Shown here piece by piece: positions 1 to 56,019 of a stretch of 56,019 nucleotides of DNA (position 1 is its first letter; the number at the start of each line of letters is the position of its first letter). This DNA comes from Candidatus Scalindua sp. (GTDB taxonomy: Bacteria > Planctomycetota > Brocadiia > Brocadiales > Scalinduaceae). The notes below the pieces were generated by a model. The model was given only the letters and a program-made list of their open reading frames with translations. It did not search any database and was not told where the DNA came from. The stretch covers positions 1 to 56,019 of the forward strand of contig JAIQZU010000066.1 of the NCBI GenBank assembly GCA_021776915.1. Direction: 5' to 3'. The position numbers were made by a program, and so were the translations under genes.

Positions 1-520
1 AGAGGGTAGGTCTACACTACAGAGGATTTTGGCGGATTTTAGGCTTTTTGAAAAAACCAGAACCTTTATTTACAAGTACTTACATTTTTGAAAACTTGAA
101 AATATTTTAAAATCAGGACCGAATTGCGAAAGTCGGGTTAGGTCATTTACCTATTTTTTGATGATGTTCAAATAGACAGGCACAAATATTGTTATACCTG
201 TAAGCCTATAGTGCCATTGGATATAATTGCATGATCAAAAGATAATAATCATATGGTATGCCTATTGCGAAAGTATAAATCAGTTCATCTTCATGAATTG
301 TAACTAAGTTGAGAAATGAGGTGAAAAAGGCATGCATGTCAATGATTACGATGTTGTTTATATTGTCAGCAGGAAAAGGAAAAAGGTGATAATATGTTGC
401 TTACAACGATATTTTGGATATCTATAGCAAGCGCACTTATTGCTATCTTTATTATAACACGATAGTTTCATTTGGAAGGAATTTTAGATTTTTTGTAAAT
501 TTTTTAGGAGGAAACATATT
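1..520. other. Leader region upstream of hydrazine synthase fusion
   Basis: No long gene is visible here. The stretch is AT-rich and holds two very short overlapping reading frames (332-427 and 394-465), the second with a ribosome-binding site. Immediately before the hydrazine synthase gene there is a strong AGGAGG at 506-511, nine bases from its ATG. I did not find a convincing -35/-10 pair. The length suggests a long untranslated leader or a partly transcribed upstream region. Confidence 0.5.
394..465 (+). CDS. Possible 23-residue single-span membrane peptide
   Basis: A short frame begins with ATG at 394, preceded by AAAAGGTGAT, a plausible ribosome-binding site. It encodes MLLTTIFWISIASALIAIFI followed by ITR, essentially one hydrophobic membrane span. 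It sits 55 bases upstream of the hydrazine synthase gene on the same strand. It could be a small accessory membrane peptide, a leader peptide or chance. I do not recognise a family. An overlapping frame from 332 (starting MHVNDYDVVYIVSRKRKK) reads into it in another phase and may be part of the same leader. Confidence 0.3.
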   Translation: MLLTTIFWISIASALIAIFIITR

Positions 521-2593
521 ATGAAGAAAAAGGGTTGGTTATTGGGTTTCTTGGGAGTTGGAATGTTAAGCCTGGCGTTGGCTCAAAGCGCCGGCGCCGG
601 CTTTATACAGGGCACAAGGGTAAGAACAGATAGCACTTCCCCATTCCACATTGCCGTTTCGCCTGATGGTGGAACGTTGGCTATAGCCAACCAGTCAGGC
701 CATAGCGTGACGTTTATTGATGCGAGGTCTAACAAGGTGACCGGAGAGGTGCCTGTTCAGGTTCAACCTGAAGCGTCTGTGTTTACACTGGACGGACGTA
801 CTTTATTTGTTTGTAACGCAGAGAGCGATACTGTATCAGTTATTGATGTAGGTAACAAGGCAGTTGTTAAAACAATAAAGGTTGGTGACTGGCCTTGTAG
901 CATCAAACTGTCAAAAGACGGGTCAAAGGCTTATGTATGTTGTTCTGGTAATATGTGGAATTCGGTTGACATAATTGATACTGCAATGAATAGCAAAATC
1001 GGTGAGATCAGAACAACTGATTACGGCCCAAGGGATATAGCTATTTCGCCTGACGGAAAAACTGCGGCAATATGCCTTGATACAACAGGTAAGATCAACA
1101 GGGGTGTTGATTTTGTAGATCTTGCATCAGGAAGGGTTATTGAGCACAGAAATATATATCAGAGTTGCAACCTTAGAGCGATTGAGTATACGCCTGATGG
1201 AGCATATGTACTTGTCACAATGGAACAGCCAAAGAACTGGCTGCCTGTATGTGAAGCAGAGAATGCACAGATATTCTCAAACAACCTTGCTGTTGTGGAG
1301 ACTAAGGCTGGTGGAAAGGTTGCATGCATGCCTTTGGATGAGCACAACAATTATGATGGTAATCCATACGGTGTGGCAGTTAGTCCGGACGGAAAGTATG
1401 TTTTTATTGGCATAAGAAGTATGCACAGGGTAACTGTCCTTGATCTGAACGCGTTGCTTGATATCGTTTCTTCAAGCACTCAGGAAGAGCTTGACGACAT
1501 GAAGAACGACCTGACATTGATGGTTGATTATCTGGTAAAAAGGGTAAATGTAGGCCTCGGACCAAGTTCAGTTGCTCTTTCACCGGATGGTAAGACTTGC
1601 TACGCTGCAAACTATTTCACAAATGATTTGTCAGTTATTAAGGCAGGTGATGACCCTTCGGTAATAGCAACAATACAGACAGGTCCTGAGTGGCGTCCGC
1701 TTGAAAGAGGAGAGCCGTTGACAGTTCCTGAAGTGCATTACAGGGTAAAACACTCTCCATACAAGAGTGAATTGGTCAGATATGGACAGTTCCAGTTTAA
1801 TGAAGCATCATGGACACTGCAGGGTGAGTATTCATGTGCAAGCTGTCACTATGAAAGAGGCCAAACTACTGGTGTGATCTGGGACCTTGGAGATGAAGGA
1901 TGGGGTAGTTGGAAGAACGCAAAGTATATCCGGGGTGGAAGGTATCTTCCTCCATTCAGGCATGAAGGATTCACGGGTCATCCTGATGAAATCGTAGGAG
2001 CTGCTTCGTCGATCGACAGGGTATGCGGACGTGATCCTGGATTTGTATTCAGAAGTGAGAACTTTTCACCTGAGAGATTAGAGGCATTGATTGCTTACAT
2101 CAGGTCTTTAGAGTTCACAGGAAGTCCTTTCAGAAATGAAGATGGTTCATTGACAGAAGCACAGAAGAGAGGCTGGAAAGTATTCAGTGATCCTAAGGTT
2201 GGATGTATTGAGTGCCATCCTGGCGATCCAAAGAATCCAAGGGCCTTATTCAGTGATGCGCAGACTCATGATGTTGGAACCGGAAGGATTGGTGTAAATG
2301 GTTTCAGGACTACACCCGGCGCAGTATATAACCAGGCAGCGTTGGAAGCAGGCGTGGACCCTTATGGTGAAGAGTACGATGTTCCAATTATCGGGCTTGA
2401 TCTTGTAAAAGAGTTTGATACGCCTACATTGAGAGATATTTACGCATCAGCTACATATTTCCATGATGGCAGTGCACAGACGTTGATGGCAACAATAGAC
2501 AATACAGCGACTACAGAGGATATGCATGGGGTTACATCACATCTGAGTAATCAAGAATTGCAGGATCTGGTTGAGTTTATGAAGGCTCTGTAA
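521..2593 (+). CDS. hzsBC: Hydrazine synthase, fused beta (propeller) and gamma (di-heme) subunits
   Basis: 690 residues. A signal peptide (cleavage near AGA-G, residue 26) sends the protein across the membrane. Residues about 30-390 form YVTN-type beta-propeller blades with repeated 'SPDG' turns (e.g. 46-50, 176-179, 288-291, 354-357). Residues about 405-690 resemble a cytochrome c peroxidase/MauG domain with two c-heme motifs, C439-ASC-H443 and C562-IEC-H566, and the late 'YFHDGSAQTL' segment holding a candidate axial His (H648). Kuenenia hydrazine synthase has separate beta (propeller) and gamma (MauG-like) subunits; I recall them as fused in Scalindua, and the length fits their sum. The enzyme makes hydrazine from NO and ammonium in the anammoxosome. 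The alpha subunit gene is not in this window. A strong Shine-Dalgarno and a terminator frame the gene as a single unit. A paralogous propeller-cytochrome is the alternative. Confidence 0.8.
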   Translation: MKKKGWLLGFLGVGMLSLALAQSAGAGFIQGTRVRTDSTSPFHIAVSPDGGTLAIANQSGHSVTFIDARSNKVTGEVPVQVQPEASVFTLDGRTLFVCNAESDTVSVIDVGNKAVVKTIKVGDWPCSIKLSKDGSKAYVCCSGNMWNSVDIIDTAMNSKIGEIRTTDYGPRDIAISPDGKTAAICLDTTGKINRGVDFVDLASGRVIEHRNIYQSCNLRAIEYTPDGAYVLVTMEQPKNWLPVCEAENAQIFSNNLAVVETKAGGKVACMPLDEHNNYDGNPYGVAVSPDGKYVFIGIRSMHRVTVLDLNALLDIVSSSTQEELDDMKNDLTLMVDYLVKRVNVGLGPSSVALSPDGKTCYAANYFTNDLSVIKAGDDPSVIATIQTGPEWRPLERGEPLTVPEVHYRVKHSPYKSELVRYGQFQFNEASWTLQGEYSCASCHYERGQTTGVIWDLGDEGWGSWKNAKYIRGGRYLPPFRHEGFTGHPDEIVGAASSIDRVCGRDPGFVFRSENFSPERLEALIAYIRSLEFTGSPFRNEDGSLTEAQKRGWKVFSDPKVGCIECHPGDPKNPRALFSDAQTHDVGTGRIGVNGFRTTPGAVYNQAALEAGVDPYGEEYDVPIIGLDLVKEFDTPTLRDIYASATYFHDGSAQTLMATIDNTATTEDMHGVTSHLSNQELQDLVEFMKAL

Positions 2594-2603
2594 GATGTTT
2601 TAT

Positions 2604-2631
2604 AGTGGAGAATTAGAGGCGGTTCTCCACT
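2604..2631 (+). other. 3'-end stem-loop behind hydrazine synthase gene
   Basis: AGTGGAGAA (2604-2612) pairs perfectly with TTCTCCACT (2623-2631) across a ten-base loop, eleven bases after the stop codon. No T-run follows, so it is not a typical terminator. A stable hairpin at this place could protect the 3' end of an abundant mRNA from exonucleases; that role is inference. Confidence 0.5.
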
Positions 2632-2702
2632 GAAAAGATTAGCATATTTAGTAATTCGTGAAAACTTAGTTTGTTGAGTTACATCTTTACAAACGAGTTA
2701 TA

Positions 2703-2743
2703 GGAACCACCGCTATAGTTCATACGGTGGTTCCTTTTTATTT
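2703..2743 (+). terminator. Rho-independent terminator of hydrazine synthase unit
   Basis: GGAACCACCG (2703-2712) pairs perfectly with CGGTGGTTCC (2725-2734) over a 12-base loop, followed by TTTTTATTT. This is a textbook intrinsic terminator on the plus strand, about 110 bases after the stop codon, and separates the gene from the SUMF1 fragment downstream. Confidence 0.85.
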
Positions 2744-2851
2744 AATCTTAGAACCTTATTTCACACAATTATGTGTCCAAATTGTATAACATAGAAAAAA
2801 TACCTATGACTTTTATGTTAGATCAGAAAGGAAAAATCCAGTATGTTGTGA

Positions 2852-3322
2852 AGAGTAAGTTGGAATGATGTACAGGATTTTATAAGAAAGTTGAATAATA
2901 AAACAAGCCTGAACTATCGACTGCCCACAGAAGCTGGGTGGGAATACGAGGCAAGGAGTGGAGAAAATAAAGAAACGTGGGCAGGTACAAATAATAAATC
3001 AGAGTTCAGAAGATATGCATGGTATTCTAGCGATAACTCAAGAGGTCAAACGCATCCAGTAGGCCAGAAAAAACCGAACGGTTTAGACCTGTACGACATG
3101 ATGGGCAATGTCTGGGAATGGTGTCTAGATTGGTATGGTGAAGATTATTATAAGAAAAGCCTTCGTAACAATCTAAAAGGTGAGTCTAGTGGTTCCTGCC
3201 GTGTTTATCTGGGCGGTAGCTGGTTCGATAAGTCGAGATACTTGCAAACATCTAATCGCTATGGAAACACTCCTGGTCACAGGAGTAGCAATTTAGGTTT
3301 TCGTCTTGCCATGACACCGTAA
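2852..3322 (+). pseudogene. 5'-truncated SUMF1/formylglycine-generating-enzyme-like fragment
   Basis: The open frame begins after a stop at 2849 and reads RVSWNDVQDFIRKLNNKT, then 'YRLPTEAGWEYEARSG', 'GLDLYDMMGNVWEWCLDWY' and 'GSWFDKSRYLQTSNR...GFRLA'. These are the middle and C-terminal signatures of the FGE-sulfatase (SUMF1) fold. Family members usually have about 100 more N-terminal residues before the 'VSWNDV' motif; none is found upstream in any frame I checked. The only start inside the frame is TTG at 2891 (143 residues), which would cut the fold. I therefore read it as a remnant of a secreted or regulatory SUMF1-domain protein. A short functional protein from 2891 is less likely. Confidence 0.65.
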
Positions 3323-3600
3323 CAATTAGGTGATTCATTCTTCAACTATTATGTGAAATAGCTACTACTTTACCTGTCGAACAGTGTAACTATCTCACAC
3401 AATCTATCTAAAATTATGATCTGGCGTGATGTACAGTGGTATTCTTTCCTAGCATCATTACGAAATTCACATTGGCTGGCACTCATGGCACAGAATAGGA
3501 TAGAAATAAAACCTACTGTGGTCATATTGTAGCCAACTCCATTAAATAAACAGGTGTAATATCTTTTTATAGTATTTTATTTTTTTAAGGAGGACTTTAA

Positions 3601-4188
3601 ATGTTTTTTTTACGTTTTTGTACAACAGTTATTAGCTTGGTTATACTCGCCTTATTTTTAGCTTACTCTGGAACTCTCGACTATCCGTGTGTTCCCACTG
3701 CTAGGGCTGCAGATATGCTTGATTCGGATAAAGAGGTAGCTTCTCCCGATCCCCGCTTTACTGATAATAGTAACGGCACAATAACGGACAACCTTACTGG
3801 ATTGATATGGTTACAGAATGCCAATGTCGCGGGAGCGAGAAAGTGGGCAGATGCCCTGGCAGATGTGGAGAATCTGAATAGAGATGGAATGATGAACGGG
3901 ACTTTTACAGGTGATAAGAGCAACAGTGGCAGTCACCAAAAAGACTGGCGTCTGCCAGATAGGAATGAGTTAGTAAGCCTGACTGATTATAGGAACAACA
4001 ACCCTGCCCTTCCATCGAACTACTCTAACTTCTTTAGCGGCGTGCAGTCGGACAGCTACTGGTCGAGTGATACCCTTAAGGGTGGTATAGCCTATGCTTG
4101 GATCGTAACCTTGAGCGATTACGGTGTTATGGACACTGCCAATAAGACTGAAAAATGCTTTGTATGGCCTGTTCGTGCAGAAAAATAG
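3601..4188 (+). CDS. Secreted DUF1566 (Lcl C-terminal) domain protein
   Basis: 195 residues with a good ribosome-binding site (AAGGAGG about six bases before ATG). An N-terminal signal peptide ends near 'ARAAD' (about residue 37). The rest shows the DUF1566 pattern: 'PRFTDNSNGTITDNLTGLIWLQNAN', 'WRLPDRNELVSLTDY', 'YWSSDT...AYAWIV' and a C-terminal 'CFVWPVRA'. This domain is common in extracytoplasmic, often lipid-anchored or adhesin-like proteins of unknown biochemical role. It lies 3' of the SUMF1 fragment; both folds are related to C-type-lectin-like domains, so the two may come from one decaying surface-protein locus. Confidence 0.75.
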   Translation: MFFLRFCTTVISLVILALFLAYSGTLDYPCVPTARAADMLDSDKEVASPDPRFTDNSNGTITDNLTGLIWLQNANVAGARKWADALADVENLNRDGMMNGTFTGDKSNSGSHQKDWRLPDRNELVSLTDYRNNNPALPSNYSNFFSGVQSDSYWSSDTLKGGIAYAWIVTLSDYGVMDTANKTEKCFVWPVRAEK

Positions 4189-4565
4189 ATACTTTGTTGC
4201 TTTGCTTTGAACACATTTGATTCAGGTTCTGAAGCCTGAACTCAACTAATAAGTGCAAATCTCAAGAGTTGATAAGAAGGGTTCGCGGTAGTACAAGACC
4301 GCCTCACAAACTTGTCAATAGAAAGGGAGGTGTCCTTTGACCTTCGTAAATATTCACATCAGAATATCATTTCATAAAACTTATCAGTAGGAGGGGTAAC
4401 TTACTTTTTTTAATCCTTTAGGAGTCTAATATAAACTTCATTACTGTCAAGTAAGTACATCAAAACAGACCAAAACAGGGAGTAATCTAGATCATGGTCT
4501 GTTTGTTTACTGGCAGGTAAGCTGTACGCCGGGCATACGAATACATTAATTATTCAATCAAGGCA
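4189..4565. other. Intergenic stretch with small inverted repeats
   Basis: No gene is seen. It lies between the convergent ends of the DUF1566 gene and fprA. It contains a short hairpin around 4220-4240 related to the 'TTCAGG...CCTGAA' repeats seen elsewhere in the window, and a ten-base-pair stem at 4463-4504. Confidence 0.5.
4463..4504 (-). terminator. Possible terminator for the metV-fprA operon
   Basis: AAACAGACCA (4463-4472) pairs with TGGTCTGTTT (4495-4504) with a 22-base loop, about 60 bases beyond the fprA stop. Read on the minus strand the stem ends in TTTT and then loses its T-run, so it is a weak terminator candidate only. Confidence 0.3.
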
Positions 4566-5759
4566 TTAAATATCTGTTGCAAATTTTTTACCAAATTCTT
4601 CACACCCCTTCAGATCTTCTTCTGAAGGCACCATCCTTAACTTACACCCTTCAGCAACTATCTTGAAACGTAAACTCTTTAAGATGTCTTCAATTATCTG
4701 TACGGCTTCACCACTCCAGCCGTAACATCCAAAAACAGCCGCCGCCTTGCCCCTGATATTCAGTGTTACCAGGCTTGAAATAATATCAAATATTGGTTTT
4801 GGGGCCTTCGCATTCAGTGTAGGAGTCCCAAGGAGAATACCATCAGAGGCATCAATTTCGTCAATTATGGAGTCCATATCAGTTTCTGCAGCATTTAAAA
4901 GTGAAACATCTGTGTCGGGAAGGCACGCCCCTCTATAAATAGATTCTGCCATTTTTTGTGTGCTGCCGTATGATGAAACATATATGATCGTTATCTTTTT
5001 TTTGTCAGGATATTTCTTTGTCTTCCCTGACCATTCTCTGTAAGCATCAATATACTTGTCTAAATTTTCCCTCAGTATAGGACCATGGGAGGGAGCAATA
5101 ATTTCTATATCAATATCCTTTATATTGTTCAGGGCATCAATAACGTGTTTCTTGAAAGGTCTAAGTATGGTATCGTAGTAAAATTCATACGCAGTAAATG
5201 CATCTTCCCTGGAATCCAATTCATCGTTAAATCTTTTATCACTGCAATAATGTGAACCAAATGCATCACAGGGGAATAGTATCTTATCGGTTTCAAGGTA
5301 CGTAAACATAGTGTCAGGCCAATGGAGAAAAGGCGCAGATATAAATTTCAGTACCTTGCCGCCAAGATCAATACTGTCGCCCGCTTTCACCTCTTTGTAA
5401 TCAAATTCTTTGTGCAGAATATTCTTCACAAAAGTTCTGGCGCCTCTGGAAAATACTGGGATTGCCCTGGGCGCTAACTCCATCAATCTGATCAAACCGC
5501 CTGAATGATCCGGCTCCGTATGATTGATAATTATATAATCGATATCTTCCGGCCTGACTAACGATCTTATTTTTGAAATAAAGTCATCGACACAATATGA
5601 TTTTACCGTATCTATAACAGCTATCTTCTCACCGCGAACCAGATAGGAATTATAAGTTGTACCGTGCTTTGTAGGTATCACAATATCAAATGTTACGAGA
5701 CCCGGATCCAATGCACCTATCCAATAAACGCCTTCCTTAATCTTTACTGGTTGACCCAT
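4566..5759 (-). CDS. fprA: Flavodiiron protein (A-type flavoprotein)
   Basis: 397 residues, the normal length for the two-domain flavodiiron family. Residues 1-250 are a beta-lactamase-like domain with the di-iron motif H80-x-E-x-D-H ('NHTEPDHSGG') plus later ligands in 'FLHWPDTMFTY', 'PCDAF' and 'APSHGPIL'. Residues about 255-397 are a flavodoxin domain beginning 'IIYVSSYGSTQKMAESIY' (FMN phosphate loop). These cytoplasmic enzymes reduce O2 to water or NO to N2O using a rubredoxin or F420-type donor. In an anaerobe handling NO, either detoxification role fits. The ATG follows the metV stop directly, and its ribosome-binding site (GGAGAAGGAA) lies inside the end of metV, so the two are translationally coupled. 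Confidence 0.9.
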   Translation of the reverse strand: MGQPVKIKEGVYWIGALDPGLVTFDIVIPTKHGTTYNSYLVRGEKIAVIDTVKSYCVDDFISKIRSLVRPEDIDYIIINHTEPDHSGGLIRLMELAPRAIPVFSRGARTFVKNILHKEFDYKEVKAGDSIDLGGKVLKFISAPFLHWPDTMFTYLETDKILFPCDAFGSHYCSDKRFNDELDSREDAFTAYEFYYDTILRPFKKHVIDALNNIKDIDIEIIAPSHGPILRENLDKYIDAYREWSGKTKKYPDKKKITIIYVSSYGSTQKMAESIYRGACLPDTDVSLLNAAETDMDSIIDEIDASDGILLGTPTLNAKAPKPIFDIISSLVTLNIRGKAAAVFGCYGWSGEAVQIIEDILKSLRFKIVAEGCKLRMVPSEEDLKGCEEFGKKFATDI

Positions 5760-6437
5760 CTATTCCTTCTCCATTTGAAGATGTTTGATTTCTAATTTAC
5801 GTGGAGAACTGCCTGTACTTACAGACCAATTTTTCGGCGGCCTGATATCGTCCATGTAATGCAACATCTGCTGTTTATCAAGCTGGGCATATATTTGACT
5901 CCATACACATGGTATATCTTCCGACACTTCACAGTTACCGCCCATTGATCCTCCACACGGACCGTTAAGCAAACTTTTCGAACACCTGCTTACAGGGCAA
6001 AAACCGCCTGTTTTATCAAGCACACAGTCTCCACAACCTGCACATCTTTCTAAAAACAGTCCCGGTTCTACGGGCGCTCCCATGAAGGTGGTATTAAGTC
6101 CGGGAACTACTCTGACCGGCGTATATCTCTCTGCTAATGTCTGCACTCCCACACCACAGGCAATAGAAACTACCGCATCATAATCATTAACATAATTACC
6201 TACCGGCTCTACATATTCCTGTTCACACTGTCTTAATACAGTCTCTTCCTTTATCTCAAGCTCCCGGCCATCTCTTTTTGCCGCAATGCGTAATTTTAAT
6301 GCAAGCTCTTCTACCTGCTTCTGGCCGCCTGTATGACATACAGTTACACAATCTCCACAGCCGATTATACAAATCTTACTGAAGTCTTTAACCAATTCAT
6401 ATATTTCTTTAAATGGTTTTGACTCAGCTACTATCAT
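5760..6437 (-). CDS. metV: MetV-like zinc/Fe-S protein of methylene-THF reductase
   Basis: 225 residues. It matches the MetV family (methylenetetrahydrofolate reductase C-terminal, MTHFR_C): 'CIIGCGDCVTVCHTGGQKQVEELA' near the N-terminus, then a cysteine-rich segment 'CAGCGDCVLDKTGGFCPVSRCSKSLLNGPCGGSMGGNCEV' (quoted here as a motif; Cys spacing 2,2,8,4,8). In acetogens MetV pairs with MetF in the methyl branch of the Wood-Ljungdahl pathway, which anammox bacteria use for CO2 fixation. No metF is adjacent; the partner in the operon is fprA. The start ATG at 6435-6437 is preceded by AGGGAGA. Confidence 0.85.
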   Translation of the reverse strand: MIVAESKPFKEIYELVKDFSKICIIGCGDCVTVCHTGGQKQVEELALKLRIAAKRDGRELEIKEETVLRQCEQEYVEPVGNYVNDYDAVVSIACGVGVQTLAERYTPVRVVPGLNTTFMGAPVEPGLFLERCAGCGDCVLDKTGGFCPVSRCSKSLLNGPCGGSMGGNCEVSEDIPCVWSQIYAQLDKQQMLHYMDDIRPPKNWSVSTGSSPRKLEIKHLQMEKE

Positions 6438-6509
6438 AGTTTATCTCCCTGAAAATATTTGAATTTATGTGGGATTAATAAGTGTAATAATAACACAAAA
6501 ATAATGTAA

Positions 6510-6815
6510 ATGAAGAAAAAATCAAAAGAACTTTTTGGTTATGATAAATTAGTTGCTAATGGGATGTTTCGATTTGTGAGGCATCCAATGTATTTTGGAG
6601 TTTCTCTGGTCTTTCTGTTTAATCCTTCGATCAGCACATTCACACTGACAGACAGGTTTTGTGCAGTAAGCTATCTTATCATAGGGACGTTCTTTGAGGA
6701 AAAGAGGATGTTAAGGATTTTTGGGGCCAAGGATAAGCTTTACAAGGAAAATGTACCGAGGTTTATTCCTTATAAGTTTACAAACTCACCAGGTCATAAA
6801 TACACTAATGTATAG
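6510..6815 (+). pseudogene. ICMT/NnrU-like membrane methyltransferase, N-terminally truncated
   Basis: The frame encodes 101 residues with the C-terminal signature of the isoprenylcysteine carboxyl methyltransferase / phospholipid methyltransferase group: 'FRFVRHPMYFGVSLVFL' and 'FFEEKRMLRIFG...YKENVPRFIPY'. Full-length relatives are about 150-250 residues with two or three extra N-terminal membrane spans. Here a stop lies directly before the ATG, there is no ribosome-binding site, and the gene begins within the divergent promoter region of metV. It is probably a fragment, although the SAM-binding half is intact. Confidence 0.55.
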
Positions 6816-7387
6816 CCCTTAAACAATATATCACCTTTGTTAAAGACTTTTTCTTTAATCCTTCAAATCCTCTCAAACCATAAATTCATATACTACAAAA
6901 CCTTCATAGTAAAGCGGAAACATTTACCCACAAGACGTTGACAAAATAGACAAAACAATTAAAACAGAAAAAATAGAGCTATCTCCAGGCAATATTATCA
7001 GTATATCCATAACATATAATGGAATAAGTATATAACTCTGTTGATTTACCTCGTTATCAATAAGTAAATATCAATATACAGTATGTTACTATCTGACTGG
7101 CATGCAATATTTAGTATGTAAGAATTTCAAAATGAAGTAAGTCAACAGAGCCATATATAAGCATTTACGGCATTTCTTTTCCCTGGATCATTTATCTTTG
7201 ATGTATGTAAAAGACTTTAGGCACGATTTTAGCGATGTATGCCGTGAGCGTAATAAGACATAAACGCTGAAAATGTTGTAAAAAGCACATGGTAACCTGG
7301 TATGGTTGCTTCTTTTTGACGGATAACTTAATAGGAACTATTGGCTTAATTATTTACTATTCTATAGCAAAAAACTAATCTTTACCA
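6816..7387. other. 572-base non-coding stretch
   Basis: AT-rich, no gene seen. It holds one inverted-repeat element (7027-7159). I looked for a c-di-GMP riboswitch upstream of the HD-GYP gene and saw no convincing match. Confidence 0.5.
7027..7159. repeat. Small inverted-repeat element (MITE-like)
   Basis: The left end (7027-7049) contains TATATAACTCTGTTGATTTA and the right end (7137-7159) is its near-perfect reverse complement (core CTCTGTTGA-T/C-TTAC plus TATATA). The ends enclose about 87 bases of non-coding DNA. The layout is that of a miniature inverted-repeat element or a long-loop hairpin. The ends do not match the IS5 ends at 41156/42632. Confidence 0.45.
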
Positions 7388-8398
7388 ATGAGCGAATATA
7401 CCTCCATAACAAAAAACGCCTTAATTGAAGGCACAAAAATAGAGTTTGACTTGTTTTTGAGAAATGACGTTAGTGGACAAGCCAGGTATATATTATTTTG
7501 CCGTGCAGATGAACAGTTCAGTGCTGCAAAACAAGAGCAATTACTAAGTAAAAATACACAAAAGCTTTATATTTCAACAAAAGATACTGACAAGTACCTC
7601 ATATACCAGGAAGCAAACCTCAAGAGCATTGTTGATGATAAAAATAAAAGTTCCTTAGAAAAATCAGGAGCGCTTTATCAGGTCGCAGCAAACATAACAG
7701 AAGAGCTTTTGGATAATCCAAGGACAGGTAAACACATTGAAAGGGCGTCAGCGTGGATAAATAACACAGTTAACCATGTCCTTAAAAATGAAAACACATT
7801 CTCCAGTTTGTTTGAAGTTACCACCCACGACTACCATACATATACACATTCTATTAACATGTCAGTAATCGGGTTACTCTTTGGCAAATATCTTTCACTA
7901 AATCCACATGAGTTGGATTGCCTCGGGACAGGTATGTTGTTACATGATATAGGCAAGGTAGTAATCCCTCAGGAAATCATCAATAAACCCGGCCGCCTTA
8001 CGAAGGAAGAGTTTAGTGAAATAAAAAAACATCCTAAGGCAGGACTGGAACTTTTAGAACTAAAGAGCAATGTTGATTCACTGTGTTTAAAAATAGTCTC
8101 TCAACATCATGAGAACCACGATGGGACAGGTTACCCTTATGGACTTGGAGGTAGTGATATTCATTTATTTGGAAGTATATCACGAATAATCGACGTATAC
8201 GATGCAATGACGTCTAACAGGCCGTATGCAGTTGCAAAAAGACCTTTTGCCGCACTGGCAGAAATGAAGGCAGAAATGTCAAATTGCTTTAACGAAGAAT
8301 TACTGAAAGAGTTTATTTGCTTTCTTGGGGCAAAAGATCCGCGTAAAAAACCTAGAACTGATGACACATTGATGACACTTCCTTCTATAGCCAAATAA
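7388..8398 (+). CDS. HD-GYP domain protein, probable c-di-GMP phosphodiesterase
   Basis: 336 residues, no membrane span. Residues about 1-130 are an uncharacterised N-terminal region. Residues about 140-320 are an HD-GYP domain with 'HDIGK' (H186, D187), 'HH' near 240 and the full 'DGTGYPYGL' signature (GYP 248-250), followed by 'RIIDVYDAMTSNRPY'. With both HD and GYP motifs intact it should hydrolyse c-di-GMP. It is transcribed alone and converges on the large cNMP/Fe-S fusion gene. No good ribosome-binding site precedes the ATG. Confidence 0.88.
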   Translation: MSEYTSITKNALIEGTKIEFDLFLRNDVSGQARYILFCRADEQFSAAKQEQLLSKNTQKLYISTKDTDKYLIYQEANLKSIVDDKNKSSLEKSGALYQVAANITEELLDNPRTGKHIERASAWINNTVNHVLKNENTFSSLFEVTTHDYHTYTHSINMSVIGLLFGKYLSLNPHELDCLGTGMLLHDIGKVVIPQEIINKPGRLTKEEFSEIKKHPKAGLELLELKSNVDSLCLKIVSQHHENHDGTGYPYGLGGSDIHLFGSISRIIDVYDAMTSNRPYAVAKRPFAALAEMKAEMSNCFNEELLKEFICFLGAKDPRKKPRTDDTLMTLPSIAK

Positions 8399-8453
8399 GG
8401 TATATTACTGAATACATTATTCTGTCATTCAATCCGATAAGAATCTTGATTAA

Positions 8454-11400
8454 CTACAATATACTCACGTATATCAGGGCAAAGACGGCAAAAACAGTAA
8501 AGTAACAGGCAATAGTAGCCTTTGTTACGATGTGTCTTGTTTTCTTCGATGTCAGATAGAAAACATAAATACTTCCAATAAACCCCGCAAAAATAAATAA
8601 TAGCTCAAGCGCTGAAATATCCCATACTTTATTATTTATAAGAACTTCATGCCCTGTTGATTTGTAAATATTAGTTATTTCCAGTAACATCCAGAAACTT
8701 GCCTTAAGTTTATCCCAGTAAAAGGCGAGATGTCCCATAAGCGCAAGTGGAATTGCTGCATACCCAAAATCAGCAATCCTCTTTTTCGCATTTTCAAACA
8801 AAAACCCGCTGAAGATATAATCAAGAGATCCAATCAAAACAAATGGAATTGCAGATACAAAGATGAAAATTAATGTATAAAGTACAGTTTGATTGATTCC
8901 GGTAAAGTTGTATAAAGATTGAAATGACACTGAATCTATACTAAGAAGGCTTCTGTACTCTACCAAAAGTATACCTAATAATGATAACGAAAGGAATGAA
9001 TCAGCCAGAGATCTATTAGACAATTCGGCTATGTCACTTCCCGGTACCTGAAGATTGACTTTTATTGAACCGTGGCTACAATTCTTGTAACAGTTCATAC
9101 ACAAAACACAGTCTCTACCACTTTCCAACCCATAAGGGTGTAAAAACATCGGGCAGCCTTTTATCAGCCTCGTCCCCAGATAACAATCATGAGTCTCACA
9201 CTGATTCAGACATACACTTCTATTTGCCTTTAAGGAAGTTAATGATGAAAGAGAATAAGCTCCAAGCAAACCACCGAGCGGGCAAACGTATCTACACCAC
9301 ACTCTCCTTTCATAAAGAAGACCGGAAATAACCGCACCGGAAAGAATAGAGATGATCAAAAATGCCGTTAGTATTGATGACCGTGGCATTATGGTCACAC
9401 CTTCCAGCCAGAATATTAAGAGGATCATCCCAATAGTGATATATCTCCCGTATACAACAAATACATCTGGAATTTTAAGATTAAAACATTTTAAACGTTG
9501 CATCCAATCACCTGCCGCAGCAAAAGGACAGACTCCGCATAAAGATCTTCCAGATATCAGGGTTATTAAGTACATACCAAATAAGCCGGTAGACCATAGG
9601 AATACATTTGCAAAATTCAAGAGACCATCTTTACGCCCCATGAATAACATGCAAAGTATAATTATGAGAAATGCAAAGCTCAGGATTTGAATTCCTTGTG
9701 GATAATATTTACTTTCTAAGAATCCCTTAATTGCATTCACTGAAAGAATATTAAAAGACCATTTCTTTTCTCCCCTTGGCATCCCAAAAAATAACTGTTC
9801 AGACGTTATAGTATTACCTTTTGCAAGAAAAACGGCTCGTCTTATAACATTCTCAAGCTCAATTACATTTCCAGGCCAATCATAACTCATCAATCTTCCC
9901 ATCGCATCGTCAGTCACATTTTTCACATCTTTGTGTAATTCCCTGCTGCACTTCTCAAGTAAGTGTTTTGAAAGCATTGGGATACTGCGTTTCTGATTTC
10001 TAAGAGCCTTCAATTGATAAAAATTCTTACCTAAAATATTATAAAGATTCTTATCAAACTTACCCTGTTCAACAGATAAGGCAATACCCTCAGACACAGA
10101 TGCCACAATCCTGGCGTTCGAGAAAACTTTATCGCTTCCATTGACACGATTAAATTCTCCCTCCTGTATGTAATTTAATAATTTGATTTGATTCGCTTGA
10201 TTTAAACTATCCACATGATCCAGAAAAATCGTGCCGGAATCAGCTAATTCGATATATCCCAGACGTGTCGCAACATCCTCTATCTCAACACCTTTACCAA
10301 GAGAGGAGATTTCTTGTTTATCTTTCCCCATTGCATCATCGCAACTTATTACATAAGTGCTCTTTTCATATCCAAAAAGCTCTTCTCCCCATGAATCATT
10401 GTCAATGTCTCTACAATCAACTTCTACAAAAGGCCCTTTGGAACGTTTACCTTTATAATGAATGATTTTTGACATCGGTATCTTGCCTGTCCCATCTTCA
10501 CCGTTTATTAATACTGGTTCGTCAATTAAAACCATAGAATCAACGAAAGCATTTATTTTATCGATATATTTGCCTCTGCCCACAAAGCCTAAACTTTTAA
10601 CATCCTTTTCACCACTCTCTCTTTCTGAAATCTGCACCCTTTTTTTAAGTCGTGCGTATGAAATTGCAAGGGCAATATGGTTTGCCAGTATAGTCAGTCC
10701 CCTGATATCGTCGTATGCGTATTTTCTTTTATCAATAGTCTGGATATTAATTGCGCCAATTAAATCTTTTTTAGTGCCTAATGGCACCGATAGTAGTGAT
10801 GACAAACGCTCTTCATGGACTTCAGAAAAGAATTTCACCCTTGGGTCGGCGTGTACATCTTCAAGCGCTGCGGGTTCACCATACCTGACTACCCATCCGG
10901 TAATTCCTTCATCTAATCGCATTTTTATTTTCTTTATTGTCTTACTATCAAATCCGACAGCCGCTTCTAATACTAGATTGTTAGAGACTGAATCAAGTAA
11001 GAAAATTGAACAGGCATCTGCCTTCATTTCTTCATTAACTTCTTTAACAACCATAGATAAAATTTTACTGATGTCTTCATCCAGATGAAAAAGCTTGGTT
11101 ACTCTATTTATTACGTCCAGTTTTCTCTCTTTCTCAATCTTATCTTCAAGTTCCTCAACTATCTTAATCTTTTCCTTCTCAAAAAAATCAAAGAATGTTT
11201 TCATTCTCATAGAGATAACCCTGCTTAGATAAATGCTCAAGACAGGATTTTTCTGAATCAGCTCTTGTATATCGTTTTTGTAAAGAACAAGGAGCTCAAC
11301 ATCTTCTTTTACTTTTATGGTTGCAAGGTATGGTTCATCAGTTAGCAGGGAGATAGTTCCAAAGCAGCCCCCTTCTCTGAGAATTGCTACAGTAATTTCC

Positions 11401-11624
11401 TCTCCGCCGCTATCAGTTAAAGTTTCTACTACAGATCCGGTATGAATTATAAATAAGCAGTTACCCTTCTGTCCTCTTTCGCAAATAGTCTGTCCTGTCC
11501 CATAATGTTGGACCTGTAGCTTTGAAACAATCTTTTTTAAAAGATTATTAGACAACAGGGAAAAAGGTTCGTAACCCTTTAAAAAATCTCTTTTTTGTTT
11601 GAAAAAACTGGTATCTTCTGTCAT
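8454..11624 (-). CDS. cNMP-GAF-degenerate sigma54 AAA+-polyferredoxin membrane fusion protein
   Basis: 1056 residues. In order: cyclic-nucleotide-binding domain (about 20-135), short coiled coil, GAF (about 180-330), an NtrC-like AAA+ domain (about 345-615) and a membrane region (about 640-1056) with about ten spans and iron-sulfur motifs. The AAA+ part keeps a Walker-A-like 'GEDGTGK' and the 'YDWPGNVIELENVIRRAV' segment. However, the sigma54-contact loop GAFTGA is replaced ('GYEKSTYVIS'), the Walker-B Glu is His ('TIFLDHVD'), and no C-terminal HTH exists. The membrane part has NapH/NosR-like 'CGVCP', 'CRYVCPLGG' and a 4Fe-4S motif 'CVLCMNCYKNC'. It is thus unlikely to activate sigma54 promoters. 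It looks like a signal-gated electron-transfer or redox-sensing membrane protein. Transcribed alone. Confidence 0.85.
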   Translation of the reverse strand: MTEDTSFFKQKRDFLKGYEPFSLLSNNLLKKIVSKLQVQHYGTGQTICERGQKGNCLFIIHTGSVVETLTDSGGEEITVAILREGGCFGTISLLTDEPYLATIKVKEDVELLVLYKNDIQELIQKNPVLSIYLSRVISMRMKTFFDFFEKEKIKIVEELEDKIEKERKLDVINRVTKLFHLDEDISKILSMVVKEVNEEMKADACSIFLLDSVSNNLVLEAAVGFDSKTIKKIKMRLDEGITGWVVRYGEPAALEDVHADPRVKFFSEVHEERLSSLLSVPLGTKKDLIGAINIQTIDKRKYAYDDIRGLTILANHIALAISYARLKKRVQISERESGEKDVKSLGFVGRGKYIDKINAFVDSMVLIDEPVLINGEDGTGKIPMSKIIHYKGKRSKGPFVEVDCRDIDNDSWGEELFGYEKSTYVISCDDAMGKDKQEISSLGKGVEIEDVATRLGYIELADSGTIFLDHVDSLNQANQIKLLNYIQEGEFNRVNGSDKVFSNARIVASVSEGIALSVEQGKFDKNLYNILGKNFYQLKALRNQKRSIPMLSKHLLEKCSRELHKDVKNVTDDAMGRLMSYDWPGNVIELENVIRRAVFLAKGNTITSEQLFFGMPRGEKKWSFNILSVNAIKGFLESKYYPQGIQILSFAFLIIILCMLFMGRKDGLLNFANVFLWSTGLFGMYLITLISGRSLCGVCPFAAAGDWMQRLKCFNLKIPDVFVVYGRYITIGMILLIFWLEGVTIMPRSSILTAFLIISILSGAVISGLLYERRVWCRYVCPLGGLLGAYSLSSLTSLKANRSVCLNQCETHDCYLGTRLIKGCPMFLHPYGLESGRDCVLCMNCYKNCSHGSIKVNLQVPGSDIAELSNRSLADSFLSLSLLGILLVEYRSLLSIDSVSFQSLYNFTGINQTVLYTLIFIFVSAIPFVLIGSLDYIFSGFLFENAKKRIADFGYAAIPLALMGHLAFYWDKLKASFWMLLEITNIYKSTGHEVLINNKVWDISALELLFIFAGFIGSIYVFYLTSKKTRHIVTKATIACYFTVFAVFALIYVSIL

Positions 11625-11988
11625 TTTTTTAACAACTAAATCAGGAGTGCTTCAGATAGTAATTTGGCATAAGTAATTTTGTGTTAAGTGATTATGACTT
11701 TGTTTAGCACTTCTCTATTATCCTACCTCATTAAATAACGAAAGAAAACAAAAATATTCACAATTACTCATAAACAGTTAACATTTTCCGGCCAACAAAA
11801 ACAGAAAATCTCTTGACGAAAATATGTTTTAATGTATAATTCCTAAACTTAAAATATTCTTTATCAGGCTAACAAGACATCTCAAGAAGAGAGGAGGTGA
11901 TATTAGCCATAATTTTATTTTATTTACGCAATAAAAAGTCTACTGCAATTTAGATTGTTTTATTTTTTAATTTTGAAAGGAGAGAGAA
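11625..11988. other. Divergent intergenic region with promoter and long leader
   Basis: This stretch separates the 1056-aa fusion gene (minus) from the small secreted protein gene (plus). It contains a near-consensus sigma70 promoter at 11813-11840 and about 140 bases of leader. A GAGGAGGTGAT at about 11890-11900 looks like a Shine-Dalgarno but is not followed by a standard start codon. Confidence 0.5.
11813..11840 (+). promoter_or_regulatory. Sigma70-type promoter for small secreted protein
   Basis: TTGACG (11813-11818) and TATAAT (11835-11840) are separated by 16 bases. The pair lies about 150 bases upstream of the gene at 11989, giving a long 5' leader. The -10 box is perfect and the -35 has five of six consensus bases. 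Confidence 0.65.
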
Positions 11989-12339
11989 ATGCTTAATAGA
12001 TTAAAATTTGCTTTTGTATCGCTAATGGCTGCCGGATTAATCTTCTGTTTCGGCAACGTCAGTACTGCCTTTTATGAGCCACCTGCAACGGTCATAGTTC
12101 AGGTTACAGCAATGGGTTCGCCGATTGAACATGCTGAAGTGAGTGTTGGTGATAATTCTGATTCTACAGGCCACAACGGAAATCGTGTTTTTCAGGTAGA
12201 CAAGGGAAGCTACACAGTTTCAGTTGCTGATTCACATGGCAATACCGATAGTAGAGAAGTTAGAGTTAGCCCGGGCGAAATCATACAGATAACATTCGAT
12301 TTAGGCGCTGCAGGCCGTCCAGCTAGCGGAAGTCATTGA
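11989..12339 (+). CDS. Small secreted protein with carboxypeptidase-regulatory/CNA-B-like fold
   Basis: 116 residues with a strong ribosome-binding site (AAAGGAGAG). An N-terminal signal peptide ends near 'VSTAF' (about residue 28). The mature part 'ATVIVQVTAMGSPIEHAEVSV...STGHNGNRVFQVDKGSYTVSVADSHGN...VRVSPGEIIQITFDLG' has the look of a single beta-sandwich of the carboxypeptidase-regulatory-like / CNA-B group, used in surface proteins as a spacer or ligand-binding domain. The gene has its own promoter and intrinsic terminator, so it is probably well expressed. The specific role is unknown. Confidence 0.7.
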   Translation: MLNRLKFAFVSLMAAGLIFCFGNVSTAFYEPPATVIVQVTAMGSPIEHAEVSVGDNSDSTGHNGNRVFQVDKGSYTVSVADSHGNTDSREVRVSPGEIIQITFDLGAAGRPASGSH

Positions 12340-12366
12340 TCTCAATTAGTATATAGTAAACCACAT

Positions 12367-12406
12367 GGCTTCAGGGTTATACATATGAACCCTGAAGCCT
12401 TTTTTT
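12367..12406 (+). terminator. Intrinsic terminator of small secreted protein gene
   Basis: GGCTTCAGGGTT (12367-12378) pairs perfectly with AACCCTGAAGCC (12388-12399) over a nine-base loop, followed by seven T residues. It is 28 bases after the stop codon. Confidence 0.9.
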
Positions 12407-12863
12407 ATAAAGAGATATTTCACAAAGTACATTATTAACCTGATTCATGCCAGGATATTTGTAGTTACTGTCATGCCTCCCCTTAACAAACTTACTATTC
12501 ATTAATAATCCAGTCTGATATTGTTCCTTTCCTTAATAATGCTCCCTTCAAAGAAGACATTCAAACCTTTTTTCAATTTCAGTAGAACCTGAATTGGGCG
12601 ATTTTATTTTACATGCCGTTGTAGCCGCTGGCCATGCCAGAGGCAGGTCTGTCCTTCGGCACGACTTTAGCCTGTGGTTTACATCACCTGATGGATTTGT
12701 GTAAGTTACGCAACCTTAAGACATCGGCGTGAGCTCAGCCGAACGGTTGCGGCTACCAGCCCGATACTCATTCTGGCGGGCGAAATCGCTCAATTTAGAT
12801 AGAAATAGAAAACCTCTATACATATAGTTGATTTATGTCTAAGCATTAGTATAATGAATTCCT
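12407..12863. other. Non-coding stretch holding a fold-back element
   Basis: No gene is seen. Most of it is the fold-back repeat at 12591-12797. The rest is AT-rich and without a clear promoter for the operon that starts at 12864. Confidence 0.5.
12591..12797. repeat. Fold-back (inverted) repeat element, about 207 bases
   Basis: The ends are inverted copies (GAATTGGGCGATTT at the left, complement of AAATCGCTCAATT at the right). Inside, GTAGCCGC (12621-12628) pairs with GCGGCTAC (12750-12757). The centre includes 'CCTTCGGCACGACTT', also found at about 31451-31465 in another spacer, which marks it as dispersed repeat material. Confidence 0.5.
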
Positions 12864-13436
12864 ATGAAGAACAAACTGGAGGTAGAAGCAATTATAAATA
12901 AGATTCGTGACACTGAAGATGTTACATTAAAACCCATCACAGACATTGTGGCGCTTAAAATATCCAATGGTCCGTATGATGGGGAACCGGAGAATAATCT
13001 CATTAAAGCTGAGAAGATAACGGCAGAATATATTTCAGAAAACTACAGCACTCTGGATGAATTTTACGAGAGCTTGTCAAAATCAGGTAAGGGAATCAAG
13101 GGAATTCAAAACTGTGCAGATGCCATTTATCAATACTATACCGACAGTGATCGTTTGAGTTTTGACACGGTAAAAGAAAGCATAAGCAGCAAGAAAGATA
13201 TAAGATTAAAAACAATTGCTGATTTGGTTGCATACAAAATAGCGCAATGCTCAGACGCCAAAGGTGTAGATTTGAATTCTATCTCAGCTCAAACTTTTGT
13301 AGCTGAATATATTTCAAGCAACTTTAAAAACAATAAAGAACTTGAAGACAGGATATCAAAATTAGGGAAAGACGCAAAAGGATTAAATGCTTTTGCTGAT
13401 ATTGTTTACAATTTTTTTCTTAATAAAGACAAATGA
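12864..13436 (+). CDS. Hypothetical protein with two tandem helical repeats
   Basis: 190 residues, cytoplasmic, no recognised family. It consists of two copies of a roughly 90-residue unit. Copy one has 'DVTLKPITDIVALKIS', 'ITAEYISENYSTLDEFYESLSKSGKGIKG' and 'CADAIYQYYTD'. Copy two has 'DIRLKTIADLVAYKIA', 'FVAEYISSNFKNNKELEDRISKLGKDAKG' and 'FADIVYNFFLN'. The unit is predicted helical from its pattern. The gene overlaps the next by four bases (ATGA), so it is probably co-translated with the FHA-protease and may act with it. Confidence 0.75.
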   Translation: MKNKLEVEAIINKIRDTEDVTLKPITDIVALKISNGPYDGEPENNLIKAEKITAEYISENYSTLDEFYESLSKSGKGIKGIQNCADAIYQYYTDSDRLSFDTVKESISSKKDIRLKTIADLVAYKIAQCSDAKGVDLNSISAQTFVAEYISSNFKNNKELEDRISKLGKDAKGLNAFADIVYNFFLNKDK

Positions 13437-14782
13437 AGGCCATCTTTGTACATCTATCCGGAAGCAAGAGAGGCAAGACCGAGTTATTTACAGACTCGAA
13501 AATCGGTATCGGAACCGACGCTTCATGCAATCTAAGGTTTAATCCGCTTACTGACAAGAACACATCACCTCTTCATGCTGAAATAAACCTGAGAGAATGT
13601 GATTATATTCTGAATGATTTAGACAGTTCCAAAGGCACCTTTGTAAATAACCGGTTGATAAAGGAAGTTGTTATTCATGATGGCGACCTTATTGAGTTTG
13701 GTGATGATGGGCCAAGGTTACGTTTCAGAATAAAAGCTGAGGAAGGAGATGTATGTAAGCCGTTTAGAGAAATGCTTGCAGATTCTATGGATCTTGCAAG
13801 GGAGCCACACAAAGGCAGAACACTGATTACGGCAACATCTTTTTTCAAAAGCTTACTGTCTGAAGCTTTTACACAATCTTCATCCAAATTCAAACTTGTG
13901 ACTCTTCTTATTTTTTTCCTCACAACTGTTGGAATTGGCACATTATTCTATACCATATACTCCGGCCTGACAGAAACAACGAAAAGAGTGGAACTATTAG
14001 AATTTGAAAGCGCCATCGGTGAGAAGATAATCAAAGATTTTAGTAAAGGTGTTTGCCTGATACAATGTTCTTTTTCTTTAGTTGACGAAGTATCCGGTGA
14101 ACCGCTAAAGGCATGGAATAATGGACGTTTACTGACCAATAATCTTACCGGAACAGGATTTATAATCAGCAAAAACGGTAAGGTATTAACAAATCGCCAC
14201 GTCGTGGAACCATGGTGGAACCAGACGGCATATTTCGTTCCTATAGAGCCGGGTTTAAAACCCAGAATTGAGGTATTAAGGGCTTTTTTCCCGAATGTAA
14301 AGAATCCTGTTCTACTTAAATTAGAAAAGGTTTCTCAAGTGGCCGATGTTGCCTTGTTAAGCTTCGAACCTGAAGGCATAGATGTCCCTGTGCTTGAATT
14401 GGATTTAAGCGGTCATGATGCTATAGAAGGGGAACCGGTTGTGCTGTTGGGTTATCCGGCTGGTATGAATGCTCTTTTCGCAAAAACTGACCCGGATATT
14501 GCAAAAGAAATATCAAGATTGCCATTTTTAGAAGCCGCTCAGGAACTTTCAAACCACCGTTTGATAAAACCTATATCAACCCAGGGACATATCAGCGATG
14601 TCTTAAACGAAAGAATAATCTACGACGCGTTGACAACTGTTGGAGGCAGTGGAGGTCCGCTTTTTAACAATAAAGGCAAGGTAGTTGCCATAAATTATGG
14701 TATCTTTCGCGGTTTCAGTGGCGCAAACTTCGGTGTCCCTATAAAGTATGCCATAGAATTAATAGAAGATGAAAAACATTAA
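13433..14782 (+). CDS. FHA domain-membrane span-trypsin-like serine protease
   Basis: 449 residues. Residues about 1-100 form an FHA phosphothreonine-binding domain ('KIGIGTDASCNLRF', 'SPLHAEI', 'SSKGTFVNNRLI'). One membrane span lies at about 153-177 with Lys on its N-side, so the FHA domain should be cytoplasmic. Residues about 195-445 form a trypsin/HtrA-like protease with a complete triad: H256 ('LTNRHVVEP'), D305 ('VADVALLSF') and S406 ('VGGSGGPL'). No PDZ domain follows. Phosphoprotein binding inside could position or gate proteolysis outside; that link is inference. It overlaps the genes on both sides (4 and 14 bases). Confidence 0.88.
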   Translation: MKAIFVHLSGSKRGKTELFTDSKIGIGTDASCNLRFNPLTDKNTSPLHAEINLRECDYILNDLDSSKGTFVNNRLIKEVVIHDGDLIEFGDDGPRLRFRIKAEEGDVCKPFREMLADSMDLAREPHKGRTLITATSFFKSLLSEAFTQSSSKFKLVTLLIFFLTTVGIGTLFYTIYSGLTETTKRVELLEFESAIGEKIIKDFSKGVCLIQCSFSLVDEVSGEPLKAWNNGRLLTNNLTGTGFIISKNGKVLTNRHVVEPWWNQTAYFVPIEPGLKPRIEVLRAFFPNVKNPVLLKLEKVSQVADVALLSFEPEGIDVPVLELDLSGHDAIEGEPVVLLGYPAGMNALFAKTDPDIAKEISRLPFLEAAQELSNHRLIKPISTQGHISDVLNERIIYDALTTVGGSGGPLFNNKGKVVAINYGIFRGFSGANFGVPIKYAIELIEDEKH

Positions 14783-15416
14783 TACGATTATATTTGATAT
14801 GGATGGTGTGGTTGTTGACGGTATGCCCTACCACATCCAATCATGGAAAGAGGCACTATCAACCATTGATATGTCTGTATCTGACCTGGAAATTTACCTG
14901 ATGGAAGGCATGACAGGCAGGGAAACAATGGAAATATTTGTCAGCAAAAGCAACCGGTCTCTTTCAGACGAAACTGTTGAAAAGGTGATTAAACTTAAAC
15001 GCAAGATATTTAATGATATCTTTACCGTGACACTAATGAAGGGTATTACAGATTTTCTACTTGAATTAAAGTATCGACAGTACAACCTTGCCCTGGTAAC
15101 CGGTACCCGTTTAGAGGTTGTGAAGAAGGTTTTACAGATGGGACTGGACGACATCTTTAAGGTTATCGTTACCGGTGAGAGTGTAAATAAGGGAAAGCCT
15201 GATCCCGAACCTTATGTAAAAGCCGTAAATGAACTTGGCGCCAGGAAAGAAGATTGTATAGTAATTGAAAATGCACCGGCAGGTATAACTTCTGCAAAGA
15301 ATGCCGGATTGACATGTTTTGCAGTACAAACCTCTCTTCCGGAAGAATATTTAAAAGATGCAGACAGGATATTTCAAGACATTGATGCCGTTTCTAAATT
15401 CTTATTAATGCCGTGA
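14769..15416 (+). CDS. HAD-superfamily phosphatase/beta-phosphoglucomutase-like
   Basis: 215 residues with the HAD subfamily I layout: motif I 'IIFDMDGVVVDG' (D10, D12), a helical cap, motif II near 'LVTGT', a motif III Lys in 'GKPDPEPYVKAV' and motif IV 'DCIVIENAPAGITSAKNAG'. This is the beta-phosphoglucomutase / phosphoglycolate phosphatase-like branch; the substrate cannot be read from sequence. It overlaps the preceding protease gene by 14 bases and the next gene by four, so it belongs to the four-gene operon. Confidence 0.85.
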   Translation: MKNINTIIFDMDGVVVDGMPYHIQSWKEALSTIDMSVSDLEIYLMEGMTGRETMEIFVSKSNRSLSDETVEKVIKLKRKIFNDIFTVTLMKGITDFLLELKYRQYNLALVTGTRLEVVKKVLQMGLDDIFKVIVTGESVNKGKPDPEPYVKAVNELGARKEDCIVIENAPAGITSAKNAGLTCFAVQTSLPEEYLKDADRIFQDIDAVSKFLLMP

Positions 15417-15967
15417 ACAAGATAATAAGCTTTTCTTTGTATTTTATTCTCGTGATCTCTTTTCACGTAATATCTGAAGCATCACAAATAGATTTTGCCT
15501 GGAGTGCGCCTCAATTCCTTTCGTATAGAAAGGATTCAGAAGATGAAAAGAAATATTTAGTTTGGTGTTACTCAATAAGAAATACTATTGATAAAGAGAT
15601 TACGGTACCTATATCAACTTTGCTGACAACAGACACAAAAAAATATTATGAAGACAAATACATTCCGGAGATTGCGGGGAAAGTTTCCGATGGAGTGGAA
15701 GAATATATCAGTGCGGATGAAATGAAAGGAGTATTTGGTCCTGGAGTTACCAAAAAAGGGATTGCAATATTTGAAGACATTGATCCCTATGCGAAAAAGA
15801 TAAACATTTTTGTGGAAGGATTTTCACATTTCTTCTTTTGGAGAGAGCGGTTAGTAGATCCTTCCTATAAAATTGTTTATAAGAAATCTGGTGACAAGTG
15901 GATACTGGAAGAGCACGGTTTCTCAAAAGACAATTCGCATAGAAACTATGCCGGTAAGTTTAAGTAG
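15413..15967 (+). CDS. Hypothetical secreted protein
   Basis: 184 residues from a GTG start that overlaps the HAD stop (GTGA). A signal peptide ends near 'VISEAS' (about residue 23). The mature part contains 'DFAWSAPQFLSYRKDSEDEKKYLVWCYSIRNTIDKEITVPIS' (quoted as a landmark; few Cys, rich in charged residues) and aromatic stretches such as 'GFSHFFFWRERL'. I do not recognise a family. As last gene of the FHA-protease operon its exported product could be a substrate or partner of the protease; no sequence evidence goes further. Confidence 0.65.
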   Translation: MNKIISFSLYFILVISFHVISEASQIDFAWSAPQFLSYRKDSEDEKKYLVWCYSIRNTIDKEITVPISTLLTTDTKKYYEDKYIPEIAGKVSDGVEEYISADEMKGVFGPGVTKKGIAIFEDIDPYAKKINIFVEGFSHFFFWRERLVDPSYKIVYKKSGDKWILEEHGFSKDNSHRNYAGKFK

Positions 15968-16024
15968 CAGTTAACGTTAAACCAGAAATGCAGAAGGCTT
16001 GATGACTGCACTCATTGAAAAGTC

Positions 16025-16318
16025 TTATGAGGGCACATTCTGTACCTTTTCTTTTAAAAGTCTTCCGGATTTGAATCGTACAACTCTTTTTGGAGGCACT
16101 TCTACAGTTGCACCTGTCTTAGGATTTCTTCCAATCTTCGGCCCTCTTTCTACTGTAGTGAGAATACCAAAGTCCCTGAACTCTAAACGGTTCCCTTTTA
16201 CAAGTTCTTCAGTGCATAACTCTATAAAAAGCTGAATTGTTTGTTTAGTAACTATTTGCGGACTTCCTATTTTTTGGGAAATAGTCTCAGCTAATTCTCT
16301 CTTTGTTATTGTGGCCAT
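16025..16318 (-). CDS. hup: HU/IHF-family DNA-bending protein
   Basis: 97 residues, typical for the family. N-terminal helices 'TITKRELAETISQKIG' lead to the signature 'LEFRDFGILTTVERGPKIGRNPKTG', then 'VEVPPKRVVRFKSG'. The RNP motif at the intercalating beta arm is present. It is a nucleoid protein that bends or coats DNA. It has its own near-consensus promoter on the minus strand (16363-16390) and a TTGGAG ribosome-binding site, in line with a highly expressed single gene. HU versus IHF subunit cannot be decided. Confidence 0.92.
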   Translation of the reverse strand: MATITKRELAETISQKIGSPQIVTKQTIQLFIELCTEELVKGNRLEFRDFGILTTVERGPKIGRNPKTGATVEVPPKRVVRFKSGRLLKEKVQNVPS

Positions 16319-16362
16319 ATTCTATTTACTCCAAAACATTTACAATTCATAAAATCACGGTT

Positions 16363-16390
16363 ATTATACACATAAGTTTAATTATGTCAA
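16363..16390 (-). promoter_or_regulatory. Sigma70 promoter of HU gene
   Basis: On the minus strand TTGACA (complement of 16385-16390) and TATAAT (complement of 16363-16368) are separated by 16 bases; both hexamers are perfect. The predicted transcript starts about 38 bases before the HU ATG. Confidence 0.75.
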
Positions 16391-16485
16391 TAGCTTTGAG
16401 AAAAAAGCCATTTTTTTAACTGGATTTTTTTTAAAGATTATATTTATATTAACTTTATTAAAAATAAGGTTTATAGGGTTCTGCC

Positions 16486-17619
16486 ATGAAATTCACCGAA
16501 TTTGTATATAAGTATAACAAAACAAATAACTTACCTCTCTATATAGTAAGCGGAAGCGAGTATTTCTTACATAAACAGGCTTTAATAGAGATAAAAAAGC
16601 GGTTTTTTTCTGAAGGAGGTGCTGAACAGGGCTTAATCGAGTTTAATGGCAAAGATACCGGTCGTAATTTTGCAGGCAACCTGACAGAAGGCAATAATCT
16701 GAAAAATGCAGGATCGTCCACTTTGTTTTATGATGTCATTGATGAAGTCAAAACCACTCCCATGTTTGGAAAACACAAATTGATAATAGTTGAGAATGCG
16801 GATACCTTCCTGGGTAGATACCAGGATAAAGTTTTAGGCTATCTTAAGAATCCTTGTAGTGCTAACTGCTTGATTTTAGAAGTCTTATCCATAGACAAAA
16901 GGACAAAATTAGCAAAGGCCATGGACGGCAAAAAAGGCATACTTATCGACTGTGATAAACTTTATGACAGACCGGCCCCCTGGGAAACGAAGAAGCCGGA
17001 ATATGACAGTGAACTGACAAAATGGATTGTTATGCATGCCAGGGGTTTTGACAAAATCATGAATCTGAAATCTGCTTTCTGTCTCCTGGAAAAGACAGGA
17101 AACAACCTGTCAATTATTAATAATCAAATAGACGCATTATCTGTTTATATAGGTGACAGGAAAGAAATTACCATAGATGATATTCAAAAGTTGTTAGGGG
17201 TCAGTCACAGGGAGAAACTTTATAATCTGCTTGATGCAATTGGCATTAAGGACACTATCTCAGCAGTAAAAATGGCAGAAAATATCTTCGATATTGGAAT
17301 GGAAAATGAGCGCAAAAATATCACTTACGATGCAAAGTCAATTGCCATAACAATAGTAAGTTCATCACATAGAAGAATGAAAGATTTATGGAAGATTTTG
17401 CGGATACTGGATAATGGGGGAAGCAGAGAAGACATTTTAGAAAAACAATATGCTCCAAGGCCATTTGTTGACAAATTTATAAAACAGGCTCAGAATTATA
17501 ACGAAGAAGAAATGCCTGAAAAATGGAAGTATATGTTAGAAGCAGACTTATTATGTAAAACCAGCCGTCTGTCTCCAACTCTCATAATCGAACAACTGAT
17601 AATCAAGTTATGTAATTGA
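16486..17619 (+). CDS. holA: DNA polymerase III delta subunit
   Basis: 377 residues, close to the usual length. It begins 'LPLYIVSGSEYFLHKQALIEIKKRFF', the usual HolA opening, followed by 'TPMFGKHKLIIVENAD' and 'LILEVLSIDKRTKLAKAM' of the AAA+-like delta fold, and the C-terminal collar domain ('LLDAIGIKDTISAVKMAENI', 'YAPRPFVDKFIKQAQN'). Delta opens the sliding clamp in the clamp-loader complex and has no ATPase motif of its own, as here. It is divergent from HU, with a weak ribosome-binding site. Confidence 0.88.
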   Translation: MKFTEFVYKYNKTNNLPLYIVSGSEYFLHKQALIEIKKRFFSEGGAEQGLIEFNGKDTGRNFAGNLTEGNNLKNAGSSTLFYDVIDEVKTTPMFGKHKLIIVENADTFLGRYQDKVLGYLKNPCSANCLILEVLSIDKRTKLAKAMDGKKGILIDCDKLYDRPAPWETKKPEYDSELTKWIVMHARGFDKIMNLKSAFCLLEKTGNNLSIINNQIDALSVYIGDRKEITIDDIQKLLGVSHREKLYNLLDAIGIKDTISAVKMAENIFDIGMENERKNITYDAKSIAITIVSSSHRRMKDLWKILRILDNGGSREDILEKQYAPRPFVDKFIKQAQNYNEEEMPEKWKYMLEADLLCKTSRLSPTLIIEQLIIKLCN

Positions 17620-17646
17620 AGAAACGTGATATTAAGGGATTTAAGA

Positions 17647-17700
17647 ATTCAGGGATTAAGGAATTCCTAAATTCCTGAATCTATAAATTACTTTTTATTT
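17647..17700 (+). terminator. Possible terminator after holA
   Basis: A near-palindrome centred on GGAATTCC spans 17647-17680 (17-base arms with two or three mismatches) and is followed, after about ten bases, by ACTTTTTATTT. It could end holA transcription or, read the other way, lie beyond clpX. Weak. Confidence 0.3.
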
Positions 17701-17751
17701 GGTTGCCTACCCGACTTTGCCATTCAGGCGGGCGGCTTTGCCGCACTATGT

Positions 17752-19002
17752 TTATGCGCTTTTGCGAAGCTTTTTAGGCATGAGTCGAGTCTTCCCGGTT
17801 ACGACATCCGGCGTAACGACATATACAGCACCTTTCCCCTCTGTTGGTAAATCAAACATAGCGTCCAGCGTAAAACCCTCAAATATCGAACGCAGCGCCC
17901 TTGCCCCGGTCTTACGCTCAAGGGCCCTTTCACTTATTTCAATCAAGGCATCTCTCGAAAACTCTACGGCTGCACTCTCCATCTCAAAGATCTTTTGATA
18001 CTGCTTAACGATGGCATTCTTTGGCTCCAACATAATCCTGATCAAGTCATCCCGGCCAAGCGGCATCAGTGATGTGATCACATGAAGTCTGCCGATGAAT
18101 TCGTGTATCATGCCATATTCGATCAGGTCGTTCATTTTAACTTCAGATAGAATTTCCCCCGTAGATTTATTCTCTGCGAAGTCCGCCTTTGCGCCAAATC
18201 CTATTGCCTTTTTACCAATCCTCTTCTTTATTATATCCTCTATGCCACTGAAGGTCCCACCGCAAATAAACAGAATATCCTTGGTATCCATTTGTATGTA
18301 TTGCTGTTCCGGATGTTTCCTCCCTCCCTGTGGCGGCACATTGACTATAGACTGCTCAAACATCTTAAGCAGTGATTGCTGTACACCTTCACCGGAGACA
18401 TCTCGTGTGATAGACGCGTTTGGACCTTTTCTGGCAATCTTGTCTACCTCATCTATATAGACAATCCCCTGCTGCGCACGGGCTACATTAAAATCGGCAT
18501 CCCTCAGCAACCTTAAAAGAACATTTTCTACATCCTCACCAACATAACCTGCTTCAGTAAAAGTAGTAGCATCAGCTATCGCAAATGGTACATCAAGAAT
18601 ATTCGCAAGTATTTTCGCCAGCAAAGTTTTCCCTGAACCTGTAGGGCCGATTAGTAGGATATTACTCTTCTCCAGCTCTACATCATCATCGGTTACCTCT
18701 GAAGTCAACCTCTTATAATGGTTATGAACTGCCACAGCCAGGACTTTCTTTGCCATCTCCTGCCCTATAATATAGTCATCTAAACGTTCTTTAATATATA
18801 TCGGTGTTGGAATCTTTCTCGTTAAATGTTTGCTGGTCTTTTCATTATCTTTCTGTATAAGCGTGTAGCAGGCTTCAATACATTCATTACAAATGTATAC
18901 GTTGCGGTCACCCTGTATTAATCTCTTAACAACATTATAATTTCTACCACAAAATGAACACGACATATCCTTACCTTTTTTATCCCTGGTTTTCTTGTCC
19001 AT
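17752..19002 (-). CDS. clpX: ATP-dependent Clp protease ATP-binding subunit ClpX
   Basis: 416 residues, full length. N-terminal zinc finger with C15, C18, C38 and C41. Walker A 'GPTGSGKT' (119-126), Walker B '[11 protein letters not shown]', pore loop 'GYVGEDVE', sensor and RKH-like loop '[13 protein letters not shown]', and C-terminal '[22 protein letters not shown]'. ClpX unfolds tagged proteins and feeds them to ClpP. No clpP or tig gene is adjacent. A possible promoter lies right upstream on the minus strand (TTGACA at 19038-19043, TATTAA at 19016-19021), but the leader would then be extremely short. Confidence 0.96.
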
Positions 19003-19233
19003 TTCTATTCCTCTTTTAATATAACAGCTAAATACAATGTCAAAACAACTGACTCGTATGCTAACAAAAAGTCATTCATTAATCCAGTCTTTTTCGGCAA
19101 TAGCAAATAAGGGTGAAGGCCACATTATTAATTGGTAATGATTCTGATGATTTGATATAAACCACAATTCATTTACTACAAGCGGTATACAATTACAAGG
19201 TTACAATAACAAAGACTGACGTAAGGAGAAAGA

Positions 19234-19770
19234 ATGAATAGTAATTTTATAAATCGTATTCTTCGAGCTGCCAGGCTTGATGCACACCTATATGAAGAAG
19301 TAGAGGCTGACAAGGCCTCAATGCGCCAGGCTATGCTGGTCGTAATTCTCTCCGGTGTTGCTGCAGGAGTGGGAAGTATATCACATGGTGGACACCTGGG
19401 AATTGCGGTTGGTACGCTTATGGCTTTAGCAGGATGGTATATATGGGCATTTCTTACTTATTTGATAGGAACTAAATTTCTGCCGGAACCCCAGACTAAA
19501 TCTGATATTAGTGAATTACTGAGAACAATTGGATTTGCAAGCTCACCGGGTTTGATTCGAGTATTGGGTGTTGTTCCGGAAATAGAAAGATTTGTTTTCC
19601 CGGCTGCATCAATATGGATGTTAGTTGCAATGGTTATTGCCGTGAGACAGGCGCTTGATTACAAAGGAACCCTGCGTGCTGTTATTGTTTGTGTGATAGG
19701 CTGGGTTATTCAGATTGCCATCCTCATTACAATCCTTTCATTTTTCAATGTTTTACCAGAATTGGCTTGA
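19234..19770 (+). CDS. YIP1-family membrane protein
   Basis: 178 residues with about five hydrophobic segments (e.g. 'AMLVVILSGVAAGVGSI', 'LGIAVGTLMALAGWYIWAF', 'ASIWMLVAMVIAVRQAL', 'AVIVCVIGWVIQIAILITIL'). The conserved lead 'RAARLDAHLYEEVEADKASMRQAMLVV' and 'LLRTIGFASSPGLIRVL' fit bacterial YIP1-domain proteins, whose function is unknown. It has a good ribosome-binding site (AAGGAG) and stands alone between clpX and the convergent acyl-activating enzyme gene. Confidence 0.75.
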   Translation: MNSNFINRILRAARLDAHLYEEVEADKASMRQAMLVVILSGVAAGVGSISHGGHLGIAVGTLMALAGWYIWAFLTYLIGTKFLPEPQTKSDISELLRTIGFASSPGLIRVLGVVPEIERFVFPAASIWMLVAMVIAVRQALDYKGTLRAVIVCVIGWVIQIAILITILSFFNVLPELA

Positions 19771-19817
19771 TTCTTACAAAAGACAACTTAACTTTGTCCT
19801 TATACCAATTTAATAAA

Positions 19818-21356
19818 TCAAGTAACTTGTGCAAATTTTTCCATCGCCAGATTTTTAATACTTTTATAATCAACTTTTCCTGACGGCAGCATTGGGATGG
19901 AGTCTATGGGCATGTAGTGATCAGGCTGGGATAGATGTGTCAGCCCCAGACTATCCAGTTTCCTGTTAAGTGATAGTTTATCCGGATTATTTTCTACTAC
20001 AAAGGCTATAAGCTGTTCTCCCTTTTGAGCGTGAGGAATATTTACAACAGCACACTTCCTTTTTTCCTCATCAGTATGTTCATCCAAGACATGAGATAAT
20101 TTATCTTCTATGGGTGATAATGGTATCAACTCCCCCCCTATCTTGGCAAACCTTTTCAGCCGGTCAGTAATATACAGAAATCCATTTTCAATTTTCCCTA
20201 TATCACCGGTAATATAAAACCCGTCATGAAACGCCCTGCTGGTTAATTCTGCTGACTTATAATATCCACTCATGACGTTAGGGCCTTTGACGAGTATCAA
20301 CCCCTCTTCGCCGGGCTGAAGTTCCTCATAAGTATCAGTGTTCACTATTTTACATTGGACATCAGGCAGGAGCCTTCCAACGCTTGTATGACAGAAGTCA
20401 TCCGGATAATTTACTGTAATGCATGAGCAGCTTTCAGTAACCCCATAGCCTTCAAGAATGTTTATGCCCAGCTTTTCATCGAATTTCTTTCTCACACCTT
20501 CGCTTAACTTCTCTGCTCCGGCAAATGCAAGGCGAACACTGGAAACCTGTTCCCTATTCCATCTTTTCATATAACCTCTATAGAGTGTACTGGTTCCTAA
20601 AAGCATTGTCACTCCATACCTGCGGACTACCTTGCCGAGCCTTTCATAATCAGTAGGATTTGGATGGTAAACGACTCCCATCCCCATTACCATCGGCAGC
20701 CAGAGACAGGCAACAAAGCCAAATACATGAAAAAACGGTAAGGTTCCTAATATCTTGTCTTCCGGAACTGGATGAAAAACAGTACTGTAGTTCTGAATAG
20801 CAGCATAAATATTTTTATTTGTCAATGGCACTCCCTTTGGGTGAGATTCCGAGCCGGAGGTAAATAGTATAATGGCTGTCTTATCAGGCGCATCAAACTC
20901 TTTATACTTTTGAATCAATGATTGGCTTGAAGTAATCTTACATGACAAATAGGTCAGTAACTTGTCCAGCTTTGAAGTTTTTTCCTTTATGTCTTCAATG
21001 AAAACCATTCTTGGGTCTTCAGGGATCTCGATCTTTTGAATGAATTTTCTGGAAGTAAAGATTGTTTTAACATCACAGGCATTCATTACCCAATCCTGCT
21101 CCTCCCTGCCTGCAATAAAATTTAAGCCAACAGGGATTTTACCTGCAAATGACGTAGCAATATATGCCAACGCCCCTCCAACAGAAGCGGGAAACATAAG
21201 GGCAATATTCTCGCCCTCAAAGTTGCGAATATGTTTTGACAGGAGAACACTGGCGGTAAGTGTCTGGCCAAATGTCAGAGACATTCCGGTAGAGTCCTCC
21301 TGGATAATTTTACCGAAATTCTTTTTTGCCGTCTTAATAAAGTTTTCTATAAGCAT
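19818..21356 (-). CDS. AMP-dependent acyl-activating enzyme (acyl-CoA/acyl-ACP synthetase)
   Basis: 512 residues of the ANL superfamily. P-loop 'ILFTSGSESHPKGVPLTN', 'GTLPFFHVFGF', adenine motif 'GYGVTESCSCITVN', 'YITGDIGKIENGFLYITDRLKRFAKIGGE' (quoted as motifs A5-A8) and a C-terminal lysine in 'MLPSGKVDYKS'. The sequence resembles the synthetase half of Aas (acyl-ACP synthetase / lysophospholipid acyltransferase) without the acyltransferase half. Its start lies one base after the cysS stop on the same strand, so it is probably co-transcribed. A role in fatty-acid or ladderane-lipid acyl recycling is inference. Confidence 0.82.
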   Translation of the reverse strand: MLIENFIKTAKKNFGKIIQEDSTGMSLTFGQTLTASVLLSKHIRNFEGENIALMFPASVGGALAYIATSFAGKIPVGLNFIAGREEQDWVMNACDVKTIFTSRKFIQKIEIPEDPRMVFIEDIKEKTSKLDKLLTYLSCKITSSQSLIQKYKEFDAPDKTAIILFTSGSESHPKGVPLTNKNIYAAIQNYSTVFHPVPEDKILGTLPFFHVFGFVACLWLPMVMGMGVVYHPNPTDYERLGKVVRRYGVTMLLGTSTLYRGYMKRWNREQVSSVRLAFAGAEKLSEGVRKKFDEKLGINILEGYGVTESCSCITVNYPDDFCHTSVGRLLPDVQCKIVNTDTYEELQPGEEGLILVKGPNVMSGYYKSAELTSRAFHDGFYITGDIGKIENGFLYITDRLKRFAKIGGELIPLSPIEDKLSHVLDEHTDEEKRKCAVVNIPHAQKGEQLIAFVVENNPDKLSLNRKLDSLGLTHLSQPDHYMPIDSIPMLPSGKVDYKSIKNLAMEKFAQVT

Positions 21357-21357
21357 A

Positions 21358-22830
21358 CTACTTCTTCCGCCAGGCTACTTTTTCTTTTTTATCTTCTATG
21401 ATAATCCCCAACTCGCTTAACCTGTCTCTTATTTTGTCTGCCTGTTCCCACTGTTTTGCTGCCCGCAACTCATTTCTCGTATCAATCAATACTTTTATTA
21501 AATCTTCCTCAATTTTAAAAGCATCTATATCATCGGTATCGTGTTGAGCAGTTTTTTCCGTGACTATTCCCAGAACGTCACCTCCATAAATCCTGTAAAA
21601 AGAATCAATTTCTGACAAGACCCCTTCGCTGATTTTCTCATCAGAACTCAGGAGACTATTGACTTCCCTGGTTAAATTGAAGAGAACGGCCAACGCTTCT
21701 GCCGTATTGAAATCCTCATCCATGGCTTCTTCAAAGGTGTTTCCGTATTTTTCCAGCTTCCCCTTCCACTCTTCATTTGCTACAGCCTCCTCCTGCCCTG
21801 ATGACCCCAGCCTTTCTCTTAAATTACGTATTGTATTTTGTAATCTCTCCAGTCCCTTGTCGGCAGCTTCCAGCGCCTCATTGCTGTAGTCAATCGGACT
21901 GCTGTAATGAGTATTAAGAACAAAGAAACGTATTGTTAACGGCGAGAATAATTTAAATGCATCCTTAAGAGTAACGAAATTCCCCAGGGACTTCCCCATC
22001 TTCTGCCCCTCAACTGTTACCATATTGTTGTGCATCCAGTAACGGGCAAAAGGCAGTTCATTGGCAGTCTCACTTTGTGCGATTTCGCACTCATGGTGAG
22101 GGAATACATTTTCAACCCCTCCGCCGTGAATATCAAACGTTTCTCCCAGATATTTCATAGACATGACCGAGCATTCAAGATGCCACCCCGGAAAGCCAAT
22201 CCCCCAGGGGCTGTTCCATTTCATAATATGTCCGGCTCCGGCTTTCTTCCAGAGTGCGAAATCTGCCGGATGTTTTTTCTCCGGGTTTATCTCTAAACGC
22301 GCTCCGGACTCCTGCTCATCCAGTTTCCGACCTGAAAGCTTGCCATAGTCCTTCAGTTTTGACACATCAAAATAGACAGACTGGTTTGCCTCATAAGCAA
22401 ATCCTTTCTCAATCAACCTCTCAACAAGTTCTATCTGTTCAGGAATATGGCCTGTCGCACGAGGTGAAATATCCGGCCGTATGTTATTCAATGCATCCAT
22501 GTCTTCATAATAGCTTCGCATATACATCTCAACTAATTCCATAGGTTCTACCTGTTCCAGCTTGGCCCTTTTTTCAATCTTATCTTCCCCCGCATCTGCG
22601 TTATCCGTTAAGTGTCCGACATCTGTAATATTTTGCACATATCGTACCTTATAACCAATATGCCTTAGATAACGGACAACCACATCAAAGCTGATGTAAC
22701 TCTTGGCATGTCCAATGTGAGGGTGATCATAAACAGTCGGGCCGCACACGTATATCCCAACTCTTCCTTTCTTGAAAGGTATGAATACTTCTTTCTGCCT
22801 TGTTAATGTGTTATAAATTTTTAGTGTCAT
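21358..22830 (-). CDS. cysS: Cysteinyl-tRNA synthetase
   Basis: 490 residues, full length class I synthetase. Zinc Cys29 in 'YVCGPTVYD', HIGH motif 38-41 ('HIGH'), 'GWHLECSVMSMKYLGETFDIHGGG', 'FPHHECEIAQSE', KMSKS variant 'KMGKS' and the C-terminal 'AKQWEQADKIRDRLSELGI'. Charges tRNA-Cys. The acyl-activating enzyme gene follows immediately on the same strand. Confidence 0.97.
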   Translation of the reverse strand: MTLKIYNTLTRQKEVFIPFKKGRVGIYVCGPTVYDHPHIGHAKSYISFDVVVRYLRHIGYKVRYVQNITDVGHLTDNADAGEDKIEKRAKLEQVEPMELVEMYMRSYYEDMDALNNIRPDISPRATGHIPEQIELVERLIEKGFAYEANQSVYFDVSKLKDYGKLSGRKLDEQESGARLEINPEKKHPADFALWKKAGAGHIMKWNSPWGIGFPGWHLECSVMSMKYLGETFDIHGGGVENVFPHHECEIAQSETANELPFARYWMHNNMVTVEGQKMGKSLGNFVTLKDAFKLFSPLTIRFFVLNTHYSSPIDYSNEALEAADKGLERLQNTIRNLRERLGSSGQEEAVANEEWKGKLEKYGNTFEEAMDEDFNTAEALAVLFNLTREVNSLLSSDEKISEGVLSEIDSFYRIYGGDVLGIVTEKTAQHDTDDIDAFKIEEDLIKVLIDTRNELRAAKQWEQADKIRDRLSELGIIIEDKKEKVAWRKK

Positions 22831-23020
22831 CGGTTTTCATTATATTAAGTTTTTATTGAGATAGAAAAATAAACAGAATACATCAGTTCGCCTTGACTGA
22901 GGCTTGCACTGACAGTTAATCATTACGAATGAAGAAGGAAGGGAAACGACAGATGAAACAACCGTCCATTGTCATCGCCACGAAGAGGCAGTCTTTCTTC
23001 ATCCTTCGTTGCCAGAACTC

Positions 23021-24655
23021 TTAATCAGCAAACTCTTCTTTGTCTATATAAATTACCGTCTTGTTTCTGCCCGTCTCCTTTGCCTGGTAGAGGGCCTGAT
23101 CAGCACGAACCAATAAATCATTGATTAACTTTGCATCATTACTGAATGCAATGCCGATACTGACAGTTATGTGAAATTGCTTTGATTCGTATTCAAAAGG
23201 TTTTTTGGATACCATCTCACGGAACCTCTCGTATGCTGCATAAATATTATCCCTGCTTACAGCCGGCAGGATTACTGCAAACTCTTCTCCCCCATAACGA
23301 CAGGCAATATCATTCCTCCTGACGTGTTCCTTGAGTATCTTTCCGATCTCCGACAAAACCATATCACCTGCCGGGTGACCGTATGTGTCGTTAATTCTCT
23401 TAAAGTCATCCAGGTCTATCATGATAAGAGCCACCTCTGTATCATAACGGTTCGCCCTTTCAAACTCCCCTTCCAATGCCTCTATGAAGTAGCGACGATT
23501 ATGTAATTTTGTTAATTCGTCCACGATAGACATTTCTGCCATCTTTGCCTGTGCCCTTTTCACATCACTTCTGAGGCGGGATCTTTCCAGTGTATTATTT
23601 ATAACCCTGCAAATTGACTCTGAATTGATTCTGCTCTTTGGCAAATAATCATAGGCCCCGCACTGTATCACCTGCGAAGCGAGCATCTCATCGCCTTGCC
23701 CTGAAAATACTATTACCGGAGTTTCAATCCCCTCTTTCTCCATCTTATTGAGAAAATCAATACTTGTTCCGTCATTCAGAAAATGATCCAGAAAAATCAT
23801 ATCAAACTGATCCTGTCCTAACATTGTTATTGCCTTTTTCATATTCTCAGCCCAGAACATTTTGATAAGGTCCTGATCTCCCAGGAATGCCTTTGTACCT
23901 CCAAAGACATCCTCTGAATCATCCACTATCAGTATATTTATTTCTCTATCAAAACTCACGATAGAAGACCTGCCGTCATAAGATGGCATGGGATCAGAAT
24001 AATGTATAGTCTTTATTTTATTTGCTATGTCAGATAACTTCCGGCCTGACTCCTTTATTCGGCTTATACATTCAACAGTCTTTTCTCGATTATCACTATA
24101 TTTTTCTATTAACTCCACATTATCCAGGAGAGACGCCAGAGGCTGATTCAGCTTCTGAGCATTTGCTCCTGACATCTGAAGCAACACCTTGAGGCGTTCT
24201 TCTTCAATAAGCGCTTCCTGCTGTTCCAGGATTTTCTCGTTTGCCTTCTTTAGTTCTGTGTTAGCTTTCATTAGGTTTTCCTTCTGTTCGTGTAATTCAA
24301 GGAATATATTTACTTTGCCCTGCAAAATATCCGGGTCCAGTGGTTTAAACAAATAATCCACTGCTCCTTTATCATATCCCTTGAACACGAATTTTTGTTC
24401 TTTGCTGATTGCAGATACAAAGATAATGGGAATGTGCTTTGTCTCTTCGTTTCCTCGCATTAGTTCGGCAGTCTCAAATCCATCCATATCCGGCATCTGA
24501 ACATCAAGGAGCATAAGCGCAAAATTATGTTCTAACAGTAATGCCAGCGCATCATTACCACTTGTAGCCTCTACGATATCCAAGCCGGGCCTTTCCAGTA
24601 TCTTTCGAAGTGCAAGGAGATTTGCAGGTTTGTCATCTACAATAAGAATTTCCAT
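23021..24655 (-). CDS. Double-receiver diguanylate cyclase response regulator
   Basis: 544 residues. REC1 at about 1-120 with phospho-Asp in 'LLDVQMPDMDG'. A central helical segment (about 145-215) resembles a histidine-kinase dimerisation helix, but its phosphoacceptor position reads Q ('GANAQKLNQPLASLL' where kinases have 'AHELNQPL'). REC2 at about 235-355 has 'IFLDHFLNDGTSIDFL'. A GGDEF domain spans about 370-540 with 'CRYGGEEFAVILP' and an inhibitory I-site 'RRND' five residues before it. It should make c-di-GMP under control of two receivers, with product feedback. It lies 165 bases downstream of cheR on the same strand. Confidence 0.9.
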   Translation of the reverse strand: MEILIVDDKPANLLALRKILERPGLDIVEATSGNDALALLLEHNFALMLLDVQMPDMDGFETAELMRGNEETKHIPIIFVSAISKEQKFVFKGYDKGAVDYLFKPLDPDILQGKVNIFLELHEQKENLMKANTELKKANEKILEQQEALIEEERLKVLLQMSGANAQKLNQPLASLLDNVELIEKYSDNREKTVECISRIKESGRKLSDIANKIKTIHYSDPMPSYDGRSSIVSFDREINILIVDDSEDVFGGTKAFLGDQDLIKMFWAENMKKAITMLGQDQFDMIFLDHFLNDGTSIDFLNKMEKEGIETPVIVFSGQGDEMLASQVIQCGAYDYLPKSRINSESICRVINNTLERSRLRSDVKRAQAKMAEMSIVDELTKLHNRRYFIEALEGEFERANRYDTEVALIMIDLDDFKRINDTYGHPAGDMVLSEIGKILKEHVRRNDIACRYGGEEFAVILPAVSRDNIYAAYERFREMVSKKPFEYESKQFHITVSIGIAFSNDAKLINDLLVRADQALYQAKETGRNKTVIYIDKEEFAD

Positions 24656-24820
24656 TTTTCTGTATCGTTTAATGTGTCCTAAATAACTTTAGGCAGAGCA
24701 TTTCAGTATGATGATAAGCGGCGTATTATACTACTCTTATTCTTCACTTTCAAGTTTTCTAAGGAAATACCCTATATTTTCGAGGGGCAATACATAATCA
24801 GGCTTAACTTGTTATAAACA

Positions 24821-25648
24821 CTACGCAATTTTTCCATATATTCTTTCATGATCAGCTACATTTTCAAAATCATCGGAGAATGATGAAGACCTTATGGTTT
24901 CTTTAGTGCCCAGACAAAGGAATCCTCCCGGGCGCAGACTCTCAGAAAAAAGCCTGAATACGCGGTCCTGTAAATCTCTATTAAAATAAATAAACACATT
25001 CCTGCATAGTATCATATCCATTTCCCCGAATACGCCATCAGTCACCAGATTATGATTGGAAAAGACAATATTCTTCTTCAAGGAATTGTCCATTATTACA
25101 TTGTCATATAGAGCAGTATAATAATCCGCAAAAGATGCAAGCCCGCCTGCTTTTCTGTAATTGAGAGTATAATCTTTCATCCTGTCAATTGCAAAAATCC
25201 CAGATTTGGCCTTGTTAAGAACAACATCGTCAGTATCTGTCGCGTAAATCAGGGACGTATTGTGCAATCCCTCCTCCTTCAGTAGAATTGCGGTTGAGTA
25301 AACTTCCTCTCCACTGGAGCAGCCGGCATGCCATACCTTTATAAAAGGCTGTTTCTTCAGTTCAGGAATTACTATTTCCCTGAGTGCCTTGAAAAAAGAC
25401 GGATCCCGGAACATCTCAGTGACATTGATGGTAAGGTCTGAAAGTAAAGTTGCAAAGAATTTGCTATCGTTAAGTAATTTGTGCTGCATCTCAGAAATTG
25501 TTTTGAAATTTGATTGAGATAATCTGTAACGGATGCGGCGCTTTAAGGAGGCCCTTGCATAATTCCTGAAATCATAGCCATACTTCTGGTAGATTGCCTG
25601 TAATCGCAGTTCAAACTCGATTTTCTCATTTTCGTTTGCTATCTCCAT
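24821..25648 (-). CDS. cheR: CheR-type chemoreceptor methyltransferase
   Basis: 275 residues. N-terminal helical CheR_N ('LQAIYQKYGYDFRNYARASLKRRIRYRLSQSN') and SAM-binding CheR domain with 'VWHAGCSSGEEVYSTAILL', 'ATDTDDVVLNKAKSGIF', 'DMILCRNVFIYFN' and 'GGFLCLGTKE'. Methylates glutamates in signalling partners. No chemoreceptor, cheB or cheA lies nearby; the downstream neighbour is the double-receiver diguanylate cyclase, so it may serve a Che-like system linked to c-di-GMP rather than motility. Confidence 0.92.
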   Translation of the reverse strand: MEIANENEKIEFELRLQAIYQKYGYDFRNYARASLKRRIRYRLSQSNFKTISEMQHKLLNDSKFFATLLSDLTINVTEMFRDPSFFKALREIVIPELKKQPFIKVWHAGCSSGEEVYSTAILLKEEGLHNTSLIYATDTDDVVLNKAKSGIFAIDRMKDYTLNYRKAGGLASFADYYTALYDNVIMDNSLKKNIVFSNHNLVTDGVFGEMDMILCRNVFIYFNRDLQDRVFRLFSESLRPGGFLCLGTKETIRSSSFSDDFENVADHERIYGKIA

Positions 25649-26168
25649 AACAATCTGGAACTGGAAGCACTTTTTATCATTTACATAAATTTTACAAAAT
25701 CATACACCTGACGATAATCATGTCAATTAAGATGTGTTAAAATCCCACAACTAACCCTCCACACGGCTCATCGCCAGTCCCCGTACCTGTACCTGCCTAA
25801 TTGAATGACCTGTCGGACGAAGACGAGGCTGGATATACCATAATTACGTCACCACTAATACGTTCGGCACGAAAAATGCGTTTTCAGACGCCGGTTCAGG
25901 CTGAAAACGTAAAGGAACCTTATTCCGTGAAGACATATTGTGAATGGATGTAGTCTATATCAAAACTATAAATTCTAATACTTAAAAGACTTAAGGTATT
26001 ATATTTTCGTTGACAACTTAATGTCGCCATATAAAATCATCTATGAAAATTACAGCAGATAAAGTTAATAATACAGGTTTACAGAGCTACGCTGTGCCTG
26101 GCTCTGAAATTGGTAACCATTTCTGTCTAAATTAATAGACAGGACAAGAAAAGTAAATGTAGGAGAGA
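25649..26168. other. 520-base divergent non-coding region
   Basis: This separates cheR (minus) from the sigma54 activator gene (plus). No gene is seen. A nine-base-pair hairpin CGTTTTCAG / CTGAAAACG (25879-25909) is the only clear structure. I found no convincing sigma54 (-24/-12) site. Confidence 0.5.
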
Positions 26169-27206
26169 ATGGAACAGTTGGATATCAAAAATTATGGACT
26201 CAGGGAAGAACCTGAGCTATGGAAAATTATCGGCAGCAGTAAAGAGATTAAGGAAGTCCTTAAAGGCATACAGACTGTTCTGGAGAGTGATGTACCGGTA
26301 GTTATTCAGGGAGAAACCGGTACGGGAAAAGAACTTGTTGCAAAAGCCATCCATTACAGAGGCCCAAGGCGCAGACATACCTTTTGCGCCATTAACTGTG
26401 CAGCAATTCCTGAAAATTTGCTGGAAAGTGAATTGATGGGACACGAAAAAGGCGCATTTACGGGAGCAATCCAACAACGTGTTGGAAAACTTGAACAATC
26501 AAATATGGGCACATTATTTCTAGATGAAATAACAGAAATGCCTCAAGTTATGCAAACAAAAATTCTACGCGTAATCGAAGAACAGGTATTTGAAAGAGTG
26601 GGTGGAAATAAAACTATTAAAACAAATGTACGCATTATTTCTGCAAGCAATAAAGATATGTTAAGCGAGGTTCATTCAAATAAATTCAGAGAAGATCTGT
26701 ACTATCGTATCAACGTATTTCGAATATTTATACCCCCATTGCGTGAAAGAAAAGATGATATTCCTGAGCTGGTTGATGTCTTTGTTAAAAGATATGGCGC
26801 TCTATCATGCAAAAAAATTAATAAATTAAATAATCCTGTCATGGATAAACTGATGAGCTACAACTGGCCCGGCAATATCAGACAACTTCAGAACAGCATC
26901 AGAAGGGCTATCCTGATAACAACCAACGATACACTGCTCCCGGAACATTTTGATTTCCCTGACCTTGGTGAAAACGATTTGAGAATGGTTGAATCACTTG
27001 AATCAGGATTATCGACATTGGAAGCAGCGATAAGACGAGGCGAAGTCCTCCCTTTAAGTGAAATTGAAGAAATTTTTATTCGAAGGGCGCTGAACGCAAC
27101 AAATGGCAACATATCAGCCGCAGCAGAGAAATTAGGTATCGGCAGATCCACGGTTTATAGAAAGATGCAGGAACTCGGGATTAACACTGAGGACTATTAC
27201 CAATAA
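26169..27206 (+). CDS. Sigma54-dependent transcriptional activator, AAA+ and Fis HTH only
   Basis: 345 residues. No receiver or other N-terminal sensor is present. The AAA+ domain is intact: Walker A 'GETGTGKELVAKAIHYRG', sigma54-contact loop 'GHEKGAFTGA', Walker B 'GTLFLDEITEM' and 'NWPGNIRQLQNSIRRA'. A Fis-type HTH ends the protein ('NATNGNISAAAEKLGIGRSTVYRKMQELG'). Lacking a sensor, it must be controlled by expression or by a partner protein. It is followed by a 50-base palindrome and the CHASE2-HD-GYP gene, a probable partner in the same regulatory circuit. Confidence 0.93.
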   Translation: MEQLDIKNYGLREEPELWKIIGSSKEIKEVLKGIQTVLESDVPVVIQGETGTGKELVAKAIHYRGPRRRHTFCAINCAAIPENLLESELMGHEKGAFTGAIQQRVGKLEQSNMGTLFLDEITEMPQVMQTKILRVIEEQVFERVGGNKTIKTNVRIISASNKDMLSEVHSNKFREDLYYRINVFRIFIPPLRERKDDIPELVDVFVKRYGALSCKKINKLNNPVMDKLMSYNWPGNIRQLQNSIRRAILITTNDTLLPEHFDFPDLGENDLRMVESLESGLSTLEAAIRRGEVLPLSEIEEIFIRRALNATNGNISAAAEKLGIGRSTVYRKMQELGINTEDYYQ

Positions 27207-27215
27207 TTAGTTTCG

Positions 27216-27265
27216 TTTTAATAGTGACACATCCCATTTATAAATGGGATGTGTCACTATTAAAA
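27216..27265. promoter_or_regulatory. Perfect 50-base palindrome between activator and CHASE2 gene
   Basis: TTTTAATAGTGACACATCCC plus ATTTA at 27216-27240 is repeated exactly as its reverse complement at 27241-27265, with no loop. It starts ten bases after the activator stop and ends five bases before the Shine-Dalgarno of the next gene. It could be an attenuator or processing hairpin between the two genes, or an operator for a dimeric regulator. No other copy was noticed in the window. Confidence 0.75.
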
Positions 27266-27284
27266 GTAAGGGAGGGGGCGTAAT

Positions 27285-29720
27285 ATCAAATACTCAACCA
27301 ATCAAAACTATTACGGTTTTATCCTGGGGCTGGCAATTGCTGCAATCATATCTTTATTATATTTCACAGGGGTATTCAATGGTCTCGAAAGACTCTTATA
27401 TGACTGGCGTCTCACAAATAACACACTCAAAAAAACCCCGCATGTGCCAAAAATAGCCCTGATAGGTATCTCAGACAAAGACATGGAATTACTTGGCAGG
27501 TGGCCCTGGCCCAGGAATCGCTATGCAGAATTACTATATTACTTAAAGGAAGGAGGCGCCGGCGCCATTGCCTTTGATATGTTCTTTGACCTGCCGGATG
27601 TAGAACACATCAAAAACGATGTAGCATTATCAGAGGCGGCAAATAACGCCGGCTCGGTTATTTTCCCGGTCTGGAGTCCTACCACTAATCTTTTCAGAAC
27701 AAGGCCTGAAGATGGAATATATAGAGGAAGATTAAATAAGAATATTGACATAATCGCCAACTCAGCAAAAAGGATAGGCCACTTAAACGTATTTTATGAT
27801 GGTGATGGCGTTGCAAGAAGAACACCCGTCCAGATAGCCGGCACAGATGGCAGTGAAAGATTTATACCACTTTCTCTTGCCTTGTTTCTTGAACAAAAGG
27901 GAATTGATCAGAAACTGGAATTTTACCCAGGAGATTCATTAAAAGTAGGAAACATGCGCATACCTCTTGATTCAAAGAGTTGTATACCCATTAACTATAT
28001 TGATTTCGAGAAACAAGTTAATGTCTATCATGGAACAAATATTAAGTGGATAGAAAAGCTTGGCCAGAAAAAACCCATAACTTTATACTCTTTTTTTGAT
28101 GTATCTCCACAGAATGAAAACAGGGTTCCCGCAGACCAATTCAAAGACAAAATTATTTTTATAGGAGTTGCAACTCCGGGGTCAGAACAAGACGTCCATG
28201 TTACACCATTCGGGCGCAAATTTGGCATATTAATCCAGGCAAATCTTCTATACAATTTCCTGGCAGACAGACTAATCATTATTCCAGGACCTATCTACAC
28301 AATCTCAATACTAACGGCATTATCCATAATCTTCAGCATTTTAATCTTCAGGATACACATCAGGGGCAGTGCTTACCTGTTGATCGCCGGCGGCCTTCTG
28401 GCTTTATTTGCAATTTCAGCAATCGTTGCCTTTACAGGGATTATCTTATTTCAAAAACTAAACCTGATGATAGACATGATTCCATTCGTAGCCATGTCTC
28501 TAATACTTATAGGGACCTGTCTGGCCGTAAATCTAAGTTCAGTCAGTAAAGAATCTGCCATGAGAGATCTGGAATTAAACATGCTTCTTGAGGTAGGTGA
28601 GATTACAACATCCAAGGATGAAACTAATCAATATTCACTAAAATCATTTAAGGAAGATATTGAGATAACGTCTGCACTCGCAATCCCTTCCAGACCACCG
28701 GTAGAATTATTAGAACCGATAAAGAGGATAACACACTGTGAAGCGACTGCCCTGTATATCCTGGATGACAATACTAAAGATTTTGCATATTCTGGATTTA
28801 CGGGTGTCGATGAGTTAAAAAATGGTTCACAAAAGATTGCCGAAATTGTAAATAAATGGATTCAATCTGAGACAAAACCTGTCTGGATTGAGAATGTATC
28901 GAAACATCCGGATCTATCATTTGTAAACAGTAACAACTTACGCTGCTTACTGGCCGTCCCCCTCACTGTAAAAAAACAGACTATAGGAGTACTTTTTCTT
29001 TATAATAAACTGGCGTCAAAGATCTCACCTTTTGCAGAATTTACGTCCGAAGAACTGAGACTAATCTCTTCATTCACTCACCAGATAGCTATTGCAATCG
29101 AGAATCACAGGCTATATGCTGACATACACGATATATTCCTTGATTACATCAAGTCTATTGCAGCAGCGCTTGACGCAAGGGACGCATATACGCACGGACA
29201 CTCCCGTCGGGTAGCAGAGTTCAGCATTGGAATAGGAAAGGAGTTAGGGCTATCAGAAGGTGAATTAGAATTTCTGGAACTCTCTGCCACCATTCACGAT
29301 ATTGGGAAGATTGGAATCAGTGAAAGTGTTTTAAACAAACCCGGTAAGCTAACGGATGAAGAATTTAAGATAATAAAATCACATGTTGTCAAAGGCAGCA
29401 ATATCCTGGAGCCCATGTCCCGGTTACGTGCCTTGATGCCGGGCGTCCGGCATCATCACGAACGCTATGACGGCAGGGGATATCCGGACGGTTTAAAAGG
29501 TGACGAAGTCCATCTTGTTGCCAGGATCATATCAGTTGCTGATACGTACGATGCAATGACAACCAGCAGGGTTTATAGAAGTGGACTGCCAAAGGAAGTA
29601 GCTTTTAAGGAGATCGAAAAAGGAGCTGGAACTCAATTCGACCCCAAACTCGCATTAGCATTTGTTGACTTTATGAAAAAAAATACAGAGATGACAAGTA
29701 CAAAAACCAATCAGAAATAG
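27285..29720 (+). CDS. CHASE2-GAF-HD-GYP membrane sensor phosphodiesterase
   Basis: Read from 27285 (ATC) the protein has 811 residues; the first canonical start, GTG at 27444, gives 758 but removes the N-terminal membrane span. The frame is open from 27270 and encodes a fitting CHASE2 opening ('YYGFILGLAIAAIISLLYFTG', 'NGLERLLYDWRL'). A strong GGGAGGGGG (27270-27278) sits before the ATC. Domains: membrane span, extracytoplasmic CHASE2 (about 50-340), three spans, GAF (about 430-600) and HD-GYP (about 610-790) with 'HDIGK' and 'YDGRGYPDGL'. It should hydrolyse c-di-GMP in response to an outside signal. It follows the sigma54 activator gene. Confidence 0.85.
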   Translation: MKYSTNQNYYGFILGLAIAAIISLLYFTGVFNGLERLLYDWRLTNNTLKKTPHVPKIALIGISDKDMELLGRWPWPRNRYAELLYYLKEGGAGAIAFDMFFDLPDVEHIKNDVALSEAANNAGSVIFPVWSPTTNLFRTRPEDGIYRGRLNKNIDIIANSAKRIGHLNVFYDGDGVARRTPVQIAGTDGSERFIPLSLALFLEQKGIDQKLEFYPGDSLKVGNMRIPLDSKSCIPINYIDFEKQVNVYHGTNIKWIEKLGQKKPITLYSFFDVSPQNENRVPADQFKDKIIFIGVATPGSEQDVHVTPFGRKFGILIQANLLYNFLADRLIIIPGPIYTISILTALSIIFSILIFRIHIRGSAYLLIAGGLLALFAISAIVAFTGIILFQKLNLMIDMIPFVAMSLILIGTCLAVNLSSVSKESAMRDLELNMLLEVGEITTSKDETNQYSLKSFKEDIEITSALAIPSRPPVELLEPIKRITHCEATALYILDDNTKDFAYSGFTGVDELKNGSQKIAEIVNKWIQSETKPVWIENVSKHPDLSFVNSNNLRCLLAVPLTVKKQTIGVLFLYNKLASKISPFAEFTSEELRLISSFTHQIAIAIENHRLYADIHDIFLDYIKSIAAALDARDAYTHGHSRRVAEFSIGIGKELGLSEGELEFLELSATIHDIGKIGISESVLNKPGKLTDEEFKIIKSHVVKGSNILEPMSRLRALMPGVRHHHERYDGRGYPDGLKGDEVHLVARIISVADTYDAMTTSRVYRSGLPKEVAFKEIEKGAGTQFDPKLALAFVDFMKKNTEMTSTKTNQK

Positions 29721-29813
29721 CCGACACAAAACCAATTGTGAAATAGCCGAGGCATCTTGCCTCGGTGTTAGGCCAATAGTCAGGCAGGATGCCTGACCTA
29801 TATTATAATTTTG
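29711..29813. repeat. REP-like paired hairpin, copy A
   Basis: A degenerate half-unit (GAAATAGCCGA at about 29714) is followed by a full unit: CCGAGGCA-TCT-TGCCTCGG (29747-29765), a spacer, and GTCAGGCA-GGA-TGCCTGAC (about 29779-29797) ending in CTATATTATAATTTT. Both hairpins are eight-base-pair stems with three-base loops. First of seven copies, all between 29.7 and 54.1 kb. Confidence 0.8.
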
Positions 29814-30120
29814 GGATGCCTCTGTATAACCAAAACTCACAATTATGTCTAAAAATTATACACTATTGTTAAATATGTCTACGGGTTTAGGTATAATAAT
29901 AGTAAAAAGGATATAAAATAAATTTATAACTGCTCCGGACAACGGATGATAAAGGGCTTTCATCCAACAGGTTACCTGACAAATTGTTCTCCTGGATAGA
30001 TTTAGAAGATCATGCCTGGTCAAGCGGTATAAGTTTTGCTCTCATTTGACTTTACATATATTTCGTTTAGAAATGCAGACTCTTAACCAGTCATTCTAAG
30101 AATATCTGAGAGTATTTGTC
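29721..30120. other. 400-base spacer with REP-like unit
   Basis: Contains the first REP-like paired hairpin (29711-29813) directly behind the CHASE2 gene, then about 300 bases of AT-rich DNA before the first prepilin-FecR gene. A TATAAT at 29892-29897 with TTGTTA at 29866-29871 is spaced by 20 bases, too wide for a confident promoter. Confidence 0.45.
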
Positions 30121-31398
30121 GTGTGGAATCAAAAATACAAAAGTAGAAACAAAGGTTTCACGCTTATAGAACTAATCGTAACTATGGGCATAATCGGGAT
30201 ATTGGCAGGTATAGGAGTTGTAACCGTCAGCAAGATAAGGGCGACAAGCCAGCAGACAACGTGTGTAAGCAACCTGAGGAATATATCTCAGGGCCTGCAA
30301 ATGTACTATAATGATTACATGTCCTTCCCAGAGGATGGTTACCCTGACGATGGCAATGATATCTACCCTCTTTCTACCGACCTTGCCGGCTACATAAATA
30401 ATAAATCTACGTTTGTATGCCCTGAAGACAAAGATACAACCAGTACCGGCAACTTTGCAAGTTATGATCCGTATTATGTGGCACGAAAAACCTCTTATGA
30501 TAGTAACGAACTCGCAATTGGCTGCCCGCGCCACAGAGGGGCAAAGAGTTCAACCAGCGTTTTTTCCACTGGCTCTACAGAGATTACAAGTGTTGGTAAA
30601 GTACTGGATAAAAACTTACAGGATATACCACCTGATGGAACCACTGCACAGAGAACCATTAACAGCGTAGGTGACAAGATGACGTTTGCTGATGACAGTA
30701 CCGTTACAGTAAAAAATGCTTCAGGCGGGAGCTATGGCTGCATCCTCGTACAATCCGTCCGGCTTGCTGATGGGACCCTTTATAGTATTATAAAGACACA
30801 GAACAATGGTGCCATAGATGTTCAGGTTACGTCCGGCTCTAAATTCGAGGTTGTTACACCGAGTGCAATCGTAGGCGTAAGGGGTACGCGGTTTACGGTT
30901 ACGACCAGTAGTAATGGCACCATGGCGGGCTACCAGGCAGATGTTACGCTTGATTCCGGAACAGTTACTGTGTTAGACCGTGAAACAGGCAAGACAACCC
31001 TGTTGACCGATGGTGGTACAACGATTGTGGCCACAGGAGATACTGCATTGCATTCTCACTATCATGCTCATGCGGATGGAACATGGCACAGCCATGGACA
31101 TCCATCCCTGAATAATGCTCACCATGGTAAGCATATCCCGGGAACAGAAGGTGTAGAAGAAGAAGATATTGATAGTGACGGGTATACCGTGGCTATGGGA
31201 GATTGTGATGATAACGATTCAAGCGTCAATCCCGGTATGTCTGAGATAACGGATAACGGAATAGATGATGATTGTAATCAATATACACACGATAATGGTG
31301 ATACAACCGTATGTCACAATGGAAGTGCCAAGGTCGTAAACCAATCCGCTCTTGCCGAACATCTGGGACACGGTGATACCATAGGCGAATGCCCGTGA
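30121..31398 (+). CDS. Prepilin-type protein with FecR, His-rich and MopE-like metal-binding segments
   Basis: 425 residues from a GTG start. A type IV prepilin leader 'RNKG|FTLIELIVTMGIIGILAG' (cleavage after G12, E5 present) is followed by a pseudopilin-like head to about residue 145. Then comes a FecR-type beta fold ('VTPSAIVGVRGTRFTV'), a His-rich run ('HSHYHAHADGTWHSHGH'), one MopE-like Ca/metal-binding loop ('DGYTVAMGDCDDNDSSVNPG...NGIDDDCNQ') and a C-terminal 'VCHNGSAKVV...HLGHGDTIGECP' motif. It is probably exported and assembled or anchored by the T2SS/T4P-like machinery downstream. The first 120 residues are nearly identical to the next gene, indicating recent tandem duplication. 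Confidence 0.82.
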   Translation: MWNQKYKSRNKGFTLIELIVTMGIIGILAGIGVVTVSKIRATSQQTTCVSNLRNISQGLQMYYNDYMSFPEDGYPDDGNDIYPLSTDLAGYINNKSTFVCPEDKDTTSTGNFASYDPYYVARKTSYDSNELAIGCPRHRGAKSSTSVFSTGSTEITSVGKVLDKNLQDIPPDGTTAQRTINSVGDKMTFADDSTVTVKNASGGSYGCILVQSVRLADGTLYSIIKTQNNGAIDVQVTSGSKFEVVTPSAIVGVRGTRFTVTTSSNGTMAGYQADVTLDSGTVTVLDRETGKTTLLTDGGTTIVATGDTALHSHYHAHADGTWHSHGHPSLNNAHHGKHIPGTEGVEEEDIDSDGYTVAMGDCDDNDSSVNPGMSEITDNGIDDDCNQYTHDNGDTTVCHNGSAKVVNQSALAEHLGHGDTIGECP

Positions 31399-31521
31399 AG
31401 CGAAAAGTAGGGCAATCCTGGTTGGTTCAGGTCACGCCTTAGGCGGATCTGCCTTCGGCACGACTTGCCCGCAAGAACGATATTCAGACTGTGTCACAAT
31501 AACAAAAAAACATAATTTGTC

Positions 31522-33336
31522 ATGTGGAAATTAAAATACAAAAATAGAAACAAAGGTTTCACGCTTATAGAACTAATCGTAACTATGGGCATAATCGGTA
31601 TATTGGCAGGTATAGGAGTTGTAACCGTCAGCAAGATAAGGGCGACAAACCAGCAGACACAGTGTGTAAGCAACCTGAGGGGGGTATCACAGGGACTGCA
31701 ATTGTACTATAACGATTTCAGGGTATTTCCTGATGACGGTTATCCGGATGATGCTGATGACACATACCCGCTTTCTACCGAGCTTGCCGGCTATATAACA
31801 ACAAAATCCACATTTATCTGCCCTACTGATAATGACCCAGCCAGTACCACCAACTTCGCAAGTTATGACCCGTATTATGTGGCACGAAAAGGCTCTTATG
31901 ATAGTTACGAACTCGCCATCGGCTGCCCAAGACACAGAGGGGCCACCAACGCTACAAGCCTGTTATCCTCGGGTTCCACAGAGATTACGAAGATAGGTAC
32001 GGTACTGGCTAACGGAGTGGAGATGCCGCCGGATGGAACTAAAGTCCAGAGAACTATCAGCAACGTAAATGACGTGATGACCTTCTCTGATGAAAGCACT
32101 GTCACCATCAGCAATGTTCAAGCCGGTTATGGTGTATTCCTTCTGCAATCAGTCGTACTCGCTGATGGTACTGTATACAGTACCATCAGGGTGGAGAATG
32201 ACGGGAATATAGATGTTCAGGTCACTTCAGGGTCTAAATTCGAGATAGTTACGCCGAGTGCAATTGTAGGCGTAAGAGGTACAAAGTTTAGTGTTCAGAC
32301 CTCAAACAATGGCTACACAACAGATGTATCACTCACTTTCGGAACAGTCACTACGTTAAACCGTGAAACGGGCGAGGCAACTGTACTCAGCATTGGTGGC
32401 ATAGTTAATGACACAATAGAAATAACAACACATTCACACATGCATTACCATGTTGATGGTACTTACCATGACCACTCACATCTGGCTCTGAATAATGCAC
32501 ACCATGGTCTTCTTGTGGCAGCCAAAAAGGCTGCTGCCGCAAGTACTGATGCTGATGTAGACAATGATGGAGATGGGTATTCAGAGAATGAGGGAGACTG
32601 TGATGATACTAATGCTGCTATTTATCCGGGTGCTACTGATATTCCCGGTAATGGTATAGATGAGGATTGCGATGGCCAGGATGCAACAACAGACCCCAAT
32701 GACGTCGACGATGATGGTGATACATATACAGAGAATCAGGGTGACTGTAACGATGCAGATTCCTCAGTCAACCCCGGGGTTGCTGAGATACCATACAATG
32801 GCAAGGACGATGACTGTAATCCTGCAACTCTTGATGACGACATAGATGGTGACACGTATCTCGCAGCCACAGACTGTGATGATAACGATGCAAACGTCAA
32901 TCCTGGCAAGGCTGAGATACCTGATAACGGTATAGACGACGACTGTAATCCGACTACCCTTGACAGCTCTGCTGACCAGGCACTTGTTGACTTGATTAAT
33001 CAGGAGCCACCAATGAATTCAAGTGATCTGAAGAGTGCTTTGATAGCCGCATCACCATTATCATCGACCGTTCTAACTGCGGCGATAGATAGATCACCAG
33101 CAATGGTATCCAGCGACCTTAAAGATGTATTACTTAATCAATCGTCATTAGCAGATAATGTCCTCCTTGCAGCAATAGACAGGGCAGATCCAATGATCTC
33201 CAGTGACCTTAAGGACGTATTAATTGATGAATCTCCGTTGGCAGCCGATGTACTACAGGCTGCTATCGATAGAAATCCGGCTATGGACGAGGACGATTTA
33301 GAGAGTGTCTTAGAAGAAAATGGTTATGATGATTGA
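31522..33336 (+). CDS. Prepilin-type protein with FecR, three MopE-like loops and C-terminal helical repeats
   Basis: 604 residues, paralogue of the preceding gene. Same prepilin leader (G12|FTLIE), pseudopilin-like head, FecR fold ('VTPSAIVGVRGTKFSV') and His-rich run ('HSHMHYHVDGTYHDHSH'). It then carries three MopE-type loops ('DGDGYSENEGDCDDTNAAIYPG', 'DGDTYTENQGDCNDADSSVNPG', 'DGDTYLAATDCDDNDANVNPG'; each ends 'NG-D-DC') and three ~30-residue repeats of the form 'SSDLKDVL...SPLADNVLLAAIDR'. The repeats may mediate protein contacts. Likely a large surface or fibre-tip protein. Both genes open with the same few bases around the start codon. Confidence 0.82.
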   Translation: MWKLKYKNRNKGFTLIELIVTMGIIGILAGIGVVTVSKIRATNQQTQCVSNLRGVSQGLQLYYNDFRVFPDDGYPDDADDTYPLSTELAGYITTKSTFICPTDNDPASTTNFASYDPYYVARKGSYDSYELAIGCPRHRGATNATSLLSSGSTEITKIGTVLANGVEMPPDGTKVQRTISNVNDVMTFSDESTVTISNVQAGYGVFLLQSVVLADGTVYSTIRVENDGNIDVQVTSGSKFEIVTPSAIVGVRGTKFSVQTSNNGYTTDVSLTFGTVTTLNRETGEATVLSIGGIVNDTIEITTHSHMHYHVDGTYHDHSHLALNNAHHGLLVAAKKAAAASTDADVDNDGDGYSENEGDCDDTNAAIYPGATDIPGNGIDEDCDGQDATTDPNDVDDDGDTYTENQGDCNDADSSVNPGVAEIPYNGKDDDCNPATLDDDIDGDTYLAATDCDDNDANVNPGKAEIPDNGIDDDCNPTTLDSSADQALVDLINQEPPMNSSDLKSALIAASPLSSTVLTAAIDRSPAMVSSDLKDVLLNQSSLADNVLLAAIDRADPMISSDLKDVLIDESPLAADVLQAAIDRNPAMDEDDLESVLEENGYDD

Positions 33337-33370
33337 TTCTGGATGCTAGAAATAAAAAAGTGAATAACTT

Positions 33371-33438
33371 AAAATAGCCGGGACATCTATGCCTTGTTGT
33401 TGTATAGGTCAGGCATCCTGCCTGACCTATATTAATTT
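33371..33438. repeat. REP-like paired hairpin, copy B (degenerate first hairpin)
   Basis: AAATAGCCGGGACATCTATG is a decayed first hairpin. The second hairpin GTCAGGCA-TCC-TGCCTGAC followed by CTATATTAATTT is intact. It lies between the second prepilin-FecR gene and the MshEN-like gene. Confidence 0.7.
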
Positions 33439-33529
33439 CTCTTGGCTGGTTCAGGCTTGCCTGCCAGGATAAAGCTTTTTTACTTGAATATTACATTTTC
33501 TTTAGATAGATTTAGCAAAGGAGGGCAAG

Positions 33530-33901
33530 ATGAGATTTGGAGAGTATTTACTGAATAAGGGCAAGATCGAAAAAAGTGAACTTGAAGATGCCCTCAAGTT
33601 TCAAAAGGAAAAGCATATAACTTTAGGGGTATTGGCTACACGTGAAAATGCCCTGAATAACAAGCAGTTGAGTACAATTCTGGATCATCAGAGGGAAAGT
33701 GGCGGCCTCTTTGGAGAAATTGCAATTGAATTGGGATTCTTGACCAGGGACGATGTTGACAAACTCCTAAAATTACAGAAGAAAAAACATAATTTTATTG
33801 GCGAAATTCTAGTATTATACGGGGCCATTAGCAAGGAAGACATGGAAGAGGAATTGATAAAATTTTATAAAACTGTTGGGATGGATAATCTTCGTATTTG
33901 A
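33530..33901 (+). CDS. Stand-alone MshEN/GspE-N-like protein
   Basis: 123 residues with a strong AAAGGAGGG ribosome-binding site. It has two copies of a helical unit found at the N-terminus of GspE/PilB ATPases: 'RFGEYLLNKGKIEKSELEDALKFQKEKHITLG' and 'LFGEIAIELGFLTRDDVDKLLKLQKKKHNFIGEILV' ('G..L...G.I...L..AL..Q' pattern). MshEN modules in such ATPases can bind c-di-GMP. No ATPase domain follows. It could regulate the two ATPases encoded downstream; that is inference. It is the first small gene of the secretion cluster proper. Confidence 0.7.
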   Translation: MRFGEYLLNKGKIEKSELEDALKFQKEKHITLGVLATRENALNNKQLSTILDHQRESGGLFGEIAIELGFLTRDDVDKLLKLQKKKHNFIGEILVLYGAISKEDMEEELIKFYKTVGMDNLRI

Positions 33902-34006
33902 AAATACCGGGAACACACAGATGGGCACCTCTTCCAAACAACTTCTTTTTAGATACTATTTCAGTATTTAAAATATAAATTTGTAAACTGATAAGGAGAG
34001 AGAAAA

Positions 34007-34300
34007 ATGAGTAAACACGAAGAATCGGATGACAGCCCTGATGAAAGTATCCAGTTGAATCCGGCAGACCGGGAGGGGTTGGATAAAGTTTCAGAGAGTC
34101 CTGCGGAAGACGAACTATTTAAAGGCTTTGATGAAAAACGCAGAAGCTTTTTGAAAAAACTACTTGTCTCAGCGGTTTATGTAACACCTGCAATACTATC
34201 ATTTTCCATAAGGGATTCAGAAGCAAGGGCCAGGAAACTTCCCACAAGAAAAGAAAGGAAACAAAGCCGAAAACAGAGAAAATCAAACCAATCAGAATAA
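34007..34300 (+). CDS. Small protein with Tat-like 'RRSFLKK' signal
   Basis: 97 residues, AAGGAG ribosome-binding site. An acidic N-terminal half (about 1-40) precedes 'KRRSFLKKLLVSAVYVTPAILSFS', which matches the twin-arginine consensus (R-R-x-F-L-K), and then 'EARARK' with a basic tail ('RKERKQSRKQRKSNQ'). Short proteins of this kind, with an RRxFLKK...APA/TPAILS core, occur in many bacteria but I do not know their function. A tatA gene lies 14 kb downstream. It may be a Tat substrate or a single-span membrane protein of the secretion cluster. Confidence 0.6.
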   Translation: MSKHEESDDSPDESIQLNPADREGLDKVSESPAEDELFKGFDEKRRSFLKKLLVSAVYVTPAILSFSIRDSEARARKLPTRKERKQSRKQRKSNQSE

Positions 34301-34479
34301 CTGCAGCTAAAAATGTTCTTGCCAACATACAGGATGACACCCCATCCTTATAACGTAAGCAGGCAAGTATGGCTGGTAAGCAATCTTCAACCGCAATCCT
34401 TTCAAAGTAAGACTAATAATACAGGACCAGAATTATAAGCAAGCCAGGCGGAGCCCATCCTGTCAACAATCTTAATAAA

Positions 34480-36177
34480 ATGAAAACTTCACAAATGTCT
34501 CTGGGGCAGATGCTTAAAGCAAAGGGGCTCATCTCTGAAGAACAGTTAAGCAAGGCACTGGAACACCAGAAGAAGCTGTCAATCAGATTGGGTGAAGCTT
34601 TAACTGAAATGGGTTTTGCAGGCGCCGAGGAGATTACAAACAGTCTGGCTGAACAATTTGACTTTCAAGTTGTGAACCCCATGGCGATTCCCATACCGGA
34701 AGACGCCATAAACACAATCCCGAAAAACATCGCAAAAAAACATAATATTATACCTGTAACGAGACAAGAAGGTTTAATCATTGTTGCCATAAGTGATCCG
34801 CTTGATATCAGTACTCTGGAAGACCTGCGTTTCACTCTCAACATTAATGTAGAATGTGTACTGGCAACGAAGAACAACATTGAAGACGCTATAAAAAAAT
34901 ATTACGACAAGGAAAAGGGCGTATCTTTCGATGGCTACCTGGACGGATTTAATGCAATAATTGACGGAGTTGATAAATCATTTGATTATACAATCGGCGT
35001 TAAGGAAGAAGTGGAGGCTCCAATTGTTAAACTTGTTACATATATAATTGATGAAGCCGTTAAGGCCAGAGCCAGCGATATCCATATTGAACCATTGCCA
35101 AGTAAAACCCGTATACGATACAGGATTGATGGTGTATGCCAGGAAGTGCTTTCAATTAAAAACCGCATACATGAGGCTTTGATTTCCAGAATAAAGATAC
35201 TTTCACATATTGATATTACCGAGAAGAGAAAACCCCAGGATGGACGTATAAGCTCAGAAGTTGGTGAGAAATCAATAGATATCAGGGCCAGCACAATACC
35301 AACTACCTGTGGTGAAAGTATTGTAATGAGAATACTGGAGAAGTCTACGGTACTTGTGCAACTGAAGAATATGGGATTTTCTGATTATGATTATGACAAC
35401 TTCAAGAGCATATTAAAGAAACCAAACGGTATCTTCCTGATTACAGGCCCTACCGGCAGCGGCAAATCCACGACGCTTTATGCTTCTTTAAATGAAGTAG
35501 ATCGTTCAGAAAAAAAGATAATTACCGTAGAAGATCCGATAGAATACAACCTTTCAGGGATCAACCAATGTCAGGTAAACGAGACGATTGGCCTGTCATT
35601 CCCCGGTATACTCCGTTCTGTACTTCGGCAGGACCCTAATATAATTGTCATAGGTGAAATCCGGGATGCCGAGACGGCAGAAATAGCAGTTACATCGGCA
35701 TTAACCGGACACTTAGTCCTGAGCACGCTTCATACAAATGATGCTCCCTCTGCCATAACAAGGCTTGCCGATATGGGGATAAAGCCTTTTCTTATATCAT
35801 CATCAATCCAGGCAATTCTGGCCCAACGGCTGGTTAGAGTTATATGCCCAAAGTGTAAAGCCCCACACAAAATAGAAAAAGATGTCCTGGCAGCGCTTAA
35901 TATAACTGGTCTTGAAGACACGGAGTTTTTCCATGGTACAGGATGTGAGTATTGTAACAGAACAGGCTATCGGGGTAGAAAACCAATCTTTGAATTCATG
36001 AAAATAAATTCAAAGATTAGAGAAGCAATATTTAAGAATATGGGAACTCATGAATTAAGGAAGATTGCACATTCTAATGGAATGTCTACATTAGCCGAAG
36101 ATGGATTGAGACTGGCACGCTCACAAATCACGACATTGGAAGAAGTAATGCGGGTCTCTACGTTAAATTCAAATTGA
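34480..36177 (+). CDS. gspE: GspE/PilB-type secretion ATPase, first copy
   Basis: 565 residues. N-terminal MshEN region (about 1-145) and ATPase core with Walker A 'GPTGSGKST' (323-331), Asp box and Walker B 'RQDPNIIVIGEIRDAETA' (383-400), His box 'LVLSTLHTNDAPSAITRL' and a tetra-Cys zinc site (C456, C459, C489, C492). This cytoplasmic hexamer powers pseudopilus or pilus assembly with the GspF/PilC platform. A second ATPase gene follows after a spacer of stacked hairpins. The ribosome-binding site is weak. Confidence 0.95.
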   Translation: MKTSQMSLGQMLKAKGLISEEQLSKALEHQKKLSIRLGEALTEMGFAGAEEITNSLAEQFDFQVVNPMAIPIPEDAINTIPKNIAKKHNIIPVTRQEGLIIVAISDPLDISTLEDLRFTLNINVECVLATKNNIEDAIKKYYDKEKGVSFDGYLDGFNAIIDGVDKSFDYTIGVKEEVEAPIVKLVTYIIDEAVKARASDIHIEPLPSKTRIRYRIDGVCQEVLSIKNRIHEALISRIKILSHIDITEKRKPQDGRISSEVGEKSIDIRASTIPTTCGESIVMRILEKSTVLVQLKNMGFSDYDYDNFKSILKKPNGIFLITGPTGSGKSTTLYASLNEVDRSEKKIITVEDPIEYNLSGINQCQVNETIGLSFPGILRSVLRQDPNIIVIGEIRDAETAEIAVTSALTGHLVLSTLHTNDAPSAITRLADMGIKPFLISSSIQAILAQRLVRVICPKCKAPHKIEKDVLAALNITGLEDTEFFHGTGCEYCNRTGYRGRKPIFEFMKINSKIREAIFKNMGTHELRKIAHSNGMSTLAEDGLRLARSQITTLEEVMRVSTLNSN

Positions 36178-36481
36178 AGTTACCAGGGGTTTAAGATTTT
36201 AAACCCCTACAACTGCTGGTTCAGGCTTGTAGCCTGAACCTAAACTTTTTGGTTCAATCTGCCTGCCCGAACAGGCACAGGCGGGCAAGATTGAACCGGC
36301 ATGAAATGTAGGGGCGTAAAGTCCTCGGCGCAGTTTGTCCGATGATTGCTATACGCCCTTACAACTACCTCAAGTTAGGCCTTTGGCGACTTTTGACACG
36401 GTAGGAGCGGTCTCCTGACGGCGATCGCCAACTGGAGTTGGCTCCTACCAAAGCATTGAAATTCCTATGCGTTAAACTAAT
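36178..36481. repeat. Spacer packed with five different hairpins
   Basis: Consecutive perfect or near-perfect hairpins fill the space between the two ATPase genes: AGGGGTTTA/TAAACCCCT (about 36185-36208), GGTTCAGGCT-TGT-AGCCTGAACC (36218-36240), GGTTCAATCT/AGATTGAACC with a nested GCCTGCCC hairpin (36251-36297), GTAGGGGCGTA/TACGCCCTTAC (about 36308-36362) and GTAGGAGC/GCTCCTAC (36401-36448). Related hairpins recur at 44993, 45994 and 52343. No gene is seen here. Confidence 0.7.
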
Positions 36482-38200
36482 ATGGCAACAAAAGAAGAAA
36501 AAAGGAAATTACTGGGGCAGGTATTACTGGAAAAAAACCTTGTAAGCGAAGACCAGTTGAAAGAAGCTCTCGATGTACAGGAGATAAACGGCAAGGCATT
36601 GGGGGAGGTATTGGTAGATCTTGAATATACTACAAGTAAACTGATAATGGAGGTCATGGGTGATTATCTTGGTATGGAGATTATCAACCTTGAAGATGTA
36701 GATTTCTCACAGAATGTGCTGGACAAGATTCCACATTCTATAGCTCAGCTTTATAGAATCATCCCGATAGCGTTTGAAGAACCTGTAATTACAGTAGCAC
36801 AACAGGACCCGCTGGATATACAGCAAATAGATGACCTCAGGTTTTTGCTGAAGTATGAGGTAAAACCCGTTTTAGTCGAAAGAGAAGATGTTGCAAATGC
36901 GATAGATAAGTACTACCCTGGCGGATCTGAATCTGTCGAAGAAATCCTGGGCAGTTTTCAACATGGTCTTCCAACAACACATGATACCACTGACAGAGAA
37001 ATAATAGACATAGAACATTTGAAGGAGATGACCAATGACACACCGGTAAAAAGTTTTGTTAATTTGATACTTTTGCAGGCAGTCGTGGTCAAGGCAAGCG
37101 ACGTTCATTTTGAAGTATTCGAGAACGAATTCAGAGTTCGTTACAGAATTGACGGCGTATTACGCGAGAAAATACCGGTACCGGTCCTTTTCGCAAACGG
37201 CATTATCTCAAGGATAAAGGTCATGGCAAAGATGGATATAGCAGAAAGAAGGTTACCGCAAGACGGCCGCATCCTCCTGACGATAAGGGGACACACTGTT
37301 GACATACGTATTTCAACATTACCTACTAATTATGGAGAAAGCGTTGTAATGAGAATACTCGACAAGACTTCGATCTCACTTGACCTGTCCAGATTGGGTA
37401 TGATGCCGGACGATCTGAAAACAGTTAAACAACTGATGCAAAAACCAAACGGAATTATCCTGGTTACCGGACCCACGGGTTCAGGCAAGACAACAACTTT
37501 ATATGCATGTCTCAACCATATTAATGTACCCGGCTCAAAGATTATTACGACAGAAGATCCTGTTGAATATGAGATTGACGGCATTATGCAAATTCAAGTC
37601 AATCCTGAGATAGACGTAACATTTGCAAATTGTTTGAGAGCCATATTAAGGCAAGACCCTGATATAATTCTGGTCGGTGAAATCAGAGATTTGGTAACAT
37701 TAGAAACAGCTGTACAAGCATCGCTGACTGGCCACCTTGTATTGAGCACTTTACATACAAATGATGCTCCGTCAACAATAACAAGATTAATCAATATGGG
37801 ACTCAAACCTTACTTAATAACAGCGTCACTGGTAGCCGTAATCAGCCAGAGATTAGTCAAGAAGATATGCCCTGAATGCAGGGAAGAATATACGCCGGGT
37901 GAGGATATTATCAAAGAGCTTAGTCTCCAGGATTATGATTCACAGGACAAACATTTCTACGTCGGAAAAGGTTGTAAAAATTGTAACAACACAGGATACA
38001 AAGGCAGAATGTCAATCCTTGAAATAATGTCATTAAATGAAGAGATTTGTTCACACATAATTAAACAATCATCTACTGAGACGATAAAAGAAGTAGCCAG
38101 GAATAACGGCATGTATACATTATTAGAAAGTGGACTGAACGCAGTTTACAACGGACTGACAACCTTAGAGGAAGTAGCAAGAGAAACAAGCATAAATTAG
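36482..38200 (+). CDS. gspE: GspE/PilB-type secretion ATPase, second copy
   Basis: 572 residues with the same architecture as the preceding ATPase: MshEN-like N-terminus (about 5-150), Walker A 'GPTGSGKTT' (330-338), Walker B region 'RQDPDIILVGEIRDLVTLE', His box 'LVLSTLHTNDAPSTITRL' and zinc site 'CPECREE...GCKNCNNTG'. The two copies are clearly diverged, so they are old paralogues rather than a fresh duplication. They may serve two substrates or form an extension/retraction-like pair, though neither looks like PilT. The gene is followed by REP-like copy C and gspF. Confidence 0.95.
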   Translation: MATKEEKRKLLGQVLLEKNLVSEDQLKEALDVQEINGKALGEVLVDLEYTTSKLIMEVMGDYLGMEIINLEDVDFSQNVLDKIPHSIAQLYRIIPIAFEEPVITVAQQDPLDIQQIDDLRFLLKYEVKPVLVEREDVANAIDKYYPGGSESVEEILGSFQHGLPTTHDTTDREIIDIEHLKEMTNDTPVKSFVNLILLQAVVVKASDVHFEVFENEFRVRYRIDGVLREKIPVPVLFANGIISRIKVMAKMDIAERRLPQDGRILLTIRGHTVDIRISTLPTNYGESVVMRILDKTSISLDLSRLGMMPDDLKTVKQLMQKPNGIILVTGPTGSGKTTTLYACLNHINVPGSKIITTEDPVEYEIDGIMQIQVNPEIDVTFANCLRAILRQDPDIILVGEIRDLVTLETAVQASLTGHLVLSTLHTNDAPSTITRLINMGLKPYLITASLVAVISQRLVKKICPECREEYTPGEDIIKELSLQDYDSQDKHFYVGKGCKNCNNTGYKGRMSILEIMSLNEEICSHIIKQSSTETIKEVARNNGMYTLLESGLNAVYNGLTTLEEVARETSIN

Positions 38201-38266
38201 TATCTGTTGCGGAAACCATTCTTCCAAAAGGAATATCTTTATCTTTGCAGGGTCAGCATCTAGGCA

Positions 38267-38339
38267 GAAATAGCCGAGGCGTCCCGCCTCGGTGTAGCCT
38301 GCGATCAGGCAAGATGCCTGACCTATATTATAATTTTTT
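38267..38339. repeat. REP-like paired hairpin, copy C
   Basis: GAAATAG then CCGAGGCG-TCC-CGCCTCGG (38275-38293), a GTGTAGCCTGC linker, ATCAGGCA-AGA-TGCCTGAC (about 38304-38322) and CTATATTATAATTTTTT. It sits between the second ATPase gene and gspF, with its 3' end just before the gspF start. Confidence 0.8.
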
Positions 38340-38363
38340 CTAATACTCAAACTATTCCCGGCT

Positions 38364-39614
38364 ATGCCAATATTTAAATACCAGGCAGTTGATAGTAAAG
38401 GCACATCTGTTAAGGATAAGTTAGAAGCCTTATCATCTGAAGAAGCGCTTGATACTATTCGAAGTAAGGGATTTTATCCCACTAGAATTAAGCAAGTCAA
38501 GGATAGAGCTTTAACAAAACATACAACCTCAGGAAAACCCAGGAACTCGCTATCGTCTATAACTATAGGTAAAGTAAGTCAGAAACAGATAAATCCCTTC
38601 ACAAGACAACTGTCTACACTCCAGAATGCCGATATACCGGTAGTGCAAAGCTTAACCATCCTTGAATCACAAATGAAAAAAGGATTGCTGAGGAATACAG
38701 TTGGAGACATTATATCAGATATTAAGGGAGGGGATACCCTGTCCATATCAATGTCAAAACACCCAAAAGTCTTCGACAAACTCTATGTAAACCTGATAAA
38801 TGCAGGAGAGATTAGCGGGTCCCTGGATATAGTGTTAGAAAGGCTGGCAACATACAGAGAAAAAACTCAGAAACTAAAACGGAAGATCATGAGCGCCATG
38901 ATGTACCCTGCGACAGTTATCGCTGCATCTTGTTTAATATTAACCTGTATTATGATATTTATAATTCCCAGGTTTGCAAAGATGTTTGAAGAAATGGGCA
39001 TCGCTCTTCCATTATTAACCTCAGCAATAATAACAATCAGTAACTTTCTGATCACTCATTGGTATTCCATCTTTGGAATTCCTGTTGTTCTTTTTGTAAT
39101 TATCAAGTCAATCGGGAAAATAAAGAGATGTAAACTGATAATTGATAAGTTAAAATTCAAGATGCCAATCTTTGGAAATCTAATAAACAAGGCAGTTATT
39201 TCCAGATTTGCAAGGACTCTTGCAACACTGATATCCAGTGGTGTGCCTATCCTGGAGGCTTTAAATAATGTGAAGAACATTACCGGTAACTCAGCAATGA
39301 CTGAGGCCGTAAACATGATACACGATAGCATCCGTGAAGGAGAAAGTATTGCAAGTCCGTTGCGGAAATCAAAGATATGTGAAGCCATGGTAGTAAACAT
39401 GATTGAAATAGGAGAGCAGACAGGTGAACTTGATAAGATGCTGGTAAAGATTGCTGATAATTATGACAACGAGATCGAGAGTATTGCTGAATCACTGACA
39501 AGCATGCTGGAACCGTTAATAGTTATATTTCTGGGAATATCTGTTGGTACAATCGTAGTAGCGCTCTTTCTGCCGCTTATAAAACTGATGAACAGCCTGG
39601 GAGGCGGGATTTAG
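38364..39614 (+). CDS. gspF: GspF/PilC-type inner-membrane platform protein
   Basis: 416 residues, typical length. Two T2SSF repeats: 'FTRQLSTLQNADIPVVQSLTILE' and 'FARTLATLISSGVPILEALNNV', each followed by 'EGESIASPL'-like and 'M...GE.TGELDKML' segments. Membrane spans at about 180-200, 225-245 and the C-terminus ('LEPLIVIFLGISVGTIVVALFLPLIKLM'). It anchors the ATPase and guides pilin insertion. N-terminal 'MPIFKYQAVDSKGTSVKDKLEALSSEEAL' is standard for the family. Confidence 0.95.
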   Translation: MPIFKYQAVDSKGTSVKDKLEALSSEEALDTIRSKGFYPTRIKQVKDRALTKHTTSGKPRNSLSSITIGKVSQKQINPFTRQLSTLQNADIPVVQSLTILESQMKKGLLRNTVGDIISDIKGGDTLSISMSKHPKVFDKLYVNLINAGEISGSLDIVLERLATYREKTQKLKRKIMSAMMYPATVIAASCLILTCIMIFIIPRFAKMFEEMGIALPLLTSAIITISNFLITHWYSIFGIPVVLFVIIKSIGKIKRCKLIIDKLKFKMPIFGNLINKAVISRFARTLATLISSGVPILEALNNVKNITGNSAMTEAVNMIHDSIREGESIASPLRKSKICEAMVVNMIEIGEQTGELDKMLVKIADNYDNEIESIAESLTSMLEPLIVIFLGISVGTIVVALFLPLIKLMNSLGGGI

Positions 39615-39859
39615 GCGCTTAGAGCGCCAAAGTTACCAACATGTTGTCGTTGTTTTGTAAGCTCTTGAAGCTTCATTAGTTAAAATCCGAAATAAGAATA
39701 TCGAAACACGAAACAAATTCAAATAACAGAAATTCTAATATCTCAAACCAGGCATCGCAAGGTTTTGAATTTGAAGAATTGGGATTTTGATATTGTTTCT
39801 GATTTCGTGCTTCGTATTTCGATATTTACATAAAACAAAAATATGTTAGTTTAACATTC
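39615..39859. repeat. AT-rich imperfect inverted repeat
   Basis: Two A/T-rich halves (about 39680-39740 and 39770-39830) are loose reverse complements built from 'CGAAATA/CGAAACACGAAA' and 'TTTCGTGCTTCGTATTTCGATA' type words. This would give a long weak hairpin before gspG. It looks like another dispersed simple-repeat family. Confidence 0.4.
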
Positions 39860-40483
39860 ATGAATGATACTCACAAAAAAAAGATATCTCTAACAGGCTT
39901 CACACTCTTGGAGTTACTGGTCGTTATAGCAATCATAATGTTCCTTGCCGGAATCACAATCCCGGTCGTCTCTTCTGTGCAGACCAGTGCGAAAAGAGGG
40001 GTCACCTCGGCACAGATAAGCCAACTGGAACTGGCGCTTAAGCAGTTTGAAAGTGATTTTGGCGTCTTCCCTCCGGATAGTTACACAACATCTGATACAG
40101 TTATTTCTATCGGTGGTGTAAGCATACCACGCGATGACGACCTCAATACCGGTTCAAAATGTCTTATATTCTTTCTGGGTAGCAAATTTACATTCAGTGC
40201 AACCAGCTTTAACGACATATACGGCCCGTATATCGAATTCAAAAGATCGCAAATAACAGGAACAGGAGTAGATTTTGCTGATGATACAGGGAGCATTACC
40301 ATCACAGGGGTTAATGGAACAAGAGAGGTGTTTCAGTACAAAGACCCATTTGGCACTCGATATTACTCTTACGATAGCAGCTCACCTTCTAATAACACAG
40401 CATCATTCGATATTTGGTCATGGGGTCCTGATAAAAAAAATGATCTTGGAGTAGCCACAAGTGATGACATTACAAACTGGTGA
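39860..40483 (+). CDS. gspG: GspG-like major pseudopilin, first copy
   Basis: 207 residues. Prepilin leader 'LTG|FTLLELLVVIAIIMFLAGITIPVVSS' with E5, followed by the GspG-type helix 'QISQLELALKQFESDFGVFPPDSY' and a C-terminal 'YKDPFGTRYYSYDS...FDIWSWGPDKKNDLG...DDITNW', the calcium-site tail typical of GspG. Processed by a prepilin peptidase not found in this window. It overlaps the next pseudopilin gene by 23 bases. Confidence 0.88.
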   Translation: MNDTHKKKISLTGFTLLELLVVIAIIMFLAGITIPVVSSVQTSAKRGVTSAQISQLELALKQFESDFGVFPPDSYTTSDTVISIGGVSIPRDDDLNTGSKCLIFFLGSKFTFSATSFNDIYGPYIEFKRSQITGTGVDFADDTGSITITGVNGTREVFQYKDPFGTRYYSYDSSSPSNNTASFDIWSWGPDKKNDLGVATSDDITNW

Positions 40484-40910
40484 AAAAGGCTTTACATTAA
40501 TGGAGCTATTGGTAGTAACAGGCATAATTATAGTAATTGCTGCAACCATATTGACCGTCATTCCGGGTTTACGTGAAAAGACTCAAAAAAAGGCAACAAA
40601 GGCGTTCATAAACCGTCTGGAAATAGCTATAGAGCAATACTACAATGACAACAGGTCCTACCCACCCACAACGATTAAAGAACTTAAGAAGGCTCTGCAA
40701 CCACCTGACTCAACAGCAAAACAATATATTGAATTTGATGGCAATGAAGTAAACGGTAATGATATTGTAGACTATTGGGGAAATCCTTTTGTATATGCCA
40801 ATCCCGGGGCTCAAAATACCGGCTCATACGACTTATACACAACCGGCCCGGACGGAATAACAAGCTCCTCTGGCAGTGATGCTGATGATATTAATAACTG
40901 GAGCCGGTAA
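40461..40910 (+). CDS. gspG: GspG-like pseudopilin, second copy
   Basis: 149 residues, standard GspG length. Leader 'GEKG|FTLMELLVVTGIIIVIAATILTVIPGL' and core 'KAFINRLEIAIEQYYNDNRSYPPTTIKELKKAL', ending 'VDYWGNPFVYANPG...YDLYTTGPDGI...DDINNW', again the GspG calcium-binding tail. The start overlaps the upstream pseudopilin by 23 bases, so translation is coupled. Which copy is the major subunit is unclear. Confidence 0.88.
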   Translation: MMTLQTGEKGFTLMELLVVTGIIIVIAATILTVIPGLREKTQKKATKAFINRLEIAIEQYYNDNRSYPPTTIKELKKALQPPDSTAKQYIEFDGNEVNGNDIVDYWGNPFVYANPGAQNTGSYDLYTTGPDGITSSSGSDADDINNWSR

Positions 40911-40938
40911 CATCTGAAATAAACAAAATAACTAAAAA

Positions 40939-41124
40939 TCGAAATAGAAGAGATAATCCAAAACCGAAACAACCGAAGTGCACCCAAACTGAAATAACTG
41001 AGGCGCACCAAAACTGAAATAGCCGAGGCGTCCCGCCTCGGTGTAGCTTGCAGTCAGGCAGCCCGCCTGCCGGACGGGCAGGGATGCCTAACCTATTATA
41101 ATTTTCTGATACCTGACCTATATT
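40939..41124. repeat. REP-like array, copy D, with nested hairpin
   Basis: Two or three degenerate half-units ('GAAATAACTGAGGCGCACC' type) lead into a full first hairpin CCGAGGCG-TCC-CGCCTCGG (41023-41041). The second hairpin is split by an inserted GCCCGCCTGCC/GGACGGGCAGG stem (about 41061-41082). A tail 'ACCTGACCTATATT' lies at about 41111-41124. This is the copy upstream of the RAYT gene, now separated from it by the IS element. Confidence 0.75.
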
Positions 41125-41155
41125 CATATTTATATTGCAATATTATGCTAGCTAG

Positions 41156-42632
41156 TTGGCCTTGAAATAAACCTCTGACCCGTATAAATAAAGGGAGACA
41201 AGCGTTTTTGAGTATGTTAAAATTGCAAGGAAATACGCAAAAACACACAAAAACTGGAGGATTTTATGCAAGCAAAACCGAAGTCACTGCAGATGGAATT
41301 GTTCAAAACATCCCTTAAGAAGTTAATAAACCACAAGCATCCGTTATGCATTTTGGGAGAAAGAATAGAGTGGCCTGAGTTTGATAATGCCTTTGGTCCA
41401 CTATACTGTGAGGGTAAAGGCAGACCAGGCAAACCAACACGCTTAATGGTAGGACTCCACTACTTGAAACACACCTATGACTTGAGTGACGAGGAAGTAG
41501 TATCACAATGGTTAGAGAATCCGTACTGGCAGTATTTTTGTGGTAATGAATACTTTGAACACGGATTTCCAATTGATGCAAGTTCAATGACACGTTGGCG
41601 TCAACGTGTAGAAGAAGCTGGCATGGAAAGACTTCTTGGAGAGACGATTAAGGCTGGTCTGGAGATAGGGGCTTTAAAGAAAACAAGTATGAAAAAGCTC
41701 AATGTTGATACGACAGTACAAGAAAAGGCAATAAGCTTTCCTACAGATGCTAATCTATACCATCGTATGCGAGAGAAGTTGGTAGGTATGTCGAAGGAAC
41801 ACGGAATAAAGCTTCGTCAAAGTTACAAGTTTAAGTCAAAATATTCATTGATCATGAGGGGCCGTTATTCTCATGCTCGTCAGATGAGACGATCGAACAG
41901 AGAGCTGAGACGTTTAAGGACATATTTGGGGCGAGTAGTACGAGATATAGAGAGGAAGGTAGTAGGCAGTAAGGAATTAAGTGATGTATTTAGAGAACCA
42001 TTATCTCTGGCACAACGGATATTAAATCAAAGGCGTCAGGACAAGAATAAGGTTTACAGTATTCATGCCCCTGAGGTTGAGTGTATATCCAAGGGTAAGG
42101 CACATAAGAAATATGAGTTTGGTTGTAAGGTGAGTGTAACGGCAACATCGAAAGAATGTTTTATACTGGGCATGAAGGCATATCATGGTAATCCTTATGA
42201 TGGACATACGTTAGAGGAATCTATCACTCAGACGGAACGAATATCAGGTTTTACGGCAAATGATATTTACGTTGACCGTGGATATCGTGGACACAACTAT
42301 ACAGGAGAGGCATTGGTACATATTGTAGGCAGAGGGACTAAGAAATTAAAAGCGTCTGTAAGGAAATGGATAAAACGGCGATCTGCAATTGAAGCGGTGA
42401 TAGGACATGCAAAGACGGATGGAAGATTGGGGAGAAACTTCTTAAAAGGCAGAGATGGAGATAATATTAATGCTATCTTATCTGGATGTGGATACAACAT
42501 GAGGAAGCTCCTGACGGTGCTTCTTTTTTGTCTGTTTTCCTGGAGGCAGAGATTGTTTTCAGCAAGCTAAGGCAATAATAAACATAAGCTGTAAGTTGAT
42601 TTTGTCTGGAAAAGAGACTTTTTCAGGGGCAA
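41156..42632 (+). mobile_element. IS5-family insertion sequence, complete (1477 bases)
   Basis: The ends TTGGCCTTGAAATAA (41156 onward) and the complement of the right end (TTGCCCCTGAAAAAG, ending at 42632) are imperfect inverted repeats. Both sides are flanked by CTAG (41152-41155 and 42633-42636), the YTAR target duplication typical of IS5. It carries one intact transposase gene. It inserted about 25 bases upstream of the RAYT start codon, between that gene and REP-like copy D. Confidence 0.85.
41266..42570 (+). CDS. IS5-family DDE transposase
   Basis: 434 residues, intact. N-terminal DUF772-like region ('RPGKPTRLMVGLHYLKHTYDLSDEEVVSQWLENPYWQYFCG' as landmark; 'MTRWRQRV') and a DDE_Tnp_1-type catalytic core: first Asp in 'LNVDTTVQEKAI', second in 'IYVDRGYRGHNY', Glu in 'RSAIEAVIGHAKTDGRLGRN'. 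A ribosome-binding site CTGGAGG precedes the ATG. With intact ends the element may still be mobile. Confidence 0.93.
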   Translation: MQAKPKSLQMELFKTSLKKLINHKHPLCILGERIEWPEFDNAFGPLYCEGKGRPGKPTRLMVGLHYLKHTYDLSDEEVVSQWLENPYWQYFCGNEYFEHGFPIDASSMTRWRQRVEEAGMERLLGETIKAGLEIGALKKTSMKKLNVDTTVQEKAISFPTDANLYHRMREKLVGMSKEHGIKLRQSYKFKSKYSLIMRGRYSHARQMRRSNRELRRLRTYLGRVVRDIERKVVGSKELSDVFREPLSLAQRILNQRRQDKNKVYSIHAPEVECISKGKAHKKYEFGCKVSVTATSKECFILGMKAYHGNPYDGHTLEESITQTERISGFTANDIYVDRGYRGHNYTGEALVHIVGRGTKKLKASVRKWIKRRSAIEAVIGHAKTDGRLGRNFLKGRDGDNINAILSGCGYNMRKLLTVLLFCLFSWRQRLFSAS

Positions 42633-42657
42633 CTAGCTAATCTATTACGAAATTAAA

Positions 42658-43122
42658 ATGGGAAATTTACAGAGATTAAATCTTGAAAATTATCCGTCGT
42701 TTATTACCACAAAAACAATTAATAACACCTTATTTCTAAAGAAACCAGAAAATGCTCAGACAGTGATATCAGCTATTTATTATGGAAGAAAAAACCGATG
42801 GTTTAACCTTGTTTCATTTGTTGTTATGCCTGACCATCTCCATTTAATAATTATACCAGGGAAAAAGAATGTCTCACAATCAATGCACAGCATAAAAAGT
42901 TTTTCGAGCAAGGAAATAAATAAGATTAATGATAGAAATGGACGAATTTGGCAAGCAAGTTTCAGAGATTTCACGATACCCTCAGAAAAACTATTATTGC
43001 AAAAGATTGCTTACATACATAATAATCCTGTTAGAAAAGGATTATCTTTAGAGGCAAGTGACTATAAATTTTCATCTGCCAATCCTGTTTACGAAACCGA
43101 TGTTGAACAAATATTTTCATAA
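42658..43122 (+). CDS. RAYT: REP-associated tyrosine (Y1/IS200-like) transposase
   Basis: 154 residues. HUH motif 'VMPDHLHLIII' (H60, H62), 'SIKSFSSKEIN', 'GRIWQASFRDFTIPSE' and 'IAYIHNNPVRKGL' with the Tyr at 119 that aligns, from memory, with the catalytic Tyr of E. coli TnpA_REP. The gene is not flanked by IS ends of its own but by REP-like paired hairpins on both sides (40939-41124 and 43124-43360), the typical setting of a RAYT. It is intact. The IS5 insertion lies about 25 bases before its ATG and may have removed its promoter. It interrupts the pseudopilin gene run. Confidence 0.88.
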   Translation: MGNLQRLNLENYPSFITTKTINNTLFLKKPENAQTVISAIYYGRKNRWFNLVSFVVMPDHLHLIIIPGKKNVSQSMHSIKSFSSKEINKINDRNGRIWQASFRDFTIPSEKLLLQKIAYIHNNPVRKGLSLEASDYKFSSANPVYETDVEQIFS

Positions 43123-43123
43123 T

Positions 43124-43360
43124 CTGAAATAACCGAGGCAAATTAGAAACAACCGAAGCAAAATCAAAACTGAAATTTTTGAAAACAACTCGATATAGCC
43201 GAGGTGCACCAAACCCTAAATAGCCGAGGCATCCTGCCTCGGTGTTATACCTACCTACCGACAGGTAGGCGACACAGGCGGAATGATCCGGTTGAACATG
43301 CGGTCAGGCAAGATGCCTGACCTATATAATTACTTTTTTATGACCTGACCTATATTCTTG
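43124..43360. repeat. REP-like array, copy E, with nested hairpin
   Basis: Starts right after the RAYT stop with degenerate half-units ('TGAAATAACCGAGGCA', 'GAAACAACCGAAGCA', 'GATATAGCCGAGGTGCACC'), then CCGAGGCA-TCC-TGCCTCGG (43224-43242), a nested CCTACCGACAGGTAGG stem (about 43253-43269) and the second hairpin GTCAGGCA-AGA-TGCCTGAC (43303-43321). A partial 'GACCTGACCTATATT' tail follows at about 43341-43355. Confidence 0.8.
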
Positions 43361-43373
43361 TTATTATCTAAAA

Positions 43374-43937
43374 ATGAAGAAGAATGCATTTACCCCGTTA
43401 GATAGAACACGATATCATTTATGGAAGGGTAATATAGTCAAAATTCCTGGTCAAGGTCTAGGCTGCTCTCTTGGACAAAAGCATCTAACGGGGTTTACAC
43501 TCGTTGAGATGCTCGTTGTAATAGGAATCATTGTCCTGGTAAGTGTTGTGGCCGTGCCTGCTATTACACCATTCCTCAAGGGACAGAGATTAAATAAAGG
43601 TGCGCGCATAGTCCAGGCACAAGCCCTGGCAGCAAGGGTTATGGCGATTAACTCCAGAGAAAACAGACGGCTCGTCTTTGACTCAACCTACTCTAAATTA
43701 TCAATCATCGGCACTGATACAACTATTTTAGCAAAAGCAGAATTTCTTCCGGATACTATTGAATTTGGCACCAGTACAGGGTCATGGACAGTCGGAACAA
43801 GTACTGTATCCTTTGATTCAAACGGCTCTGCTGACACTTCAACCCTGGGCACGGATACAGTTACAATTCAAGACAAGCAGGGCAACACAAAAAATCTCAA
43901 GATAATCAGTTATACAGGACAGATAAAAAGTGACTAG
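43374..43937 (+). CDS. gspH: GspH-like minor pseudopilin with unusual leader
   Basis: 187 residues. The functional leader 'LTG|FTLVEMLVVIGIIVLVSVVAVPAI' starts only at residue 39, after 'MKKNAFTPLDRTRYHLWKGN' and more. The early 'AFTPLD' looks like a damaged second copy of 'GFTLVE'. Bases 43392-43403 (ACCCCGTTAGAT) are the exact inverted copy of 43483-43494 (ATCTAACGGGGT), so the leader region can fold. After the helix, 'RIVQAQALAARVMAINSRENRRLVFDS' is typical GspH/FimT. It overlaps gspI by eight bases. Confidence 0.85.
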   Translation: MKKNAFTPLDRTRYHLWKGNIVKIPGQGLGCSLGQKHLTGFTLVEMLVVIGIIVLVSVVAVPAITPFLKGQRLNKGARIVQAQALAARVMAINSRENRRLVFDSTYSKLSIIGTDTTILAKAEFLPDTIEFGTSTGSWTVGTSTVSFDSNGSADTSTLGTDTVTIQDKQGNTKNLKIISYTGQIKSD

Positions 43938-44688
43938 GAACCTAACTCTAAAGAATCGGAACAAGATTTACGAATTACGAATTGCGATTTGGGAGTTGTT
44001 TCTTTTGTATCTAAATCGTAAATCTAAAATCGTAAATCTAAAATCCCAGGATGGCTTTACACTCATAGAAATAGGAATCGCTATCTTTATCCTTGCCGTC
44101 GGACTGATAAGCATGTTAACCCTGTTTCCTGTCGGAGTTGACTCCATGAAGAAAGTAACTCAGTATTCCAATGCAGCCATTCTCTCTGAATCGGCAATAT
44201 CATATCTAAAAGCAAATGATATAGTAGGTTTTGTGGGTACAAATACCGGCAGTAATACATATCCTGATACCGATCCGGATCAAGCTAATCAATTTGAAGA
44301 TTCCTCGGGGAATACAATTTTTGCTCAATATTCCTGGCAGGCAGTTGTAAAAAATGAAACAACTGACAACAACCTTGTCAGGGCACAGATAGCCATATTC
44401 AGAAATTTCGATTATACTCAATTCGGAGCAGGAACAGCTGTTTTTGCAAATGGTTCAGATACCGCATACTATACTCCTCCCCTGCCTTCAGGTTTTACAT
44501 CCAGACACTACATAAGGGTAAATGATGTTAGTAGTGATGACAAGTTCTGGTATAGGATAGACAGCATCGGTACTTCAACCGCAACGATTACTCTGGAAGG
44601 ACCGTTTCTGGGAACGGGGGGATCCTTAACATTCTCTACAACAAACGACATTATAGACATCTACGAAACCATGTTTTCGAAACGATGA
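43930..44688 (+). CDS. gspI: GspI/PilV-like minor pseudopilin
   Basis: 252 residues from GTG, overlapping gspH by eight bases. The prepilin site 'QDG|FTLIEIGIAIFILAVGLISMLTLFPVG' begins at about residue 41. The extension before it ('NRKSKIVNLKS') is encoded by a repeated 14-base word (44017-44044), so the true start could be a later TTG (e.g. in 'WELFLLYL'). The 'GIAIFILAVGL' helix and following 'ESAISYLKANDIVGF' are characteristic of GspI/PilV. A long beta-rich C-terminal part follows. Confidence 0.82.
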   Translation: MTRNLTLKNRNKIYELRIAIWELFLLYLNRKSKIVNLKSQDGFTLIEIGIAIFILAVGLISMLTLFPVGVDSMKKVTQYSNAAILSESAISYLKANDIVGFVGTNTGSNTYPDTDPDQANQFEDSSGNTIFAQYSWQAVVKNETTDNNLVRAQIAIFRNFDYTQFGAGTAVFANGSDTAYYTPPLPSGFTSRHYIRVNDVSSDDKFWYRIDSIGTSTATITLEGPFLGTGGSLTFSTTNDIIDIYETMFSKR

Positions 44689-45131
44689 GATGAGTGTCTA
44701 TTGTAAAAATAAATCCTCTCTGGACTCCTCCCGATAGAGAGGATAAATAACCCTGCTTTCACAGGGATTCCAGAGAAGAAGACAGGAAATGTAGAGAAGT
44801 ATAACATTTAAAAAAAGTAGTCACATTACAGACACGAAGTCACGAATACGAATAAGGGCTCAGAGAAAAAAAGGGTTTTCACGCAAAGCCGCAGAGATCA
44901 CCAAGAAAGTACAAAAAAGAAATTAAAAGATAAAAGTCTTTTTTCCCTCTGCGTTCTTAGCGGCTTTGCGTGAGAACTATTTCTTCTTTGTTGGTTCAAT
45001 CTTGTAGATTGAACCATAAGGGTTTTGATGGGTCCGCTTCGCTTGACCCATCCTACAAATATGTAACATGGTAGGTTGGGTCAAGTGAAACGGACCCAAC
45101 GTTAACAGTATAATTTTGTCAAACAAAGAAA
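44689..45131. repeat. Repeat-rich spacer between gspI and gspJ
   Basis: No gene. It contains a long inverted repeat of the 'CACGCAAAGCCGC...GCGGCTTTGCGTG' kind (about 44879-44975), GGTTCAATCT-TGT-AGATTGAACC (44993-45014), and a converging pair of 'GGGTCCGCTTCGCTTGACCC' hairpins (45029-45050 and, inverted, 45071-45101). Confidence 0.7.
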
Positions 45132-45866
45132 ATGCGTCAATTGAAGATTAACAATAATCAATCGCCAATATTCAATAGTCAATCCTTGGCCAGGACAGCA
45201 TTGCACCAGTCCACCACGGCTAAGGTCGCACCCCGGCCAAGACCAAGTCTTCGCTTGGGCAGGCCAGGGCAGGCTTCAATAGTCAATCGTAGATGCTCAG
45301 CCTTTACCCTTGTAGAACTCATCGTCGCCATATCCCTGTCTGCAATGATTATGGTTATTACGGCGATAATCTTTAAACAGGCAAGCAGCGCCTTTTCACA
45401 GTCAGATGCTCGTAACGAGGTATACCAGAACGTAAGAGCGGTATTTGATATAATAAAAAGGGATATTTTCGGTTCCACCTTAAATACTAATTACGAATTA
45501 TTCAAAGGGGAACTTAATACCGTCACATTTCTATCGAGTACTTCAAATAATAATGACCAACCTATTATGTTGATTAAGTATTTCTTGAACGGTAATACCC
45601 TGAACAAATCAGAAAACACCGATACAGCTTTCCTTAATGAGCATATATCCGACTTTGGCACTGCTACCACAACTGGAATTCTCGGCTTTAATGTCAGTAC
45701 ATTACAATTTAAATATTACGATAAGGATGCGGTACCAAAATGGGAAAACACATGGGATAGCACAACAAAGAAATACCTGCCGGATGCGGTAGCGGTAGAG
45801 ATGACAATATCAGACATGCGTAATAGATACACAGGAACGTCTACAACCATAATTTCAATACCGTGA
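45132..45866 (+). CDS. gspJ: GspJ-like minor pseudopilin with long repeat-derived leader
   Basis: 244 residues. The prepilin helix 'AFTLVELIVAISLSAMIMVITAIIFKQASSAFSQSDARNEVYQNVRAVFDIIKRDI' begins at about residue 58; the residue before F is A ('CSA|FTLVE'), where most prepilins have G. Fifty-odd residues precede it, encoded partly by a G+C-rich insert between two exact 14-base direct repeats (45171-45184 and 45275-45288). The C-terminal part ('VAVEMTISD') fits GspJ. Alternative start codons inside the insert (TTG at 45185) are possible. Confidence 0.8.
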   Translation: MRQLKINNNQSPIFNSQSLARTALHQSTTAKVAPRPRPSLRLGRPGQASIVNRRCSAFTLVELIVAISLSAMIMVITAIIFKQASSAFSQSDARNEVYQNVRAVFDIIKRDIFGSTLNTNYELFKGELNTVTFLSSTSNNNDQPIMLIKYFLNGNTLNKSENTDTAFLNEHISDFGTATTTGILGFNVSTLQFKYYDKDAVPKWENTWDSTTKKYLPDAVAVEMTISDMRNRYTGTSTTIISIP

Positions 45867-45993
45867 GAAGAACAAGCCGCTTAGGAAGGCAGGAATTGCA
45901 GGAAGGGATAAGAAGATTAACAAAGATTTTGTTTCATACGTTTTTCTCCTGTGTTCCTGCTTTCCTCAGAGAAAAAACTCTGGATCTGATGCA

Positions 45994-46016
45994 GGTTCAA
46001 TATACAAGATTGAACC
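45994..46016. repeat. GGTTCAAT hairpin repeat
   Basis: GGTTCAAT-ATACAAG-ATTGAACC, same family as 36251-36297, 44993-45014 and 52343-52365. It lies in the spacer before the GspK-like gene. Confidence 0.65.
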
Positions 46017-46067
46017 ACACGTTAGATTTTTGAAAATTTTTGTAAATCCAGTTAATCCTGTCAAAAT

Positions 46068-48347
46068 ATGAATGACTTGAAAAAAGAAGAGGGTTACATA
46101 TTAGTAGCCATCATTGGCATATTGACAATCCTTTCATTAATGACGATTACGTTCGCCACGTTGTCGCGAATAGAAACCAGGGCTACCAGGAATTATGCCG
46201 ACAGTGTTAAATGCGAGATGGTTGCAAAGGCCGGACTGGAACATGCAATATACGTGTTAAGACTGGACAAATTTGGAACTGATACACTTGCATATAACAA
46301 CGATAATGGTGATGAAAACTTTGACTGGCCAGGTGAAACATGGATGCCAGGTGGTGGAGATTTCTCCGGTACTGATTACGACAACAGTGGTAACGGTACA
46401 AACGATTCCAAATGGATATATTTCCCTGCAACAACTTCCGCATCGGATATAAGACTCCCGGGCAACCTCAGGGCAAGATATGCTGTATTAATTACAGATG
46501 ATAAAGAGGCCAGAATCAACATAAATGTAACAGGAAACAAGGCTGGTGGAGGTTCACACACCTCTAACGAAGGCTGGTCGACATTTGAGATAGACCTGTC
46601 TAATATAATTGAACTGGCGGCAACAGGTAAGGGTGTCGCAACAGCAAGCGACATCATTGACACAAGACACGGAAATGACCTGAATCCGGGTGACACTGTT
46701 TTAGACGATGACTCAGCAAAAATACCTGACCCTGCATCAGATGGTATTGACAATGACGGAGATTTAATTACTGATGAGTTTGAAGAAGAAAAAAATGAAC
46801 CAAGCGAATTCAACTCAATCTTTCCCTATGGTGACGATGTGCCCTTTGGCCTTCTTTCAGAGGCCGAGATCATGGGAGCTTCATCATACGAGAGCAGGCT
46901 CGAAGAAATCTTTACTAGTAACAGTGTTCCAGGGAATTCTCTCAATAACTGGTTAACCACTTACTCTGCCGACACTATACTCTGTCCACCCTACACACTG
47001 GATAGCGGCACATCTACGACTAAGTTAAATATCAATGCACTCGTGAACAACGAAGGTGCATACACTGGCGCCTATTACACTCCTGACAAAAAGATACAAA
47101 TGATCGCGGAGGCATTGGCTGCAGGAGGTGTTCCGGGTGTTGAAAGCCAGCAGATGGCCGTTAACATATGGGACTTTATGGATTCTAACGGCACGGTAAC
47201 GGCATATAATGACGGGTCAAACACATACTACGGCATTGAAAAGACTCCTTACATTAATGAAGTAGAGGTAAATGTATCAGGGGGCAATAGTAAATTTATA
47301 GAATTGTTTAACCCGTACGATTCTGCAATTAATATAGCAGGTTGGAAGATTACGTGGGATGCCGGTGCAACAGAAATTATACTTGACGGCCCTCAAATCC
47401 CTACTGCTCCAGGTTACTATTTTATAGATAATGATGGTGGAGCAGGAGCAGATCAGACGGATGCCCTTATTAACAACCTCAATGAAGATGGTCAAGAAAT
47501 AACCTTAGAGGACGATAGCGGTAACATCGTGCAGGTCACAACCTATGGAGATGCAAACAATGCTAACAGCAGTCAGTTAAACGACCCAAGGCCACCATGG
47601 ATTTGGGATGCGAATGAAAACGATACCCCTGGTGTGCAAAACAATAATTTCGACCCGACTGCTGGTGGTGATGGCTGGACAGATGTTACACAGGCTAACA
47701 GCTTTTATGTAGCAAACAAAAACAGGTTTCCAAACAAAGGCTATCTGTGTTATATTCACACAGGCAACCTATGGACTAGTTTTGCTATAGACAATACTGA
47801 AGTATTCGAATACATCACTATTATAGACCCGTCTATGGATAATATTGACAATGATGGAGACGGTGACATAGACACATATGATACAGATGGAGATGGTGAT
47901 ATAGATGTAAATGATACAGGTGATACGAGTTTTCAATCCGGTGATTTTGACGGACAGGAACACCGCATTCCCGGCCTGATTAATGTAAATACTGCACCTG
48001 CCGAGGTACTGGCACCACTGCCAGATGGTTCAGGAGGAACTCTAGGCGACACAACAATAGCAGCATCAATCTTCGGTGGCATCAAACCATATTCCAGTAT
48101 AGGAGATCTGGTAGTTAAAGTTCCTGATATCACAGACACAGGCGCTACCAAATGGGATAAGGAGGAACCCCTGCGTGCAATCTCAAACCTGATTACGACA
48201 CGATCAAATGTATTTACGGTCTATGTTACGGCGCAGATAACCGATGAGGGGCAAACCAGTGTATTTGCCGAAAAGAAGATCCTGGCAATTATTGACCGTT
48301 CTGTCGATCCGATCAGGATACGATACTTCAGGTGGATTGTGGAATGA
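46068..48347 (+). CDS. gspK: GspK-like protein with inserted lamin-tail and Ca-binding segments
   Basis: 759 residues, about twice the usual GspK length. N-terminal 'EEGYILVAIIGILTILSLMTITFATLSRIETRATRNYADSVKCEMVAKAGLEHA' is GspK-like (hydrophobic helix, no FTLIE). The C-terminal 'GLINVNTAPAEVLAPLP' is the T2SSK signature. Between them lie 'DGIDNDGDLITDEF' and a run of Asp-rich Ca loops ('DNIDNDGDGDIDTYDTDGDG'), plus a lamin-tail domain at about 395-500 ('YINEVEVNV...KFIELFNPYDSAINIAGWKI'). GspK caps the pseudopilus tip, so these domains would be displayed at the tip. Confidence 0.83.
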   Translation: MNDLKKEEGYILVAIIGILTILSLMTITFATLSRIETRATRNYADSVKCEMVAKAGLEHAIYVLRLDKFGTDTLAYNNDNGDENFDWPGETWMPGGGDFSGTDYDNSGNGTNDSKWIYFPATTSASDIRLPGNLRARYAVLITDDKEARININVTGNKAGGGSHTSNEGWSTFEIDLSNIIELAATGKGVATASDIIDTRHGNDLNPGDTVLDDDSAKIPDPASDGIDNDGDLITDEFEEEKNEPSEFNSIFPYGDDVPFGLLSEAEIMGASSYESRLEEIFTSNSVPGNSLNNWLTTYSADTILCPPYTLDSGTSTTKLNINALVNNEGAYTGAYYTPDKKIQMIAEALAAGGVPGVESQQMAVNIWDFMDSNGTVTAYNDGSNTYYGIEKTPYINEVEVNVSGGNSKFIELFNPYDSAINIAGWKITWDAGATEIILDGPQIPTAPGYYFIDNDGGAGADQTDALINNLNEDGQEITLEDDSGNIVQVTTYGDANNANSSQLNDPRPPWIWDANENDTPGVQNNNFDPTAGGDGWTDVTQANSFYVANKNRFPNKGYLCYIHTGNLWTSFAIDNTEVFEYITIIDPSMDNIDNDGDGDIDTYDTDGDGDIDVNDTGDTSFQSGDFDGQEHRIPGLINVNTAPAEVLAPLPDGSGGTLGDTTIAASIFGGIKPYSSIGDLVVKVPDITDTGATKWDKEEPLRAISNLITTRSNVFTVYVTAQITDEGQTSVFAEKKILAIIDRSVDPIRIRYFRWIVE

Positions 48348-48415
48348 AAACAAACAAATACTTAACCACGGAATGACACGGAGTGACACAGAAGCAAAAG
48401 GCAAGAAGCAAAAAA

Positions 48416-48510
48416 CTTAAAATAGCCGAGGCAAGGTAAATTTGAAATAGCCGAGGCATCCTGCCTCGGTGTAGCTTGCAGTCAGGCAAGATGCCTGACC
48501 TATATTATTG
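48416..48510. repeat. REP-like paired hairpin, copy F
   Basis: One half-unit (AAATAGCCGAGGCAAGG) then a full unit: CCGAGGCA-TCC-TGCCTCGG (48451-48469), GTGTAGCTTGCA linker, GTCAGGCA-AGA-TGCCTGAC (48481-48499), CTATATTATT. It closes the pseudopilin cluster between gspK and tatA. This copy is the cleanest example of the consensus. Confidence 0.85.
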
Positions 48511-48581
48511 TTTCAACATTATTATTTTCTTTTTATGAAAGGCTCTCTTACGAGGGTTTGACTTAACACATGAAGTAAGAC

Positions 48582-48788
48582 TCACTTTACATCAACATCT
48601 TTTTCATCAATATTTTTAATATCTTCTTCTACCTCGTCAGCCTCATCCTTGACGTCTTTCAAGCCTTTTTTAAACTCTACAATTCCCTTCCCAATTGATC
48701 TCATTGTGCCCGGAAGCCTTTTGCCAAAAATTAACAGAGCTATAATGAGTATAATAATCCACTCTAAACCGCCAGGAATACCGAACAT
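48582..48788 (-). CDS. tatA: TatA/E-type twin-arginine translocase subunit
   Basis: 68 residues. 'MFGIPGGLEWIIILIIALLIFGKRLPGTMRSIGKGIVEFKKGLKD' shows the short membrane helix, the FG-[KR]-LP hinge and the amphipathic helix of TatA/TatE. An acidic tail follows. A GGAGGTG ribosome-binding site lies upstream. No tatC is adjacent. The complex exports folded proteins with RR signals, such as the candidate at 34007 and many redox enzymes. Confidence 0.93.
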   Translation of the reverse strand: MFGIPGGLEWIIILIIALLIFGKRLPGTMRSIGKGIVEFKKGLKDVKDEADEVEEDIKNIDEKDVDVK

Positions 48789-48925
48789 TTTAAAACACCT
48801 CCAAATTGTGCTTCAATAATAAATATAACCTGCGTAAACTTAATCTATTTTCTACAGCATGTCAAACTATTTTAGTGTAACGCCAACCCGACGGCATTCT
48901 GACGGACACCCAACAAATATAAGAA

Positions 48926-48958
48926 TGATGGGTTCGCTTCGCTTAACCCATCCTACAT
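48926..48958. repeat. TGGGTTCGCTTCGCTTAACCCA hairpin repeat
   Basis: GATGGGTTCGCTTCG followed by CTTAACCCATC makes a perfect stem ending in CCTACAT. Same family as 45029-45101, 52152-52182 and 52223-52252. Such hairpins are dispersed in spacers and have no known product. Confidence 0.7.
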
Positions 48959-49035
48959 ATCTAAATATCGTTTGTATATTCGGGCTTTCCGCAACAGGTG
49001 TTAATTAACACTTGATTATCCACAACCATAGGCAC

Positions 49036-49366
49036 ATTATACCAACAATACAAAGTGGTCTAACAAGGCATGTGAAGGTTATCGAAGACGATGGAAGCAT
49101 TGTAGATGTCAAAATGTGAAAAGTGACGCCATCTCCTGACAAACCTCATGGAAATAAATACTCTCTCGCTCTTATATTGTAAAGAACAAGCGAGTTATCG
49201 GTTATGACAATGGTGAAGGCAGGGGTGATCACAGGCATTATAAAGAGCGTGTAGAACCATATCAATTTAAAGATTTGAAAAAACTTATAGAAGATTTTTA
49301 TAAAGACATAAGCGAATATAAGGAGCGTGTTGAATACGATACAATAGAACTATCTATTGCAGTTTA
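49036..49366 (+). pseudogene. TumE-like toxin (DUF6516) pseudogene
   Basis: Reading the plus strand gives 'HVKVIEDDGSIVDVKM', then a TGA stop where relatives have Trp, 'KVTPSPDKPHGNKYSLALIL', a frameshift near 49180, and 'KRVIGYDNGEGRGDHRHYKE' with 'EPYQFKDLKKLIEDFYKDI'. This order and spacing match the TumE / DUF6516 toxin family as I remember it. One nonsense codon and one frameshift make it inactive. A following ATG frame (MLVVKVQAEIR) is only the start of a possible antitoxin gene. No intact toxin-antitoxin pair is present. Confidence 0.65.
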
Positions 49367-49426
49367 AATGCTGGTTGTTAAGGTTCAAGCGGAAATCAGG
49401 TAGATCGCAGAGAATTGATTTGTGTC

Positions 49427-50398
49427 TTATCTGTCTCGACTTACTACGTAGTCGCCTAGTTCCAGGAGTGAGGTTTTATAAACTGAATCCGGAATGACGG
49501 AGAGATTATCCTGTGCTTCCTTTACAAGCCGTCTTGCGGTTTCGTATGCGTAGTCTACTGCATCATGTTCTGCAAGCAGGTCGGCTATCGCAGCTTTTGA
49601 ATCTTTACAATTGTTCTGGAAGATAAGTTCAAGTGTGCTTTCTCTACGGTCTGTCGGAAGTTTATCTACCAGCCTGATAAACGGCAGTGTAAGTTTTCCG
49701 ATCTGGGCATCCAGGTTCGCCGGTTTGCCCATTTTCTCCTCTGTACCCACTACATCCAGACAGTCATCTATTATCTGGAATGCCATTCCAATCTTCGAAC
49801 CATAATTTGTAAGCGCCTCGGTCTGCCTCTTATTTGCTCCCGATGAAATAGCCCCTAATTTACAACTGGCGGCGCATAGAGATGCTGTCTTGCGTTCGAT
49901 AATGCTTAAATATTCTGATTCTGTAACCTCGGCATCATAACATCTTAAGAGCTGAACCATTTCACCTTCACACAGGATATTTATGGTCTGGGACATTATG
50001 AGTGTTGCCATTTGGGAGTCGAGGGCGGAAAGTATGGTATAAGCCCTTGAAAAAAGATAATCACCAAACAGGATAGAAATCTTACTCCCCCATTTTGTGT
50101 TCATCGTCTCGATGTGTCTTCTTACCACTGCTTCATCAATAATATCATCGTGTACAAGGGTTGCCGTATGTATGAGTTCTACAACTACTGCCAAATCAAT
50201 ATGTTGCGGGATTAAACCACCTGAACATTGACCTGACAGTAAAAGCAATGCCGGACGTAATCTTTTACCCTGTATCTTGCTGATATGATACACTAAATCA
50301 GAAAGGCGTTTGTCCGCCGGAGATAAATCGCTATAAAGACGCTCCTCTACCTCACGCATCTGATCTTCTAAAGGCTCTAAAATAGCTTCCATACTCAT
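49427..50398 (-). CDS. ispB: Polyprenyl diphosphate synthase
   Basis: 323 residues, typical for long-chain trans-prenyltransferases. 'GKRLRPALLLLSG', first Asp-rich motif 'LVHDDIIDEAVVRR', and second 'FQIIDDCLDVVG' with 'KPANLDAQIGKLTLPFI'. It would elongate isoprenoid diphosphates for the quinone side chain (menaquinone in anammox) or other lipids. Chain length cannot be read with certainty. It is the last gene of the minus-strand metabolic run. Confidence 0.9.
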   Translation of the reverse strand: MSMEAILEPLEDQMREVEERLYSDLSPADKRLSDLVYHISKIQGKRLRPALLLLSGQCSGGLIPQHIDLAVVVELIHTATLVHDDIIDEAVVRRHIETMNTKWGSKISILFGDYLFSRAYTILSALDSQMATLIMSQTINILCEGEMVQLLRCYDAEVTESEYLSIIERKTASLCAASCKLGAISSGANKRQTEALTNYGSKIGMAFQIIDDCLDVVGTEEKMGKPANLDAQIGKLTLPFIRLVDKLPTDRRESTLELIFQNNCKDSKAAIADLLAEHDAVDYAYETARRLVKEAQDNLSVIPDSVYKTSLLELGDYVVSRDR

Positions 50399-50521
50399 CT
50401 AATATAGAACTCCAAATATTTCTCTACTCGTATAAAGTGATATTGGGTCAGGTATGTTATCAAGAACTCAAAAAAAAGTCAATTATGTTTTATTTCATAA
50501 TTTTATTATTTCTAATATTGC

Positions 50522-51226
50522 CTAAGTCTCTTTCCTCATTATATTTGATATGTTTATTTCTCTGCGAAAGTGTTCTACAATGTCACCATACTCACACTCC
50601 TCGACACACACGTTTTCTTTAAACGGGATAGTCCCGAGTACCGGAACTGAGGTAAACCTCCCGATTTCGCCGACAAAATCTTCACCATTTTTTAACATAT
50701 TAAATATTATTCCCTTTATTCTAAGATTCCTGCTCCTGGCATATTCTAACGTCAAGAGGGTATGGTTTATTGCCCCCAGATAATGTTTACTCACTATTAC
50801 AAGTGCCAAACCCATCTTCAGTGCCATGTCAGCAACAAGCGTATTGTCATCAATTGGAACCATAAGGCCGCCAATTCCTTCAACAACAACAAAATCATGT
50901 TTGGCCGCAAGTGCCCTGTACGCTTTCCATATTTTGTCAAGATCGATAGAACCGCCAGTCTTCGATGCTGCCATCGTTGGCGCTAATGCAGGTTTAAGAC
51001 AAATGGGATTCACAAGATCATCATCATCGGTACTATCGATTGTTTTCTTCAGATATACGACATCGTCAGAGACAAGTTTTCCCTCTATCTCCCTTGCGCC
51101 TGTAGCAACAGGTTTCATGACACCTACATCCAGACCATGCGTCTTTATCGAAGCAGCTATTGCACCGGCAATAACTGTCTTGCCAACGCCTGTATCAATG
51201 CCGGTAACGAATATACCTTTTTCCAT
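50522..51226 (-). CDS. bioD: Dethiobiotin synthetase
   Basis: 234 residues, P-loop family. 'GIFVTGIDTGVGKTVIAGAIAAS' (Walker A), 'VGVMKPVATGA', 'FVVVEGIGGLMVPID' and 'SKHYLGAINHTLLTLEYARSRNLRIKGIIFN' are BioD signatures. It carboxylates DAPA to dethiobiotin in the cytoplasm. No other biotin gene is adjacent. It starts 13 bases after the end of the SAM-hydrolase-like gene, in the same direction. Confidence 0.93.
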   Translation of the reverse strand: MEKGIFVTGIDTGVGKTVIAGAIAASIKTHGLDVGVMKPVATGAREIEGKLVSDDVVYLKKTIDSTDDDDLVNPICLKPALAPTMAASKTGGSIDLDKIWKAYRALAAKHDFVVVEGIGGLMVPIDDNTLVADMALKMGLALVIVSKHYLGAINHTLLTLEYARSRNLRIKGIIFNMLKNGEDFVGEIGRFTSVPVLGTIPFKENVCVEECEYGDIVEHFRREINISNIMRKET

Positions 51227-51239
51227 AAATCAATTTTCC

Positions 51240-52040
51240 TTAATTTCCTAAAATCAATTTATCACCCTTTTCTAAATTTAATACATCCCTGGCGCTGCCG
51301 CGATTTATTGATATTTCTAAATATCCGGAACTTCCAAATATTGCCAATGCCTCATTTGCTCCTACATCTGTATATGATTTACAGATTCCGTTAATCCGTT
51401 TCCTGCCCATTGTAATTGCCACTCTTTCAGTCTTGATCTTCATCCTGTCAACAACGTCTTTATTGACATTGGTAATAAGATTGCCAAAACCATCTACATA
51501 TATAATCTCAGCCGTTAACTCCCCGCCAGGTGAACGTATCGGCTTTGGCAGATCAATTTCATTCATCTTATCAATCCGCTCACCCAGATCCTTGCGACCA
51601 ATTCCTTTGGAGAGATGCGCTGCTACGGGAGCAAATATATCTCGTCCGTGAAATGTATTACTGACTTCCGGCAGGAATAATTCACTGTTAGTAACCTCTC
51701 TGATTGACGGAGATTCCTCATTTGCAGCAATAAACGAGAGTACTCCATTGTCAGGTGCAAGGAATAAGTAATCCCTGGTTTTTAAACAAAGAATCTTCCT
51801 GTCACTTCCTACCCCCGGATCAACGACAACCACGTGGATAGTCCCCTTTGGAAAATAAGGATATGAACTGTTAAGGACATAAGCAGCTTGAAATACATTC
51901 TGGGGTTCAATGTTATGGCTAATGTCAATTACGTTTGCTGATGGGTTGATATTAGCAATTACACCCTTCATAACACCAGCATATCCATCCTGTACACCAA
52001 AATCAGTAATTAACGTTATTATCGATTGTTTTTTAGGCAT
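51240..52040 (-). CDS. SAM hydroxide adenosyltransferase (DUF62 family)
   Basis: 266 residues. 'ITLITDFGVQDGYAGVMKGVI', 'NVIDISHNIEPQNVFQAAYVL', 'GTIHVVVVDPGVGS', 'FLAPDNGVLSF' and 'GRDIFAPVAAHLSKG' are the hallmarks of the DUF62 / SAM hydroxide adenosyltransferase fold, which uses water or hydroxide to split SAM into adenosine and methionine (related to fluorinases). The physiological role is unsettled. It is next to bioD, a pathway that uses SAM at its preceding step (BioA); that coupling is inference. Confidence 0.9.
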   Translation of the reverse strand: MPKKQSIITLITDFGVQDGYAGVMKGVIANINPSANVIDISHNIEPQNVFQAAYVLNSSYPYFPKGTIHVVVVDPGVGSDRKILCLKTRDYLFLAPDNGVLSFIAANEESPSIREVTNSELFLPEVSNTFHGRDIFAPVAAHLSKGIGRKDLGERIDKMNEIDLPKPIRSPGGELTAEIIYVDGFGNLITNVNKDVVDRMKIKTERVAITMGRKRINGICKSYTDVGANEALAIFGSSGYLEISINRGSARDVLNLEKGDKLILGN

Positions 52041-52437
52041 AAATAAATCCTCTAAATTAATTGTTTGTTTTTGTCATATTTTTGCGTGTATAAGTGGAGT
52101 CTACCCTACATGCCACAAACTGAACTGTCGACACCTCTTATTGAATAATTCTGTTGGGTCCGCTTCGCTTGGCCCAACCTACGTGCATTGTTTTCTCTGA
52201 ACCTATACGTGTTATGTATTCTGTAGGATGGGTTAAGCGGAGCGAACCCAACAACACATTAATTCAGTGAGAGATTTTCGGCTGGTTCAGGCTTGCCAGC
52301 CCGACACGTCTTTCTGACGGGTAGCCTAAACCGGAACATTTCGGTTCAATCTACAAGATTGAACCAACGGGACGTAAGGGTGGATTAAGCGAAGCAAATC
52401 CACCTTTATATGCAACAAATTAGGAATACACCAAATA
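52041..52437. repeat. Repeat-rich spacer between amrS and SAM-hydrolase-like gene
   Basis: No gene. It contains two oppositely oriented copies of the TGGGTTCGCTTCGCTT-type hairpin (52152-52182 and 52223-52252), a GGTTCAGGCTTGCC...GGGTAGCCTAAACC hairpin (about 52282-52334), GGTTCAATCT-ACA-AGATTGAACC (52343-52365) and a GGTGGATTAAGCGAAGCAAATCCACC stem (about 52380-52405). Confidence 0.7.
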
Positions 52438-53532
52438 CTATCCAAATCCACCAACGATTGGAATACCGGCGCCGCACTTTGTACACATCCCATCCTTTAT
52501 TTCAAATGTCTTGACGCCAAAACCAACCCTTTCAATCAGCATTTCCCCACAACTATGACAATAAGTGTTTTCCCACTTATGCCCTGGTACATTTCCCGTG
52601 TAAACATACTTAAGCCCCTCTTCAACCCCTATCTTTCTTGCAGATTCTAAAGTAGAGACCGGGGTTGACGGCACATGCGACAGGTCGAGATATGGATGAA
52701 ATCTGCTTATATGCCATGGCGTCTCGTCTCCAAGATTCTGCACTATCCATCCGGCAATCTCACGCAACTCTTCAGTGTCATCATTATAACCCGGCACCAC
52801 GTTGGTTATTATCTCCACATGCATGTCCCACTTTGACTTTGCCCTGATTGCGGCATCTAAAATCGGCTTTACACTTTTTACGTTTGCAACCTCTCTATAG
52901 AAACAATGCCTGGAGTCTTGAAGTTCCCCGCTTACCTCAATATCAGTTTCTGAAGATCTATCTTTCCTGTAACCGTCAAAACCCTTTATATCAACCCTGT
53001 AAGCATCTAAATACGGCCCGATTGCGTCCAATGCTTCTAATTCTACGTATCCGTTTGTCACAAAGACTGTATAGAGCCCTTTTTCTTTCGCTAGTTTTGC
53101 ACCATCAATTGCATACTCCATCCAGATTGTCGGTTCATTATAAGTCCATGAAATCCCTTTACAATTATTTTCTTGCGTAAGGGTTATCAATTTTTCCGGT
53201 GAGATATAGGATGTGCTTCTGTCGCCATTATCAGCACGGGAATGAGCTATTTGCCAATTCTGACAATGTTTACAACGCATATTACACCCAAGAGAACCTA
53301 TTGAAAATGTGTAGCTGCCGGGATAAAAATGATATAAGGGCTTTTTTTCAATTGCATCGGCGCATGCAGATGAAACCCTGCCATAAATCATGGAGTAAAG
53401 TTTACCATCTATGTTTTTCCTTACCCCACAATAACCTAATTTACCATCTGCAATCACACATCTATGCGGACACAGATAGCATCTAACCTTTTTATCGTCC
53501 TCTGAATGATAAAACAGCGCTTCATGTTCCAT
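52438..53532 (-). CDS. amrS: AmmeMemoRadiSam-system radical SAM enzyme
   Basis: 364 residues. N-terminal zinc-like 'CYLCPHRCVIADGKLGYCGVRKN', radical-SAM cluster motif 'CNMRCKHCQNW', 'GISWTYNEPTIWMEYAIDGAKLAKEKG' and 'WHISRFHPYLDLSHVPSTP', ending in a second Cys pair 'CHSCGEMLIERVGFGVKTFEIKDGMCTKCGAG' (landmark; two CxxC). This is the AmrS branch, normally found with AMMECR1 and Memo genes, neither of which is seen here. Its reaction is not established. It starts seven bases after the cupin stop. Confidence 0.9.
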   Translation of the reverse strand: MEHEALFYHSEDDKKVRCYLCPHRCVIADGKLGYCGVRKNIDGKLYSMIYGRVSSACADAIEKKPLYHFYPGSYTFSIGSLGCNMRCKHCQNWQIAHSRADNGDRSTSYISPEKLITLTQENNCKGISWTYNEPTIWMEYAIDGAKLAKEKGLYTVFVTNGYVELEALDAIGPYLDAYRVDIKGFDGYRKDRSSETDIEVSGELQDSRHCFYREVANVKSVKPILDAAIRAKSKWDMHVEIITNVVPGYNDDTEELREIAGWIVQNLGDETPWHISRFHPYLDLSHVPSTPVSTLESARKIGVEEGLKYVYTGNVPGHKWENTYCHSCGEMLIERVGFGVKTFEIKDGMCTKCGAGIPIVGGFG

Positions 53533-53538
53533 TTTAAC

Positions 53539-53838
53539 TTACGCCCTTCCAAAATCGTCTTCCAGACGTATAATGTCATCTTCTCCAAAAGACTCACCAT
53601 TATTGACCATACGGTGTGCGGCTTCCTGAGGTATATCTATGGATTCCCCATTCTCTATAAGATTATCCTTACCATCAATGGTCACCACACCTTTTCCCTC
53701 AACCACCATCCAGTGTTCTCTTCTCCTGAAATGCTTCTGGTAACTCAACCTTTTTCCCGGTAATACTGTTATCCTCTTTACTTTATAAGCTGGTTCGTCC
53801 AACAACACCTCCCACATACCCCATGGAGGATTTGCCAT
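53539..53838 (-). CDS. Cupin, mannose-6-phosphate isomerase type II-like
   Basis: 99 residues. 'RPWG'-like opening 'PPWGMWEVLLDEPAYKVKRITVLPGKRLSYQKHFRRREHWMVVEGKG' is the metal-binding cupin motif 1 of the C-terminal domain of type II phosphomannose isomerases, followed by 'ENGESIDIPQEAAHRMVN' motif 2. A stand-alone domain of this kind could isomerise a sugar phosphate or act as a small sensor; the sequence does not decide. It is in line with amrS. Confidence 0.85.
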   Translation of the reverse strand: MANPPWGMWEVLLDEPAYKVKRITVLPGKRLSYQKHFRRREHWMVVEGKGVVTIDGKDNLIENGESIDIPQEAAHRMVNNGESFGEDDIIRLEDDFGRA

Positions 53839-54008
53839 TTCTCATCTGGTCCTGGTATATTCATTGTCCCCTTACAAAAAAACAGTCCTTTTAACTCCTT
53901 ATCTCTCAATTCCCAAACTCCTCCCTGCCCGCCCCGCTTAGCGTGTACAGCCAGTTTGTCAGGCGGGAACCCCTTAATTCTTTAATTCCTCAATTCATAT
54001 GTATTGCA

Positions 54009-54082
54009 CAGAGGGCAGTCAGGCGAGACGCCGGACCTATATTGATATTTATATTCTATAGGTCAGGCATCTTGCCTGACTT
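54009..54082. repeat. REP-like element, copy G (two second-type hairpins)
   Basis: GTCAGGCG-AGA-CGCCGGAC (one mismatch) with CCTATATTGATAT, then a complete GTCAGGCA-TCT-TGCCTGAC (54062-54080). The first hairpin type is missing. It lies between the cupin and nadE genes, outside the pseudopilin cluster, and is the last copy seen. Confidence 0.65.
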
Positions 54083-54122
54083 TATCCACAATTCCACAAT
54101 TCCTTAATTCCTTACTATATGA

Positions 54123-55799
54123 CTATCTTGTATATCGCTGTGCAAGAGGCATCCTTCTGCCTGTCCCAAATGCCTTTGAGGTAACCTTGAGCCCCGGAGC
54201 AGCCTGCTCTCTCTTATACTCATTTCTATCAACCTTTTTAATAATATCTTGTACAAGCGCTTTATTAAATCCTATCTTTACAATGTCATCTATATCCTTT
54301 GATTCTTCAATATATGACCTCAGTACGCCATCCAGGATATCATATGGAGGCAATGAATCCTGATCTTTCTGGTCCGGGCGCAATTCGGCTGATGGCGGTT
54401 TTTCAATCGTGTCAATGGGAATTATCTCTTTTCTTCGATTGATGTATTCAGCAATATCATAAACCATGGTCTTTGGAATATCTGATATGACCGCCAGTCC
54501 GCCACACATATCGCCATATAGAGTACAGTAACCAACTGCAAGTTCTGACTTGTTTCCAGTCGCTAGTACAAGGTATCCATATTTATTTGAAATTGCCATA
54601 AGTATTTTACCCCTTATCCTTGCCTGCAGGTTTTCTTCTGTAACATCAAATGGAAGCCCTGCAAACACATCACTCAAGGTCTTTGTATACGCATTATAGA
54701 CAGACTTTATAGGGATAATTTCAAAATCTATTCCAAGTCTTTCGGCAAGCGCCTTTGAATCCTCAACACTGCCTTTGGATGAAAAACCTGACGGCATTGT
54801 AACTCCAAGAACTTTACCTTTACCGAGCGCCCTGGCTGCAATTACAGCAGTAACGGCAGAATCTATTCCGCCACTCAGGCCTATTACGGCCTTTTTGAAT
54901 CCACATTTTCTTACATAGTCCCGTGTGCCCAGGACTAATGCCTTATATACCGACTCAATCTCATCTTCACCAACGCTGGCTTGAGTTCTCTTTCCAACCG
55001 ATCTCGGCTTGCTGCCTCCAGCGCTTACATCTGAACCTTTGAACTCAACCATTAATAAATCTTCTTCAAAACTTAAAGCCCTATCTACAATAACCCCTTT
55101 TTTATTAATTACCAGGCTGTTTCCATCAAATACCAAATCGTCATTGCCTCCAATCTGATTCACAAAGACAATTGGCACATTATGCTTTTTTGCATGGCTT
55201 GCCAGCATCTTCAACCTTACATCCTGCTTACCAATAGTGAATGGTGAAGCTGAAATATTTATAATAATCTCTGCCCCCTGCCTTATCATACTTTTAACAG
55301 GGTACTTGTGATGTATCTTTCCATGCCAGATTACATTTGCACCCCAGGCATCTTCACAAATAGAAATACCAAATTTTCTGCCGGATATCGTTGCTAAAGA
55401 AATACTATGAGTCGGCTCAAAGTATCTGTCCTCATCGAATACGTCATATGTAGGCAGTAAAGACTTATAATGTCTGGACACTATCTTTTTATTATTTATG
55501 TATGCGGCTGCATTATACAAATTCTTGCCGCTCCGGGCCACATTCCTGTCAACAAAACCCACAATAGCTGAGATACCTGTGACTTTATTCTTTACCTCTT
55601 CCAATGCCCTTAGATTACTGTCTACGAATCCTGAAAGTTCCAGCAAGTCCTTTGGCGGATAACCTACAATACACATCTCAGGAAAGACAATCAGATCAGC
55701 CCCCTTCTTCTTCGCAGTATTTATGAACCTGCATATCTTCCTTACATTCTGTTCAAAGGCGCCTACAGTTGGATTTATCTGAGCCAGACATATCTTCAT
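54123..55799 (-). CDS. nadE: Glutamine-dependent NAD+ synthetase
   Basis: 558 residues. Residues about 1-260 form a nitrilase-type glutaminase domain (Glu in 'DLIVFPEMCIVGYPPKD', Lys in 'HYKSLLPTYDVFDE', Cys in 'GISICEDAWG'). Residues about 285-558 form the synthetase domain with P-loop 'GLSGGIDSAVTAVIAARALG', 'GNKSELAVGYCTLYGDMCGG' and 'PPSAELRPDQKDQDSLPPYD'. It makes NAD+ from deamido-NAD+ using glutamine. First gene of the minus-strand metabolic run. Confidence 0.96.
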   Translation of the reverse strand: MKICLAQINPTVGAFEQNVRKICRFINTAKKKGADLIVFPEMCIVGYPPKDLLELSGFVDSNLRALEEVKNKVTGISAIVGFVDRNVARSGKNLYNAAAYINNKKIVSRHYKSLLPTYDVFDEDRYFEPTHSISLATISGRKFGISICEDAWGANVIWHGKIHHKYPVKSMIRQGAEIIINISASPFTIGKQDVRLKMLASHAKKHNVPIVFVNQIGGNDDLVFDGNSLVINKKGVIVDRALSFEEDLLMVEFKGSDVSAGGSKPRSVGKRTQASVGEDEIESVYKALVLGTRDYVRKCGFKKAVIGLSGGIDSAVTAVIAARALGKGKVLGVTMPSGFSSKGSVEDSKALAERLGIDFEIIPIKSVYNAYTKTLSDVFAGLPFDVTEENLQARIRGKILMAISNKYGYLVLATGNKSELAVGYCTLYGDMCGGLAVISDIPKTMVYDIAEYINRRKEIIPIDTIEKPPSAELRPDQKDQDSLPPYDILDGVLRSYIEESKDIDDIVKIGFNKALVQDIIKKVDRNEYKREQAAPGLKVTSKAFGTGRRMPLAQRYTR

Positions 55800-55951
55800 A
55801 AATTAATCTCGATATATTTACACTTAATTAATAAACATTTAATAGTACAATTAGATGCAGAAATCAATAAAATTTGGCAATTTTCGTATAAACCTGATAT
55901 GATGCAGAGATCATATATTGTAGGATATAATTTTGCTGTAAAATTCACAAG

Positions 55952-56019
55952 ATGGTAATTAAACCAATTCGAGATAGAATATTAGAAAGTAAGTATCGCA
56001 TTTCTGATCATGCAGTAAA
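55952..56019 (+). CDS. DUF4258-like protein, cut by the window end
   Basis: ATG at 55952 opens a frame 'MVIKPIRDRILESKYRISDH' followed by AV, running off the window. The 'YRISDHAV' motif is typical of the start of DUF4258 proteins, small toxin-like or helix-turn-helix-partner genes. Only 22 residues are visible, so the call is tentative. Confidence 0.45.
   Translation, partial: MVIKPIRDRILESKYRISDHAV

Follow-up and report, generated by a model that had tools for sequence, protein, structure and literature searches.

The contig of Candidatus Scalindua sp. described here carries hzsBC, a gene for a fused hydrazine synthase beta-gamma subunit, and this gene is an additional copy beside a canonical hzsBC-hzsA operon in the same genome. 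From its sequence and surroundings we consider it, with somewhat more confidence than doubt, to be an intact and selected surplus copy at a second locus that lacks the alpha gene, from which beta-gamma chains would be supplied in trans to a shared alpha subunit. Hydrazine synthase, the signature enzyme of anammox, has two half-reactions: the conversion of NO to hydroxylamine, assigned to gamma, and the condensation with ammonia, assigned to alpha. Most of the closely checked anammox genomes carry one spare hzsC or hzsBC without an alpha partner.

The window, that is the whole stretch of 56,019 nucleotides that was analysed, is the entire contig C63 of a genome of 3.79 Mb in 89 contigs (~95% complete, 3.6% contamination). 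Across the 17 Scalinduaceae genomes that were compared, two main types of site hold hzs genes. Locus II, the main operon, has the order cytb-RR2-p198-hzsB/C-hzsA-hao. Locus I, the second locus, consists of a Cache-PAS histidine kinase (HK1), an NtrC-type regulator (RR1) and hzsB and/or hzsC, usually without hzsA.

The fused gene and its surroundings

The features around the gene are the following.

1-141, +: repeat end, 141 bp identical to the start of contig C61; only from 138 on is there homology to locus I, and relatives have the regulator gene upstream
138-532, +: promoter region, homologous with that of the second hzs locus (86.7% identical in genome G010, where hzsC alone lies downstream)
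254-270, +: sigma54-type -24/-12 site tGGtatgcctattGCga, at an aligned position shared with other second-locus copies
521-2593, +: hzsBC, fused beta-gamma subunit of 690 aa, extra alpha-less copy (open reading frame, profile and PDB matches)
521-598, +: predicted signal peptide, residues 1-26 (by eye; mature Kuenenia beta aligns from residue 27)
599-1651, +: beta part, propeller domain (PDB and profile matches)
1652-2590, +: gamma part, di-haem MauG/CCP-like domain (PDB and profile matches, motif)
1835-1849, +: CASCH motif of haem gamma-I, with C439, C442 and H443 (alignment; numbering per PMC12607021)
2024-2026, +: C502, equivalent to Kuenenia gamma Cys165, third covalent link of haem gamma-I (alignment; PMC12758564, PMC12607021)
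2033-2035, +: D505, equivalent to Kuenenia gamma Asp168 (alignment; PMC12758564, PMC12607021)
2204-2218, +: CIECH motif of haem gamma-II, with C562, C565 and H566, the last equivalent to His229 (alignment; PMC12607021)
2525-2527, +: H669, equivalent to Kuenenia His332, second axial ligand of haem gamma-II (alignment; PMC12607021)
2603-2632, +: hairpin past the stop codon (folding); the main operon has one at the same spot, in the gap between hzsBC and hzsA
2702-2744, +: intrinsic terminator with an 11-bp stem and a T tract (folding, dG -20.2 kcal/mol, z -5.9)
2891-3322, +: truncated SUMF1/FGE-sulfatase-like ORF, probably unrelated (profile positions 108-254 of 255)
3601-4188, +: protein with an Lcl_C domain, a neighbour that marks both second-locus and solo-hzsC loci (seen in G002, G011, Brocadia pituitae, Brocadia WS118)
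4566-5759, -: flavodiiron protein of the NO/O2 reductase family, convergent; also beside the solo hzsC of G010 and G006
5760-6437, -: methylene-tetrahydrofolate reductase (MTHFR) C-terminal domain protein, flavodiiron partner (domain and neighbour comparison)

The gene is a single unbroken open reading frame. Its product matched NF052342, the NCBIfam model of the beta-gamma fusion, over residues 1-690 of 690 with 1579.9 bits against a cut-off of 1250, and both halves lay above the curated cut-offs of the beta and gamma equivalog models. In a PDB comparison, residues 27-376 matched the Kuenenia beta chain 5c2v_B (E 2e-157) and residues 378-690 the gamma chain 5c2v_C (E 3e-186), with an identity of about 61-85% to the solved or Kuenenia chains. 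The first-pass annotation had read the gene as a secreted HzsB propeller fused to di-haem HzsC and had taken the fusion for a Scalindua trait; the profiles and chain matches bear out the former, and published work the latter (PMC3655542, PMC4290996). The best matches are hydrazine synthase (HZS) subunits and not unrelated YVTN-cytochromes, which the annotation had named as one of two outcomes that would overturn it; the other, an alignment lacking the haem-ligand residues of gamma, did not arise either. All ten haem and active-site residues of gamma, numbered as in Kuenenia gamma according to PMC12607021 and PMC12758564, are present in the alignment (two CxxCH motifs, the third Cys and the equivalents of Asp168, Glu122 and His332), and the same residues are invariant in every compared copy with complete sequence, all solo copies included. 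Secretion and c-haem attachment are predicted for the window protein.

The reading frame, ribosome-binding region, promoter and terminator of the window hzsBC are intact, and comparison of the gene with its nearest relatives gives a dN/dS of 0.08-0.19. The idea that the alpha-less copy evolves faster was considered and set aside: a raw gamma-half dN/dS of 0.10 vs 0.025 had hinted at relaxed constraint, but relative-rate tests of the window copy against operon copies gave no significant difference.

The gene's own terminator, already proposed in the first-pass annotation, was recovered as the hairpin and T tract at 2702-2744, which is absent from the list of a simple terminator scan of the window. 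In the main operon, the gap between hzsBC and hzsA contains a strong hairpin (z -6.3 in this genome and -3.3 in G005; L005 529-655, L052 10689-10815), and this hairpin could be a cause of unequal hzsBC and hzsA transcript levels.

Upstream, window 138-532 also has recognisable similarity to the sequence preceding locus I in G002, G011 and G013. The sigma54-type site of the locus-I copies lies 225-234 bases past the regulator gene. Sites with the score of tGGtatgcctattGCga number 13 in 112 kb of window strand; single sites are common, conservation of their position is not. Homology to locus I begins where the contig-end repeat stops, and a search of this genome for the HK1-RR1 pair returned just 40-44% paralogues of RR1 and 25-40% paralogues of the kinase. 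The simplest reading is that the repeat was inserted, or recombined, between RR1 and the promoter; the pair may have been lost from the genome or may lie beyond the repeat. The stretch 1-141 looks like the terminus of a repeated element, which may be a mobile one. Between the sigma54-type site and hzsBC, a 23-codon hydrophobic micro-ORF, MLLTTIFWISIASALIAIFIITR, lies at 395-466 (+); in an alignment inspected by eye, several substitutions separate it from a counterpart in the same frame in G010, and G002 has a short hydrophobic ORF resembling it.

Downstream, the flavodiiron and MTHFR C-terminal-domain genes (4566-6437, -) form a pair that occurs together in 15 of the 17 family genomes. Flavodiiron proteins have been implicated in oxygen scavenging in Scalindua (PMC13253579). 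Further on, 8454-11624 (-) encodes a protein of 1056 aa that by eye seems to have a cyclic-nucleotide-binding/GAF/sigma54-activator-like front and, fused to it, a membrane part with cysteine clusters typical of 4Fe-4S ferredoxins.

The canonical operon on two other contigs

No hzsA was found on the window contig, and a search of the genome, as the first-pass annotation had suggested, located the sole hzsA on contig C19. The annotation's statement that no hzsA lies nearby stands for the 53 kb downstream, which is what the absence covers; the upstream view ends 520 bp before the gene, where the contig begins. A second hzsBC copy is present in the genome in two parts: residues 1-165 lie at the extreme end of contig C9 (90% identical to the window copy) and residues 515-690 (176 aa) at the extreme start of C19 (93% identical). 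On C9 the partial gene is preceded by cytochrome b, RR2 and p198, and on C19 hzsA starts ~120 bp past the hzsBC stop and is followed by hao, which is the order of the main operon in all relatives. We infer that the break between C9 and C19, which are unjoined contigs, is an assembly gap of ~1 kb inside one hzsBC-hzsA operon. The protein difference of 7-10% between the window and operon copies shows a duplication and not an assembly echo; at the DNA level the two differ by ~12% in the gamma part. Residues particular to the window protein include E392R, L452V, T467A, F603Y and G644A. The window gene does not itself belong to a canonical hzsB-hzsC-hzsA operon: hzsA does not follow directly downstream on the contig, and the upstream sequence matches locus I and not the cytochrome b, RR2 and p198 genes.

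The first-pass annotation had concluded that the key enzyme is expressed from split loci, with only hzsBC here, hzsA elsewhere and the two balanced in trans. The window without hzsA is in line with that, and in S. profunda hzsBC and hzsA also have distant locus numbers (PMC3655542). The claim fails on the second hzsBC, which stands directly before hzsA between main-operon flanks and is interrupted solely by a contig gap; unless C9 and C19 were misbinned this refutes it, and we give it next to no credence. An assembly or binning artefact, in which C63 would come from a second Scalindua strain in the bin, is very improbable. The bin does have some contamination and C63 does start in a repeat, but the contig holds the genome's sole orthologous flavodiiron gene, which is found once in nearly every relative (the other match is a 46% paralogue), and the gamma part groups with the second-locus copy of G010 and with no main-operon copy.

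The second locus in Scalinduaceae and surplus hzsC in Brocadiaceae

The window gene is assigned to locus I on account of its upstream homology, the position of its sigma54-type site, its Lcl_C and flavodiiron neighbours and the clustering of its gamma part with the locus-I gamma of G010 (support 95/92); the lack of hzsA agrees with this. Lcl_C follows on the 3' side as in G002 and G011, and the flavodiiron gene comes next as in G010 and G006. Strict orthology of all locus-I copies was rejected, their labels forming no single clade in the gene tree. The hzs copies are homogenised within lineages, and with locus-I labels scattered in the tree the identity of the locus rests on its flanks.

On continuous DNA, locus I lacks hzsA in the window, G002, G010 and G015 (Ca. 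Scalindua sediminis), the exception being G011. The order is HK1-RR1-hzsB-hzsC-LclC in G002, HK1-RR1-hzsB-hzsB-hzsC in G015, and HK1-RR1-hzsC alone, then the flavodiiron gene, in G010. G011 has RR1-hzsBC-hzsA; on another of its contigs (G011:C171, L141 ~3686-4464) the end of hzsA is followed by a decayed hzsC remnant, a second locus-I promoter region and an Lcl_C gene, as if two units had formerly stood in tandem. Locus I is interrupted by contig ends in G012 and G013, and the second copy of G006 has an in-frame stop. G005 has HK1-RR1 without hzs genes and a near-identical solo hzsBC at a separate place. This extra hzsBC (L051 10301-14231, G005:C34) is 99.5% identical to the operon copy and directly follows a gene for a 608-aa multihaem cytochrome, at a location unrelated to locus I. 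In S. rubra and other members of the family hzsB and hzsC are unfused.

In Scalinduaceae the usual ratio is two hzsC to one hzsA (G000, G002, G005, G006, G010, G015, G016); the count for G002 requires reading through a frameshifted main operon, and some of the second copies are contig-end fragments. The surplus is not a universal rule: G001, G003 and G007 have one hzs set only, G037 (20 contigs) has two of each gene, and one copy was reported for oxygen-deficient-zone Scalindua (PMC11104535). The main hzs operon of G002, Scalindua sp. RBC_AMX3 (L067, G002:C26), contains many frameshifts resembling uncorrected assembly errors, and the second copy, on C22, is free of them; an automatic pipeline would annotate this main operon as a pseudogene. 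Decay of its hzsBC beside a selected hzsA was dropped as evidence for supply in trans, since the intact pieces alternate between frames, as assembly indels would leave them.

A search across the order covered 62 genomes. Each of the six Brocadiaceae genomes that are closed or nearly so (1-4 contigs; Brocadia pituitae G031, G033, G043, G045, Kuenenia MBR1 G048 and G050) has three hzsC and two hzsA, one of the two hzsA of G045 being frame-broken. In G031, G033, G043, G045 and G050 the third hzsC stands alone, without hzsB or hzsA, behind its own kinase and NtrC-type regulator; in Kuenenia it is part of an hzsB-hzsC copy. The solo pattern also occurs in the more fragmented genomes of Jettenia ecosi, Loosdrechtia, Brocadia WS118 and G038. 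A sigma54-type site lies ~175-355 bp before the start codon of the solo hzsC (six scanned loci with the full upstream region), and the solo gamma of Brocadiaceae has its own predicted N-terminal export sequence. Solo and operon gamma genes differ at 1 of 936 nt in G050, 6 in B. pituitae, 16 in J. ecosi and 39 in G045, which points to exchange between the copies; the Kuenenia MBR1 copy is identical to the full operon in both hzsB and hzsC. The close similarity of the extra copy is a frequent cause of breaks at hzs genes in short-read anammox assemblies.

In the regulator tree, the locus-I regulators of Scalindua group with those of Brocadiaceae locus I, which holds a full second operon (90/91), and the solo-hzsC regulator is a sister lineage. 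Descent of Scalindua locus I from the solo-hzsC locus is disfavoured by this tree, though not rejected (AU p 0.107).

Role, origin and known systems

Under the favoured reading, supply in trans to a shared alpha, the sigma54-type promoter would make extra beta-gamma chains when its signal is present. The chains would be exported, each loaded with two c-haems, and would join alpha chains made by the hzsBC-hzsA operon, and beta-gamma supply could be raised independently of alpha. We count in its favour the second hzsBC and hzsA in the genome, the identity of the locus, selection, the kept residues and recurrence in relatives. Solo copies kept almost identical to operon copies (0-6 of 936 nt in B. 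pituitae, G050 and Kuenenia MBR1) suit interchangeable subunits, but gene conversion can keep copies near-identical without functional need. Counted against it, too, are the regulator pair not found in this genome and the Scalinduaceae with a single copy (G001, G003, G007 and the oxygen-deficient-zone Scalindua). Published expression data are mixed. In S. profunda the relative mRNA coverage was threefold higher for hzsBC than for hzsA (68.2 vs 22.8), and emPAI went the opposite way (HzsBC 3.5, HzsA 5.4), with reads unable to separate the two copies (PMC3655542). In Kuenenia under ammonium limitation all hzsB and hzsC copies went up and only one hzsA, for which the authors caution about read-mapping ambiguity (PMC7438415).

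It is rather unlikely that the window gene is plainly redundant, that is, a duplicate kept by gene conversion or dosage, without regulatory or structural role and decaying in some lineages. The reduction to hzsC in G010, the in-frame stop in G006 and the hzsC remnant in G011 would suit such a fate, as would the recent copy of G005 at an unrelated place, and for Kuenenia the published explanation is gene dose (PMC5854607). Against redundancy, a locus with a sigma54-type promoter and a dedicated two-component system recurs in two families, and the window copy is under purifying selection.

Unlikely to a higher degree, judged from sequence, is an enzyme independent of alpha, in which free beta-gamma (or gamma), controlled by a signal-responsive system of its own, would reduce NO to hydroxylamine and thereby relieve nitrosative stress or supply hydroxylamine. 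Haem gamma-I binds NO and is the proposed site of this conversion (PMC12607021), its residues are invariant in all solo copies, and gamma stands wholly alone, with an export sequence of its own, in Brocadiaceae; a gene of the flavodiiron NO/O2 reductase family adjoins in the window, G010 and G006. On the other hand, neither rate acceleration nor altered residues mark a new function, solo and operon gamma are near-identical in several genomes, and in genomes where the flavodiiron gene lies away from hzs it is still paired with the MTHFR gene, so that the adjacency is not general. The broader proposal, that the anammox order keeps one more gamma or beta-gamma gene than alpha under sigma54 two-component control as an alpha-free inducible NO-to-hydroxylamine reductase, seems to us at least as doubtful.

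As for the origin of the locus, our hypothesis is that recombination between tandem hzsC copies would delete the intervening hzsA and leave an alpha-less hzsBC. It draws on locus I of G011, which keeps hzsBC-hzsA followed by an hzsC remnant, and on Kuenenia, where hzsB-hzsC lies 7 kb from a full operon.

A locus for a surplus gamma-bearing subunit is a direct handle on whether the two half-reactions of hydrazine synthase uncouple, and the gamma-only locus of Brocadiaceae makes alpha-independent activity testable. Copy numbers and transcripts of hzsB and hzsC are no proxies for hzsA.

Already published are the fusion in S. profunda (2013), the duplication of hzsBC in S. brodae (2015) and, for Kuenenia, a copy lacking alpha (2018). 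A search of the open-access literature turned up no description of a surplus gamma or beta-gamma locus that is conserved and under separate regulation, an absence that is weak evidence. The HzsBC of Scalindua profunda (scal00025) has the same beta-gamma fusion architecture as the window gene (PMC3655542), and in S. brodae the fused hzsBC is likewise duplicated (PMC4290996). The genomic places of those copies are unresolved, whereas the window copy is placed at a distinct, alpha-less locus with its own promoter and terminator. The partial cluster KSMBR1_2704, 2703 of Kuenenia stuttgartiensis MBR1 is an extra hzsB-hzsC without hzsA beside two full operons (PMC5854607), as seen here; its two genes are separate, stand in tandem 7 kb from a full operon and match the hzsB and hzsC of that operon exactly, whereas the window copy is fused and ~7-10% diverged from the operon copy. 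For Ca. Scalindua sediminis two HZS operons have been published (PMC7768721); our analysis finds one hzsA only, the second cluster being without it. That cluster stands behind the same kinase-regulator pair as locus I, and differs from the window in being unfused with hzsB doubled. The solo hzsC locus identified here in Brocadia, Jettenia, Loosdrechtia and others resembles the window's type of locus in its surplus gamma without hzsA and its sigma54-type promoter, and shares with Scalindua locus I the upstream NtrC-type regulator and histidine kinase and, in some genomes, Lcl_C downstream. Unlike the window gene it has no beta part, and its regulator belongs to a sister lineage.

Follow-up and report, generated by a model that had tools for sequence, protein, structure and literature searches.

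What does a protein do that begins like a sigma54-dependent activator and ends as an iron-sulfur membrane protein? The question is raised by a gene in the window, i.e., the whole stretch of 56,019 nucleotides analysed here, which comes from the anammox bacterium Candidatus Scalindua. The original prediction, made from the sequence alone, was that a former transcription activator had become a switch on a membrane electron-transfer or redox-sensing unit. We used protein and profile searches over 392 Planctomycetota genomes; phyla beyond Planctomycetota were sampled via plasmid records only. Searches of open-access literature turned up no paper that describes this architecture.

Domain Architecture and Intactness of the Gene

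The original prediction joined four domains in one protein, and Pfam recovered all of them: cNMP_binding (PF00027; 1.1e-20), GAF_2 (3.1e-14), Sigma54_activat (PF00158; 2.2e-30, in two pieces with the break at the GAFTGA position) followed by AAA_lid_14 (1.1e-20), and two Fer4_5 (PF12801) matches above cut-off (3.5e-07). The first of these, however, stands only as a cyclic nucleotide-binding (CNB) fold that lacks the phosphate-binding Glu and Arg. The top NCBIfam match is NifA with 217.9 bits, the cut-off being far higher (528.85). The GAF-AAA+-lid order is that of NifA/NtrC-type bacterial enhancer-binding proteins (bEBPs); unlike these, the window protein is devoid of the GAFTGA loop, the Walker-B Glu, the arginine fingers, the sensor II Arg and the HTH, and a membrane domain follows instead (Table 1).

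Table 1. Features of the fused gene, in window coordinates.
Feature	Position	Strand	Basis
Whole gene, 1056 aa: CNB-GAF-pseudo AAA(+)-lid-polyferredoxin	8454..11624	-	ATG start, Pfam, orthologs
CNB-fold domain, aa 39-126; Glu replaced by Thr90, Arg by Tyr99	11247..11510	-	Pfam, PKG alignment, subgroup comparison
GAF domain, aa 183-321	10662..11078	-	Pfam
NtrC-type AAA+ core, aa 348-531, catalytically degenerate	10032..10583	-	Pfam and column comparison
Walker A GEDGTGK, aa 375-381, retained	10482..10502	-	Alignment
Variable insert replacing the GAFTGA loop, aa 420-452	10269..10367	-	Alignment; orthologs 39-97% identical
Former Walker B IFLDHV, aa 466-471; Glu replaced by His470	10212..10229	-	Alignment
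AAA+ lid, aa 542-614; sensor II Arg lost, no HTH after it	9783..10001	-	Pfam, columns
Polyferredoxin membrane domain, aa 640-1056, about nine TM-like segments	8457..9707	-	Fer4_5, alignment, hydropathy
First TM cysteine motif, C696xxC699P700	9525..9539	-	Invariant in 12 diverse fused proteins
Second TM cysteine motif, C777xxxC781P782	9279..9296	-	Invariant in the same 12 fused proteins
Two predicted [4Fe-4S] sites: C805/C809/C814/C824 and C839xxC842xxC845xxxC849	9078..9212	-	Eight invariant cysteines

It should be noted that the degenerate catalytic motifs, together with a S. rubra copy that is split into several frames (probably an assembly error), could be taken as signs of an assembly fusion of two genes or of a decaying pseudogene. 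This reading, to which we assign almost no probability, is already refuted by the orthologs. The frame is unbroken in ten other Scalindua/Brocadiaceae assemblies and the neighbouring genes are conserved where contigs reach far enough, which excludes an assembly fusion; the orthologs in named assemblies are essentially full length, with 70-91% identity. The dN/dS ratio is ~0.09-0.13 overall and ~0.06-0.21 for the AAA+ core and lid, and every domain is constrained. Because the ratio of the degenerate AAA+ domain is as low as that of the other domains, this domain is maintained and not decaying.

Loss of Activator Function

We compared each alignment column of 18 fused proteins with that of 20 canonical activators, of which 12 belong to the window genome (including the one at 26169) and eight to other genomes of the phylum. 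The GAFTGA loop, the Walker-B Glu and both arginine fingers were present in all 20 canonical activators, the loop with minor variants (e.g., GSFTGA, GAYTGA, GAFTDA), and in none of the 18 fused proteins. The sensor II Arg was found in 20 of 20 canonical versus two of 18 fused proteins, and the Walker A Lys in 20 of 20 versus 17 of 18. In the subgroup of the window protein, the place of GAFTGA is occupied by a rapidly changing insert of ~30 residues, and the Walker-B DE has become DH in the window protein and NH in several orthologs (Asp469 to Asn). No HTH was detected in Pfam scans of the fused proteins, the window protein included. Thus, the proposed loss of the GAFTGA loop, the Walker-B Glu and the HTH was confirmed by Pfam and alignment, and the window protein has in addition lost both arginine fingers, the sensor II Arg and sensor I. 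The activator at 26169, which had been offered for comparison, is indeed a canonical sensor-less bEBP with HTH_8; a CHASE2-GAF-HD protein follows it (26169-29720).

In canonical activators, GAFTGA contacts sigma54, whereas the Walker-B Glu and the arginine finger sense the gamma-phosphate (PMC7175178). Judged by their residues, the fused AAA+ domains may still bind nucleotide; they should not be expected to hydrolyse ATP or to remodel sigma54. Even nucleotide binding may be dispensable, because the Walker A Lys is missing from the ortholog in L017. The AlphaFold model of the AAA+ region (pLDDT 41.4) was not informative, as its alignment contained close orthologs only.

A functional, membrane-tethered sigma54-dependent activator is what the Sigma54_activat match would suggest; nevertheless, this explanation is effectively refuted and its probability negligible, given that GAFTGA, the Walker-B Glu, the arginine fingers, the sensor II Arg and the HTH are all missing and that the family is found in a phylum without sigma54. 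Two of the 18 fused proteins come from cyanobacteria. Sigma54 and its activators are missing from all 29 cyanobacteria of one survey (PMC3162934), RpoN is missing from 38 cyanobacterial species in another (PMC3372290), and PF04552 was absent from S. elongatus, the control cyanobacterium. Since members of the family occur in this phylum, sigma54 activation cannot be their common function. The predicted retirement from sigma54 activation is therefore strongly supported, all 18 fused proteins being without GAFTGA, the Walker-B Glu and the arginine fingers. The sigma54-contacting loop has also been lost by the bEBP homologs TyrR, DhaR, HupR and VpsR (PMC3162934); however, TyrR, DhaR and HupR are DNA-binding regulators at sigma70 promoters, whereas the fused family consists of membrane proteins without an HTH.

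Distribution and Origin of the Family

A search for the same architecture, which had been proposed along with the original prediction, showed that it recurs. Two separate score classes were obtained, AAA+-fused polyferredoxins with >500 bits and others with <230. The AAA+-polyferredoxin unit is common to five subgroups, of which three belong to the anammox order of the window: F1, the subgroup of the window protein; F2, comprising a second protein of the same genome (L001) and those of L035 and L043; F3 (L018, L019, L034); F4, from other Planctomycetota (L021-L023); and F5, from two cyanobacterial plasmids. Within the order, the fused proteins are patchily distributed: they occur in nearly all genomes sampled from the window's family and one further lineage, and none was found in those sampled from families f2 and f3. 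The cyanobacterial CNB-AAA-4Fe-4S proteins (WP_281009908.1, BAZ78296.1) have the architecture and the motif losses of the window protein, from which they differ by the lack of GAF and by the position of the gene, 5-17 bp upstream of cysK. They are annotated merely as cyclic nucleotide-binding or nitrogen assimilation regulatory proteins.

In the AAA+ tree, the fused proteins, on long branches, were separated from the 20 canonical activators with support of 100/99, a split that is partly circular as the motif columns were kept. The polyferredoxin tree, which contains no AAA+ data, placed the fused proteins and one stand-alone Deinococcus protein opposite 23 others (95/91); within that side, support for monophyly of the fused proteins alone was 46/52. 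Both trees suggest that the AAA+ and polyferredoxin domains have travelled together, and a single ancient joining would be the simplest reading.

Input Domains and Gene Neighbourhoods

With an E-value limit of 1e-6, the CNB fold of the window protein matched 81 distinct sequences in PDB. In the alignment to PKG chains, the phosphate-binding site reads FGERALLYDEPRSAT in PKG versus FGTISLLTDEPYLAT in the window protein. The literal idea of a cNMP sensor was rejected on this alignment, in which Thr and Tyr stand at the Glu and Arg sites; the cyclic-nucleotide input once supposed for this protein is thus not upheld, and binding of cNMP via the usual contacts appears unlikely. The F1 orthologs share the loss, with Thr or Ala in place of Glu. 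The F3 domains keep both phosphate-binding residues, which makes cyclic nucleotide binding by F3 plausible. The F2 domains keep the Glu and lack the Arg, despite a cyclase gene beside the F2 gene, and the partial site is in tension with this neighbour. In three genomes, the F2 gene lies directly downstream of a CHASE2-cyclase gene of the same direction (gaps of 22, 13 and ~100 bp), the cyclase being Pfam-tested in L001 and recognised by sequence similarity in the remaining genomes.

The AAA+-polyferredoxin unit is constant while the N-terminal part changes: CNB in L018, L022 and L038, CNB and GAF in the window protein, and HisKA-HisKA-REC in L044. The fused gene of L044 adjoins a gene for an FHA-GAF-PAS-HisKA-HATPase histidine kinase, and the two (L044:1899-7581, G253) could constitute a two-component system whose output would be redox activity at the membrane.

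At the G300 locus, the F3 gene and a Rieske/cytochrome b/NAD(P)-oxidoreductase cluster are oriented divergently, and the neighbours at the matching G378 locus are similar to these by sequence. On the cyanobacterial plasmids, the fused genes directly upstream of cysK (L038:8518-12155 and L039:8386-12077) both have genes for a PetC-like Rieske protein and psbA nearby, and L038 also has genes of the DsrE, rhodanese and glutaredoxin families; the neighbourhood is perhaps a sulfur or low-oxygen island. A Tll0287-like (PF11845) gene is located near the fused gene both in an anammox genome (L034:8613-9389) and on a cyanobacterial plasmid (L038:15506-16132).

The window gene is flanked by genes for HD-GYP, a small CarboxypepD_reg-like protein and FHA-trypsin, and no fixed partner enzyme lies next to it. 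A functional link to the pair of a flavodiiron protein (ODP and flavodoxin) and a DUF5981 (MTHFR C-terminal) Fe-S protein at 4566-6437 was rejected, the pair being adjacent in L004 only among the orthologs with long flanks. Elsewhere, the window encodes a 690-aa protein with a beta-propeller region (weakly cytochrome D1-like) followed by cytochrome c and MauG-like matches (521-2593), and two adjoining proteins with an N-methylation motif, FecR and MopE copper-binding repeats (30121-33336).

The Polyferredoxin Membrane Domain

Twelve cysteines, in the motifs CxxCP and CxxxCP and in two sets of four, are invariant over 12 diverse fused proteins. The paired membrane motifs are common to NapH, NosR and PceC (PMC5928378, PMC8238504), proteins of the NapH/NosR/PceC(RdhC) type (PF12801), and in NapH and NosR, as in the window protein, two 4Fe-4S motifs come after them. 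Oxidation of quinol by the membrane segments of NapH has been proposed (PMC5928378). Membrane electron transfer is expected for these proteins and likewise for the window protein, which differs from them in the lack of an FMN-binding domain and of a nap/nos context, in its CNB-GAF-pseudoAAA+ front and in extra C-terminal TM segments. Given a cytosolic N terminus, both membrane motifs and both clusters would be on the cytosolic side, as would the positive loops. The AlphaFold model of the domain (pLDDT 39.6) was likewise uninformative, again with close orthologs only in the alignment, and a PDB profile search using the polyferredoxin alignment gave no match. In Planctomycetota, polyferredoxins with an N-terminal extension (L061, L064, L074) adjoin genes for NapG/MauM-like ferredoxins; the extension is YHS-like by eye in L064 and L074, and all three may belong to Nos-type clusters.

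Proposed Role

We consider it somewhat probable, judging from sequence, that the front of the protein serves as a gate: cytosolic, controlled by signals and unable to hydrolyse ATP, it would act on a membrane electron-transfer module. The NapH/NosR-type part would carry electrons to or from a donor or acceptor in the membrane, probably quinol, and exchange them with a partner in the cytosol, along a path made of the two cytosolic [4Fe-4S] clusters and the CxxCP/CxxxCP membrane motifs. The cytosolic front would act as a pseudo-enhancer-binding protein, in which the CNB fold and GAF feed the AAA+ domain in the window protein; this domain probably binds nucleotide, with neither hydrolysis nor contact with sigma54. 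Ligand binding by the sensors and ATP/ADP occupancy would alter the packing of AAA+ and lid, or their oligomerisation, and the altered state would open or close electron flow through the adjoining Fe-S domain. The sequences themselves establish the anatomy, the lost motifs, the conservation, the recurrence over five subgroups and the exchange of input domains; that the front lies in the cytosol, binds nucleotide and acts as a gate, and in which direction, is inferred. Of the two outputs foreseen originally, the switch on an electron-transfer unit is favoured, since the AAA-polyferredoxin core stays the same while the inputs around it are exchanged, and the signal is inferred to run into the polyferredoxin because any other output domain is absent; for the same reason, sensing by the Fe-S part is less likely.

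Conversely, the polyferredoxin could be a redox or quinone sensor, with the pseudo-AAA+ ring as an output that docks to another regulator, e.g., a canonical activator. bEBPs normally relay signals through their AAA+ domain, NosR was initially considered a regulator (PMC5928378), and the genome contains ~15 canonical bEBPs and RpoN. This alternative is nevertheless unlikely, as the cyanobacterial carriers belong to a phylum without sigma54 (PMC3162934, PMC3372290). Moreover, the fused proteins have no DNA-binding or other output domain, and their N-terminal positions are already occupied by classical inputs, REC included.

The pseudo-AAA+ domain might also be an assembly or dimerisation scaffold that holds polyferredoxin protomers together or aids Fe-S insertion, with no gating. 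The catalytic residues are gone while the lid and Walker A are retained, and some polyferredoxin relatives are joined to CtaG-like or YHS-like domains (read by eye), fusions that point to cofactor-assembly contexts. However, varied sensory domains have been kept in front, one of them with an intact-looking REC and HisKA pair, and we regard a mere scaffold as improbable.

Implications

Control of membrane redox modules is mostly ascribed to gene expression and substrate supply. The fused family suggests that membrane redox machinery obtained a control part through the recruitment of a transcription activator. Tentatively, and with somewhat less confidence than for the gate itself, we propose that these proteins form a class of membrane electron-transfer proteins controlled by signals: an AAA+ domain retired from sigma54 activation would gate the Fe-S electron path, and CNB, GAF or two-component inputs would control the gate. 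If so, the REC-bearing member would be a response regulator whose output is electron transfer and not transcription. The findings are also a warning about annotation, as the labels of sigma54 or nitrogen regulator given to fused proteins are wrong. The fusion of the signalling half of an activator onto a polyferredoxin, in at least two phyla, would be a new fate for AAA+ activators; it would also imply that electron flow is controlled post-translationally, anammox bacteria being among the organisms concerned.
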